Of a DNA stretch of 64,000 nucleotides, positions 1-64,000 are shown piece by piece. Source of the DNA: Papaver somniferum. Lineage: Eukaryota; Streptophyta; Magnoliopsida; Ranunculales; Papaveraceae. Position numbers and translations under genes: made by a program. Position 1 is the first letter of the stretch; each line of letters opens with the position of its first letter. The stretch spans positions 160,224,542 through 160,288,541 of the forward strand of contig NC_039367.1 in assembly GCF_003573695.1 (NCBI RefSeq). Reading direction: 5' to 3'. The notes under the pieces were generated by a model, which had not been told where the DNA came from, ran no database searches, and saw only the letters and a program-made list of their open reading frames with translations.

Positions 1-546
1 AAAATAGAAATGCTCAACCATGTTAAGTGGGTAATCATGTTTAGCAATCATTTTAGCAAGGCAGTTCCTAGTAACTATTGGATCATACTTGTAATTAAGT
101 AATTTAACTTGGTTAGTACCTGCTTTTTTAACTGCAGTGGTAATCTTCATCTGGCCTGGCTTGTTTTGAGGCTTCTGGGGACAGATTCTTAGATTTTGAG
201 CCAAGCGGGTAGTTCCTTGTTCACTACAAGCAGGTACCAACTTTTTGCAATGATGACATTCACCCATAAGGACAACCACTTCCTTACCCGGGTTATCTTT
301 ATCAGGCTCTACAATGATTTTCCTAGTGAATTCATCCCATGAAGGTGACCTTGTTGTGCCCAATTTCTTCAATAAAGCAATAACAAGTGGATGATTTTCA
401 TCTGCTACTTATGCTAATAATCTCTTATTACTCGAAGAAGGTGCTGTTGAAGCAACACTTTGATCTTCTTGTTCTGGTTGTTGGGAAATTGGTTGACTGC
501 AACTTGTAGTTCCAACTCTATTGGACGCTTTTTCACTTTGAGACAT
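1..546 (-). pseudogene. hAT transposase N-terminus with BED zinc finger, broken
   Basis: From the ATG at 544-546 a frame reads a Ser/Gln-rich leader of 45 residues and then hits TAA at 409-411. The same frame continues beyond the stop for the rest of the window with clear protein character. It includes SWDEF, a Cys-x2-Cys pair in GECHHCKK, then GTTRLAQNLRIC, a BED-type zinc finger as found at the N-terminus of RICESLEEPER/hAT transposases. The usual finger is C-x2-C then H-x3-C; here the histidine position is Asn (QNLRIC), so metal binding is probably lost as well. The catalytic region lies beyond position 1. The early stop and missing histidine together mark a dead copy, though an unannotated intron over 409-411 cannot be excluded. 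Confidence 0.72.
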
Positions 547-650
547 TCTGAGAACAACGAAAACCCAGAAATAAACACACAGTTCATGAGTTCATTAATG
601 TACATATGACATAAAAAAGGATTAAACAGAAACAATCAATTAGAAAGAAA

Positions 651-705
651 AACAAATAGTGATGCAGACAAACAAATAGTGATGCAGACAAACAAATAGT
701 GATGG
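651..705. repeat. 20-bp minisatellite, copy block 1
   Basis: The unit AACAAATAGTGATGCAGACA is repeated about 2.7 times here. The same unit recurs at 1317-1372, so the block itself is duplicated about 665 bp apart inside the hAT upstream region. Confidence 0.9.
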
Positions 706-1316
706 AAATGAACTGACAACAGACACTATCAAAGTCATTTAGAAAATAAAACTATTTACACACTTGGATCTTACAGACCCCAAATAGATTCAAAAGGAAA
801 CTCAAAAACACATACCCAAAACAAAAAGGTAAGAGATTACAAACCCTAAAGAACTTACAAAATTTCGATATAAAAGAAAGAGTCCCCCAATTAGCCGTTA
901 TTGCATTCAAAGAAAACCACAAAGAACTTGCAAGATTCCTTTCTTCTGCTCCAACAGAAAGTTAGAGTCTTAATACGTTGAATACGTTCTCACGACAAAG
1001 TCATCCTAAGTTGAAGCATGAAAACATTTGTCATGTTCCATGTATAATGAAGCACAACATGCTTCCTCAACTGGATGCTGAGTTTCAGTTATGCTGATCA
1101 TACCCTTAACATAGCCCCATACTATTTCAAACATAATGCAAAATCATGAACGATATTTACTTGAGTAGTAAAATAATGAACGAAATTTAGCAACCCAAAT
1201 CTGATGGATGAATGTCGACATGTTTACTAAACTGGGTGTTCAAAAACTAATAAATGAAACAGAGGTAAAACATTCCAAGGAGATGTCATACTAATGATCT
1301 ATGGTGATGCAGGAAA

Positions 1317-1372
1317 AACAAATAGTGATGCAGACAAACAAATAGTGATGCAGACAAACAAATAGTGATGCA
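1317..1372. repeat. 20-bp minisatellite, copy block 2
   Basis: Three copies of the AACAAATAGTGATGCAGACA unit, the same as at 651-705. Both blocks lie between the transposase start and the element end. Confidence 0.9.
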
Positions 1373-1864
1373 TACAATATATAGCAGCTTAAGGGTATCG
1401 TTGGTTGATATAAAATTGATAATCAATCAAACAACTCAAAACCCTAAATTCAAATCAAATCGAAAACCCTAATTTCATTTGAATTCAGTAATGAAAAAGC
1501 TAAAAGAAGAACATGAATACATGATTTATTCTAACAGTTAAAAACAGATATATTCAAACATCAAACATGCAAATACGCAATCGATTTGGGGGGAAAAAAA
1601 CTAACTTCGAAACAATCGATTAGATTCATGACTAATGACTTACTTCTTGAGTGAGAGTCTCTGATCATCAATATTATCGACCAAATCACGATCAAATCGA
1701 TCACTCAGTCCCTCTCTCTCGATCAAATCACGATTCACGAATATCTTTCTGAGTTTTCTGTGTTAGAGAATGAGAAAAAATGAGTAACACTTTGATTAGG
1801 TTATTCTCCCGACAGTCGACAGATAATACCCTGGGGGTAGGAAATTACAAGTACACCCCTAGGC

Positions 1865-2025
1865 TATCGGATGTCGGATATTAACCTAACGGAAGGACCC
1901 CAATCCGATTCCGATTCCGATAATAGGTATTATCCGATAGCTTATCGGATTCCGATATCCGATATGTCGGATTAAATCCTATAGGATGTCGGATTTTCGG
2001 AAACGGATCTCGGATTTCGGCTATC
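1865..2025. repeat. TCGGAT/ATCCGA subterminal motif cluster
   Basis: More than ten copies of the hexamer TCGGAT or its complement, in both orientations, crowd into about 160 bp just inside the terminus. Subterminal motif clusters are the usual transposase-binding landscape of hAT elements, which supports the reading of this end. Binding is inferred, not shown. Confidence 0.7.
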
Positions 2026-2404
2026 CATTGCCAGCCCTATCAGTTAGTCTTAGGTATATTTTCCAGGCTCCGGTAGTTAGAAGAAACTATCTATGAATTA
2101 GCGAACAAACCCAAGGTGACTCTTTGAACTGACCGGAAAGTTTAAGATTTTATTTTTATTTGGTTTTCCCAAAATCCCATCCCCATTTATCCTGTTTCCT
2201 ATCCACATAATATCCCATCTCAATAACCTTATGTACTACCCGAATAAAGTTTTATATATCATAAATGGTCCGCGAGTTATAACCCCAAAGGTATCACTAT
2301 TCATCCACAAAAAACCCATCACAACAAAAATAACACAAAAACTCCAAAAAGAAAATAACACAAAAACCCCGAAGAATTTGATGAAACCAATTTATGAAAC
2401 CCCA

Positions 2405-2720
2405 AAGGTTAAAAAGACCAAAATCAACAATTCCTGGGTGAAAAGGACATTTAGATTTTGATACTTTTTAAATGGACAAAAATGTAAAAATAGCAAGGAT
2501 GTAAACAGTTTCATCCTACTAATTTTCAAATATATTTTTTATTTTTAATTTACATCAGGATGCATCCAGTTTCATCCTTGCTATTTTTTAAGTTTAAATC
2601 AGGATGAATCCAGTTTCATCCTTGCTATTTTTTTGGTGTCCATTTTACCCATACTAATTTTTACTTGTCCATTTGAACCATCTTTCAAAAATATTTGGAC
2701 AAATGACCCATTCTCCGTTT
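2405..2720 (+). repeat. Dispersed repeat, copy 1 (inverted partner at 39972-40275)
   Basis: This segment contains two near-identical sub-blocks around CATCCAGTTTCATCCTTGCT. It ends with the complement of ACGGGTCATTTGTCCAAAT. The reverse complement of the whole segment matches 39972-40275 over about 300 bp, including the same internal duplication. Class is unknown; no coding capacity seen. Flanking sequence to about 3180 holds no recognisable gene. Confidence 0.75.
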
Positions 2721-2974
2721 TGGTTTCATCATAAAATTTGATGAAATATCATAGAATTTTGATGAAACCAATTTTGGAATTTGGGATTTTTGTATCAATT
2801 TTTAAAAATTTGGGATTTTTGTACCGATTTTGTTTAAGATGGAGTTTGAATGGATCCCAACATTTGAATGGAGTTTTTGTACCACAAATTTGGTCACCTT
2901 GGATTTTTATGACTAGTTTTGTATCTATCCTAAATACCATCTCTCGACTTTTCATATTCACCCAACACTAAAAT

Positions 2975-4720
2975 CACCCGACCACTATAAAAAGAAAATA
3001 CAATTTACAGATTATTTCTCCATCTCCGCCGCCGACCATTGCATCTTCTTCTCCACCTCCACAACCCACCCTACCTTCAATCAACGTTCCATTTGTTTTT
3101 GCAAGTTTTTGTATCAACAGATGCTTCCACAATCCATCAAACATAGTAGGGAATAGCAAAATCAAAATTATACAGTGCGTTTATTGGATATAATCATGTT
3201 ACTGGATGCTCATGTTTTTAAAAATCTTAATGGTTTAAATACATGCCATCCAAATTGACATTGGTGCATGGCATTTAAAATGACTTCGTCCTCTTTCTCT
3301 TGATCGCAAATAGTTTCGGTCGATTCGATTTATAGATGGTCGATGTATAAATGTACAAGAAAAAAAAACCCGACCAGTTCTTAAGAAATAAAACAATTAT
3401 AAAAAAATAAATACCTATTGAACAATGGTCGTTGATCGCATAGCTAAATAACTTCTTCTTGGGTTGTTTTCAATAAAATTACCGTTATCTTCTTGGATAT
3501 TTGATTCATCTAGGGTTCGAATTTTTTTCCTAGGATTTCATTAATGGAATCTTCCATAATAATAATTTACCAATTAATTACTGATTAATTCGTACAGTTT
3601 ATAATGATTGAATAAAAATTTGGCCTAGAGCTTCTAACTTGTGACTTTTTTAATAGTCTTGTTTAATAAAAATGGGAGACTAACAAGGAAGAAGAAGACA
3701 AATACAAATGGTAATAGTCACGGTCATAGTTAATTTGACTTTTGTAGGTGGTACATCGGGAAAATCAGAATTGAAAAGTAAATTGATTTTAGGAATTGCG
3801 AGGTCCTCTGAAGTAGAAAAAATAAGGATAGGAAATAATGAAAGCTTTTTATTTTTGTTGTATATTTAAGCAGTTTCACTGTATAAATTTCCAGAAAATA
3901 ATCATTCATTTAGGTAAAATCGATGTTTAAAATATGGAAATCACATATTATCATTGAGTGAAAGCCGTCTCATAAAAACGGTCTCAGCAGAAGAATGTAA
4001 AACACATCATGTTGCTGTCAACAAGACAAAGACGAGTAACGAAAATCAAATGTCAAAAGTCACTGGAGATCAAACCTCACTCAGCCGGATCCAACAAAAC
4101 TGATACATAAAAAACTGAATTTTTTATTATATTTTAGACACACGACACAGAGACTCAAACACCTTCGCACAATATAATTACTACCAGCGAAACACATGCT
4201 TAATATTTTCATTAGATTGATACTATCCACAACAAGCTAGGTTATGAACCATTATTTATAACGCGCGTGTTTACAATCTGAAGATATGGGTTTCCAAAGA
4301 AGGCTGAAAGAAGATGAAATTGTAGAAATATCACAACTCTTGAATCTTATTGGCGAGCCAACTGGACTAGGTAATGAAGAAGACCAAATTCTCTGTTGCA
4401 GCAGCAAACGGGACTCTTCATAATAATGTCGCCGGAACAAGTAACACAACCACCATCCCTCACAAGTATGCTTAACAATGTCAAGCTATGCTAGTAAGTT
4501 TTTGCTTACCTAAATTAATTTCAATACATTAAATAACCATTTTTTGCCGTAATAAAATCTTAAAATTACTAAAAATAAAGTTTTCATTTAATATATAAAG
4601 AATGGAACTATTTTTTCTCACTAGACTTAAGGAAAATTGGAATGGATGTCTTATTTATGTTGCCACCTAGAAAACACACACAACCACCATTGGAGAAGCT
4701 TTTAGATGCAAACGAATTTT
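2975..4720. other. Non-coding stretch, nothing recognised
   Basis: I see no credible coding frame, RNA gene or clear element end here. Short frames up to 65 codons exist on both strands but lack protein character. A small CCGTCTCATAAAAACGGTCTC hairpin-like string near 3966 resembles MITE ends, without a matching partner. Confidence 0.5.
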
Positions 4721-4774
4721 AGGAGAATTTTTTTTTATGAGGAAGGGTGATTTTAATGACCCTTAAGTAACAGG

Positions 4775-4905
4775 GCCTGAGTCGGTACTGCTCCATGATG
4801 AATTTGCTGAAAGTGATGAATTTAATACCGACTGAACTGTTATCTTTTTTTATTAGCATGTCAAGAGTCGGTATTGCTTTGTTATTATTACTATGCCGAC
4901 GGTCT
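4775..4905. repeat. AGTCGGTA motif cluster
   Basis: AGTCGGTA occurs at 4780-4787 and 4866-4873, its complement TACCGACT at 4826-4833, and a diverged copy near 4894. It may be the subterminal part of a small DNA element, but no terminal repeats were found. Confidence 0.35.
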
Positions 4906-5332
4906 CTATAGTGAAAATCTTCCAACGTCCTCTTTTTTTCCTTTTTTCCTATACGTCCTTTTTTGTTTGGGGATTCTGCACCCCTGTGAAGACTGGTGCG
5001 TGGTATCGGGAGTGCAATTACTATCTATCACTACAGGCTGTAAAGTTAACATGCTCACATTTTACACTAAAACAAATTGAAGATGCAATGTTACGGCAAT
5101 GATCTATTATAGAGGACGACTTAGTCATTTCAACCAACGCATGTACATCTTAATTTTACGCAGAATTAATCTAAATCAGAGTTTAGTGAGAATTTCTCAG
5201 TTGATTAGTAACCAAACAATCAAAATAGCAGCCTTGAAAAAGGTTAACAAAAGGCATATCCATATATATAAGATAGATATATCTTTAATTTGCAGTATCA
5301 AAACAGACTAGCATTGCATAAGCATTAAGTAC

Positions 5333-6479
5333 TTAGTTAAGAGAAAATGAACGAACCATATCTTTCGGTGCTATTATTAATCTTCCAGTTGTACGAGAAT
5401 CTAATATCAGGTTTCTATATGTTTTGCTTTTTGGGTCATATAAAACAAAACCTTGATCGACCTTCCATAGAATTTCACTGTTCCTGAAACTGCATATTAA
5501 ATCCACCTTTGCGCTGCTAGTTATACTCTCTTGGGTAATGGAGTAACTTTTAGTCCAAGATTCTCTCACTCCATAGCTTAGCATCTTCCATAGATCAACC
5601 CGGACATAAAAAACATGAAAAATTAAACCTAGGCAACCTCCAAATACTTTCACATGTATCTTGAACATATTTCTTTCCAAAGGTTCTTCTGGATATGGCA
5701 TAGGAACTTCAGGAAGTGCTACCTCCTCGAATATCTCCTTTGCAGTATCAAAATAGACCAGCACAGTACAGCGTTCTCCAGATGTACGCGCAAACCAATG
5801 AAGAGCTCCATTAAACAACACTCCTTGACACCAGGTTTTGCAGTAAAGACGGTACGGTATGCTTTTACTGTGTTTTCATGAATTAGATCCTAATGTATAG
5901 AGATCAACATCAGAACACTTTGAAGGCCTGTTGTAAACAACCCATACCAATTTGTAATCGTTGGTCTTGTAATCATAACCAAATCCATAGCCATTAATGT
6001 CATAATCGTTTACTTCTGGTGCCATGGGTATGTTTTCGACCTGTTTGGTAGACAGATTCCAAATATAAAATCATTTGCAACTACTTTTACTACAACGTAC
6101 GTATCCAAATCAATCCATTACATGAAGACAAAACCTTAAGCGAATCAAAATTTAGAAATATAGAAGGTCGATCCATCCGGTTTAAAAATTCATCCCATGA
6201 TACGCATTCGCACGTTGTTGTTGATGAGGTGGACAATGGCAATAAAGATGATAATGACTTATAATCAATCGTATACTTTTTGTTTTGTTTAGCCACTTGA
6301 AACACAATTCTAGTACCGTTTTTTATGTTACTAAGCTCCTGATGCATATTTTGAAAACCTTGGGTATGAAATAAGGTACACAAAGACCTACTCACGCACT
6401 TGAATCGCAAAAGAGACTTCTCTGGCAGCCTTTACTGTGTTTCTAGGAGAATCTCTCAAGGGAGGTTAAGGTTTGACAT
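5333..6479 (-). pseudogene. F-box protein with F-box-associated (FBA) domain, pseudogene copy 1
   Basis: From the start at 6477-6479 the frame reads the beginning of an F-box, but stop codons fall inside it at 6456-6458 and 6432-6434. It resumes with RFKCVSRSLCTL, then an FBA-type region. A frameshift lies near 6090. TGA replaces the expected tryptophan codon at 5876-5878 (GSNS-stop-KHS). The last 162-codon block (5333-5821) stays open and carries the FBA landmarks PYPEEPLER, FGGCLGLI, GVRESWTK and VLYDPKSKT. Intact relatives are substrate receptors of SCF ubiquitin ligases. It is clearly paralogous to 48385-51464. The intact version would be close to 380 residues. At least three nonsense changes and a frameshift make function unlikely. 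Confidence 0.88.
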
Positions 6480-6691
6480 TGTTGTTGCGCAGCTTGTGCT
6501 GGAAAGGAAGAATAGGAGAACTACGGTTTTGAAGAAAGTTGTAAAACCCTACCTACAAAAGAACGCTTTTTTTAGGTACCATGGTTTTATTAGGCCACCT
6601 TCTCTATAATAATAAGGGGTGTCATAAAACGTTGAAATGACTAACCTACCTTTAACCTAATTTAATTTAAAATCAACTTAATAACCACCTA

Positions 6692-6868
6692 TATATATAT
6701 ATATATATAACCACCACCTCCTGCCACCACCACCACCTCCGATTATCACCACCTCCAACCACCGATTACCACCACCACCACCGCCGTCGATTACCACCAC
6801 CACCACCTCCGATTATCACTAACACCGATTACCACCACCACCTCCTCCCACCACCACCGCCTATTTAA
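6692..6868. repeat. AT microsatellite followed by CCACCA-rich low-complexity run
   Basis: About nine AT repeats are followed by roughly 150 bp of CCACCAC/CCTCCGATTA units. No reading frame through it looks like a real protein. Confidence 0.85.
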
Positions 6869-7076
6869 GAAATGTAACAACATCAATGCAATCACAATTA
6901 AGTTCGGTTTGCATAATAATTTTATCGAGTATAAAAGACGCCAGCCGCAACCTGATTCTGCCATGGGACCACTCCGGAGGTATTTTCCAACAAACCCTTC
7001 ACTTTAATTTGATTTTGATTGCTTCAATCGAATAGAAATCATCAAAATAGGGTTTTAATGGGAGTTACAGAGCCAT

Positions 7077-7810
7077 GTTCGGTTAGGACGATTTTCCAAA
7101 AAATCCTAGTTTACTAACAGAACTTATTGAAAATGAAGAACACGAAGAACAGTTCGGTTTTATTGGATTTAAAACTAAGTCACCGAACTCTCTGTTCGGT
7201 TGTTTTGCAAAAAATTTTAAAACTACAAAGTAACCGAACTCCACCATTAGAACCGAAAAAACAAATCCAGTCAAACCGAACTGTGTTGTTGTGGCCACTA
7301 TGTTGAGTTCCAAAATAACCGAACTTAGCCAATAGAGTTTGGTTTGTTCACAAAAACTTTTAAAACTACAAAGTAACCGAACTTAGGCAATAGACGCTGG
7401 AACTTCACATTTTTTGTTTGTTTGTTAAGTTCGGTAACTTCACAATTTTATAGCAGAAACCGAACTCAGAGTTCGGTTGGTTAGCTGTTAGGTTCAAGTT
7501 TGCGGAAGAACCGAACTTTGTAAACTTATATACTCTTATATTACGTAAAGTTCGGTTAGATCAAAAGTGCATGCAGTTTGCGAACCAACCGAACTTTGTA
7601 CACCAAAGTTCGGTTAGTTGAGAACCAACCGAACATAACACTGTAACTCCTAGAAATTCCATTATTTGAGAGTTCGGTAACCTGCATGTTTGGAACAAGT
7701 AACCGAACTACACTTTCAGATGAGTTCGGTTACTTGTTCATCTCACGGGACAACCGAAGTACAGCTTCATACGAGTTCGGTTACTTGTTCTTCATATAAA
7801 GTAACCGAAC
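7077..7810. repeat. Array of about 20 AACCGAAC/GTTCGGTT motifs in alternating orientation
   Basis: Exact or one-off copies occur at about 7077, 7152, 7182, 7194, 7232, 7274, 7317, 7375, 7429, 7458, 7471, 7509, 7550, 7587, 7608, 7627, 7672, 7701, 7724, 7752, 7774 and 7803. Neighbouring copies often face each other. GAACAAGTAACCGAACT at 7693-7709 and its perfect complement at 7723-7739 form 17-bp arms with a 13-bp loop. The spacers are not conserved, so this is not a simple tandem satellite. Confidence 0.85.
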
Positions 7811-8628
7811 TGTTCAAAATCCAGTTCAAATCCGGATCATTTTGAAGATTAACAAATATTCTAGGAGAGGATGGAGATGAAGAATCAGATGAGTTTTCAT
7901 CATTTGAATACTCAAACTTAGTGAATTAGAAGAAAAAAATTATTTTCCATGTTTTTCTCCTTCATCTTCTCTAACTCTACTCTCTCAATAATTCTACTCA
8001 ACTTATAGTAAACCCATCTTTTAATTTAATCTCACTAACTATTTTTAACTAAATCATTCACTAATCATAACCTAAAATTAATTAAGAGGGTAGATTAGGT
8101 ATTAAATAAATAACTAGATATGGGGTGACCTAAAATTACTGCTAATGCCTTTACCCAAAATAAAACCATGGTCCCCAAAAAAAACCATGCTCCCCAAAAA
8201 ATCGTTCCTATAAAACAACTCTTATCTTGCTAGGAATATCCTAGTTTGCTACCATATCCTATGTGGCGTGGCGGTGTTAGTTGGGCCTATGGGACGTTCA
8301 TTATTGTTTCGTAAATCAGGTGTAACAACAGGATATATAGAGAGAAAACATTCGTTGAATATTGCTAAGCTACCCCCAGGAGTTGGAGGCTAGGGCTTTC
8401 ACATCAGCTTCAACAATTTATACGTTCGAGTATTTCTTTCGATCTCTTTTGAATTTCCATCTAAATTCATAAAATTGCATCAGCTTCAGCAATTTAAATG
8501 TTCGGGTATTTCTTTCGATCTCTTCTGGGTTTTTATCTAAGTTCATGAAAACAATTGAATTTTCACTTTTTAATCCTTCATAGCATTCAAGGAAATGGCA
8601 AAAATAAAAAAGCTAGTACGAGCTTCTT

Positions 8629-9191
8629 TTTTTTTGATCGGTATAGAAATTATATTAAGAAGAAAGGCAATTTACAAAGCAGCAAATCTACAGCCACCCA
8701 ACAAGGACAGGGAAAGAAAAACAAACAAAGAATCCTACAAACTAAGAAAAAAACTAAGGAGGATCAAAGAATAACCCTTTCCAATTAACAATGACGTCAT
8801 CAAGATGAACCCCAGACAGATTATGAGAAGTAGAAGCCCAGTGGAACGCATTAACTTTCGAGTCAGTGATTACGGAATCAATTCTGCGCTTTCTACCACT
8901 GAAAACTCTGGCGCTGCGCTCCAACCACACATTCCAACAAATACTAGCAGGGTCTCTCTTCCAAATCTCTTTCCCACCAATATTAGTAAGATTGTAAGAT
9001 CTCCAATTCTTGAAGATGTTTAAGAGGGAAGAGAAACCGGGGCGTTGCTGGTTAGCTTGCTGGAAAAAGAACTCCCAAATTTTGCTTAGTGAAGCTGCAG
9101 TCCCAAAAGAGATGGTTTCATGTGTTCACTAACTTGGTTACACAAACTGCAGAGAATAGTAGAGTGACTACTTGCATTATTCACTAAAGCA
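8629..9191 (-). mobile_element. 5'-truncated L1-type LINE, 3' end, with 16-bp target duplication
   Basis: On the minus strand a frame reads IWEFFFQQANQQRPGF, then KEIWKRDPASICWNVWLERS and ARVFSGRKRRIDS. This is the region after the reverse transcriptase zinc-binding domain of plant L1 elements. A poly-A tail appears as poly-T at 8629-8635. CTAGTACGAGCTTCTT flanks it perfectly at 8613-8628 and 9192-9207. The insertion lies in the first exon of the F-box/LRR gene. Confidence 0.93.
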
Positions 9192-9660
9192 CTAGTACGA
9201 GCTTCTTCTGATGATGAAGAAAAGATGTCGATAGAACCAATATGTTACCTGATGCCTTGATTCATAATATCATGTCGTTCATGCATAGTACAATACATGC
9301 AGTGCAAACTAGTGTTTTATCGAAAACATGGGTTCATATCTGGAAATATATGCCTTTTCTGAAATTCGGCTACGCGGCCAGTAGGTTTACTGATATTTAT
9401 TGATAAAGTATTAGTGATTCGTGATAACAGTAACGTTCAATGGTTTAGGTTTGGATGGTCATACTTTCCTATCAGTGGTGTAAGAAGAAGTTTTGCTAGA
9501 TGGATTGACGTTGTGGTTGAGCGTAACGTTCAAGAAGTAACCCTGGAAATTCGTCATTCATACACTATAATGACATATGAGATTCCTCCTGGACTAGTTA
9601 ACTATAAATCATTGAAAAAGTTGACATTGAGAGTGAATAATGTTGGATATTTTCAACAAA

Positions 9661-10087
9661 CCCTTGAATTGTAGGCATTTAGGTTGTTTCCGGGGTTCGA
9701 CCTAAATGGACGCATTGAAGGAAGAGACGCGCTTGTTCACTCTGAAAAGATGGTTGTAGAGATGAAGAGTCATCTCCAAAGGGTGTGATTTCCTCTTTAA
9801 ATAGGAGACTTGTTTTCCATTCAAAACACATCTCAACTCTCTTTGTTTTCTTTCTTACAAGCATCATCAAAAAAAAAAACCCAGTGTGTTCTTGGTTGGA
9901 TCAAGGTCGTACAAGCTTTGAATCCAACACTGCTGTGGGACTTCAAGTATCCTGACGGCGATATTCATTGACCTGTTTGTACTCGCCAATTCAATTGGGA
10001 AAGGGTCGAATAATTGTCGAAAAGAATCTTTCATTAGAGCCTTGAACCCTAATACAACATTCTTTTCTTCACCCTGTTTTAGTGTCA
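9661..10087. mobile_element. 427-bp insertion of unknown class flanked by a 12-bp direct repeat
   Basis: ATTTTCAACAAA occurs at 9649-9660 and again at 10088-10099; between them the LRR reading frame of the F-box/LRR pseudogene is lost, and it resumes afterwards. The insert has a TTTAAATAGG box near 9795, an A-run near 9870 and no tail. LTR ends are not convincing, and a 12-bp duplication fits target-primed insertion better than an LTR element. It could be a solo LTR with blurred borders. Confidence 0.55.
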
Positions 10088-11324
10088 ATTTTCAACAAAT
10101 AATTATGCACAATTTATTCTTCCCAAATCAATGAGCTTACCACAACTTAAGTTTATGTGTCTCGATGGATATTTAGTGCCCAATGAAGAATCAGCTAAAA
10201 ACCTCTTTTCTTGCTGTCCCGTTCTTGAAACGTTGAATATAGTCGATTGCTATATACAAACGGATGATCAAAGGAATTTTACTATCGAGTCTCTCAGCCT
10301 TAAACAGTTTGCATACACTCATCGGCATAATAATTATAGGCGACATCATCTGACATCTTAGGCCTATAATTATAAAGTTATCTGCTCCTAATCTCACTAG
10401 CATCACCTGCGAATCTTACTTGACACAAGACTATGATCTTCAACCGTTCTGATCAGTTATCCGATGTAAATCTTAACATACTGTATAACAAAGAATTTGA
10501 AAAGAAACAACTGCCTAAAGAAGAAAAAGAAGAGTATGCTAAACGTATAATGAAACTTCTCGTATCGGTTGAAAAGGTGAAACGACTAGATTTATCATCT
10601 GGATTCCTAGAGGTATGTTTTGATTGCTATCTTAATCCATTTAAGTACTTTTGCTAATCATGTATGATTTAGCTTCAACGTTATTGAAGATAATATTCTA
10701 CTATTTGTCAAGGTTCTATGGAGAGTTACCGACTTGTATAACTATCAACTCCCCGTATTGTGTAATCTTCAATCATTGAGGCTGGAAACATGGTTTACAA
10801 GAGGTAGCATCAGCGCGATAGCATACTTACTCAGGATCTCTCCAAATATAAAAACTTTTATCCTTAACGCAATGTTTAGCTAATCTCTTTGTATTTAATG
10901 TGGTCACTTATATCCTTAGAACGTCTAATCAGACAACTCATTCAGTGGTGTTTCATCTGTATGCACATTTTGCAGCATTGTTTTTGTGTGGTATCTTTAG
11001 TATTTCAGACTAATATATCATTTTTATTTGTTTGTTTAAATATAGTCAAATTCAGACGTTGGGGATGATTGAGAAGCAGGATCATTATTCTCAGGCATGG
11101 TGTCTCACCTAAACGTGTTTCGGATTGAAACTGTGCATGGATGTGATGTGGAGCTCAAAATTCTGAGTTATTTGTTGAAAACTGCAAATGGCTTGAAGAA
11201 AGTTGTTCTATATATTCGTCCCAGTGGTGGCTCATCGGATAGAGTGAGACAGGTTAAGTTATTTAAGAAGAAGTTAATAGAAGTTACTACAGCTTCTTCA
11301 AGTATCGGAATGGTATTTTACTAA

Positions 11325-12099
11325 AACTTAGTAGGTGAAATTATGAGCTTTACTAGAATCTGCAGCAAAATGCAGTCAAATTCTCTACCTAGTAAACTAT
11401 TCCAACTAACAACACATTATGAGCTTTAAGAAGAAGCAAGATTCTGCTGCGTAAACATTGAGTAAATTGATGTTTGTTCTTTCTAATTTTCTTTTGCTTT
11501 TGCTTTTATCTTATTGCGTGAATAGCATAACCAAACTATTCCATTTCCTCAAATAATGATTCTGGATAAAGAAGCTTAAAATCGTTAGAACTTGCACATC
11601 ATTTTGCGGGATATTATGGGTAAGCAAGCTCCAGCCTCCAGATCAACAACTTATTTCAGATCAGTCTAGATCGCTGTCAGTTCTCCATCTTTTTGCACAT
11701 TCCGTAATCCAGCCAGTATGAATATAAAAGTTTAACAAAGATGGAAAACAATCAATATTTTAGTCCCACTGATTTTAACATGCACATACTCACAAGTTAC
11801 TAAATAACAAGTATTGATACTGCACTAAATAAGTTTGACACCAATTAAGCAGACACATAGTAATAGAATGACCCCAGGCAGTGTAGGAAGGCAGTGAGCT
11901 GTTGCAGGCATCAAGAAAAGATTGATGCTTGCAATAGTATCTTTGGCATAGCTGGTATTACAACTTGGATTACATATTGTATGAGACTAAACTTTATCTA
12001 GGAGGGGTTCTTATGCGCCCCCTGTCCACCATATCTACTCCTTGAGTACAATTTCACTCCTCCCATGCAGTTTTTTCCATCACCTAACCTTTATGAAGA
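11325..12099. other. Non-coding stretch, nothing recognised
   Basis: Downstream flank of the F-box/LRR pseudogene. No gene, RNA or repeat structure stands out. Confidence 0.5.
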
Positions 12100-12230
12100 G
12101 GAAAAACTGAAAAATAGTACACTGGTTAATTTGTGCGGGTTTTGCAATAATAGTGAAGAATCAGTCGAGCATCTGTTCCTTCATTGCCCTATCATTTGGC
12201 AGATTTGGAAACATTTTTTTTCTAGCAGTT
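12100..12230 (+). pseudogene. LINE fragment: zinc-binding domain of reverse transcriptase (zf-RVT)
   Basis: The plus strand reads LVNLCGFCNNSEESVEHLF and then LHCPIIWQIWKHFF. This is the Cys-x2-Cys...His...Cys motif (C-x-FC, EHLFLHC) that follows the reverse transcriptase in plant L1 elements. The frame ends in stops soon after. Neither a 5' domain nor a tail with target duplication is seen, so this is an internal scrap. Confidence 0.75.
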
Positions 12231-12790
12231 GAGTCATTTGAGTGAAAATGGTTGAGAATGTAGTGTTGTGCAGTTTAACCGTGGAATTTATCGGTTGGTG
12301 ACAGAACACTATAAAGTTTTGTCGTCCTAATGGCTCTATTTTCCTAATGGATAACGGTTTTTCTGCACTGCCAACGCTGGTTCTTCCACAGCGCGCCATA
12401 AGCCAAGCCGTGTACCGTAGTGGAGAAATTCTTGTCCGGTCGCCAATCGAGTTTTACCATAGTGATTTTTATTTTTCTCTTTCCTCTCTCTGCCCCCCAT
12501 CTTCCTGGGAAAAAAAACCCTCCCAAACCCTAGCCGCTTCTCGCTCGGATTTGGTTCTTTCCGACCAAATCCGAGCGGGGATTTCATTTCCTTCCTTTAT
12601 TTTGTTGAGGGCATACAGTTTTTCGTAAGATTTAATGTTGTTGGTGACCATATTGTGAGCTTTTGACCCTTCTCTCTTCTGCCTTTTTTGAATTTTCAAC
12701 CCTATAATTACTTTACGGTGGTGATGATAGCAGTCTTTTTCAGAAATCAGTTAATCTATGGGTTTATTGGCGTGGAAATCTTGGGGTTTT

Positions 12791-13060
12791 TATTAGACGT
12801 GTATATAGTCTAGGCAGCTGTGACTGCACAACTGCAACGCCAGTCCAAGTATAGTCCAAGTCTTTAGGAGTATAGTTATTGAAGCTGTTGTAAATCCGAG
12901 TCCTCTGTACTTTTGGTTATTGTAACAAGTCCTGTAAACTCGTTCTATCTGCTAGGTTATTCTTCCCTTGTAACTTGTACTGATGCATATAAATACTTAA
13001 TGAAGAATCAATCTGTCTACACAGTTGTGAGACATTAAACCAATAACTTAGAATCTTTGA
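12791..13060 (+). repeat. Copia 5' LTR
   Basis: It begins near ATTAGACGTG and carries a TATAAATACTTAATG promoter-like string at about 12986. It ends just before the primer-binding site at 13061. The usual TG...CA termini are not clean, so the borders are approximate. Confidence 0.65.
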
Positions 13061-13137
13061 TGGTATCATCTTGATCCATCCTAGGACCTATCTTTATCTC
13101 TTCCGCTCAATTATCAAACTCTGATTTCTCTCTCACA

Positions 13138-14285
13138 ATGGTGGACACTCCAGATCAATCACCTCCTTCAAGTCCAATTCATTCCAACATTGAAACCCAA
13201 ATCAATTCTTCAAGGAATACTCGAACCCTAGACCCTTACATAATTCATCCAAGTGACAATCCAGCAACAGTTCTATCTTCTCCTCTTTTGCAGGGGGATA
13301 ACTATGGATCCTTGGTTAGGGGAATAACTAAGGCTCTGAACGTTAAAGGAAAGCTCGGGTTTGTTGACGGATCTTTCCCTCCTCCAAAAGATGGATTGCA
13401 GTATCAATGCTCGAAAAGATGTGACGATCTCGTCGGCAGTTGGCTCCTCAATTCTTGCCAACCAGACATCAGGGCTAGCTGCTTATATGCCCCTTCCTCT
13501 CGAGAAATATGGAAGGATTTACAGGTGATATTTTGTATATCCAATGCTCCTATTTTATTTCGACTCAAGTCAGCTATAGCTGCCATTAGGAAAGAATCAA
13601 TGTCGGTTTCTATGTATTACACTAAAATCAAAACTCTATGGGATCAATACAATTCTATCGTTGCTGCAACCGAAGTCTGTATTTGTGGTGTCTGCAAGTC
13701 TCTTCTTGAGAGACTCGAACGTGACAGAGCCATGGAGTTCCTCCAGGGTTTGCATGATCGTTTCTCTAAAGACAAATCCTGATGATGGATCCCTTCCCCC
13801 ACTGCTCTTTGTATCTTAAATATGGTGCAATAGGAGGAAGAACAACAACACATTACGACCAGTCCTCTTCCAAGCATCGACTCAGTTGCTCTCAATACGA
13901 ATCATTTTTCAGCATCATCTTCTGCTAATCGATCTGCTACCAGTGACAACAAGAGGCCGAGACCACACTGCGATTACTGTAATCGCCATGGCCATGTTCG
14001 CGATTGCTGCTATCGTCTTCATGGTTTTCCTTCGCCAGTTGCATCACAGCCTGTTGCGGCCAATACCACTGTTGTTCCTCCTTATTCCAACCCGCACATC
14101 AACCTGCACTGCCTACTTTCTCAGCTGAGCAGTACTCTCGTCTGTTGGCACTGATCAATACTCCATCTGAGGATACTCCAATGGAACCAAGGGTGAACTT
14201 TGTTGGTAAGTTATTTAACACTTTTTTCTTTGAACCCTGGTTTGTTGATAATGGTGCTATGATGTGTTTTTCAATTGAGTTGTAG
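13138..14285 (+). pseudogene. Copia gag polyprotein with zinc knuckle and protease start, frameshifted
   Basis: The first open block (13138-13782, 214 codons) begins MVDTPDQSPPSSP. It holds the Copia gag N-terminal region (LDPYIIHPSDNP, LLQGDNYGSLVR, KLGFVDGSF), then MYYTKIKTLWDQY and MEFLQGLHDRFS. A stop precedes the zinc knuckle CDYCNRHGHVRDCCYRLHG (C-x2-C-x4-H-x4-C) near 13970. A further frameshift leads to the protease start PWFVDNGAMMCF, where the catalytic DSGAT is DNGAM. Gag packages the RNA and protease matures it; here at least two frameshifts and the altered active site make it dead. No integrase or reverse transcriptase follows. Confidence 0.88.
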
Positions 14286-14309
14286 TAAGATGATACGTTC
14301 ACTCAGATT

Positions 14310-15896
14310 TGTTGAGAATTTGTTTTAAGACTTGATAAAGAAAATAAGGAAAAATATATATACACAATTTGTCACAATATGAAGAGATGTTGAGACGCGG
14401 GATTCCACTACTTTTCATATTGTTATGGTTCAGTCATTAACTCTAGACGATATATCTCAAACAAAAGAAGTTGTGACTCTAGTTCTTTGCCAAAAATAGA
14501 TTTCGTAAAATATTATTTGTAATTTAAAAGCATGACGCATCTAAAGTATTTAAAACTAAGCATGCGGCATCTAACAAAATAACAAATAATTAATAGAAAT
14601 CATAAAGCAATTAAATCTATGCAAAAATTCAATAAAAGAATTAATTCATTTACCACAATCATGAAAAGTTGCTTCCTCCGTTGTCCCAGTGATGGGGTCT
14701 AGCTCCGCATGGTGAAAACACACTCAAAGGAATTTTTCATTGCTCAAAAAGTGTTTACAAGGAGAAAATGGAGAAATAATTCAAAATCGGGTTTGTAACA
14801 ATTATATTTGTTACAAACAAGAGAACTAATGTTGCTCTAAGACCGTCTCCTGAACTACGACCCTTGGATGTGGGTAGTTATCGCTGTAGCTTCTACGACT
14901 GTCACTATGTGTCTCAAACACTGTAGCAATTACGACTGCTCCTTGTAGTCTTATGTTCTTCGTATGTTCTTCAATGGCAGCAGCAGAGACAATCTTTGCA
15001 ACTCCCGATTCTCTGCTGTATTCTCACCCCTAACTCTCCATCCCCCATCAAAGATACACCAGAAGACTTTATATAGCTAACAGAACCAATAAATCTCGCG
15101 CAATCACTCCAAAAATTCTTCCATTACTCGGCAGTAAATGCAAATATTCTCGAGATATTTTTGTTCCTGATTTATCTTCTCACGCTGTTTTCTCGTGTAA
15201 AAACACTCCAAACACGTTCATTCATCATCCAAGAAGTGGTTAAACTCGCAGCAGGCACATGCAAACCTCTTAATCACACACAGAAAACTCGGGTTACTCG
15301 TGATACTCTGTTTTATCCAAAAGCAATGATTCGGCCCTTGTTGATCGATTCTAACCCATATACCCGTCTTGTTTTGTCGTAACAGGACCATACTAATCCA
15401 AATTACCGATAAAATCTCTCTCAAATCATTCCCTATTTCAAACTAAAAACCCGTGAGAAACCATCCTTCCCTGTTTTGCAAAGTCCACGTATACAACCCA
15501 AGTTTATCGAAACTAAACACGTTACTAGCCCTGTTTAGGTGTAACAGGGTGAATATAACCAATTGTAGCGATAAAATCACCCTGGAATACCTAGAAAATT
15601 CGAACCCTAATTCTTCCCGTACGCTGCAATTGTTCCCGCCAAAACTGGATTTTGAAAGATTGGGGATGACCTACCCCTAAAATATAAGGGGGTGCGAATA
15701 ACATTCGTCTCCCTGGGGGTGCAAATAGTAACGGTGGTACCCCTTAGTAATTGAGTGCTCGTTAACTGAAATTGGGGTCCATTTAGCAGCTTTCCTCCCG
15801 GGGTCCAAATAACACTTTTTGAGCAACTTTTTTCACAAAAGTGTATTTCTCCAAAAACACCTACACAATCATAAAAACACCATAAAACAGATGTCC
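14310..15896. other. Unclassified repetitive stretch, possible LTR-type sequence on the minus strand
   Basis: It starts sharply with TGTTGAG where the Copia gag ends. On the minus strand a TATATAAAG box lies near 15072. Two diverged units with a period near 165 bp share the core (TGTAACAGG..., CGATAAAATC) around 15380 and 15550. No coding frame is credible. I could not find a matching second end. Confidence 0.4.
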
Positions 15897-16258
15897 TTAA
15901 GACTTGGACTATACATGGACTGGCGTTGCAGCTGTGCAGTCACAGCTCCCTAGACTATATACACGTCTAATTCCCCCCCCCCCNNNNNNNNNNNNNNNNN
16001 NNNNNNNNNNNNNNNNNNNNNNNNNNNNNNNNNNNNNNNNNNNNNNNNNNNNNNNNNNNNNNNNNNNNNNNNNNNNNNNCCCCCCCCCCCCCCAAGTTGG
16101 AGGCTAAGGACCATCTGCACGAAGATCCAAATTGCTAGCAAGTTGGCGAAAATGATCCACTCCCAGCGGTTTCGTGAAAAGATCAGCTAATTGTAATGTT
16201 GATGACATATAAGTAGGCTTGATTAAACCAGAAAGTAGTTTGTCACGTACGTAAGATT
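15897..16258 (-). mobile_element. Copia retrotransposon, 3' fragment (RNase H end, polypurine tract, start of 3' LTR)
   Basis: On the minus strand 16258 down to 16095 reads LLSGLIKPTYMSSTLQLADL, FTKPLGVDHFRQL and a stop. This is the C-terminal end of Copia RNase H with its hallmark ADLFTKPLG. It is followed by CCAACTTGGGGGG, a polypurine tract, an assembly gap, and then the first 75 bp of an LTR matching 12791 onward. Beyond that the LTR is cut off. It lies in opposite orientation to the gag half at 12791-14309. Confidence 0.82.
15984..16079. other. Assembly gap (96 N) inside a homopolymer C tract
   Basis: Eleven C (15973-15983) and fourteen C (16080-16093) border the N run. On the minus strand this is the G-rich polypurine tract of the Copia fragment. 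The gap is therefore probably a sequencing stall, and its true length is unknown. Confidence 0.95.
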
Positions 16259-17267
16259 ATCTTATATTCTCCTATGGGATATATGATGAGGAGATGTTGA
16301 TAGATGAAAACTTGAATAATGGTGCAAATGAAGATCCAATTGCTCAATATGAAGGAACTAACTCTCAAAATGAGGAACCCGAACCTCAAATTTTTTAGGT
16401 AAACATCTTATACTCTTCGATTTGTCTGTTTGTTGCTCCAAGTGGTCGAATCATCCACACTATGGAACAACTCAGCGCAAGGGTCGTTATTGTCGGGGGT
16501 TTATACCAAAACGACTCTGTGGAGTTGTTATTTTATTAAAACCACCAATAACGACGCAAACCTGCAACTTTTCCAGGCTATGAAAAATCGTCATGGTGGT
16601 GTGATAAACATTGACGACTCCATCTAGCTAAGTCACTAAGCGTCGTCGTTACTCTGTCTTGTTTATACCATCACGACTCTAAAACATAAAACTCTTTGTT
16701 AATGTAACTCTTAGGGTCGTCATTCGTGTAATCATTTAAAATAACAACACTAACCAACCATTTCATAGATAGCTGAGAGTCCTCAACGTTATAAGTATAG
16801 GGTTAACGACACTAGGACGACGATGGAATATTCCAACTTATCAGCTTTAGGGTCGTTATTCTGCTAAATATATAGTTGACGACCCTTAAGATGCCACAAT
16901 ATATAATCTTATCAGCTTCAGAGTACTTATTCATTCTAGCCAACATTTAAACAAATAACTTCTAAACAACGTTTTAAAAGCTTAAGAAAGCAAAATAGTT
17001 TCAACAAAAGCAAAATAGTTTCAGAAAACCATCCAAACCAAACCCCTAGCATCTAATACACAAAATAGTTGCATCTAAGTAAAGTTAATAAGCAAAGTTC
17101 AAGTCGAAAGTAACATAAAACATAAGTTCATTTCGACAGTAACATCTCCTCACTCAATACCACCACCTCAACCCCTTTTACCTCACTGATCGTCTAACTT
17201 TCCGGATTCTATTAGAATGACCCTGAGTTGCACTGCCCCCTAGGGAACCACCATCTTCTCTACTGCC

Positions 17268-17492
17268 TTATTCATCATGATGGCTACCTTGTCCCTGTTC
17301 AGCACGTTCTTTTCCTAGTTGGCTACGTGATTTCCTGGTCCTCTTACCTTCCTTAGCCAGCTCAGCAAACATTTTATTTGCACTGGGATATTCAACGTGT
17401 CTGAAGTAACAAGCGTATCGACGTTGTTTGTCAGGATCGAACACTTCCCCTTTGTCAGCCGAGCAACACAGTTCCTTGGCAAAAAAATTCAT
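17268..17492 (-). pseudogene. Exon of a transposon-type protein (unrecognised family)
   Basis: A 74-codon block reads ELCCSADKGEVFDPDKQRRY, then YFRHVEYPSANKMFAELAKE, and ends in a basic, Gln-rich tail. It looks like a conserved protein, and the context (motif array, acidic exon upstream) suggests a transposon-associated DNA-binding protein. I do not recognise the domain with certainty. An upstream splice partner would be the acidic block at 17587-17822. Confidence 0.45.
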
Positions 17493-17586
17493 TCGTTCTC
17501 TATAGTTGCATCCAAATACAAATTCACATTAACCTACTTATATTTGTATGTACACGGCGATGACAATTACAAAAATAAATACTCAC

Positions 17587-17822
17587 CATAAGCTTAAGAA
17601 TGGTCGATCATCCTCATCCTCCTTATCACCTGCATCATTACCATCATCATCATCATCCTTATCACCACTACCACCACTATTTCCATCATCATCCTCATCA
17701 TCATTATTGTGTTCATCCTCCTCCTCCTCAATCTCCAAATCCTCCTTACCACCACCACCATCACCTCGACCAGAACCACCGTTACCAGCATGACCATCAT
17801 CATCTTCATCACAAACGACCCT
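17587..17822 (-). pseudogene. Acidic low-complexity exon, minus strand
   Basis: The minus-strand frame is rich in Asp/Glu/Gly (GKEDLEIEEEEEDEHNNDDE) and ends RPFLSLW-like at a GTGAGT splice donor (17581-17586). The plus-strand His/Pro/Ser frames over the same bases are shadows of this triplet repeat. It probably joins the 17268-17492 block in one transposon gene, but it could be no more than a GAT repeat. Confidence 0.4.
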
Positions 17823-19075
17823 TCAACATAAATGACGACTCCAAATTAGACCATGACGCTTCTCAAATACATAATGACGACTCTACTTCTTTTCAATAAC
17901 GAACCTTCTGATTATTTGGACAGTAAACAAGTTATTTTTAATACAGAGTCGTTAGGTTCTAAAAATGGGTCGCCATAAGGAATCGTTAATGGTTTATATA
18001 TTAAAACTAACGACCCTTTCATTATTTTGGACAGAAAGGTAGTTTTGTATAATATAGATTCGTTTAGCAATAAAATAGTTCGTCAACAAGAATCGTCATC
18101 GGGGTAATTAAAACATCTTCCTGTATAACCTAGGGTCGTTGTCTTCCTCAGCATAACATTAACGATTTTTCATAATATATCAACATGCAGATGAAAAATC
18201 GTTAGGGAATAAAGACTTCGACTATGACGACCCTAGATCTGTAACTGCAATGTTGCAGTTAAAAACCAAAATTTTCATACCTTCAGATATATTAGGGGGT
18301 TTTAATTCACATACCTTCTGATTGGAGCCATACCCTAGTCCGATTCCGCCTCTTTTGATTTCTTCCTCTGGGTCATTAATGGAGATGGAGTGAATAGGGA
18401 GAAGGAGGGGAAGAGAAGAAGAGACTAATTTTTGTTTAGAGATGATGAAATGAAATTTGGGGCCTAGGGTTAAGGGTTAATAGGATTTTTAGATTAGTAA
18501 TTAGAAAAGGATAAAATGGTATTTTCGCCGTTTTTGGACTCCCCCTTTAATATTTGGTGTGGGTAAAAATTGGTCAGGCCCCTAATTGTTTTTTGGGCCC
18601 CCAATTAAACGAGGTTTCCAAGGGGTTCTAAGGGGCATTTAACATTAAAATGTAATATGTAATATTACTTATTTACAAAATTATCTTCACCGAGGAAAAA
18701 AAAAGTTTTACCATAGCGGAGATCCACTTTGCCCATCTATATGGCTTAACAAAACGAAATTTTAGTTCTCTGCTATATTTTTTGTGTCCTAATTTACTTG
18801 TCGCCCTAATTTAGAGAAGTGCATAGTTCAACATCCTAGACACCACTCATAAATATACACTTAACATGATTTTTTTTGTCAATACCACTGGTTAAATCCC
18901 GCCGCTTCATACCGACCGAAATAGATACGGTGGGACCCCAACCCGCTCAAACGAGCTACCCATCTTAATTCCTACAAGACGAGTTGGTCCCAACCTATCT
19001 ATTTCAATGTATATATCGCGCAAGATTATAGTTTTTGTTTTGTTGAAGTTATATGAAGTTAGGAACTAAGAACTA

Positions 19076-20706
19076 AGTAAACCAAGCAATGATCAGCAAA
19101 AAATTGTTTGGAGGCTGGTGAGCCATCCTGATGACTTATAGGCAAAAAGTTTAAAAGGGAAATACTTCAAAAAAACGGGTGCTCTCCTATCCAAGAAGAA
19201 ATCACAAGCTTCTTGGATTTGGAAATGCATTCTTCAAGGAATTGAACACATAAAAAACCACATCTTTTGGGAGGTGGGTGATGGCACCTCTATAAATATT
19301 TGGGAGGATAAATGGCTTCCCAACAGAACTGAACCTCTTGTGAATTCCTTTCACAATGACCATTCCAATATAACACTTGTTTCATAGTTAATTGACTGTG
19401 AAACTATGAAGTGGAATACATCTCTGCTACATGCTTTGTTCGACACTACTCTAGTCAATGAAATCAGTAACATAAAGCTATACACAACAGACATGGGTAT
19501 CTTGAAGAAAGACAAACTCAGATAGATACTCACAACCAACGGGGATTTCACTATGAAATCATTATATGCTAAACTTCACAATCAAACTGACTCCACTCCC
19601 ATCAAAACTAAAAAATTTTGGAAACAACTTTGGAATATAAATACTTCACATAGAATAAAGTTATTCATTTGGAAGTACTTACAAGATATTTTACCTACAA
19701 AAACTAAACTTGGAATAGCATCAAAGGAAAAAAGAAAGTGTGTTTTCTGCAAGCGAGTGGAAGAAACAACCTTCCATTTATTTTTTGAATGTGAATACGC
19801 AACTGCAGTTTGGTGGCTACATCCAATGCCTTGCCAGGAGTATTCTCTAACCCTTCTTACATGAATATCTCTTTCTTTGATATGTATAAGAACTGGTTGG
19901 CAGGGGATAGAAATTCAATCTCTATGGCACTAGCTGACACCAAATGCTGGTTCATTTGGAAAGAACGTTGTCTTAGAGTCTTTGAAAACAAAAATAGAAC
20001 CCCAAATCAGCTAGCTAAAGATACTGCAAGACACTATAATTATTTGCTAGGAACATTACAGAGTATCACCAAAACTTATGTTCAAATCTGCTGGACTTTC
20101 CCTGCTACTAATTTCTATAAATTAAACTGTGATGCCTCATGGTTATCTGCAAATGCTAATGTAGGTTTTGGTTTTGTCTTGCCCAATTGGACAGGAACTT
20201 TCAAAGGTGCAGCAATGGGCATTTGCAGGTCAGAATCAGCAGAAGAAGCTGAAGCTGTAGCTCTGCTAAAGACAACAACATGGGCCGCTACAAAAAATCT
20301 GACTAATTTGGCCATTGAAGGTGACAACCATAACACCATCAACTACTTGCAAGGTAAACCAAGCGCAATCAAGTGGCAATGTGAGGCAATCCTAGATGAA
20401 GTTAAGAAGATAGCTCAGACTCTATCCGGTTTTGGAGGCTTTCAATATATGGATCGCAAAGCTAACAAAGTGGCAGATGTGCTAGCTAAGGAAGGAAGAA
20501 AATCTACACAACAATCTACTTTTTTTGCTGAAACGCCATCTTATTTATTTTCAACAATAGCTTTTGACACTGTCAAAGCTTACGAAGTATGTAATATGAA
20601 TGCTACTTGTGTACCTTTCCAAGAAATGGCTAATCACACAGATTCAGTCAACAGGCGGACAACTCAACCCGAGTTAGTATCAAATGGGTCTGAATCTGTA
20701 GATTAG
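19076..20706 (+). pseudogene. LINE ORF2 remainder: RT C-terminus, zf-RVT and RNase H
   Basis: The first part reads NQAMISKKL and, after frame slips, SQASWIWKCILQGIEHIKNH and INIWEDKWLP. Stops fall at 19386 and where DKLR-stop replaces DKLRW (about 19522). A block at 19553-19864 has the zinc-binding motif CVFCKRVEETTFHLFFEC. After a frame change the last 298-codon block (19810-20706) holds an RNase H of the LINE type. Its four acidic catalytic positions are all present: LNCDAS, AEEAEAVAL, IEGDN and KVADVLAKEG. RNase H would remove the RNA template strand. The protein cannot be made as a whole, but the RNase H frame itself is uninterrupted. Confidence 0.92.
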
Positions 20707-20750
20707 TGTTTCTTTCAGTAATATATCTTGGTTATTTTCAAAATAAAAAA
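19076..20750 (+). mobile_element. 5'-truncated L1-type LINE with RNase H, 15-bp target duplication
   Basis: AGGAACTAAGAACTA flanks the element exactly at 19061-19075 and 20751-20765, and a short A-rich tail (AAATAAAAAA) precedes the right copy. Coding begins inside the reverse transcriptase C-terminus, so most of the element is missing. Both borders and the tail fit target-primed reverse transcription. Confidence 0.95.
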
Positions 20751-20769
20751 AGGAACTAAGAACTAGACT

Positions 20770-21570
20770 TCTAAAAATTAGGAACATAAATACAAGTCGA
20801 GGATGTTTGTGAGAAAATATTACTCTCAACATATCTCAATATTTGTACAAACTAGGCCGGAGAACAGGGACAAGCCTATGAAGGAGCTAACCTGGACTAT
20901 AGCCAGTCCCATAATTTCACCCAGAAAATATTTAGTACAGGAGTTTGACTGATGTTTCTTCTTAGCCCAGTCCAGAGTTTAGCCCATTTCATTTCATAGA
21001 GCAAGCCTACAGCCATTACTAGCCCACTTGAGAAATGTTAAAATCTTCACCATTGCGGAATTTGCGGTGAAGATTTTACTCTTTTACTCAAACATCAGAA
21101 TCTCATATATTTTTATAGCCTAAAAATTTTCAACGGCCTTCGGCCGCCTAGATCATATTTAGTCATACTGTTGTGCAATGTAACTTTAAGTCGGTTCACA
21201 ATATCGTCACACAAAAGAAGGTCTCTACAATCATAACACGAGTTTAAATGTCGTAACAATGTTCAAGACTAATTGTCCTCATTACTGGGGCAATTAGCAA
21301 TTTACAGCGAGCACAACTTTAAGCTACAACGCCAACTTGACAACCCATTAATGGGAATCATGAATTTTCCACTGGACCATCTTTTTGAGCTTGACAACAA
21401 AATTCTCGTGACCCTTCACTCTCATTCAAGAGCCGTCATATTCTCAACAGCATCTTTCAATCTCAATACAAAACACAACAAACAAAAACCCACGAAATTT
21501 TATAATTTATATGTATTATTTGAATTTGCAAAACGTCATTTTTTAAATAGAGGAAAACAAATTGAAAAAT
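20770..21570. other. Non-coding stretch between LINE and Copia element
   Basis: A 99-codon frame at 21273-21572 has no recognisable features. Short repeats of (G)CCCAGTCC and TAGCCCA around 20880-21030 hint at a small decayed element. Nothing further can be supported. Confidence 0.4.
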
Positions 21571-21578
21571 GAAAGAAA

Positions 21579-22120
21579 TGTTGGGTGCAATAATCAAAAA
21601 CAAGGAAAAATCAAATAAGCAAAAGTTATTGATACTTAGCTCCTTTATAATGGAAGTTATCGATTTGATGAAACGGACAAGCTCCTTATATCTCCGCAAC
21701 AACAACAAGGCAAAACTTTGGAAAAACAGAGTGAGTCACGTGTTCAACACCTACTACTAGCATATGTAGTAGATGCTCAACTTGAGCTTGGCAACTCCGA
21801 AAAATCATAAAGGAAAATCTCGAACACTTGAGAAAACAATATAAAATGTTTTTTTCCTCAGGGGTCCCTCTAAATATAGAGCAACCCCTTTCCCATAGTT
21901 TTACGAAAGTAGTGAATTTGTTTATATAATTGACAAATACAATTTTAAGAAGAAAAACTCTCCGATGTGGGACTAAAAGGTTTATATAGTTTCTTAGAAC
22001 TACTAAAAACTGGAAACTCCACAATGTGGGACTAATAAGTTTCATTCACAAAAGAAAACAATAAATTATAATTTTTATTAAAATTTCAAAAAATTATTTT
22101 TTATTAATCGTTTTCCAACA
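21579..22120 (-). repeat. Copia LTR (3' LTR in element orientation)
   Basis: 542 bp, TGTTGG...CCAACA. The complement of CTAAATATAG near 21871 provides a TATA-like box on the minus strand. Confidence 0.94.
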
Positions 22121-22699
22121 ATCCCCCACATGAATGAAAACTCAATAAAACATGAAAACACAGATAGATCTTGGTAAATCAACATCCCAATCTCACGATC
22201 CAAACAGACTGATCGTGCAAGTGTTGAAATCATACTAGTCATTTCTACGTCCTCTCCCTCCCACAAAAGTGTGTTGACCCCAGGGTCATACTATGGATTG
22301 CACAAATCATAATAATATTGAGAGCTTTCATCTTTAGTTCTCAAATGGTGAGACTATAGGTATCTTTCACCAAAGTGAAAAAGCATGAACTAGTGAACCC
22401 TTAGTGACCTTAGTTCTAGTAATACCAAAACTATCAAAACGAAAATCACATAAAAAGCGCAGGAAATACCATTTTAGGCAGAGGTGTCCATGAGGTCTTG
22501 AACCTTTGCTTCGTGAGATATTACCGGAATTACTTGCTAGAGACAGTGAACTATGTCTTGAACTGCTAGCATTTGATGTAATTCGCGATAACAACCACGG
22601 GTGATATCTCCAAGGTTGCTGCCAATCTCGTGCCGTTTTGTCCAATTTGGCCCTGGACATATCTTGTTTCTCAGAATGCTCTAGAGAATCAAATCTCAT

Positions 22700-25600
22700 A
22701 TTCTCATAGGAAGCGGCCCACTTCCTCATTCAGATAGGTGAGTTTCCATAAAGAGTGTTACTGTTACACCCCACTTCAATCTTAAATTGAAACTATAGAA
22801 CCCATTAAGACTTCTTAAAAGTCATCCTTCACATGCAGTCACACTATCACGTCTACACCATAGGGAAGGGACAAAGAATAAAATTCTCTGATAGTGTTTA
22901 CCTTTACCCACCACAAATTAGTTGTCTCATTCGAAACCTTGATCTTGGGATCTCCAGTCATCAAGGTTGAGTATCCTGCATGGCAAGTTTAATTTATGAG
23001 CTTAAGACCCTTCCCCTCGATGCATTTCTAACTGTCTCTTGGGATAAACCTTTCGTCAAAGGTTTCGCGATATTCTCCTTGGACTTTATCCAATCAATGG
23101 AAATAACGCCGATTGAGATTAGTTATTTTCAACTTTAGCTATTATAGCTTGGCTAACACAATGTATAGATATAGCTGGCACATGCCTATGCCAGAGAGGA
23201 ATGTCTTTTAAAAAGCATCTTAGGCACTCGGCCCCCTCTTGCGCTTTATATATCTAACTCAATACTCTCAGATTCCATAATGAATTGAGCAATATATGTT
23301 TGTTTGTAAATCTTCCAAAAACAAACCCTCATGATAGAGTGAAACATATCCACTCGTAGACTTAGACTCCTCTGAGTCAACTATCCAGTTTACATCACAA
23401 AGTCCCTCAAGGACAGCAAGATACCTTTCATAAATCAAATAAAAGGTAATAGAGTATTTTAGGTACCATAATACTCTACTCAGTGCATCTGAATGCTATT
23501 GCTTTGGATTATAATTATATCTACTTAACTTACTCACAATATAGGCAATGTCTGGACTCTTACAGTTCATTAAATTCATCAGACATCTTATAACTCTTGA
23601 GTATTCAAGTTAAGATACTCTGTTACCCTTTTTTTCTTGAGTCTACAAGAATAATCATACGGAGTCAAGCAGGCTTACAATCACACTGATTGTATCTCTT
23701 AAGCACAAATTCATCATAATGAGAATGACTAAGACTACATATGTTAGATTATTTTCTAATCCTCATCCCTAAGATTATATCAACATGGCCTAAGTCTTTC
23801 AAGTCAACGTTTTCATTCAACGCATGTTTTTAGTGGAATTAATCACATATATGTTTGTATCAAGTAAAAGCATATCATCAACATGCAAGCATACAATCAC
23901 ACAGGCATTCTTAACAAGTTACTTGTAAATATACTTATCAGATTCATTAACTTAAATCCACTACACATTATCACATGATCAAATTTTCAATGTCTCTGTT
24001 AACGTGCTTATTTTATAAACCATACAAAATTTTGTTCAACTTACAAACTTTGTCATCATAACCTTTCACTACAAAGTCCTCAGGTTGGTCTATGTAAATT
24101 TCTTTATCTAATTCACAATTTTAGAAAAGTTGTCTTAACATCCATCTGATGTATCTCTAATTTGTTTATGACAGCAGTAACAATTAGCATCACAACGGAA
24201 GTAAATCTCGTCACATGTGAATAAGAATGAAGGAAATATACATCTTCTTTTAGTTAATAGCCTTTAGCTACCAACTTAGCCTAATATTTTTCCACAGTTC
24301 CATATACCTAATGTTTCCTATTAAAGACTCATTTACATCTCATGGTCTTACTCTCTGGAGGTAAACTAGAAACCTCCCAAATTAGGTTCCGACGGACTGA
24401 GTCCATTTCACTAGATGAAGCTTCTTGCCATAATGGGGTTTCAGTAGATATCAAGGCTTATTTACAAGTGCAGGGCTTAGACTAAGCTAGGAATGTTGTG
24501 AAGTCGGATTCATAAGAAGTCTCTAGTCTAATTGTTTTACTTTTCTTAGGCTCAACCTTAACTGCATCTTCCTTTAAGATAAGTTCTGACTATTTGAATA
24601 TCAATCTAGGGGATCAACAACACATCTCTAATGAGGTACATGTTTAAGAATAAACATGTTCAAAGAACTTAACACCCATGGATTATGTAATATTATTCAC
24701 AACAAAGTCATAAAAATTACACCAAAGTATGAAAAATCAGAACACACAACCAAAAATCTATATGTATAAGTATACTCAGCATACCCTATATGAAGACACA
24801 ATCAACATTTCTGGTTTCTATCTAGTTCTTTTAGGAAGAGGAATGACAATCTTAGTCAAACACCCTCACACTTTGACGCATTCATAAGAAGGTCATCTAT
24901 CTTTCCATAAATCATATGGAGTTTCATCTGATCCTTAAGGGTACTATATTCAGGATATACTAGTTAAGAGGACTGCCTCCCCCCACAAGCCCGCAGGTAA
25001 TCCGAACTAATCAACATGGAAATTATCATCTTCTTAAGGATACAATTGTTATGTTCAAGTCTTCTAACTGGTTTTGAACTTCAAGTTTATACATATTAAG
25101 GCTTCTAATGCATCATCCTTATCCCTAAGAAAGTATACAAGATAGTACCTCGTACAATCATCCATGAAAGTTATAAACCATCTTTTACCATAGTGGTTTT
25201 GGGTTGAACTCATGTCAACTAGGCCTAACTGAATTAATTCTAAGGGATTAGAATTACTCTGAACATTTGTGTTAAAAGATTTTATAGCATATTCATTTCA
25301 CTTTTGTGTTCAAGATCCAAACTAAATTTGGGTACGTAGCCTATGCTAGGAAGTTTATGCATTGACTTATAATTTTACGGTTCCAAGTCTACCATGCAAA
25401 ACATTCAAAGACACACAAAAGAAAACATAAGAATCAATTATGTTCACTTCATCAGATTTTCCTTTAAACTTATATATAGACCCTAAGTCCTCTAACTGTT
25501 GCCTAAAAAATCAATGCCCTTAGTTATAACAAGTTTTCCACATTTAATTAAGATTTTCGATCTTTTACCATCTTCAAGAGAACAAGATACAAGATTCTTT

Positions 25601-26250
25601 CATATGCTCGGAACATGAAAACTTCATTCAGTGTGAGAATATTACAGATATGAGCTTATGCTCGACTGTTCCCTTTTATGCAACCTCTGTCGCAGATGAG
25701 TTACTCATATAGAGTTTCTCGACATCCCTTATCCTCTGATAAGAGGCGAACAGGTCTCTGTTTCGACAAACATACTTAGTGGCTCTAGAGTCCACCCACC
25801 AGTTTCTCATATTGGTTATTAAAATAACTTCCGACATCATGTCAATAAACTCGTTCTAATTTGTTTCAACTAAATTAGCATTAACTTTATACTTATTAAG
25901 GTTTTATGTTGTCTAGACTTTACTGTCGTATGGCCAGGAATTTTACAAACATAATAATCACCCTTAATTAAAGTAATGGCGGATTCAGTTTTACGAACAT
26001 ACCTTTCTTATGAAGACTACGCTTAGAGTTGTGTTTGATGTTCTCTCCTTTGTCTTTGGAAGACTTGTGTTCATCCACATGCGCCTGTTAGCCATGTTCC
26101 TTTTCAATTTCATGTCACAAACTTCGTTTATACTCTGACCATGGACACGGTAATTTCCCAATCACCTAATACACCAAATCTCACAAACCTTAGTTCAGAT
26201 AAAATATGAGTTTCGAAGATAATATCTATATTTATAAACTTCGTTTGAAC
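22700..26250 (-). pseudogene. Copia gag-pol remnants
   Basis: Read on the minus strand, the protease region near 25810 gives NWWVDSRATKYVCRNRDLFA, where the DSGAT active site has Arg for Gly. At the far end, near 23080-22990, KENIAKPLTKGLSQETVR matches the end of Copia RNase H. Between them integrase and reverse transcriptase traces are present but interrupted by many stops and frameshifts; no frame longer than about 120 codons survives. A 120-codon frame at 22367-22729 lies after the RNase H end, before the LTR, and is unrecognised. Confidence 0.8.
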
Positions 26251-26591
26251 CACCATATCAAAAAAACTCATGGTTACCTCATAAAAACTACTTTAGTTAA
26301 CAACAAAATTCTGCCCGTCAGAATTTTTCAGGAACGTTTCTCTGTTTTGTAAAATAACAAAAAAATACTTTTAAAACTCCAAAAATTCTGAAATTTTACG
26401 TGGGTAACTATCAGGATGTTTACTACGTTGTGTCAAAAGGTATCATCGAAATTCCTTCTAGGTTAAGAGATAAACCCGAAACTCTACAGCTGACCAAAAA
26501 TTCGTTTTTGTTTTTCACTCCACAATTAACATCCATGATTCATAAACCAACCAACCATTTTCGATTATTACAAATTCTAATGTCTTAAGAT

Positions 26592-27134
26592 TGTTGGGTG
26601 CAATAATCAAAAACAAGGAAAAATCAAATAAGCAAAAGTTATTGATACTTAGCTCCTTTATAACGGAAGTGATCGATTTGATGAAACGGACAAGCTCCCC
26701 ATATCTCCGCAACAGCAACAAGGCAAAACTTTGGAAAAACAGAGTGAGTCACGTGTTCAACACCTACTACTAGCATATGTAGTAGATGCTCAACTTGAGC
26801 TTGGCAACTTCGAAAAAACCATAAAGGAAAATCTCGAACACTTGAGAAAACAATATAAAATGTTTTTTCCCTTAAGGGTCCCTCTAAATATAGAGAACTC
26901 CTTTCCCATAGATTTTACAAAAGTAGTGAATTTGTTTATATAATTGACAAATACAACTTAAGAAGAAAAACTCTCCCGATGTGGGACTAAAAGGTTTATA
27001 TAGTTTCTTAAAACTACTAAAAATTGGAAACTCCACAATGTGGGACTAATAAGTTTCATTCACAAAAGAAAATAATAAATTATAATTTTTATTAAAATTT
27101 TAAAAGATTATTTTTTATTAATCGTTTTCCAACA
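26592..27134 (-). repeat. Copia LTR (5' LTR in element orientation)
   Basis: 543 bp, matching 21579-22120 with scattered substitutions and small indels. It lies 105 bp beyond the stop codon of the receptor kinase gene, in the same orientation. An AATAAA sits at 27114-27119 on the minus strand. Confidence 0.94.
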
Positions 27135-27238
27135 AGAAATCGTTATTACAATGATCAAATGCATAAAATTAGTGAAATTGTTGCATGTTAACAATTCAAT
27201 TAGTGCTCCATTTTGCCGCTTTAAAGTGCAAACAAGTT

Positions 27239-29188
27239 TCAGAAACTTGTGTTTTGGGCCGGCAAGGCATAATCTGATAACTCGGAGCGTGAAGAGTCAG
27301 TTGAGCGATTATTAGCATCGCCTCTATGGACGAAAGTTGCAGAAGTTCTCCCCTTTGTCTTAACATCTTCGATCATCTTGTGCACAACACTCGCATTATG
27401 CCGATCATTAGGAACTTGAGCTACACATAGCAAAGCAATTTGAAGAAGACACACCATTTCACCCACAATAACTTTATCTCTTGGAAGTTCAAAATCAAAC
27501 ACTTCTGACTCCCATTCTTCTTTTCCAACACACTGCACCCACTTAGCCAAACTCGTTTCACCTTCATATACGGCCATCTTGCCGGTCAAAATCTCCAGTA
27601 GAATCACCCCTAAGCTATAAACATCACATTTCTGCGAAAGCTTCCTGTAATTATGTGCATTATACATCAACTCCGGTGCCTTATATCCATTGTTCGTCAC
27701 ATTTGCCGGTGCGACAAAAATGTGACATAAAGCCGCATCGGCAATACATGCATTGTTTTCCCGATCGATAACCACATTCGCTGAAGTTAAATTCCCATGA
27801 GAAAGCTTACGGTCATTTGCTACATGGAGAAAGGCCAACCCTTCTGCAACACCAGACGCGAACTTCAACCTTGTTCCCCAATCTAATGGAGTTCTACCAG
27901 GTCCTCGATTACCATGTAACAAAGAAAACAAGCTTCCATTAGAGAAGTAATCATAAACTAACAACAATTCTCCTTTAGACGAGTAATACCCTCGCAAACT
28001 CGATAAATTCTTATGTCTTAATTCACCAATTTCTTTCAAAAATCCATTAATTTCTTTCTTCTTTCTTTCTCTAATTCTCTTCACAACTACTGAATATCCA
28101 TTATTCATCATAACTTTGTATGTAGTACCGAAACTACCTTTCCCTAATAATTCAGCTGAAGATTTCAGTAAATCATCAACACTTAAATCCAAACACCCGT
28201 TAAACAAAACCATCATTCCTTCTTCTTCTTTCCCTTCAAACCCAGAACTCCTTTTCTTCTTCTCAATACTCTGTTTGCCATTGCTCTGTTTCTTACTAAA
28301 TTTCTTCATGCAGAGAAGAAATCCCAGGAAACCCATTAAAATTATTAAACCAACATATGAAATTGTGATCAAAATAAGAGCTTTCTTACTCAATTTCTTA
28401 GCTTTTTTGGGTTTTGGTGGAACCAAAACTGGAATTGGATCAATCTGACCTCCACTCTGACTTTCTCCACCACAATCATTCAACAATGGTTCTCCACAAA
28501 GATTCTTGTTTCCTACAAATGAAGAATCTTGAAAAGACCTTAAAATCTCCGGAATTTCACCTTCCAGATCGTTTCTTGAAACATTGAATTCAATCAGACT
28601 CGAAAAACTCCCAATCCCTTTTAAGGAACCAGTGAATGAATTCATTTCTAACCGAATCGTGAGTAAATTCGGTAATTGAATGAGTTCTCCCAAAGGGATT
28701 TCACCAGTGAATTGATTATAAGAAAGATCAATTCTATGTAACCGATGGAGTTCTGAAATTCCGGAAGGAAACTTCCGGGAAAATTTATTATGAGAAAGGT
28801 AAAGAAGTTTCATATTTCTCCATGGAGAAAATGAGAAATCTTTAGAAATTGAAAGATTATTATACTTAAGACTCAGTTGTCTCAGTTCCGTTAACTGAGA
28901 CAGAACTTCAATTGAACCAGTAAGATTTTGATTTTCAAGAACCAATTGAGTAATTCTGGTTCTTTCATGGTTACAAGTAACTCCAATCCAAGAACAAAGG
29001 GATGAAGATGAAGAAGAAGAATTAGACCATGAAATCAAGGTTTTGTTGAATGGGTCTGAAGATTTCTTGAATTCTAATAAGGTTTCAAAGTCTGGGTTTG
29101 AGGAAGAAAGTGAGAAAAACAAGAAGAAGATGAGGACAGAGGCAGTGGAGTTGCAGAAGAGCTTCATTGTTTGTTTGGGTTCCCTCAC
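27239..29188 (-). CDS. LRR receptor-like pseudokinase (probable inactive receptor kinase, LRR-III type)
   Basis: A single uninterrupted exon of 649 codons. The second Met (29165-29167) directly precedes a hydrophobic signal peptide (residues about 8-30) and is the likelier start. An LRR N-terminal cap (CSWIGVTC, about 65-72) and some five or six LRRs run to about 225, followed by NLCGEPL. One membrane helix spans about 269-293, and the kinase-like domain about 340-610. The glycine loop is GKGSFG (349-354) and the VAIK lysine is K370 (VVVK). The catalytic loop is HGN (464-466) instead of HRD and the metal-binding DFG is DAA (484-486), so catalysis is not expected; APE is kept. Such proteins act as plasma-membrane co-receptors or scaffolds in growth or immunity. 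Length is normal for the family. A Copia LTR lies 105 bp past the stop. Confidence 0.95.
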   Translation of the reverse strand: MREPKQTMKLFCNSTASVLIFFLFFSLSSSNPDFETLLEFKKSSDPFNKTLISWSNSSSSSSSLCSWIGVTCNHERTRITQLVLENQNLTGSIEVLSQLTELRQLSLKYNNLSISKDFSFSPWRNMKLLYLSHNKFSRKFPSGISELHRLHRIDLSYNQFTGEIPLGELIQLPNLLTIRLEMNSFTGSLKGIGSFSSLIEFNVSRNDLEGEIPEILRSFQDSSFVGNKNLCGEPLLNDCGGESQSGGQIDPIPVLVPPKPKKAKKLSKKALILITISYVGLIILMGFLGFLLCMKKFSKKQSNGKQSIEKKKRSSGFEGKEEEGMMVLFNGCLDLSVDDLLKSSAELLGKGSFGTTYKVMMNNGYSVVVKRIRERKKKEINGFLKEIGELRHKNLSSLRGYYSSKGELLLVYDYFSNGSLFSLLHGNRGPGRTPLDWGTRLKFASGVAEGLAFLHVANDRKLSHGNLTSANVVIDRENNACIADAALCHIFVAPANVTNNGYKAPELMYNAHNYRKLSQKCDVYSLGVILLEILTGKMAVYEGETSLAKWVQCVGKEEWESEVFDFELPRDKVIVGEMVCLLQIALLCVAQVPNDRHNASVVHKMIEDVKTKGRTSATFVHRGDANNRSTDSSRSELSDYALPAQNTSF

Positions 29189-31390
29189 CAGGAGGAAAAG
29201 AGAATATTTATTGCAGAAATATTATAAGATCTCTTATTAACTTTCTGACCGTTGTGGCAGTGCATATGGGACCCATGCGGTTATTTTGTGCTTCCGGTCC
29301 TTTTCCACCTGCGGAAAGAAACATGAGAGTTTTAAGAAAATCATTTATAAGACGTGGTGTTAATTTGGCTGTCAAAATTATTTTTTCCATTTTTTCAAGG
29401 CAACAACATAATTTTAACTAACGCAAAAGCCTCGATATCTTTTCGATGTGTTAATTTGTTCTGGTTATGATGATAATAACACTTAAAATGATTATTATAT
29501 CTGGCAAGTAAGGTTATTTTAAAGTATGATATTGTTTTGGGGAGTATGTTCGAATAACTATAACTTCATTGCGGTTTTTCCATGGATTGGAACTATAGGA
29601 TTTAGAATTATACATAGATGATGCTACTTCTCTAAACAGATTTCATTAGAGAAATTTGATTTTTTTTTTCTCTCCGTGGGTATAAAACTGATTCTATATT
29701 ACTTCAAAATGAACAATTGAGATGATTTTTAAATATGGTGAATTGGGTTTTAACTTTTAAGGGGTTATGATGGTTTTGGTAGGTTTGTTGGAGTGTACTG
29801 AGATTTATCGGATGAGTACTAGCAGTTTAGCAAATTGGGTATGAGTCTAGAGAAAGGAAAGGACTGGTGATATTTAAGAGAGAAAGAAAGAGATGGATGT
29901 ATTGAATGAGTACATACAAGACAACTGTGCAAAGTAACGTTTTTGTGGAGTACAATGGCCGGGCAGCTTTCAAGCCAGGAGATGGGGTGATGAACTGTGA
30001 ATGGAAGGGAATTGAATGCGAGAGGTAGATGATTAATATCAAAATCTAACGGTCGATAGCCATTGGAATTTTGTTGTCTAGCCATCTGTTAAAATGTGAT
30101 CCCCCCATGAGGATAGGGTATTTCTGATGGTAATAGGTTCACTCCTTAGAAGATTGCCACGCAGTGATTCTTTGTCAGAACTAATCTTAACCTCCAACAG
30201 CAGTATTAGTGCTATATCCTAGTACTGGCCACTTCAATTTTGTACCAACACCATAATTTAGGTTGGTGATTTGGTAGTTAAGAGAGGCCCATGCATGTTT
30301 ACCGAGGATATCTTCATAATTAATGTGCTATATATTTTTGCATTAGTTTGGAGCGTGTGGAGAAATGAAACCAGGGAATATTTGAAAATAAAAGTAAGTC
30401 CCTTTTCCTTTCGTAAACAAAAAAAGGTCTTATGAGGCATGCATCTTTAATGTCAAATGCTTCAATGTTCTTTGGTAAGTATATATATATGTAGTTGTAA
30501 ATGGACAGCATCTTAAACTGGGATCATGTAATATTTATCCAATAATTAAGAACGATCCATTGCGTAATTTTTCTCTTCTTTTTGATGCTATGAATTTCGA
30601 TGCTATGAAGAAATTTTGGGTTTTCAATTTACTCTCACGAACTCTTTTTTAGGTGTGATTTTAAATTGGTTGTGAAAGTTATTGGAGTGCATCTCTAGGA
30701 CACCAAAGACTATATTTTCTCTCCATGGGATGGGCTAGAGCTAATTAGTTGTTGTCTGTTTTAATCGATAAAATACGAAACTTTTTTGTCCCAATAAAAG
30801 CAATGGAAAAAGATGTGATACTGTATGGTGTCCATTTATGATACAGATATTCATACAAATCCATTATTAAATTGTTGAAGACAAAAAGAATAAAAATGAA
30901 AAATACAAGCAAAATCGAACCTGATGCAAATTCGGAATGTGCTCATCAAATAGACAGCTATAATTTAGAAATTGTTGTTTGGTGCCCAAACAATGATACA
31001 CATAGGTAAGTGGTTGTAAATGACGTCACGATAAATTGGGATTTTGTGACCTTTTAAGTTGTGGATTCTGTTTCGTTTACATTAACCGAGAATCAGGGAA
31101 CAGTTTTAATTTTCTATTGTTGATGAGGTAAACTGGGATTCTTTTGACTTACAAGTTTAGGAATCTACTCTCTTATTCTTAAACTATTCACCAAATGAAA
31201 TTTTGAATTTTCGACCTCAACACAAATTTGGAAAGTGAAAAATACTATAACCCCTATTATATCCCCTATTATATAGATTGAATATAGAGAAGCCCCATAA
31301 AATGGATCCTTTTCTATCAACTCCATTATTTCACATTTGTAGGAATTACTTATAGGTACTAGTTTAGTGATACTAATTAGTGGCAGGTTC
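29189..31390. other. Intergenic: promoter side of the receptor kinase, otherwise unrecognised
   Basis: An ATAAATATTC string on the minus strand near 29200 could serve as a TATA element for the kinase gene. Frames of 60-88 codons (for example 29819-30085, minus) show no domain. A stretch near 30345-30430 reads LVWSVWRNETREY on the plus strand, which resembles a LINE tail, but it is too short to be sure. Confidence 0.4.
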
Positions 31391-31863
31391 ACCCACTAAA
31401 GCCCAGTAAGCATAGGTCCATAATTAAAAGAAAACATGAAACTGGACCTAATTTTTTAAGCTAGGTCCTGTACACGTGCGGGACACATGAGACGTATTAT
31501 CATAATTTCTAAAACACCCTGCACTATATAAAAACGGACAGAGACGTTCGTTTCTTTTTCATTCTCTCAATTTATGTTTTCAGAGAAGAGCTCTGCAAGT
31601 GAAGATTATTTGAGGTCCTTGTTCGATTCGTGAGTTCGATTCATGAGTTCGAGCTCTGCAAGTGTAATCGGTAGGTGGATTTTTTGTTCTTACGATATTC
31701 ATGCTTGATTTTTTAATTTTTTTACTTCGATTTTGATAAAAAAAATACTTCAGATCTAGATAGATAATCATGTTTTATGTTCATTTCATTAGTAGATCTG
31801 ATATTTTAATTTCATTTTGTTGGTCTTTGGTTTGTTTTTAGTTTGATTTTGTATATTAAGCAT

Positions 31864-32832
31864 CAGTACGTATATGATGTACTGGTGGTTTTTGATGAAA
31901 ATAGTTCAGATCTAGTTATAAAATCATTTTTTATGTTCATTTTGTTAGTAGATCTGATATTTTAGTTTCATTTTGTTGGCTTTTGGTTTGGTTTCAATTT
32001 GCTTTTGTGTATTAACCATCAGTACGTATATGACGTACTGTTAATCTGTGTTTACTATGCATCTATAGATTTGGTTTCAGTTTTTTACACTGTTTTTTTG
32101 GTATGAATTCACAGTACATATATGGCGTACTCTTCTGATTTTGTTTTATTCGATGTTTTTCCAGTTTTTTTTGTTCGATCCATGAGTATATATGTATAAT
32201 ACTGAATTTTTGTCACCTTTTTTAGTCTTATCCGTCAGTACATATACGAAATATTGCAATATTTGTTTCGATCCTCTTATTTTTCATAGATCTATAACCT
32301 ATTCTTGTCATGCAGTTGATTTTTTGTTCATGAATCTTCAGTACATATGTCGCATACTGATAGGAAATGCTATTTGGATGTGCTTTGTCTCATTTTTTAG
32401 TCTTATTCGTCAGTACATATACGAAATACTATAATATCTGTTTCGATCCTCTTATTTTTCATAGTTCTGTCACCTATTTTTGTCATGCAATTGAGTTTGG
32501 ACACTTCTTTGACATGAAGTTCAGTTTTTAGTTCATGAATCCGCAGTACGTATATGTCAAACTGATATAAACTTCTTCTAATTCTGTTTTATTCACAATT
32601 TTGCTACTTCTTTTGGTTTGATCCATGAGTACGTATGTGAGATACTAAAATATGTGCTTTGGTTCGGTTATATTCATGGATTCATCACTTCTTGACATGC
32701 AATTGAGTTTTTAGTTTATGAATCCGTAGTACTTATATGACGTACTGATAGAAACTTCTTTTGATTCTTTTTTCTTTATAGTTTTGCCACTTTTTTTTTG
32801 TTTGACCCATGAGTACGTATGCGAAATACTGA
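31864..32832. repeat. Ladder of eleven AGTACGTAT...GTACT imperfect palindromes
   Basis: Copies near 31864, 32020, 32112, 32184, 32236, 32339, 32411, 32544, 32628, 32727 and 32811 share the form AGTACRTATRYGnnRTACT. They lie about 70-150 bp apart. Larger units repeat too: 32236 and 32411 begin near-identical segments of over 50 bp, 175 bp apart, and 32628 and 32811 are 183 bp apart. Confidence 0.85.
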
Positions 32833-32924
32833 AATAGATGGTAGCTTTGTTGATGTGTTTTAATATTGTTATATTCTGATCACATTTACAGGTTCCATAT
32901 GTCCAACGGATACACACTATATAT

Positions 32925-33120
32925 GCAAGCAGTGCGGCAGATATATACTCAGATTTGTAAGTAGTGCAGCAGATATGTACTCAGATTTGTAAAAAGTGCA
33001 GCAGATATGTACTCAAATTTTAAGCATGGTGGCAGATATGTACTCAAATTTGTAAGCAGTGTGGAAGATATGTACTCAAATTTGAAACACAAATGTAGCA
33101 GATATGTACTCAAATTTGTG
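32925..33120. repeat. Tandem repeat, unit about 35-40 bp
   Basis: Six diverged copies of GCAGATATGTACTCAAATTT joined by short spacers (TGTAAGCAGTG). It directly follows the palindrome ladder and shares its GTAC core. Confidence 0.88.
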
Positions 33121-34031
33121 GTATTTTATACGTTTTAATTAAATTTGGACCTCCGTTAAATAAAATCTCGATTTGGTAGAAGTATGTTATTTCACACATA
33201 TTTAACCAGTAGGGTATATTAGTCATTTCCATGTTTTCAAAAAACTTTGGACCCTAGGATAAAAATAAAATCCGGTTGGACCCTACTATAAATAACCTTA
33301 TGGGCTTAGGACCAAACAAGAAATTTTCCTTCACATTTTGATATTTTTAGGCCCATAACTTTAGAATTCAGGGCCTGTAATTAAAAAATTTACTTCATGA
33401 TACCAAAACAACCCTTTAGTATATATAGTTATAAAATTAGGCGTAGATTTCATTTTTGGTTTCATTTTCTTTTTCAGTTTCTCACTCTAATTTTCTTTAG
33501 CTCTCTCTCTCGGATGAAGAACCAGTCCGAGAAACAATTCTTAATCGAAATTCTCAATGAAAAAATGATTTTGAAACCTAGATCTAAGATTTACAAACGA
33601 ATATCCTGATTATCCAAACAAAAATTCTACATCAACATCACTTTCTCTCTCTGGTTTTTGCTCTGAAGAGTATTAGGGTTTTCAGTTTCAGATCGTCAAC
33701 GTCGTAGTTTAACGGAGAAGAAGAAAACGAGTTTAGCTTCATCGATTTCAGATGACGATGCTTATGGATCTCTGTTGATGATTTCGATTGAATAGCTCAA
33801 TGAACTAATCGATTGAAATAAATAGATTTGATCTACGTCGATTAAATATGAATTTTTCAGTTGAGTCGAAGATATCTCAGGAATTGATTTAATTGATTTT
33901 TGTTCAATGGATTTATAGATCTGAATGATTTGGTTCAAATTTATTTAACAACTGATCATCAATCTTCGAATTCTCAATTGATTCTAGTTTGTTGTTTCAA
34001 AGCTACTCCATGTTAGGTTTTCTGATTTGAA

Positions 34032-34501
34032 TGTAGTTGCAGGAAATCCTACACTACACCCCTCATATGATTTCATTCACATTCAACTCATTTTAGATTA
34101 ACAATATTAATTTTATTGATGAATCTTTGAACAATCTTATAGGAAAAGATATAGGAATTGAGAATAACCACTGCTCTAGATTTTCTCTCTCTTATTTACT
34201 TGTTTCTTACTCAAAAAATGATCTCCCCTTTCCTTTGCAACTGAACGACTATTTATAGGGAAATACATAGTGGATGACAGCTAATCTGTCGTTTATTTTC
34301 GGATATGGCTTGCGACATTCTCGCAACCTTACAAATGTTAATCTCGCAAACTCTCTAATTTACGCAGGACTATCACATCTTTCTCATGATTTTAGTTGAC
34401 ATCGTTTATTATATCATTTCTGAAATTGTTCTGCGACGCTGTTGTGTTGTGTTGTTGATAATTTCGCTGAGACATTATTGCTGCGAAATTATGATCCTAC
34501 A
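34032..34501 (-). repeat. LTR of the inverted-LTR element, left copy (minus)
   Basis: 470 bp; on the minus strand TGTAGGATCATAAT...GCAACTACA. Its CTATAAATAG promoter box points leftward, out of the element. Confidence 0.9.
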
Positions 34502-35920
34502 TCTGATAAAGTTTCCATCCCTAAATTAGCTTTAGTTAAAGAATAAGAAAGGAGAGATATTTCATTACTTAATAAATCTTGCCTCTGAACTAATTGGGTA
34601 TTTTTATTGGTAAGATTATTTATATGATCAACAGAATATGAATAGAGGTTATCTAATTGGTTATATTGATCCATCAAAATCTCTTTATCAACACGGGATT
34701 CTTCAACAACAGATTCAAATTGATATCTCTCCATTATTCGTTTCTGGTTTAAGGTTTAACATGTGAAAGAGGTATTTCAAGGATAATTAAATATGGGAAA
34801 GATAAAATCATTAGAAAGGCAAATTAAAGACACAGATAAGGAAATCATACCTCTCAGTTCATCATTCTTCTTGCGAAGGTTGTCACGATCCAGCAAAACA
34901 TTCTGAAGCTTTTGATTTTCGAGACGAAGAGCATTACACTCTTTTTTCAAAGTTGTTTGCGAAGCAGCTCTGTCAGAACCGAAATACTTACTCAGAATTT
35001 CTCAAATACCAGACTTGACAGGATCAATGAGAGACTTTTTTCCATCATCCAAGACTTCAGACAAAACTTTGAAAGCAATATTTATTCCTTCCACAGTTTC
35101 TTTCGAAAAGGGAAGAGGCTCAGGTAGAGAACTGGCAATGATAGAAGGTTGAGAAACATTATCAATAGGAAGAGAAGAAGTTTCATTCACAGAAGGATCA
35201 ATAATGGGGGTTTCAATCATTGAAAGGTCAGTTGAAGAAATGAAGCTTGAGGCATCTTTTTCGCGAATTGGAGATAATGGTTTAACTTGCGAAGATGTCG
35301 CAGGAGATTTAGAAGAGATAAGTAAGTGGAATGGACAGAGGTTTTAACAATTTTAAGGTGGCCAGATTTCTTGAGAGGTTTATTGACATCCTTATCACCC
35401 TGCGAATTACAATCCAGATAAGAAACAGAGGCAACAATATTGTTATTAGAAAAGAATAGTGTCTCTTACTACCTTCTGATTCGCAGCCTTTCTCTTGTGT
35501 ACAACAATCTTATGCTGCGGTTTGGGATTATTAGGGTTCTGAACCATAAATTTAGTGTTGGAGGCGCTTTTGATGAAATAACAACAGTATGGGAATCACA
35601 TAAACATCATCAAATAAGGCAGTAAGCAAGATCAATTTCAGCAAAACCCATAAGGAAGAAAAAAGAAAACTAACCTTGATGAATCCATGAAAAACACTAG
35701 CAAGAATATTATTTCGTAGAAAAGTACGAATGATGAAGATCTACAGAGGGAACAGTATGGAGACGAAGAAGAACTTAAAAAGATTGAAAGAAGAAGAAAG
35801 AAGAAAAGTTGCAATAACGAAATTTGCAGAAGAATGATGAAGTTGTAGAGAAAATAAAAAGAGAGAAAAAGAGAGTGAGAAAGAGTATATATAGAGGAAA
35901 TTTTTTGTCGAGAAGATAAA
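34489..35920 (-). pseudogene. Multi-exon coiled-coil protein remnant inside the inverted-LTR element
   Basis: On the minus strand a CTATATATACTC box (about 35890) and a CT-rich leader precede MDSSR at a GTTAGT donor (about 35680). A block near 35560-35475 reads KFMVQNPNNPKPQHKIVVHK. One at 35399-34851 reads SLPIDNVSQPSIIAS, TVEGINIAFKVLSEVLDDG, a TGA, then ALRLENQKLQNVLLDRDNLR with a GTATG donor. The last block (34734-34489) is a coiled coil (MERYQFESVVEESRVDKEIL). The coils recall the C-terminal half of plant gypsy-type putative transposon proteins, but I do not recognise the protein. Its stop codon lies inside the left LTR. One internal stop and a splice-phase mismatch suggest decay. Confidence 0.5.
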
Positions 35921-36095
35921 CACGATTAATGCGGAAAGATGAAAGCGGTTAAAAAGCAGCAGTTACAAAAGACGTGTCAAGAACAAGATAGGAAAAAGGA
36001 TACGTGTGATAAATGCAGAATATCAAATGATGGATAACTGCTGCATTTCTCACATCATTCTCTACTTCGCAGAGAAGATATGAGAAGAGGCAAGA

Positions 36096-36565
36096 TGTAG
36101 GATCATAATCTCGCAGCAATAATGTCTCATAGAAATTATCAACAACACAACACAACAGCGTCGCGGAACAATTTCAGAAATGATATAATAAACGACGTCA
36201 GTTAAAATCATGAGAAAGATGTGATAGTCCTGCGAAAATTAGAGAGTTTGCGAGATTAACATTTGTAAGGTTGCGAGAATGTCGCAAGCCATATCCGAAA
36301 ATAAAGGACAGATTAGCGGTTATCCACTATGTATTTCCCTATAAATAGTCGTTCAGTTGCAAAGGAAAGGGGAGATCATTTTTTGAGTAAGAAACAAGTA
36401 AATAGGAGAGAGAAAATCTAGAGCAGTGGTTATTCTCAATTCCTATATCTTTTCTTGTAAGATTGTTCAAAGATTCATCAATAAAATTAAGGTTGTTAAT
36501 CTAAAATAAGTCTAATATTAATGAAATCATATGAGGGGTGTAGTGTAGGATTTCCTGCAACTACA
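36096..36565 (+). repeat. LTR of the inverted-LTR element, right copy (plus)
   Basis: 470 bp. CTATAAATAGTCG at about 36340 gives an outward promoter, and AATAAAATTAAGG near 36481 a polyadenylation-type signal. The left copy has the same structure in mirror image. Confidence 0.9.
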
Positions 36566-37289
36566 TTGAAGTTGTTGTTGTTTCTTTTGATTTCTGAGAT
36601 CAAGAAGAATCATCACTGTTTCAGAAGAATAGCAACAGAATCAAGGTACGATTTGTTTTTTAGTTTTTGTTGTTGTTGTTAGTAATTATTCTCGATCCGA
36701 TTTTAGTTTCATTCTCGATTTCAATTTTGATTTAGTTTTATCACAATCTAAATCAGGTATGTATAACTGGAGGACTAGCAGTACCTAATCACATGACATG
36801 CTATTCTGGTCTCGATGGTGCACTCAGTTTTATTATGTATAATTTTTCCTAACCTTTCAACTGTCTATGAGCTAATAGTAGTGGAGAATACAAATTTTTT
36901 ATCTCCTATGTTTAGTTAATACTGGACGTGGACTTGTAATGCTTTCAATTTGATATAAATATATGTGAAAATCATCGTTATTTTAGTTGCTAGAAGAAAC
37001 TACTTCGTGCATCGTTGATTTGCGTATAATATGTTTATATCTGTGATTCATATTCCTAAGAACTGCTGAACTTTAGCAACTGTTGAACAATGCTTGTCAG
37101 ACGCAGGCTTAGAAATGTTATTTAAGCAATTGTGAAAAGATGTGTAATGTTATTTAAGAAATGTTTTTGTTTCATTGAAAGATTTAGGAAAGAGGTCTGA
37201 AATAAAGAAGAAAGTGATATGAAGACACCGATTGGTAAGTTTGATGGAGCAACTGCACAAACAACATAATACGTTGTTCTGTGATCATG

Positions 37290-37535
37290 GAGTCGGTATG
37301 TAACTTCTAGATGTGTAACTTCTAGCTACACAAGTTAAATAGATGTGTAATTTTTAGTTACACATGCTAATCAGATGTGTAACTTCTAGTTACACTATCT
37401 AAATAGATGTGTAATTTGTAGTTACACATGCTAATCAGATGTGTAACTTCTAGTTACACAAACTAAATAGATGTGTAATTTGTAGTTACACATGCTAATC
37501 AGATGTGTAACTTTTACTTACACATACTGATTTTG
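37290..37535. repeat. Tandem array of GTGTAACT-TCT-AGTTACAC hairpin units
   Basis: About seven units of 32-33 bp, each with 8-bp perfect arms and a 3-base loop, joined by ATGCTAATCAGAT or similar. Loops vary (TCT, TTT, TGT). Confidence 0.92.
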
Positions 37536-38159
37536 ATGTAGCTTTTTAGAGCAGTTTTATCTTGATTTCGTTATCTTGATTTCAAATTTGTTAACTTTTG
37601 CTTGTTGACCAAAATCTGAACTTATTTTTTGTTCTTGAATGATTATTTCAGCTTGTATTTCTAGTTCATCTAATTCATTCCCCTCTTACAATAGTGATGG
37701 TGGTGGATCTTCCTTGATCTGTTAAGGTATTGAACCTTAATTCTTTTTATCAGTTCTTCACTGCTTGTTATATTTCATGATTGCAGACCTTTTTTATACA
37801 GATAATCAATTTTTGATTGGTGAAAATATGGGATTTTACTTGTATAGTTAGATTGTTGCATGTTTCTGCTCATGCTTTTCCTTCTTTCATATAATGATGT
37901 TGCCATGTTTCTTAGATTGTTGAATCAAAGCTTGGATTTTACTTACTATACAGAATGAGCACTGGTATAACAATTATGGTCAAATATTTTACTATATAAA
38001 AGGGTATACATATTTGTGCATGGACACGGCGACTGACATGGTAAACACAGGTTCAATAAAGTTAGGGTTAGGGTCATGTTATGAACATTCTTATGTTTTG
38101 TGATTTCTCCTGTTAGCTAGTTCGATCTAACTATGCTACAAAAATGTCGAAATTCTGAA

Positions 38160-38810
38160 ATCGTGTAACTGCTAGTTACACATGCCAATTGGATGTGTAA
38201 CTGCGAGTTACACATGCCAATTGAATGTGTAACTGCTAGTTACATGTGGTAATTATATGTGTAAAACTTAAGATTTGTGTATCTTATGTCATGCATTCAT
38301 ATTTTTTTATGTTCTTGTCTGATACTGGAATACCAGTCAGTCATTCCATGCATAAATATTGATTTATCCATCTTTTTACAGGTTACCCTCTCTGAGCAGA
38401 TGAGTTAGGAGGTATGATTGCGTAAGACTTGAGATGACAGAGAAGAATATGATGATCAATTGGTGTTTTGGATTGGTGTATCAATCTGCAGGTGTTGATT
38501 ACTAATATTACCCTCAATTACACTAGATAGATGCATGTGTAATTCTCAATTACAATAGATAGATGCATATGTATTATGTAACTCTCGATTACACTAGACA
38601 TATGCATGTGTAAATTCTAGTTACACATGGTAAAAAATTGTTGTAAATGAATATTAAAGTAATACATGTATTTTTTTTATGTTCTCTTTTTTTATGTCTA
38701 TTTTTTGTATATATATACAAGTGTAACTTTGTATTACACATGCCATAAGGATGTGTAACTTCTGGATACACATGCCATATGCATGTGTAACTTATGTTTA
38801 CACATTCGCA
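38160..38810. repeat. Further GTGTAACT hairpin clusters
   Basis: Three clusters (38163-38260, 38508-38635, 38715-38805) carry the same GTGTAACT...AGTTACAC arms as 37290-37535. The clusters are more diverged and separated by unique sequence. Confidence 0.85.
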
Positions 38811-39262
38811 CTGTAATTTAATAATTTCGGGCCTAGATTTAATAATTTTTGGCCTAGATTTAAATTTTATTTAATTATGGGCTTGGCAATATTCATAAGG
38901 GTATCAAGGTCTTTTAATAATTCGGGGCCTAGATTTAAACTTCTTTTAATTAAGGGTCTCATATTATGGGTTACCCATGGGTGGGGCCTGAGCCTAATTT
39001 TTCCATTTGGAAATTCCAGTTTTTCCTAGTGGTATTCTTTTGAATTCTTTTATTATCAGCGGTTGTTATTGTAGTTCAGTGTTAAAGTCACAGAATGATG
39101 ATACCCATGATCTGAATTCGAAACTCGCTAACATCAATGGAGCACACTTGCGCATCCAAGGACTAGATTTACCTATGAGAGCCAACATTTTCCTTGGTAG
39201 GGTGGGCTAGGGCTCACCGTTATTGTTTCAATAAATATGGAAGTTTTCTTCATTTTAAATAT

Positions 39263-39862
39263 AAGAACCATGTTTTAGGGCATACAAGAAAATTTTAGTG
39301 CATACAAAATGATTACCTTAACTAGGGTGTGGTGATAAGGGGTATTCAAGGATAGGTAAATTACTTAGTTACCCTCAATGAATTTATTAATTTACTTATC
39401 TATTATTTATTTTGTCATTTAAATTTTTTGGAAAAAAAGAAATTTATATTTTTTTAGTTGTCTTTTTTTAAATTAAATTTTTTTAAAAAACAGTAAAAAA
39501 GGATTTTTATTAATATATTTTAACAAAATAAAACTTTTTATTTTAAAAATATTTACTATTTTTTAAAGAAAATAACAAAAAAAAAAAATTAATTTTTTTT
39601 CTTTTTAAAAAAATAATTTAAGAAAAACAGAAAAAGAAAAACCAAAAAAGAAAAAAATATTTAAATAACTTTTTAAAAATATTTAATCTTTTTAAAAATT
39701 TAAGAAAAAAAGTTTCTTAAAAAATATATATAAATAAGGGCAGTTTTGACATCAAACATAATACATGGATAAGGGGCTTTTAAAATTACTAACTAATAAC
39801 CCGTTTTTGTCTTTATATGATATACCCTAAAATTTTTAGGTATATCCTAAAACATGGTTCTT
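39263..39862. mobile_element. AT-rich MITE of 600 bp with terminal inverted repeats
   Basis: The left end reads AAGAACCATGTTTTAGGG. The right end reversed reads AAGAACCATGTTTTAGGA. The similarity runs about 35 bp inward. The interior is mostly A and T with homopolymer runs. No clean target duplication was found in the AT-rich flanks. Confidence 0.75.
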
Positions 39863-39971
39863 AAATAAACAGTGGTTTCATATGATCGTCCCTCTTACAT
39901 ATAGGTGGGCCATGAGATTGGGTGGGTTTGAGTCTCATTTGTATGTGAGAGGGCGATTTGTTTTACGGAAA

Positions 39972-40275
39972 ACGGGTCATTTGTCCAAATATTTTTAAAA
40001 CATGGTTCTAATGGACGAGTAAAAATTAGTATGGGTGAAATGGACACAAAAAAAATAGTAAGGATGAAACTGGATTCATCCTGGCTTAAACTTAAAAAAT
40101 AGCGAGGATGAAACTGGATGCATCCTGATGTAAATTAAAAATAAATAGTATTTGAAAACGGGTAAGATGAAACTGTTTACATCCTGGATATTTTTAAATA
40201 TTTGTCAATTTAAACAATATCAAAATCTAGATGTCTTTTTCACCCAGAAATTGTTGATTTTGATTTTTTTAACCA
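39972..40275 (-). repeat. Dispersed repeat, copy 2 (inverted partner of 2405-2720)
   Basis: It reads ACGGGTCATTTGTCCAAAT at its left end and contains GGATGAAACTGGATTCATCC and GGATGAAACTGGATGCATCC. It is the reverse complement of the segment near position 2400-2720. Confidence 0.75.
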
Positions 40276-40783
40276 ATTTTGTATTTTTTTTTGTTAGTTT
40301 TTTCAGAGTTCGTTTATAAATCAATTGAAAGAGATGTGATAGATTAATCCATCCACCCATTATTACACTGCTTTAGAGAGTTGCAGATTCTTTATTCTCA
40401 ATTCCTGATGAAGCATATAGCGATGCCCAAGCTTAACACCAAATATTGGTGCAAAGGTGGCGGAGGCAAATGCAGTCAGGTGAGGGAAGTAGCCCCCACT
40501 CACGTATGTCGTCTATTTTGGGGTTTGTAGCCCTTCGGACACTTTATCAACGAAAACCCAAGAACAGTATTGTGGCTTGTATTGTTGACGCCAGTTTGTT
40601 CATATTCTAATCCACATCGTTTTATTCATTTGTGACGAGGAGAATCTAGCCATACACTGTATTTATTCATTTGGGGAATGGATACATCAATATATTGAAG
40701 CCCAAACTTATTAAAGACGAAGATTAACTAAATAAGTATGCTTATTGAAGATGAAGATTGACAAATAATTAATCAAAGATTAA

Positions 40784-41261
40784 TTAGTTTTTGATGCACG
40801 TCTCATCGCAGGAGCTTATACAACGATCAACTTCGTCCACACCTGAAGAATAAAAAGATAATCACTTGATAAAAGGATTAAATTTGAAAATCGTATGTAC
40901 GCAAAAAGAAAAGGGAAAAAAGATGAACAAACGTACGAGGGTCCGTTGGGGTGCTTTTGTCAACGCACTTGGAATAAGCGCATCCAAGTACACAATACTT
41001 ATGCTTAGTAGTATCTTCGTTTGAGACGACAGCCTTAGGGATATCAGCAGTAGCGATTTGCTCACCATTGCTTGCACATTTTAATTTACATACTCCTTGA
41101 CATTGTTTAAATTTTGGAGGTAATGTACACTTAGTCAGGCATTTTGAATAACATGTTTGTGCCGATGCCGGTTGTGCTGAAATTTGCACTACGAACATTC
41201 CCCAAATTAACACTACTCCGAACAACATAACTCCTGAAACGATATTCCCCTTAACTTCCAT
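40784..41261 (-). CDS. Secreted cysteine-rich thionin-like peptide (two exons)
   Basis: Exon 1 runs 41261-40937 and ends at a GTACGT donor (40936-40931). Exon 2 runs 40842-40784 after a TTCTTCAG acceptor. Joined, they give 127 codons in frame, with the splice falling inside an Arg codon. The N-terminus has a hydrophobic secretion signal (residues about 8-34). The mature part has paired cysteines in CYSKCLTKC, CQGVCKLKC and CVLGCAYSKC, with three more in exon 2 (CISSC, ETC). This pattern and length fit the plant thionin-like (proteinase-inhibitor I9-unrelated) secreted peptides, presumed to act in defence or reproduction outside the cell. A CTATAAATC box lies about 90 bp upstream. Family assignment is by cysteine pattern only; function is not proven. 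No break is seen. Confidence 0.82.
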
Positions 41262-41345
41262 CTTTCTCGAGTTGGCAAACGGAAATCAGAGTTGCAATGC
41301 TGTTGGTAGTTTGGAGGTAAATGAAAGAAAATTTTGCAAATGAAG

Positions 41346-41358
41346 ACTAGATTTATAG
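41346..41358 (-). promoter_or_regulatory. TATA box of the thionin-like gene
   Basis: The minus strand reads CTATAAATC here, about 90 bp before the start codon, a normal plant promoter distance. Confidence 0.55.
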
Positions 41359-41840
41359 AATAATAATCAGCTATGAATGGCAATATGGCATGGCTTGGTC
41401 ATAACAATGCGATTAAGTAAGAACACGCTCGTGTACTCAGTCTCAACCATGGGATGTTCCGCCAGAAGATCCTTCACTAATTACTAAGATCTTGCATTTA
41501 TGACTTGAAGATTTTTCTTTTATTTTGGATTCATAGTAATTAAGACTTAAAGATAAGTACTGGATTTGTCAGTTCTGCTTGAGTACTTGAAGACTAAAAA
41601 GTAAGTAAATATTTAAGAAAAAGTATGATCGATTCTCTTCATTTAATTCGTTGGAGATGAACACATTCATACAGATCCATTCTGTACCCAATATAAATCC
41701 GTACCAGACAGAGAAAACAAAATAATAAATCGAAAAGAGCAGATTCATGTTTATTCCCGTAACTACTGAAAATCCATAACTACACCCACACTTGTATTTG
41801 TTGCTCTTCACTAATAATTATTTGGTTTACATAGACTCCA

Positions 41841-42093
41841 TTAAAGAGTTTTTTGGGAGCTCTAGATCTAATTTTTGGGGAAGAAGAAGATAAGAATCAA
41901 ATAAAATATGTTTTCTTTCTCTCTCTTAGATAATTTCTTAAATACTAGAGAGTAGAAATGAATTTACAAATATAACCTTTTCTTACAAACTAAGCTATTT
42001 TGGTCTAGATATTATGTAAACTATCCTAGGAAGGTTATACTACACCGGCTTTCATGGGGCACCACATGTCGAGTATGGTTTTTGGTGTCTACA
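41841..42093 (-). repeat. LARD LTR, 3' copy in element orientation
   Basis: About 253 bp, closely matching 47909-48158. Confidence 0.88.
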
Positions 42094-45000
42094 TTTTGCC
42101 CTTTTTTCCTTGAGTATTTGCTTGAAGAGCGATCCTTAAGGAAAAATCCGTTTTGGTATAGTCCTTGGAGTGAGACGTGTGGTGCTTGAGTGGATGACTT
42201 TGACCTTTGCTGATGAAGGAACGAGCGAAAGAATAATTAATTGAAAAGTATATACTTGCCTCTTATTCTTTTGCGAAGTTCCGAGCTTCGTTGTTGTGTA
42301 GATGCACCCTTTCTTGATCTTGTTGCTGTCGATCATGAGTTGTTGTTGGGACCATTCATTGCTTCGCTTCGATTTTGCCCTTATATGTTTGGTTGTTGAT
42401 TCATGCGTTATTATTTCGTGGATCATAATTCCTTCGTCTTGACTCCTCATGCCTAAGATTTTGATCAATCCAATCCTGATCTCTACTCGACACATCTACC
42501 CACTTCGCAGAGATTACGTTCGACGGCTTCCCTTTTTCGTATATTAAGTCATCTTCCACAGCGCGTATCGTCCTCAATAAGAGCCGAGAAGTTCATTATT
42601 CTGTCGGGATCGGCACAACCTCGCTAACTTGCCTTAGATTTTCCTCCAAGGATATGTATTCCTCCTGATACTCCTGCAATTGTTTGTATGGTGTCCGTAA
42701 AAACGGTGATATATATCTGCAGAACTCATGAATCCTAGTCCTCGGAGTTGGTTCTCTTACCGAATTCGGCAGCACCGGGATTTCCTCCGTCAGTACTACT
42801 TCTCTCCACAGTCGTGTTGAGCCTCGGGAGTTTTAACTCCGTTCATGCTATCATGTTCAATCCCTGCTTCGTTGGCTTTATACTATTAGTCTGGCGACTA
42901 CCGATCTTATCACCTCGCGACTTTCGGTCTCTTCGCAGTAACCCGCCTTGCTTTTGGTCATCCCGTCTCAGCTCTCCCCTAGTGTTATTTCCAACCCTGC
43001 ATGGGTCAGAGTGGCTGGCACACCTTCCTCCTTCGTCCACTGCGACTCATTTTTCCTCCGTGAGCTTTCCACTCCACTTGTACCCTCAATCTCCATAGCT
43101 CATGTAATATTTCGTGATCCACATTTCCTCATCTTGTCTCGCCAATGCTTCTTTCTCGTTTATTTCGTTTTCTCTCATCCTCGCGCCTTCTTCCTTCTTC
43201 GCATCTTAGCCTATGATTTTCGTATCTCGCCTCCACTAGCCGTATCCTTAGGTCTCTCTCCCGGTCATATCTTTCTAGTAGCCTTTTCCTCTACATTCCT
43301 CGTTTGTCTTCTTCCTCGTAATCTTCATAAGGTCCTTCCCCTTGATATAGGATCCGTTTTTGGGACGAAGCCGTTATCGTTTTTGAATTTGTATCTCCTT
43401 CTTGCGATATTCCCATCACCACTTCGTTGTTGTGTACATGCCCTTGTTGTATCATCCGGTCGCCTCGTTTTGTCGTTCCAACTTGCTTTTCCGGTTGGTA
43501 CCTTACTCGATGGGGTGTCTTACTTGGTTCTTTCGATGTCATATTCTTATCAACATCATCCTCCTCCTCCTCTTCTTGATTCGTCCCCTCTTCCGCAACA
43601 GCCCCGGCTTTCATGATTCGGACAGGTTTCTTCATGGATTCAATTCATTGCTTGGATTGTTCTTTCGTCGTCTTACGGTTTCTTGTCCTTCCCCTCCCAC
43701 TGATGTCCTTCCTTTTCTCCGGGCCTCCAAACGCTTGATCCGTACCACCTCTTCGCGAATTGCTCCTCCCGGTCCTCATATCTCGCAGTTCGTCCAAGAC
43801 CTCCTGGTTCAAGTTTCCTTCATTTCTGCGCGACGTTTGCCTCTCACTTCGTCAGGCCTTTCTTCTCCTCATCGTAGCTCTTCCTCGTGTCTCCGATTTG
43901 TTTCGTGTTGACTTTCGTTTCATCTTCGTATCTCCTCCTTTCATCGTCATTTTCGTGAGCATATCTCTCTTTTCCGCTATATGTGTGCCTCCTTTTACTT
44001 TGGTGGATGAAGGAACTTAAGCTATCCAAAGAAAAAGTAATATAATGCTCCTTTTTCGCCTCCTCCTTACGTTCGTTAAGTCTTGAAGGTATTGGTCTCG
44101 TTTCGTGTTTTTTTTTGTTCCTCGTTGCATGATTTTGGTTTTTCGTTCATCCATTGATCTTTGCGTTGTTTGGATCTTGATTCATGTTGTTTCGTTGTTC
44201 CTCGCATGCCCATTTTCTTTGCTCCAAGTTCTCTTCCTCCACGACTTCATTCAACTTTAGCTCTTGCATTTCATCACTTCATTGCCTTCAATTGTATTAC
44301 TTGATAATCGTATTTCTTCATTTCATGTTCTTTCTTTCTTTTTTCCACTTGAATATATTTTGTTTCTCTTGCTGCTCTACGAGGTCTTATTGCGCCTCCT
44401 TGTTAAGGTCTTATTGTGCCTCATCCTCTCATTAAGGGTCTTAATTCGATGAAGTCTCAGGCGCTCGTTATTCTTGCGAATAACGATCCATCAACCTCGC
44501 ATTAACATTCTCTATTGAGGTCTTACTTCGCGACAATACGACAAGCCTAGTTATTCCCATGAATAATAGCCCCATGATATTGTCATATTTTTTGGTCACA
44601 CAGCTCCGTAATCTGGAGGGTGTCGTCCCTTTATGTTCCCCCTGATTGCCCCTTAAAGGAGGTTAACCCTAACATGCATGTTGGTCTCCTCCCATCCGGT
44701 TATTACGACAGTCAGTTGTTATCGTGATTTCTTATTCCTTTCGCCGATGTGGCTATTGGTTACGAAGTCACACCCTAAGTGAGGTTTCTTTATGACCGAG
44801 TGCATCGTAGTCAAGACTTGCCAGACGGACATGGCCGGTAACGCTCCAGACGTCCCAGGCACCCGCAGATCAACTGAATACGTCAGCGCCTTGGTCATAT
44901 TTCTGCACCCCTTACCGAAGGCCATCATAAAAGGGACCCTCAGCGGATAGGTCTTATCATTGCTCCTATCTTTCTGTCTGAGAGTTCTTCACGACGCGCG

Positions 45001-45208
45001 TTAGGACTTTGCCTCTTACACTTTCGTTTGAACTAGGGTGCACGCCGTGGATTCCCATCTTTCCTAGGCGAAGGTTTTAAGGTTTCTCTTAAACCGTTTC
45101 GTGGATCTTATTTTCCTCCTAATGCGAGGTCTTACTTGCTTGTTTTGAGGTCTCATTTTTCCCGATTAATAACTTCTAGGTGTTGGTCTTATTTTCCTCC
45201 TTACATCG

Positions 45209-45424
45209 ATGATTTATCATATCAACGGCTTTGCGCATTTCCTTTTTGGAACTTCCATCATCCTTTCCTCCTCTACATCAATGATTTATCACATCGACAG
45301 CTTTGCGCGTTTCCTCTTTGGTATTGCGATCATCCTTTCTTCCGCTTCGTCAATGATTTATCACATCGACGGCCTTGCGCGATTCCTCTTTGGTATTCCA
45401 ATCATCCTTTCCTCCACATCGACA
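45209..45424. repeat. 72-bp tandem repeat, three copies
   Basis: Units start ATGATTTATCA at 45209, 45281 and 45353, period exactly 72 bp. That is a multiple of three, so the frame is kept through all copies. Confidence 0.93.
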
Positions 45425-46239
45425 CATCCTTCCTTGTCATCTTCCTTGTCTTCTTCGGGTCATAATGAAGTTATTCGACGAAGTGTAATTACTATTTCAT
45501 CTTTCCTTGTTTGCGTGAATAGTCCTCTTTAGTTGATTCCGTCGTCCTTATCGTCATTCTCTCCCATCTCTTCGTGAGGTGATTCCGTCGTCCTCATCAA
45601 TTGATTTCGCCGCTTTCCGTCGTCTTCCCTTCCATCATCTTCGCCCTTTTAGGTTGGCTTTAGCTTCGCTAGAACGATCAACTTCGCAGGGGTGATCGCC
45701 TTGTTTAGTCCTTGGATACTCGTTACCAATCATCGTGAACCGAGACCTTGTTGCTCCACATAGCGTAGCTTCCGTCATTGACCCATATGATTTCCCTAGC
45801 CTTTCTTTCACCTCTCATCTTACCGCCTTCTTCTTTGGTTGATTGCTTCCGTAAATCACCATTCTCCTTTGTTTGCTCCTGGAGTAGCCGAAGGTTTCCC
45901 TCATCTTGCAAACTTGTCCTTGGCTAATGGTATTCCGATAAAACGATCTTTGCTTCGTTATACTCCACTCCTGACGAAGCGCGCCTTCTTTCACTTTCCG
46001 TTTGCTTGTTAACTATCTTACCTCGCTGGAAGTTTTGCCGAAGTAATCTTCTTTAATATCTCTTCTTCTCTAATTGATCTTTTTCGGAACAGTCATCAAC
46101 GCTTTGAGGAGCTCGGTTTTCTTTCGTCGTCACGATTCCATTTATCCTCATATTTTCGGCGATCATGCTTGGTTTTTTTTTGCTGTTTGTTTCCAAGACG
46201 GCGTTTCTCCTAAGTTGGTTAGGCTGACGATGTGATAAC

Positions 46240-46940
46240 TCTTTACTTCATCATCTTTGATATCTTCTGTGCGTCCTTGCATGTTGGAATTTTCCGGGAC
46301 TATCTTCTGTGCGCTCTGATTTCCTCCTTTCATTTTGCTGGAGTTGACGAACCGGGTCCAAGTTAATGTGTTCTCTAGTTGTTTCAGATGCATCAACTTC
46401 GTTGGCCTTACTTAGTTGTCTTACTTCGTTTGCTATGGCTTTCTACGAAGTAGCTTTACTTCATCATCTTTGATATCTTCTGTGCGTCCTTGCATGTTGG
46501 AATTTTCCGGGACTATCTTCTGTGCGCTCTGATTTCCTCCTTTCATTTTGCTGGAGTTGACGAACCGGGTCCAAGTTAATGTGTTCTCTAGTTGTTTCGG
46601 CTGCATCAACTTCGTCGGCCTTACTTAGTTGCCTTACTTCGTTTGCTATGGCTTTCTACGAAGTAGCTTTAGTTCCACGAAGTAGAAAATCAGTCCACGA
46701 AGCAATTATTTATGAAGCGAATGTTTACACTTCGTTTGCTATGGCTTTCTACGAAGTAGCTTTAGTTCCACGAAGTAGACAATCTGTCCTCGAAGCAACT
46801 ATTCATGAAGCGAATGTTTCCACAAAGTAAATATTCGCGAAGAAAAAATCCCGTTTCTACGAAGTAAATATTCGTGGGGAAAGGTTAAGCAACTATTCAT
46901 GAAGCGAATGTTTCCACAAAGTAAATATTCGCGAACTCGT
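46240..46940. repeat. Compound tandem repeats inside the LARD
   Basis: A block of about 135 bp (TTCATCATCTTTGATATC onward) occurs at about 46247 and 46465. It is followed by a roughly 90-bp unit (GCTATGGCTTTCTACGAAGT) at 46430, 46645 and 46738, and by a 91-bp unit with ATTCATGAAGCGAATG at 46800 and 46890. Confidence 0.85.
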
Positions 46941-47908
46941 GTTCTGTATCTCTCAATTTAGACCCTTCTACATCGTGCCAACTTCTGTTTGTGAAAGAAA
47001 CGAACAACACCCTACCCTTATTTGCCTTCGCCCTTGGCAGCTGAAGGAAAATATGCAAAAAATGTTGCACGAAGGGATTGAACTCGAGACCTGTTGTTCG
47101 TAAACATAACTTCTCGCCGACTGTTCTGCTTCTAGTTTCCAAATGAAATATGACTCCACACTATTTGTATTGTTCTTCAATCTTCCTGATCATGTACCGA
47201 ATTTATTCATTCCTTGCAGATCCTCTTCTGTCTTCGCATCGTCCATTAAAGCTTTATCAACCATGGTTGCTCCCTTGTTCCCGGAAGCAGCACCAGTTTC
47301 CATTAAATCTCAATCTTCCTCTTTTTTCAATCCATCTTTCATCTCTGCCAGCAGCTTACGTCATCGCCTTTTCGTCGTCCGCTTTACTTCGTAGGCAACG
47401 GCCTCGTCGGTTTGTGAAAGGTTAAGCTCCCTTCCTTCTTCGCTTCTGCCATTTACTTCCACGAAATCCCTTAGATTGGTTTTCTCGAAGTGATTCTTCG
47501 CTCAAAGAGGCAAGTGTTGGCGAGTTGTGATAGGAGTTCATCTTCGTAGATTCTCGGACGAATTTAACTCGGTCACTGCATCTGGCTGCTTCCGTAACTA
47601 ACAAACCCTGTTTGCTTAGAATCCTTGTTGGTTTTGACAAGAACTCGTCCTCTGCTGGCGTTGTTGTGTCTTTGGTTCTTCACCAAAGTCTTATAGTCCT
47701 TCCTTGATCACTACCTTCTTTAACCTGTTGGTTTAGTCACGGGATTATGCATCCCCTTCGCCTCCAATTGATGCTTCGTCGAATTCATGAAGTATTATTC
47801 TTTGTCACTGGGGTTGTTGACGAAATGGCATAATTCTTCTTCGTAGATACATTTCGCTTGTATTTGTTTATGCTGAACTTGAACTAGCACGATGTGGAAA
47901 GGGTTCCA

Positions 47909-48158
47909 TTAAAGAGTTTTTTGGGAACTCTAGATCTAGTTTTTGGGGAAGAAGAAGACAAGGATCAAATAAAATCTGATCCCTTTCTCTCTTAGATATT
48001 TTCTTAAGTAATAGAAAGTAAAAATGAATTTACAAATATAACCTTTGCTTACAAACTAAGCTATCTTGGTCTAAATATTATGTAAACTATTCTAGGAAGG
48101 TTATACTACACCGGCTTTTATTGGGACCACATGTCGAGTATGGTTTTTGGTGTCTACA
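47909..48158 (-). repeat. LARD LTR, 5' copy in element orientation
   Basis: About 250 bp. Its outer end lies 227 bp beyond the end of F-box pseudogene 2. Confidence 0.88.
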
Positions 48159-48959
48159 ATTCCCAAATGGGTAACTGCGAAAGTATTGTAGCTTTGAATG
48201 GGGTTATAAGAGAGAGTTCAGTACGCTTTAAAGTTGCAGTAAGAGACATCCATTCCCCCGAAGCTTATAAGAAAAATGGAATCAGATTAATTCATGTCTG
48301 ACAAGCGCGAACTAGTTTGTGCCCGCATACTAAACAACAGTTCCGTTCCCTTCACTTCGCCGCCCTCTTGAGTTACTGAGTACCTTAGCTAAGTGAAATT
48401 GGACTAACCATATCATCGTGTTCTATGACTGTCCTTCCAGTTATATGTGAATCCAACATCAGTTTTCTATGGCTTTTGTTCTTCGGGTCGTATAAAACAA
48501 AACCTTGATCGACCATCCATAAAATTTCATTATTCCTGAAACTCCAGATTAACTCCACCTTCGTGCTACTAGTTAAATCTTCTTCTGCGATGGAAAAACT
48601 TTTAGTCCAAGAATCTCTCACTCCATATTCTTGCCTCATCCATACATCAATCCGGACATTACAAGTCAAAAAATTAAACATAAGCACCCTCCAAGTACTT
48701 TCACATTTAGCCTGGATATATGTCTTTCCAGAGGTTCTTCTGGATATGGCGTAGGGACTGCTGGGAGTGTTACCTCCCCAAATCTCTCATTCACAATATC
48801 AAAACTGACTAGCATAGTGGAGCCTTCTCCAAAGGCACAAGCAAGCCAATGAAAGGCTCCATTAAGAAGCACTCCTTGAACAGGAGGGGGTTTATTATAA
48901 AATCCACGATATGGTATACTTTGACTTCCTTTCCATGAACCTCATCCTAATGTATAGAC

Positions 48960-49465
48960 TGTTAGGAAATACACCTCAACTCTTCTGATCTTTAGGGTAA
49001 ACAAAGAATAACCAATACACCAAGAGATACGATAAACACTTAACCAATCACACAAGACACAGATTTACGTGGAAAATTCCAAATCGGATAAAAACCACGA
49101 AAAAGAACACAATCTATTCAATTAACCACAACGATGATTACAAAGAAGACTCTCACCTTCTCTCACAGCTCTCACCTTATTCGCAGAACAAGAAATTCAC
49201 AAAGAGACCAAAAACTAGCTTTAGTTATCCCACTCTTAAGAACTCTTCACAACTGTGTATTAAACACTCCTAAAGTCACCTATTTATAGTGGACACCTCT
49301 TGTTCTCCAAGTAATCTGTTTTCTAATCTAAATTGGGAAACCATCCTCAAGTAGGAATGTCTAACCTAATTAGGTAATACATCCTCAATAAAGAATCTAT
49401 ACTAAAACATGAAGCTACCATAAATAAGACTTCTAAAATTTGCTAAATCTAGACAACTTCTAACA
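48960..49465 (-). mobile_element. Solo LTR (506 bp) in F-box pseudogene 2
   Basis: It has TGTTAGGAAAT...CTTCTAACA ends. Flanks are TAGAC (48955-48959) and TAAAC (49466-49470), four of five matching. A CTATTTATAG box reads on the minus strand near 49281. Comparison with pseudogene 1 shows the flanking coding sequence is continuous there. No internal region remains. Confidence 0.85.
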
Positions 49466-49618
49466 TAAACATCAACATCAAAACACTTTGTAATTGTCAG
49501 TCATCATAACCAAATCCATACCCATTAATGTCATCAACAATTACTTCTCGTGCCATGGGTATGGTTATGACTTGTTTTGCTGACAAATTCTAAATACAAA
49601 ATTCTTTGCAACTACTTG

Positions 49619-51060
49619 GGGTTATTTGGTATTTGGTACTTACATTTTGTCCAAAGTTAATGTTTGGTCTAACTTTTGTCCAACTTAGTGTTTGGTACTT
49701 GGAAATGATGTTGACCATCTTTGACTGGCAATGACTAAATTTAATTAATTTTGTTAAATTTTAATTAATTTTGTAAAAATGCAAACACTGAGGTTACAAA
49801 TATGCCCCTGAAATGAGCTTAGCATCGAACGGTTTTAATAAATCCATCTTCCCTACCATGAGAACAAACACCAGATAACCCTAATTCCTACGCTGTTCGC
49901 CCGCCTCCATTGCTGAAACCATTTAGCCTGTGGAAATAATCTTCTCCATTAATGCAAAATTTAAAGCTTCAAATACATAACTGTGGGAAACTAATCTATA
50001 AGAAATCACTACTTAATCATCTACTCCATCCGGCACAAATTAAAAACCCCAACTCAATTTTCATTTGCTGTTGTTTGTAATGCAAAACTCAATTTTCCTC
50101 CACAACTTATGTCTCCATAAACACCACTATCTTCCCACAAAATTTCTTTTCTCACATCTCTTAACACCTGACCAATCCCTTAAGTAAAAGGAAAAAAAAT
50201 AAATACAGAAAACTAGAATCCCAATGCATTTGTAGCATATTAATCAATTTCAGACTTCATTTTTAGAAATTTCTTTTATTTTTAATTTTTTTTATAGATC
50301 TGTCGTTTTCTCAAACATTAATTTACAATAGCTTCTTCAATCAACTATTTTCAACCCACGAAATGGTCTCCGTAAATGTCTGTTTTTCTAATTTGATGCT
50401 TGCAAATAGTAAGAAAAACATTCAAAGCCCCGATCTCTGTAAACTTCATTTATCTCCTTTTGGTATTTCTAGCCTAGTTTTTTCAATCCACGACCACGAG
50501 TTCTTTAATCTTTCACCTTCATCAATGCAGTCGTTTCTGTTGATAATACCCTACTGTTAATGGATCGCTTCAGAAGGAAAAAATCTGAAACAAAGTATTC
50601 AAGCTGTAGAAGAGATTTTATGGGACGGGAAAAAGGGATCCACTTGATATAAGATTTATTAAGGTTTGGAGAAGGTAAAAAAGATAGGTTGGCGACACAA
50701 AGAAAGTGAGAAGGTAGTTGTGATGATGGTTGCAGTGGTAGTAATAAAGAGAAAGAATTTGATGGTGGTGGTGGCGGCAGCGGCGGCAAGGGCGGTGATG
50801 GGTTTGCAGAAGGAAAATAAGAGAAGATGGGTTCTGCCGTTCTGTGTTTTAGGTTTTACTTTGATAATTATGTAAATAATAATATAGTGAAGGGTATGAC
50901 AGTAATTAGTTTAATAAATACATTTTCTATAATTTTTTTAATAATTTCTAAATAGAAGTTAAGATTTAGTGTGGTCAACGCCGGTCAGCGTCAGTTCCAA
51001 GTAAAGTTAGACCAAACACTAATTTTGGACAAAATATAAGTATCAAATACCAAATAACCC
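49619..51060. mobile_element. 1442-bp TIR element (8-bp target duplication) in F-box pseudogene 2
   Basis: GGGTTATTTGGTATTTG opens the left end and its complement closes the right, with similarity continuing for about 100 bp (TTTTGTCCAAA, GTTTGGTCTAACTTT). ACTACTTG flanks it exactly at 49611-49618 and 51061-51068. Eight bases suit hAT-like transposition. No transposase is present. A GGTGGCGGC low-complexity run lies near 50765. The paralogous position in pseudogene 1 lacks the insert. Confidence 0.92.
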
Positions 51061-51469
51061 ACTACTTGTAATAACGCATCCAAATCAATCCATTACATGA
51101 AGACAGAAACCTAAACTTATTAAAATTTGAAAATATAAAAGGCCAACTCATATTCATGCCATGATTCACATTCGCACATTGTTTTGGACGATGTTAATAA
51201 TGGCAATAAAGATGACGCCGACTTATAATCAATCGTATACCTTTTATTGCCTTTAGCCATGCAAACCAAAATTCTAGTACCGTTTCTTATGTTACTAAGT
51301 TCATGATGCATATTCTGAAAACTAGAGGTACCAATTAAGGTACACAAAGACTCACTCAGGCACCTGAATCGCAAGAAAGACCTCTTTGGTAGGGTTGAGA
51401 AGATTTCTAGGAGAATCTCTTTCGGAAGGTTTGGCATTGCTTCTTCTTTCTCCGTCAACTTCATGGTGT

Positions 51470-51800
51470 ACAGTAGACGAAGAAGAAGAAAATAGGAGTA
51501 GCCTAGTTGGCCAGGGTAAAACCCTAACGAGTAAAGACTTATAAATAAAAGAAATGCTTAACTTACTAGGAGTATCCTAGTTGGCCAGGGTTTAACATAT
51601 TTAGCTCTTTCGTACCCTAAAATTTCTAGGAGAATCTCTTCCAGTTTGGTATTGTCTCTTCTTTCTTCGTCAACTTCATGTTGTTCTTCAAAGGACGAAG
51701 AAGAAAATAGGATTTTTGGAGAAAGTTGTAAAACCATAGCGAGTAAAAGGAAGTTCGAGTCCCGGGGATTAACTTAGTTTTCTAGGATTAGCCTAGTTGG
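51470..51800 (-). repeat. Duplicated 5' flank of F-box pseudogene 2
   Basis: The stretch 51629-51740 repeats the start region 51395-51510 (TTTCTAGGAGAATCTCTT through CGTCAACTTCATG and AGACGAAGAAGAAAATAGG). CCTAGTTGGCCAGGG occurs near 51512, 51570 and 51792. The repeat unit is about 235 bp. Confidence 0.75.
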
Positions 51801-52189
51801 CCAGGGATTAACTTTTGAATGTTAGAAGTTCGAGTCCCCTCTCTCTAATACGTTCATTCCCCAGCCGTAACTGCAACTGAGTTTCAACCAGTTTTTTAGA
51901 ATTAGCCTAATTGACGAGGGATTAAGTAGTTGGAGAAAGTTTGTGGGGCCCTCCAGGACTTCGCTTAGTATGAATATGAGGGTTCTCAATATTACAAACA
52001 TGTGTTGAATGGAAATTTGTAAATACAAAATTAAATCCAATCCAAATCGAGAGTGCCATCTCAATTAGACGGAAAAATTTTAAAAAAAATCTCTCAAAAT
52101 ATTGGAGCCTTTAAATGTCGGGTTACAAGAGTGTACAGTACTATAAAGAGACAGCGTATAAAAGAAACCCCTTCATTTGTGATTTGTGT

Positions 52190-52443
52190 AACATTAAATG
52201 TATTATATGGCTAGTTTTTGTTAATCATTGGAAACATGTTTTTAACTCTGATAAAACGGTTTTCTTTTGGGAGGATGTTTGGCTGATGGATGTTGCGCTT
52301 AAAGATCTATTTCCTGATATCTTTGACTTTGCTGTCAGTCGGGACTGTCTCTGAGATTGTGCATAAAGCTTTCAGTCGGGACTGGTTCTTGGCAGTGGAA
52401 TCTTTTTGCATCTGGAAAATCTTTAGTTTATGGTGGCAAAAAA
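52190..52443 (+). pseudogene. LINE fragment (region following reverse transcriptase)
   Basis: The frames read KTVFFWEDVWLMDVALKDLF and, after a shift, SRDWFLAVESFCIWKIF. They resemble the FWEDVWLG...L..LFP segment common to plant L1 elements. It is cut off at a MITE end. Confidence 0.6.
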
Positions 52444-53124
52444 AGTTTTTACCTGAATACCACCCATATTTTTCCTAAGAGTCACTCATAGTAAAAAACT
52501 AAAATAATTTTCAACCTAATTTGAAGTGGGTAATAAAAATCGACCTTCTTCCTAACCTATCACCTGTAACTGCAGGTGCAGCCTTGCCCATATTCGATTT
52601 ACTAAATACGTCACCATGTGTAACATCACGACCTTAATCTTATAGAGATTGAAGTATTAGTTTTAATCGTAATCTTAATCTTATTCACGAATTTTTTATT
52701 AAGATTTTAATTTTAATTTATTTTCGGTTAAGTTTATTTTTGACATAGATAAGTTAAGTTTTGATTTTGATCTTAATCACGATTCCAAAGTACAGAAATT
52801 CTGATGACAAGATTTATGTGATTCCATTATAGGAACAAACACTAGAGCCTTCCCAATTTTGATGTAATATAATTGGAAAACTTTGAAACTAAGATCCGTA
52901 GATAGTTGTATGTAGTACAATGAAGACGGATTGGTGATGTTTACTGTGGTTGTAGTATAAGGGCGGCAGGTGGAAATGATAATGGATTAATAGGTGCTAC
53001 TGTATTAAAACGGTAGTAAAGAAGATGAATTTATGTTACCCACTTTAAATTAGGTCTACACTAACTGTGTTTTTAAACCGTGGGTGGTACATAGGTAAAG
53101 TGTGGGTGGTATTTAGGTAAAACC
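52444..53124. mobile_element. MITE of about 680 bp with long imperfect inverted ends
   Basis: The left end GTTTTTACCTGAATACCACC matches the complement of the right end GGTGGTATTTAGGTAAAACC. AACCTAATTTGAAGTGGGTAA also matches its counterpart near 53035, giving inverted ends of almost 100 bp. The interior has runs of TTAATCTTAAT type. Target duplication not identified. Confidence 0.7.
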
Positions 53125-54125
53125 AAATATATTATATGAGTGGAAGATTAGTTTTGAAAGTTTAAACCTCAAGAGTTGTGTTTAAGGGTCATGCGTTCTC
53201 ATCATAGACACTCAGTGCACAAGTGTTATGGAGAGTCATCATTGGCCATGGTGAGTCACCTATGGATGAAAAGACACCTTGTAGAGTCACCATTGACTTT
53301 ATATTAACCCATCTCCTAGTTTTGTTTTTACACAATTAAGAAGAGAACAAAAACAAGTTTTGAAGTCAAGAGTCAGAGTCATTAAAGAGCACAGTAATTG
53401 TCAACATTCGCTGGCCTAATAGTATTGTAGTGCTACTTACTATAAGGAGTGATCGTTGTATGTTGGAAGGCGACATCCGTAGAACCGTGAGCACCGCATG
53501 CGGGGATGAATTGTCTTTAAGGAAAGAGGATTACTTCGCCTCGATCAACCAATCCGATAAGTCTTTCTAACTCTGTTCTTGTTAGTATTTTCTTTATAGC
53601 ATGAAAGTGATTTCCGAGAAACCGAAACTGCATATTATTTCCAACAATCTTAAAGACAATTCAGGTTTCTTCCTTTTGGTTTCTTGCGAAATTTGAGGTT
53701 GCTAAGTTTCCTCTGTTAATCGGTTTGGAATATTGTATGCACTTGACGGATATCATTCTATGTGGGTACACGAAATAACTCGCCACGTGTCGAACACAAA
53801 AGGAAGAAGCATGACTAGGAAATCTCACTTAAAGATCTTAGTCAGGGACTTGTCAATTCGAATATCGGAATGACCTCGTCACCGATCAATCCCGTGAAGT
53901 ATCGTACAGAAGTGAGGAGACTTACACGAAGAATCTAAGTCACGAAAGACCAAGCTAGAGTACCCAACAAGATACTAACGAAGAAACCGAAAGGGCGAAG
54001 TACGATAACTTGGTTGAAAAGATAGATCGCGAAGTAAATATATTGGAGAAAAAAAAAAGAGACAGGTGTCCCGACAAACCCATGTGAAGATAGCGAAAGA
54101 AGAGGAAAAAACTTTATCGAAAATG
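53125..54125. other. Non-coding stretch, possibly decayed LTR-element interior
   Basis: Composition changes to CGAAG-rich sequence from about 53450, like the LARD interior. No coding frame, LTR pair or primer site is visible. Confidence 0.4.
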
Positions 54126-54129
54126 GCCT

Positions 54130-54485
54130 GGGCGAAGTATAATGGTTGGATTCATCGTCTTACGAAGTTTTCGACTTATAGTAGTCTACTCGCGGCTAGG
54201 TTTCGAGCTCGAAGCCAGGTTCGTTATCGAAGTTGACGAAAAGGAGTGTGTTTAATTAAGGTTTAGGGGAATATTCCTATGGAATCTTATATGTAAATGG
54301 ATGAATTTATTGTTCTTACCAAGTTTCCGGCTTATAGTGGTCCACTCACCGACATGATTCGATCTCAGAGTCAGGTTATGCCTCGAAGTTGCCAGAAGAG
54401 GGTTTGTTTGAGGTTTCAGAGAATATTCCCACGAAATCTACTTGTAAATGAATGGATTCATCGTTCTTACAAAGTTTCCAGCTTA
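54130..54485. repeat. Tandem repeat of about 150-156 bp, 2-3 copies
   Basis: CTTATAGTGGTCTAC-type strings recur near 54175, 54331 and 54482, each preceded by GGATTCATCGTTCTTAC and related text. Confidence 0.75.
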
Positions 54486-54499
54486 TAGTGGTCTACATT

Positions 54500-54845
54500 G
54501 AGCTTCATATTTATTGATTTTGGTGATGTATTATGCTAAGTTTGAAGTCAGAACCCTCTCAGAGCTTCTTGGTTCATAGTTTGTAATTCGTTATACAGAA
54601 GTTGAAGTTTGAATCGACACTGAGCTTCATATTCATCAATGTCGATGATGTATCATGCTAAGTTTGAAGTCACAACCCTCTCAGAGCTTCGTGGTTCATA
54701 GTTTGTTTGTCGTTATACCAAATTTGATGTTCGAATCGACACTCAACCTCATATTTGTCGATTTCGATGATTTATCCTGCTAAGTTTGAAGTCAGAACTC
54801 ATCCGAAGCTTCGTGGTCCATCTTTAGTACTCTTATAACCTGAGT
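54500..54845. repeat. 122-bp tandem repeat, about three copies
   Basis: GAGCTTCATAT begins copies at 54500, 54622 and (as CAACCTCATAT) 54744, giving an exact 122-bp period. Each copy contains GCTAAGTTTGAAGTCA. Confidence 0.9.
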
Positions 54846-57136
54846 CTACCAGGGTGAACTAAAGCTACTTCATGACCTGTATGACTAGTCGAAATTACTG
54901 CATGACCTATGTAACTAGTCGAAATTCAAACCGGAAGCATAAAGAGAAAGTATAAAAGCACAAAGAAACACACCAATAATCGAATTCATTTCTTATTTTT
55001 CAGCGTCATTCTTATACGTTTTTTTGATTTTTTTATATCAGAATGTCGATAGCAAAGTCCTAAATTTATTCATATTTTTTTTGGATTTTTTTCGTGTCGA
55101 AGGTTGATAATAAAACCGAATAGATACGTTTGTATTACCACAAAGAGAAACACGTGCTTCTCAACCCGTATGAACATCCTAAAACGAATCTACATCGTCC
55201 CTTAATTTCTGCAATCTCAATGAACATCTTAAAGCGAATCTACACCGTCCAAATTCTTTTGCATAAATCAATTTTTTTTCTTCACACTTCCCTTCACTCA
55301 TTTTCAATTTCTTATCTTCCTCCTCTTTCCGCCTCTTTGAAGAAAACCCTAACTCTACCAAAAAAAAAAAAAATTCCAGAGAAACAAATCGACTTCATCT
55401 TCATTATTTTTTTCATCATACGATTCGAAGAACCCTGATCTCTTTTCTTTTGCTTATGATGCATAACCCTAGTCCCTCATTCTGTTAAAAACATGTTTTC
55501 TGCTGGAAAAAAGTTTGTTGTTGACTGAATCATAGAGGAGTTTTTTGTTGAAACGAGATCCACAAGATGATGTTGCTGGTGTTCAATTAGAAGATAATGA
55601 ATCTGAAGAGATCGATGGGGCTTAACGCCTGATTCAAGAGTTCACTAATTTTGGAATGAAATTTGGGAGTTCTGGTGCAATCGTAGCTAAGATTTGAATC
55701 AGTTCGAGTCAGGAATGATCACGAAGAGATCTGAAATTCAATTTCACATCGAAATTAGCAAAAACTTATTGAAGGAGAGGATTTGAAGCTGGATGGATTT
55801 GGAAACTAGGGTCTGAATTAGCAGAAGGGTTTGAACAAGAAATTGCAGCTGATGAATAAAATGAAGATTTAGTTGTGAAGTGAATCTGAGATGTCTGAAG
55901 TTGGATAACAACTGAAGATGAAGGAGATGCTACTGTATTATGATGGGGGTTCTGAAACTAGGGTTTGAGTTGGTGTTTGAACTGGTGGAAGAGGTGGTTG
56001 CTGAGATGGTGTTTTAGAGATGGGTATGCTGGTAGTGATTATGAACTGGTGCTGAAGGTTCGGAGTGACTAGATGAATGTGAGGTTGTTATTACAGGGTT
56101 AATTGTGCTCGAAGGATTAATGGAGGAGAAGAACAAGCAGCTGGAGATGGATGGGTTTTGGTTTGTGAATGGTATTGAGTTCAGAGTTGCAGGTGCAGGT
56201 AATTTCATTAAGAGATTTTAATTAGAAGATGCTTGCTGCTGGTGTTTAATTAGAAGATAATGAATCTGAAGATAACAATAGGTAATTCCTAAGGAACACC
56301 AATTCATGTATAAATGCCTTGATTTGAGAATTTTGAAATTAGGGTTCTTCATGAATTATTGGGTTTTCAATACAAACCATGTTTTTTAATGAAAATATGG
56401 ATTGCGTACTTTTGATTTCTGTCTTAATTTGAGTTTAACAAGCTCTTGGTAATAAACTGCATGATTTGATTATAATTCAACTTTGTGAACCTAGAATCTC
56501 TGTTTTTAGTTCTAATGATATCTTTAAATTCAGTCGTTGGAATACGATGAAATTTTAGTATATTGTCTTTCGTTAATTCATAATGATACAGTAAAAATTG
56601 CATGATGATCAGGTCCTGTTTACTACTGCCATGATTGCATAATCTATGACTACATTCTGCAGAATTCATATCCTGAACAGCCTATTCTCAATGGGTGCGT
56701 CTCATTATCCATATATTGGATGAAGCTGAATTTTTAACATCTTGTTTCCCTATATGTAAGAAACTTACTGTAAAATTTTCATGAAGTTCTGATAAGTTTA
56801 GGTACCCCAAAGTGTGTTATAATCGTAACTGAATTCTGTGTGTTATATGCTGAAAGCAGCCATGTTGAAGTGTGTATATATTTTTAGTGGACCGTTAGAA
56901 TCAAGTGAATTTTGGATATGTTATGGTTGGACATGTCTGGAAAGCTCTGTTAAATTTTCGTAGAAATCAGCTTAGGGAAAGTTGTATAAAGTGTGGTAGT
57001 ACAAAGTACTTTTCCGATTTTTGTTTCATAAAGTCTGAATTTGTTTGATAGAATGGGAGTTAAGGGTCCCTTTGTTTGACTTTGGATTTTGGTGAGATTT
57101 GAGATTTTGTTTTTTTTTTTCCTCTGGTTATTTTAG

Positions 57137-57245
57137 ATCATGTTGGGAAGATGAAGGAACTCTTAGAAAGCTGGTTACGGAGATTCAAAAAGTAGAGGAG
57201 GAAGATGAAAGCTATATGGATGGTGAAAGCGAAGACCAAACCTAA
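57137..57245 (+). pseudogene. Isolated C-terminal exon-like block
   Basis: After a TTTTAG acceptor the frame reads SCWEDEGTLRKLVTEIQKVE, an acidic run, and a stop at 57243-57245. It has strong protein character but I do not recognise the family. Confidence 0.35.
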
Positions 57246-58211
57246 GGTTCCATGGATGGCATCCAAACTACAAGGCCAGTTTGTTGCAGTGGTTTAGAAA
57301 TTAGGAGGAATTCAAAGTAAGAACCTTGTTCATTATGTTGTTTTGTTGTGTTTAAGTATTTGATAGATGCATCCTATTGGTAGCATAATAGGCTGTTTAC
57401 ATTTCCTATTCCAAGAAAACTTTGCTTAATGTGGATCGAGTTAGTTACAAAAAACAACAACTATGTTTCTTGTTTTATGCAGATGTTGAAGTTCATCCCA
57501 ACATACGTACTCAATTCTGGAGTCCAGAGCACTGGCCAAAACATGTTCTTGTCAGATAGATACACATGGTTAGCATCTTCTGACCCATTAATGATGTCAT
57601 GCACACAATACTTTGTTTTCAGTAACTCTTGGATGATATTACATGAGGTTGGTAATTGTCAAAAAAGTTGTTCCTACCATTTCTAGATAACTATGGGTAT
57701 GTCATCTTAACACTCATTGTCTTTCTGATGCAATCATCAGAAATTAGACTGTTAAATGTGTAGGTTTAAGGACTACCATTTGCATGAATGAAAAATGTAG
57801 GTTCTTTGGTCTGGAGTTATGCATCACTGTTCTAGTTCGTTGTATGTCGTATGTTTCTGTATGAGTTTTTTTTTTCATACTCTTTTTCATGTAGTTTCTT
57901 TTCCACTTTTTTTTTTGATGTTTTCATTTCTGTGGTTGATAAAGGTAAACTTATAAAAACCATGAAGGAATGAAGTGTGTGTACTGTAAATCTGTGATAA
58001 GTTAGATCCGTTTTAACTTTGTAATTTGTGATTGAATTTTGGTTTTGATACGGGTTTCAGGGAGGAGCACTCTGAGATTGATGTTCCAGCTGGTTTCTAC
58101 GTATTGTTTGGATCAGGTAATAAGAATTATGCTCAAGATGCTACCTTAAGTTCCTCAATTTTTTAGTTTACCAATGTTTTATCCAAGATCTAAAAATGAT
58201 TTTGTGCATCC

Positions 58212-58379
58212 TATGGTGATATTTTCGTTCTCCCAATAAATTGACTTAATCCAGCATTGTCTAGTTCAGGATTATGTGCTTTGGCCAAGATCCCATATGG
58301 TGATATTTTCGTTCTCCCAATAAATTGACTTAATCCAGCATTGTCTAGTTCAGGATTATGTGCTTTGGCCAAGATCCCA
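58212..58379. repeat. Perfect or near-perfect 84-bp tandem duplication
   Basis: TATGGTGATATTTTCGTTCT starts both copies, at 58212 and 58296. No differences were seen by eye, so the duplication is recent or was corrected. Confidence 0.95.
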
Positions 58380-58920
58380 TGCTGAATGCTGATTCTGTTT
58401 TATGATTGTAGAAGATGATGCTGATAAAATTCTTTAAAGTCATGTATTTCCCACCTGGACTCACCCAGAAACATGCTGACATTCACCTGACGGTCTTGTT
58501 TCTTGCACAAAAGTTGTACTTTTTCTTTTAATGCTTATAGTGGCGGCGAGCAGGATCTATGTGAATAGCTGCTGAAATCAATTGTATTACTTTACAAGGA
58601 TCTGGCTGCTTTTGAAGTTCTTACTCATGTTAGTAAGCATTTGCATTTCTTTTCTTAGCTAGGTAATTTGAAGTTACCCAGGTAATGCAATTGGAGTGGC
58701 AGATTAACTTTATGAATGTAAATGTAAATTACTTTTGGCAATTCAGTTTCAGCCCTAATTTTTTTTTCAAAATTGTTTTATGCGCACAACTCCAAACAAA
58801 AGTTGTAGTTACACATTCATCTACTGAAAACAGTATTTACTTCAAATATTACAACCTTTAAGGATGTTGTATCAGAGATTATGACTACACTAGACAAAAG
58901 CTGTAAAAGAATGCATTATA

Positions 58921-59230
58921 CTCCCTCCGTCCTAGTTTAGATGCCAAAATTGGAGATTTTTTTGGTCCTAAAATACTTGCTATACTCCATATTTTTCCAC
59001 CTTTTATCCTGATTTGTCTCTAACTTGGAATCATGCCATAACATGGAGAATTGTGTATTTCAATTTTCAAGACACACTCTTAAATACTTTTCTCTATATA
59101 TTTCTTATGATTTGAATTTTTCCAACTAAACAACAAAAACCTAGACATCTAAAAACTGGGAACATTAAATACTAACCTAGGGTAATTATGGGAAAATCCA
59201 ATTTTGGCATCTAAACTAGGATGGAGGGAG
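58921..59230. mobile_element. Stowaway (Tc1/mariner) MITE, 310 bp
   Basis: It starts CTCCCTCCGTCCTAGTTTAG and ends with the complement of that form (CTAGGATGGAGGGAG), flanked by TA on both sides. The inner repeats around ATGCCAAAATTGGA also pair. This is the classic plant Stowaway layout. Confidence 0.93.
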
Positions 59231-59239
59231 TAATATAAA

Positions 59240-59600
59240 TAAGAGTTGTGCAAGACTTTTCAGCCATTCTAACAAGTGTAGCAATAGTATTATTCACAAT
59301 AACTAGGGAAGTTGCATTATAGAATTATACTACACATATTAAAGGTTGTGCAATCAAGTCTTACAATATAAATAAGGGTTGTGTTAGGCTTTCAAAAAAA
59401 AATTTGAAAGAGAATCACAACTTTGGAAAAATATTGTCGAACCATGAATCACATCACCCTTTACAACTCTTAGTCGAGAATTGCAGAAAAGCTTGGACTT
59501 TCTATAATACTCACCTTCCACAATGCATAAAATGGAGTTGTCGTAGGGGTACTACAACTCTAATCTGTAGTCGTCAATGATGATTTTTCCGGTAGTACGT
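59240..59600. mobile_element. Probable CACTA element end with GTTGTG subterminal motifs
   Basis: Read on the minus strand, the segment ends TACTACCGGAAAAATCATCA, close to the CACTACCGGAAAAA form of CACTA termini. GTTGT/ACAAC motifs crowd the region on both sides of the Stowaway MITE (58785-59560). The opposite end was not found. Confidence 0.45.
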
Positions 59601-59635
59601 CAGCATCATTTTCTTACCTTCCTCTTCGCCGCGTG

Positions 59636-60060
59636 ATTTGAAATTAAGCAATCTAGAATACTACTTGTGTTTCACTTACGTTGTTCCATTAACTGTAACT
59701 GATGGTGTAACCATTCAGGATTTAAGGTCGATATGTTCTAAAGGTTTCTCAACTACAGTGTCATACCGAAAAAGTACAACACACTTAAATCGCACCATCG
59801 TCCCTCTATTGTCGCACCTTTACTATGACTTTTACACATTGTGTAGTTTGGTACATGGATACTTAATCACGTGAAATATAGTGCAGACAACAGTTTTCAC
59901 TTTAAAACCTATACTATTATTTAGTTCTTTTTGACCACACAAAATCATGTTTTCGTCCATTGTAAGTGTTTATATATCCGTTCTAAATATATTTAAGGAC
60001 CACGGGGAAGAAACTGGACACTTTCTTCCTATTTTACTCTCGAAGTGTATATACATAGAT
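59636..60060. other. Non-coding stretch, nothing recognised
   Basis: A 78-codon frame at 59638-59874 has no known features. No repeat ends are visible. Confidence 0.4.
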
Positions 60061-60080
60061 TTAAATGTTGAGGTCCACTG

Positions 60081-60537
60081 CAGTTTTGCTGATCTGTGTG
60101 GGTTGATTTTCTGACTAAGCTGAAATGGTTTTTTACTATGCCTATTGAGGTAACTTCTGTTTTACATTCTTGGCATTTAAGGCAGTTAACTAAAGAGAGT
60201 AATTGTATTTGGAATATGGTCCCTGTTGCAGTCATTTGGAGCATTTGGAAATAAAGAAATGGGTGTGTATTTTCTGACAAAATTCACAATGTTCAGGCAG
60301 TTGTCAATAAGGAAGTGTACACTCTTTTCTCTTGGGCTCTGGTTTTCAAAGATTTCGAGAATGTTAACCAAACTAATGTAATCAAAGAATGTCATAACAT
60401 TTACTTTCATTCTAACTGAGTTTGGTAGTCTGTCACCAACTTAGTCTTTGCTTTCTTGTACTCTTATTAGGGTGGTATAATCCTGTTATGTCCTCTATTT
60501 TTTGATCAATCTAATCATTTCTTTACCGATCAAAAAA
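60081..60537 (+). mobile_element. 5'-truncated L1 LINE tail with 17-bp target duplication
   Basis: The plus strand reads CIWNMVPVAVIWSIWK near 60205 and then NGCVFSDK, the tail after the zinc-binding domain of plant L1 elements. An A-rich tail ends at 60537. AATGTTGAGGTCCACTG (60064-60080) and AATGTCGAGGTCCACTG (60538-60554) flank it with one mismatch. Confidence 0.9.
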
Positions 60538-60787
60538 AATGTCGAGGTCCACTGTATTCAGATAAATCCTAAATGTTAAAGACATAATAGTTTGGAAAGC
60601 ATTCGACAAATTAGAGCAATTTCTTCCACTCGTTCAAGTTGGGTCTTTCCTGACTCAAATCAACATATAAAAAGAATAGCGAAATATTATGGTGCACGAA
60701 TAATTAATCACGTCAAAATTGTGCAAAGAACACTAAACAACAGGAAAAAAAATAAAAAAAAACTACATAGATAACCTAAGGAATGTG

Positions 60788-60985
60788 TTAGTGGCATTGT
60801 CCACCAAAATTCTTCCACGAGACAACGCTCCTCATGTGAGGAATAATTGTAACCCATGTTTCCCACGGTAGTTTTTCCCAAATTTCCGTCCAAGTTCCGG
60901 TGAGTGTATTGTAACGCAACAAACGCCTATTCTGCCAAAATAGGAGGTCCTTGTTATTTCCATAGGCTATCGGGTTATACGTCGG
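60788..60985 (-). pseudogene. F-box-associated (FBA/kelch-like) C-terminal fragment
   Basis: The minus-strand frame reads WLPTYNPIAYGNNKDLLFWQ, then NRRLLRYNTLTGTWTEIWEK, VTIIPHMRSVVSWKNF and a stop at 60788-60790. The pattern (LL...N.RL..YN..T.TW..I......SVVS) fits the end of an F-box-associated domain. It differs from the FBA type of the other two F-box copies. It abuts the Helitron helicase remains upstream, without a start of its own, and may be a captured fragment. Confidence 0.5.
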
Positions 60986-60989
60986 CAGC

Positions 60990-61616
60990 CACTGCTAAAA
61001 ACGATTTTGGGTCCGGATCTTAAGATGACTGCCAATGTTTTCAATAGATATGTTTTTCCCTTTACACCACTTCCAGAAATGAAGAACACTCATCCTTGTT
61101 TGGATGTAATCATCTCCGTTACAGCCTCAAACACGTTTCTTTGCTCGATGTTCAGTCTGTAGTGCAGCTGTAAGAAATCTTCAGAAATTTGGGTTCTGTT
61201 GTGGTCCAATAACCAATTCTTCACGGATGAGTCTGTTTTCATTTCTTCTGCCTTTTTGTTGAACAGGGTAAGTAAAATTTGGGAATTCTTTGAGAGACAT
61301 GTTGATCAGGTTCATTGCTTTCTCAACTTAAAAAAAAATGTTTTTGAGTTGTTGATCATCGATCTCAAGATCTTCATTTTTTATTTTATTTTTGATATAG
61401 AATGTCGTCAGATAGTTTTCTCCAGGGTCGATTCCAAAGTTCTGCTGGATTGGATATCTCGCAAAATAGTAACAATGTTATGAACAATTCATGTAATGAC
61501 TTATCATCCCAAGTACTTGCCTCTTTCATCGATTCATGGCATTCTTTGTCTGTGTCCATCGTTCTGGGATTTTGGAAATGTAGAAAGTTAGATTTGTTGA
61601 GGGATGATGGTACCAT
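60990..61616 (-). pseudogene. Helitron Pif1-type helicase remnant
   Basis: On the minus strand the text reads ECHESMKEASTWDDKSLHEL, FCEISNPAELW and LSDDILYQK. After a frame change come KNEDLEIDDQQLKN, a stop, and NMSLKEFPNF. Another shift leads to LNIEQRNVFEAVTEMITSKQ and FFISGSGVKGKTYLLKTLA, the Walker A region (G-S-G-V-K-GKT, normally GPGGTGKT), then KIVLAVAA after one indel. The order and motifs are those of plant Helitron helicases, which drive rolling-circle transposition. Several stops and frameshifts make it dead. The Rep domain and element ends are not visible here. Confidence 0.88.
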
Positions 61617-61789
61617 TTAATGTGTGTATTTATAATGCTACCAAATGGTGTGATGATTTGAGATTATAATTTAATTTTAGTGGGTTGCGACGGTTGGAAC
61701 AAATAGGTTTAGGTTTAGTCTGTTTTTAATTTGGACACATAACATGTCACTGACATAGTTTCTTTTGACATATAACTCAGTTAGGATAT

Positions 61790-64000
61790 TGTTAGAGCAT
61801 TGATCGGTCGAACTTCCATGCATTTCTATATCAAGCTTGTTTGTCAATATTAGTGATCTAAACTATATGTCTTGATTTCTAGTATACTTATGACTAAGTC
61901 TCGGTCTAGGATAGTTAGGAATAGTTCAGCTCCAGACTCCATGGCGATTATCTTGCAAAGACGAAGAACTACTCAAGGAACCAGTGAAACTTCATCCGTC
62001 TAAAAGGTATGTGGATACTGGAACTCATCTTGTCACTCCAAAGTCTATCTACTCTATCTCCTACTCTTGAGATAACAGTCGTATAAGTATGATAGTTTTC
62101 AAACAGACACATTTGCTATTTCGAGCCAAGTTTACTGGCCTATCTTTTTCTCGAAATACGTGTTGGTAAGATTTTGCTTTAACCATCTTCATCTTTACCC
62201 GTGAAGAAAGTCATGATGACATTTCAATCTTGAAAATAGCTTTGATGACGATAGTCGATTCTTTATGTCTAACGACTATTATAAAATTATAGAAGAATGT
62301 TTCAATGATTGAATGTAGAGTTGAGAATATGTAACCACCTATGGATGTAAGAATTTAGTGTGTTCGCACATTTGCGTATAAATCCATGTGACAGAAACCA
62401 AGTGCGTGCATATGTGTGCATGCGGTATTGGTTAAGGAGACAGGTTGGGTATGCGTACCCGTACGCATACTAGCGGAAGTTCACGTCCGTGAAATTCTGC
62501 TGGGTTTGAAGTTTACGAACTCAAAAACCAGTCACCTTAGGTACGTGTAACCGTACGCATACTGGCGGAACTTTTTTCACTCGAAAAAGTCTGCTGAGTT
62601 TCGAAACTAAAACCAAACTCAAAATCTAGTAGCCAAGGTACACATACCCGTACGCGTACCCAAGATGGTTATTTCTCAAATCGTTAGTTAATGGACTTAA
62701 AATAATAAATTATAAAGGAATGCAATCTTTGCAAACCATGGGTATATTGTTCATGAATTGATTCAAATGAATCAAACTGATTTTGTTTCAATTGTGTCTA
62801 TGTATAAAGACCTAAGCAATTGAATAACTCTTGACTAGTTCTTATGAGTCATTTGAACTAGTTATGAGAAAGATGAATACGGTTGATATGAAAGCACTCA
62901 TATGGCTAACCATTGGTCAACCATTTATGAACCAACCAATGTACAAGTTTAGGTACGGTTACTCAAACCTAAATGAATACATTTCATTTTTGTGTGACAA
63001 GTTAAGTTTCGATCTAACGGTTGAAATTAAGATATTAGCTTGGATAAATAAGGTTTTTCATCTAACAGTGAATATTTGAATGCTTTGTTACCAAGGTAAC
63101 TAGATTGCAAACCCTGATTTGAAAACTATATAAGGAGACGTCTAACAACTGTGCAAAACTAATCCCTACACCTCCTGTGTGATACTAGTTGGTTTGCTAG
63201 AGTCGATTCTCCTTTAATCGTAGGTTTCTTCTCGAGACCCTGTCGATTAACGACTGAAAGACTTAATTGGGATTGTGAAGCCAGACGAAACTACTTCTCT
63301 TGTAGTTGAGCGATATGATCTTTCCATTTTCTATCGTACGAGTTCAATTTGAATAATTGACTTCAGATTATATCTCCGATAGGGCAAGATAAAAATAAAT
63401 TACAAACATCTTCGTCTCATCGTTTGTGATTCCGCAATATCTAGTTTCGCTACCATACAATTTATATTATTGTGAGGTGATTGATAATACTAGGCTGTTC
63501 TTCGGGAATATAAGTCTGGTTTATCAATTGGTTCTTGTTCACCTTGATTTTTATCAAAAGACAGAACAAAACTTTTTGGTTTATCTGTGGGAGACTGATT
63601 TATCTATCTTTGTAGACTTTTCTGTGTGATACAAATTTGTTTATTAAAGTCTTCGACTTTGGGTCGTAACAACTCTTGGTTGTGGGTGAGATCAGCTTAG
63701 GGAATCAAGTGTGTAGCATTCTGCTGGGATCAGAGACGTAAGGATCGCAACTGTACCTTGAATCAGTGTGAGATTGATTAGGTTTCAAATACAGTCCGGC
63801 CGAAGTTAGTTTGTAGTAGGCTAGTGACTGTAGCGGCTTAATACAGTGTGGTCTTCAATATGGACTAGGTCCCGTGGTTTTTCTGCATTTTCGGTTTCCT
63901 CTTTAACAAAACTTCTGGTGTCTGTGTTATTTCTATTCCACATTATATATTGTTATATAATTGAAATATCACAGGTTGTGCGTTTGTGTCGATCAATTGT
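61790..64000 (+). mobile_element. Very long LTR (at least 2.2 kb) of an LTR retrotransposon, running off the window
   Basis: It starts TGTTAGAGCATTGATCGG. A GTATAAATCC box lies at about 62378 and a long leader follows. The last 250 bp (TGTAGCGGCTTAATACAGTG, then GACTAGGTCCCG and TTCTGGTGTCTGTGTTATTT) resemble the 3' part of long LTRs I associate with large eudicot elements, just ahead of a primer site. No coding frame is visible. The superfamily cannot be told without the interior, and the downstream border is outside. Confidence 0.65.
62447..62662. repeat. Three GTATGCGTAC/GTACGCATAC palindromes, spacing about 91-97 bp
   Basis: Each unit has a palindrome (62449-62470, 62541-62562, about 62638-62659) followed by a GGCGGAA-type spacer and CTGCTG.GTTT. 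They lie inside the long LTR, upstream of the presumed leader. Confidence 0.85.

Follow-up and report, generated by a model that had tools for sequence, protein, structure and literature searches.

How can an insertion carry two long terminal repeats (LTRs) that point in opposite directions and lie between identical target duplications? This question is raised by one locus of Papaver somniferum, analysed here as a stretch of 64,000 nucleotides that is called the window.

Anatomy of the unit

The unit begins with a left LTR at 34032..34501 (minus strand) and ends with a right LTR at 36096..36565 (plus strand), each 470 bp long with TG...CA termini. The left LTR is reversed, with its U5 tip outside and its U3 tip inside, and the right LTR runs forward, with its U3 tip inside and its U5 tip outside, placing the U5 tip outward in both. 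The initial annotation had described this inverted pair, and its coordinates proved exact to the base, the gap-free inverted alignment of the arms giving 95.5% identity with 21 differing sites. Inverted identity extends 3 bp (AGA) beyond the LTRs, inward of each U3 tip. Direct LTRs characterize a regular Ty3/gypsy member, and the inverted arms depart from that arrangement.

Signals within the LTRs read outward. The motif TATAAATA lies at 36340..36347 on the plus strand of the right LTR and is mirrored at 34250-34257 in the left one, and AATAAA, a likely poly(A) signal, is found at 36480..36485 (plus strand) in the right LTR; TATAAATA and AATAAA (three places) are confined to the outward-reading direction of the LTR. 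Adjoining the right LTR is a polypurine tract (PPT) at 36071..36095 on the plus strand, with 22 purines in 25 positions, a level of at least 22/25 being reached by 0.28% of the window's 25-nt stretches. Other copies of the parent family carry a similar tract at the same place. In the unit, the tract precedes the right U3 tip only, not the left.

Parent family and antisense gene

With 9,976 matches of its U5 tip across the genome, the Ty3/gypsy family from which the unit comes is abundant. In its ordinary copies the LTRs are direct and usually lie about 8.6 kb from each other, and the 3' LTR is preceded by a gene that contains introns and is read antisense. Two ordinary copies with direct LTRs are flanked by the 5-bp duplications AGAGT and ATATT, and in two ordinary copies TAATGGCGCTAGAAACAGGG follows the 5' LTR and was taken as the primer-binding site (PBS) by position. 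The family thus shows the TG...CA ends and 5-bp duplications of Ty3/gypsy elements (TTGAA for the unit, AGAGT and ATATT for the other two). Open reading frames of a C3 copy (L011) contain the pol domains RVT_1 (1.5e-28), RT_RNaseH_2 (6.9e-18) and Integrase_H2C2 (1.3e-9), in a scan that covered this one copy, gag and the other copies being outside it. The order in the C3 copy is pol (L011), antisense gene (L009), then PPT and 3' LTR (L006), an antisense reading frame between pol and the 3' LTR being the layout of Tat/Retand elements. In eight further copies the antisense-gene region adjoins the 3' LTR, pol having been scanned in the C3 copy only. DIRS-type elements, which have inverted LTRs, lack a target duplication and use a tyrosine recombinase, were also considered; this assignment is contradicted by the 5-bp duplication and by the integrase zinc-binding domain in a parent copy.

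At 34502..35688, on the minus strand, the unit retains the 5' portion of the antisense coiled-coil gene of the family, the rest being cut off by the left LTR. The gene has a premature stop at 35002-35004 (minus strand); a frame break upstream of it and apparent introns at 35674-35567, 35472-35400 and 34850-34744 (minus strand) were read by eye. A candidate TATA-like element, CTATATATACTC, lies upstream of the gene at 35883..35894 on the minus strand. Relatives of the gene include P0001-P0009, two of which bear names as Papaver somniferum proteins, and a Pfam search with pieces of the antisense protein returned weak matches only, none above the cut-off. Inspection of a six-frame translation by eye revealed no gag-pol-like frame in the interior; the PBS-position sequence TAATGGCGCTAGAAACAGGG and a pol-like frame were likewise both absent from the unit, as read by eye. 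The earlier description of an intron-containing gene without gag-pol stands for what the interior contains, with the amendment that this gene belongs to the parent family, being a truncated form of its antisense gene.

Target site and assembly

TTGAA flanks the unit exactly, at 34027..34031 on the left and 36566..36570 on the right, as had been annotated. Two 5-mers would match by chance at a frequency of 0.0016 in the window. The insertion lies in a dispersed host repeat, and all six fetched paralogous copies of that repeat show an empty site with one TTGAA; the unit therefore arrived as one insertion. Both flanks are colinear with the empty-site repeat. The initial interpretation is borne out in part: the best-supported reading is that an aberrant cDNA-type product integrated with a true target duplication, rather than being inverted afterwards.

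A normal element at TTGAA that was later rearranged, by inversion, by nested insertion with recombination or by replication fold-back, is highly improbable. The parent family does include an opposite-orientation nested insertion, at C10:108024151-108037269, which lends this course some support. However, recombination between inverted LTRs leaves the outward-facing LTR ends unchanged, and fold-back would copy an inverted flank beyond the LTR, where colinear flanks are observed instead. A base-exact flip of the 5' LTR and the loss of about 6.5 kb would also be needed.

A misassembly that linked two separate loci near 35627, within the interior, is extremely improbable. This explanation draws on two unplaced duplicate contigs, C8332 and C3478, which carry one half of the unit each and stop at 35626 and 35628, the chromosome alone spanning position 35627 among the sequences compared. 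Against it, the flanks are pieces of one host repeat that meet at a single TTGAA in every fetched empty site, C8332 by itself carries the left flank, the reversed LTR and the junction, and the C3 copy of the parent family is colinear across 35627. Even after a misjoin, the odd left junction would remain. The window contains a single run of N, at 15984-16079.

The left junction

The unit consists of the 3' end of the parent family, broken off within the antisense gene, and of a reversed LTR attached there precisely at the PPT/U3 boundary. The junction, CATCT at 34500..34504 (AGATG on the gene strand), is common to the gene and to that boundary. The junction point is covered by the fetched DNA of 18 other copies; all of them read through it and 17 keep AGATG there. 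Of 1,559 interior positions, 0.64% show a shared run of at least five bases. TATCAGA at the junction might be taken for a PBS-like sequence, a reading that was rejected because other copies hold the identical letters as gene sequence.

Autointegration, in which the U3 end of a cDNA attacked its own interior and the product then integrated, is very unlikely to explain this structure, although the initial annotation had proposed it. The precise U3 tip (CA), joined to interior DNA in inverted orientation, is what strand transfer would give. Yet the reaction consumes ends and would leave the U5 end of the left LTR beside the PBS and interior, whereas the observed U5 tip abuts TTGAA and the host repeat; plain autointegration was rejected for this reason. 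It also does not predict the AGATG match and would require an additional precise cut at U5/PBS.

A single locus

The unit had also been interpreted as a possible non-autonomous family with long inverted repeats, and a genome search for further inverted copies had been suggested. A 24-nt junction pattern with a tolerance of 2 mismatches was found twice in 2.7 Gb, once in the window and once in an unplaced duplicate contig, both hits representing the unit's locus. With a junction query, 2 of the best-scored 40 places cover the junction, again both at this locus. At nine other LTR places that were followed, the partner was on the same strand in eight, absent in one and inverted in none; follow-up covered 28 of 40 LTR places in all and sampled units with other breakpoints in part. 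As sampled, these results refute a mobile family built on this unit, in line with the refuting condition of the initial annotation that no other locus be inverted. The long inverted ends and 5-bp duplication would, by anatomy alone, permit a non-autonomous family moved by integrase, but the probability of this explanation is close to nil. The locus seems to be a single accident, not a new family of mobile elements.

A DNA transposon with long terminal inverted repeats, either Ginger-like or a Pack-MULE, was likewise rejected, given the 5-bp duplication, the TATA and poly(A) signals, the parent family and the single-locus junction. MULE target duplications are 9 bp long, and copies of a long-TIR transposon are scattered through the genome and agree in interior and inverted ends. 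Pattern and protein scans of IMG/VR found no copies. No precedent for an inverted-LTR insertion with a target duplication was recognised among the titles and abstracts of the matches listed; in a triticale paper (PMC2151762), the matched phrase concerns primer orientation in IRAP only.

Kinship of the two arms

The two arms have in common 2 alleles that are absent from 23 other LTRs, a number matched by 0 of 288 pairs of LTRs from different elements, which fits one parental molecule. If alleles carried by up to 15% of the other LTRs are counted as well, a looser rule, at least 2 are common to 8 of the 288 unrelated pairs, as they are to the arms. The private-allele test is weak because only 3 of 11 direct LTR pairs have at least 2 such alleles in common. 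Arm divergence (21 sites) falls inside the direct-pair range of 8-35, and by raw distance some other LTRs are closer to each arm than its partner is. The private alleles weakly suggest that both arms came from one cycle of reverse transcription.

Proposed origin

The reading preferred here, with a probability of roughly two in three, is that the unit is an aberrant reverse-transcription product of the abundant Ty3/gypsy family, primed at the PPT/U3 boundary and inserted once by the family's integrase. Minus-strand cDNA would begin at the tRNA primer (the U5 end), copy the LTR, the PPT and roughly 1.6 kb of 3' sequence, and halt inside the antisense gene with the 3' end ...ATCAGATG. Using AGATG, this end would then anneal to a minus strand at the PPT/U3 boundary, either folding back on itself (snap-back) or meeting a sister strand within one particle. 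The pairing site would be the normal start of plus-strand synthesis from the polypurine primer. Extension would proceed from the boundary through U3-R-U5 to the U5 end, and the completed double-stranded DNA would have U5 ends on both sides. Integrase could finally insert both U5 ends into a copy of the dispersed repeat with the normal 5-bp stagger.

The layout agrees with this priming model: the U5 tips are outside, the U3 tips are inside, and a polypurine tract precedes the right U3 tip but not the left. A breakpoint exactly at the PPT/U3 boundary, with AGATG common to the gene and with all 18 comparable copies reading through, also appears to favor it. On the other side, the five common bases could also be produced by microhomology end-joining, and the presumed step from a hairpin or joint molecule to a full duplex is left unexplained by the sequence.

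End-joining is the basis of an alternative that is possible though unlikely. Here, a truncated cDNA would be joined before integration, through microhomology, to the U3 tip of free LTR-only DNA, and the joint molecule with two U5 ends would integrate. The five bases in common and a breakpoint at the U3 tip, a natural DNA end, fit this route, which yields the same final structure. It requires, however, a broken cDNA and, in addition, a free duplex of LTR length whose U3 and U5 ends are mature. The private alleles of the arms weakly favor one parental molecule, a pattern also compatible with end-joining.

Relation to known systems

Several known systems share features with the unit. Autointegration products of Ty1 were reportedly described by Garfinkel et al. 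in 2006. Retroviral and Ty1 autointegration products are circles with used-up ends; the poppy unit resembles them in its inverted LTRs with a U3 tip joined to the interior, but differs as a linear product that entered the target through its U5 tips. A transposon family can be silenced by inverted duplications of the Mu killer type. By analogy with Mu killer, the unit holds long inverted copies of a transposon end at one locus and could give hairpin RNA; unlike Mu killer, it is an LTR element.

Sabot and Schulman 2007 (PMC1950507) described large complex LTR retrotransposons, formed by template switching, that comprise three LTRs and two interiors. With the unit they share one integrase insertion, a 5-bp duplication and similar outer LTRs, and probably an origin in abnormal template switching, but they are not described as inverted, whereas the poppy unit is small and has two inverted LTRs with U5 tips at both ends. 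Tat/Retand-type Ty3/gypsy elements carry antisense ORFs between pol and the 3' LTR, according to PMC11963269 and PMC7264820. The parent copy resembles them in layout, having pol followed by an antisense gene before the 3' LTR, TG...CA ends and 5-bp duplications; the unit differs in having no pol, PBS or direct LTRs. For EVD in Arabidopsis epigenetic mutants, the main text of PMC10462705 describes internally truncated two-LTR insertions together with eccDNA, two of the insertions with clear target duplications. Like these, the unit is an internally truncated LTR element integrated with two LTRs; unlike for the unit, the words 'inverted' and 'inversion' are absent from that main text.

Implications

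The locus offers a clean genomic record of an insertion with U5 at both ends, a breakpoint at the plus-strand origin and empty-site support. It also defines a searchable signature, namely a reversed LTR, a U3 tip inside, bases common with the PPT end and a matched target duplication. LTR finders that require direct repeats would probably miss inverted-LTR insertions.

It is conceivable, though doubtful, that reverse transcription of plant Ty3/gypsy elements repeatedly yields inverted-LTR cDNA with U5 at both ends, when a stalled minus strand primes at the plus-strand origin. In that case integrase would accept U5-U5 ends, and one-off insertions with differing breakpoints would therefore lie unrecognised in large plant genomes, some of them as sources of hairpin RNA that silence their own family. 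One such mistake might make an LTR element a naturally occurring hairpin locus.

Structure of the inverted-LTR unit

The unit at 34027-36570 consists of two 470-bp LTRs around an interior at 34502-36095 that represents the 3' end of an abundant Ty3/gypsy parent family. As the initial annotation proposed, the LTRs are opposed: the left (34032-34501) is reversed and the right (36096-36565) forward, and they align without gaps. Between the two arms there are 21 differences (13 transitions and 8 transversions; K2P 0.046), and their inverted identity extends three bases (AGA) inward past each U3 tip. LTR sense is set by TATAAATA and AATAAA, each present in a single direction, and by the polypurine tract (PPT) before the right LTR, in which 22 of 25 bases are purines, a richness found in 0.28% of the window's 25-nt stretches. 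Because of these markers, both outer ends can be assigned as U5 tips, with both U3 tips facing inward. Under substitution rates of 1.3e-8 and 7e-9 taken from other plants, the arm divergence would correspond to roughly 1.8 to 3.3 million years.

The interior holds the start of an antisense gene and its TATA-like element, followed by the PPT. The gene shows three apparent introns, together with a premature stop and a break in frame, and is cut off at the left LTR. The intron-containing gene described earlier corresponds to it, a truncated antisense gene of the parent family.

Insertion site and assembly support

The right flank belongs to a dispersed repeat, found at 38 further places besides the unit locus and its duplicate contig (best 40 of 90 candidates). 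In all six host-repeat copies fetched, the left and right flanks are directly joined (...TTTTCTGATTTGAA|GTTGTT...) with a single TTGAA, and these copies are 96.6-97.6% identical to the unit's flanks over about 780 bases. The unit therefore entered as one piece, duplicating TTGAA, and the matched 5-bp target duplication is upheld. The empty sites rule out a chance match of two 5-bp flanks (frequency 0.0016 in the window) and argue strongly against a rearrangement involving the flanks. For this host repeat (window 33431-36900 minus the unit; L049-L054), the flank aligns in two parts at 34 of the 38 further places (best 40 of 90 candidates); in four alignments worked out, the other copies carry 228-243 bases that are missing from the window copy.

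The window sits on contig C10 of a 2.715-Gb assembly. Two unplaced contigs of the same assembly each match one half of the unit and end at the same point: C8332 repeats window 35626 to 33531 with 4 mismatches, and C3478 repeats it from 35628 onward with 0 mismatches over 1,943 bases compared. A parent-family copy on contig C3 is colinear through 35627. A further small unplaced contig, C5213 (L003), is identical to 34486-33531 and then diverges where C8332 also ends; it is either allelic, duplicated or an artefact of the assembly.

Elsewhere, the window contains a small cysteine-rich ORF on the minus strand (40878-41285), secreted-looking and thionin-like by eye, and an intact-looking 649-codon minus-strand ORF (27239-29188) in which leucine-rich repeats and a kinase-like part were made out by eye. 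Two diverged direct repeats (5328-5828 and 48379-48879; 80%) carry what looks by eye like an F-box ORF, and two inverted repeats of 310 bp (2407-2718 and 39965-40274; 90%) could represent a small dispersed repeat.

The parent family

A 31-nt U5-tip pattern (at most one mismatch) gave 4,965 forward and 5,011 reverse matches genome-wide, with 0 for the control. The best 40 of 2,028 candidates for the LTR query comprise the two window arms, three places on the small contigs C8332, C3478 and C5213, seven pairs on the same strand (14 places) spaced within 21 kb, and 21 places that lack a partner in that list. Nine of these 21 were followed about 9.9 kb each way: for eight, a partner on the same strand lies 4.0 to 8.7 kb off, one has none, and an inverted partner was found for 0 of 9. 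Among the first 100 U5-tip places listed, all on contig C1, 29 neighbouring pairs lie less than 12.5 kb apart: 26 same-strand (18 spaced 8.37-8.69 kb), two convergent and one U5-outward. The last spans 11.6 kb, has a same-strand pair of that list on either side, and looks like two adjacent elements.

The target duplications of two ordinary copies, each about 9.1 kb long, are AGAGT and ATATT, and TAATGGCGCTAGAAACAGGG follows the 5' LTR in both. One copy has pol ORFs that hit the models for RVT_1, RNase H and the integrase zinc-binding domain, with an opposite-strand gene between pol and the 3' LTR; the same gene region adjoins the 3' LTR in eight further copies. Antisense ORFs at this position are described for Retand, Grande and RIRE2 (PMC11963269; PMC7264820). 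The parent family resembles these elements in gene position and may belong with Retand.

Two shorter direct-LTR copies of 4.5 and 5.5 kb (C31626:2480437-2484910 and C9:89110314-89115792; L017, L019) seem to have arisen from the roughly 9-kb family by internal deletion. At C10:108024064-108037500 (L034, L035), a direct-LTR element with target duplication TTATT (by eye) lies inside an older reversed LTR of the same family, and the edges mimic an inverted-LTR pair.

A single junction

At 34500-34504 (AGATG on the gene strand), the left U3 tip joins the truncated gene. The uninterrupted gene continues with SDENK and onward in all five protein relatives that reach the breakpoint (P0002, P0003, P0005, P0008, P0009). 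All 18 other copies with the breakpoint in fetched DNA likewise continue past it, 17 of them with AGATG, and one short copy, on C31626, lacks this part of the gene.

Among the best 40 of 1,411 candidates, two cover a 149-nt junction query over its full length, and these are the window and C8332. For 37 of the others the match begins at query base 29. The remaining one begins at base 19 and likewise continues past the breakpoint as ordinary copies do. A 24-nt junction pattern (at most two mismatches) also matches genome-wide only the window and C8332, with 0 for the control. The unit is therefore not a family, and the suggestion of a mobile non-autonomous family built on it is rejected.

Proposed origin

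The arms were compared in an alignment of 25 LTRs, giving 288 pairs from different elements and 11 direct pairs. The arms have two alleles in common that are absent from the other 23 LTRs. None of the 288 different-element pairs shares two such private alleles (264 share none, 24 one), and among the direct pairs three share at least two, four one and four none. The arms still have two in common when alleles carried by up to 15% of the others are admitted; at least two are then shared by 8 of the 288 unrelated pairs. The arms' 21 differences compare with 8 to 35 for direct pairs, and by raw distance the arms are not mutual nearest neighbours. Without being a strong test, this pattern fits arms that may derive from one reverse-transcription event.

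The PPT/U3 boundary also reads AGATG, and exactly five bases are shared because those before and after differ from the gene's. Shared runs of at least five bases occur at 0.64% of 1,559 interior positions. The breakpoint coincides with the exact LTR start, where plus-strand synthesis begins. The tRNA primer starts minus-strand DNA and so gives it a U5 tip as its 5' end; plus-strand DNA begins after the PPT and therefore has a U3 tip there. A minus strand may have stopped within the antisense gene, ending ...ATCAGATG, and this stalled end could have annealed to a minus strand at its PPT/U3 boundary, replacing the polypurine primer that ends ...AAGA. Extension would then copy U3-R-U5 up to the tRNA-defined end, on its own strand (snap-back) or a sister strand, two templates that would be indistinguishable. 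Such priming would explain why the gene is cut short, why the junction falls exactly at a U3 tip with five bases in common and why each end is a U5 tip, and it would have produced LTRs that matched when newly made; it does not account for second-strand completion. The main rival, a broken cDNA end-joined to a free LTR duplex, yields the same final sequence as priming at the boundary.

The template-switching complexes of Sabot and Schulman, which follow abnormal template switching, share with the unit a single integration with a target duplication, but their LTRs are not described as inverted (PMC1950507). Truncated EVD insertions carrying two LTRs are reported from Arabidopsis (PMC10462705). 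Among the listed titles and abstracts, no report of an inverted-LTR insertion with a target duplication was recognised, a weak negative given that some lists were shortened and most subscription journals lay outside the search. Inverted units with other breakpoints are possible elsewhere, given the small part of about 10,000 LTR tips inspected. The unit itself is rated as an aberrant, one-off LTR-element insertion, unusual in structure but interpretable.
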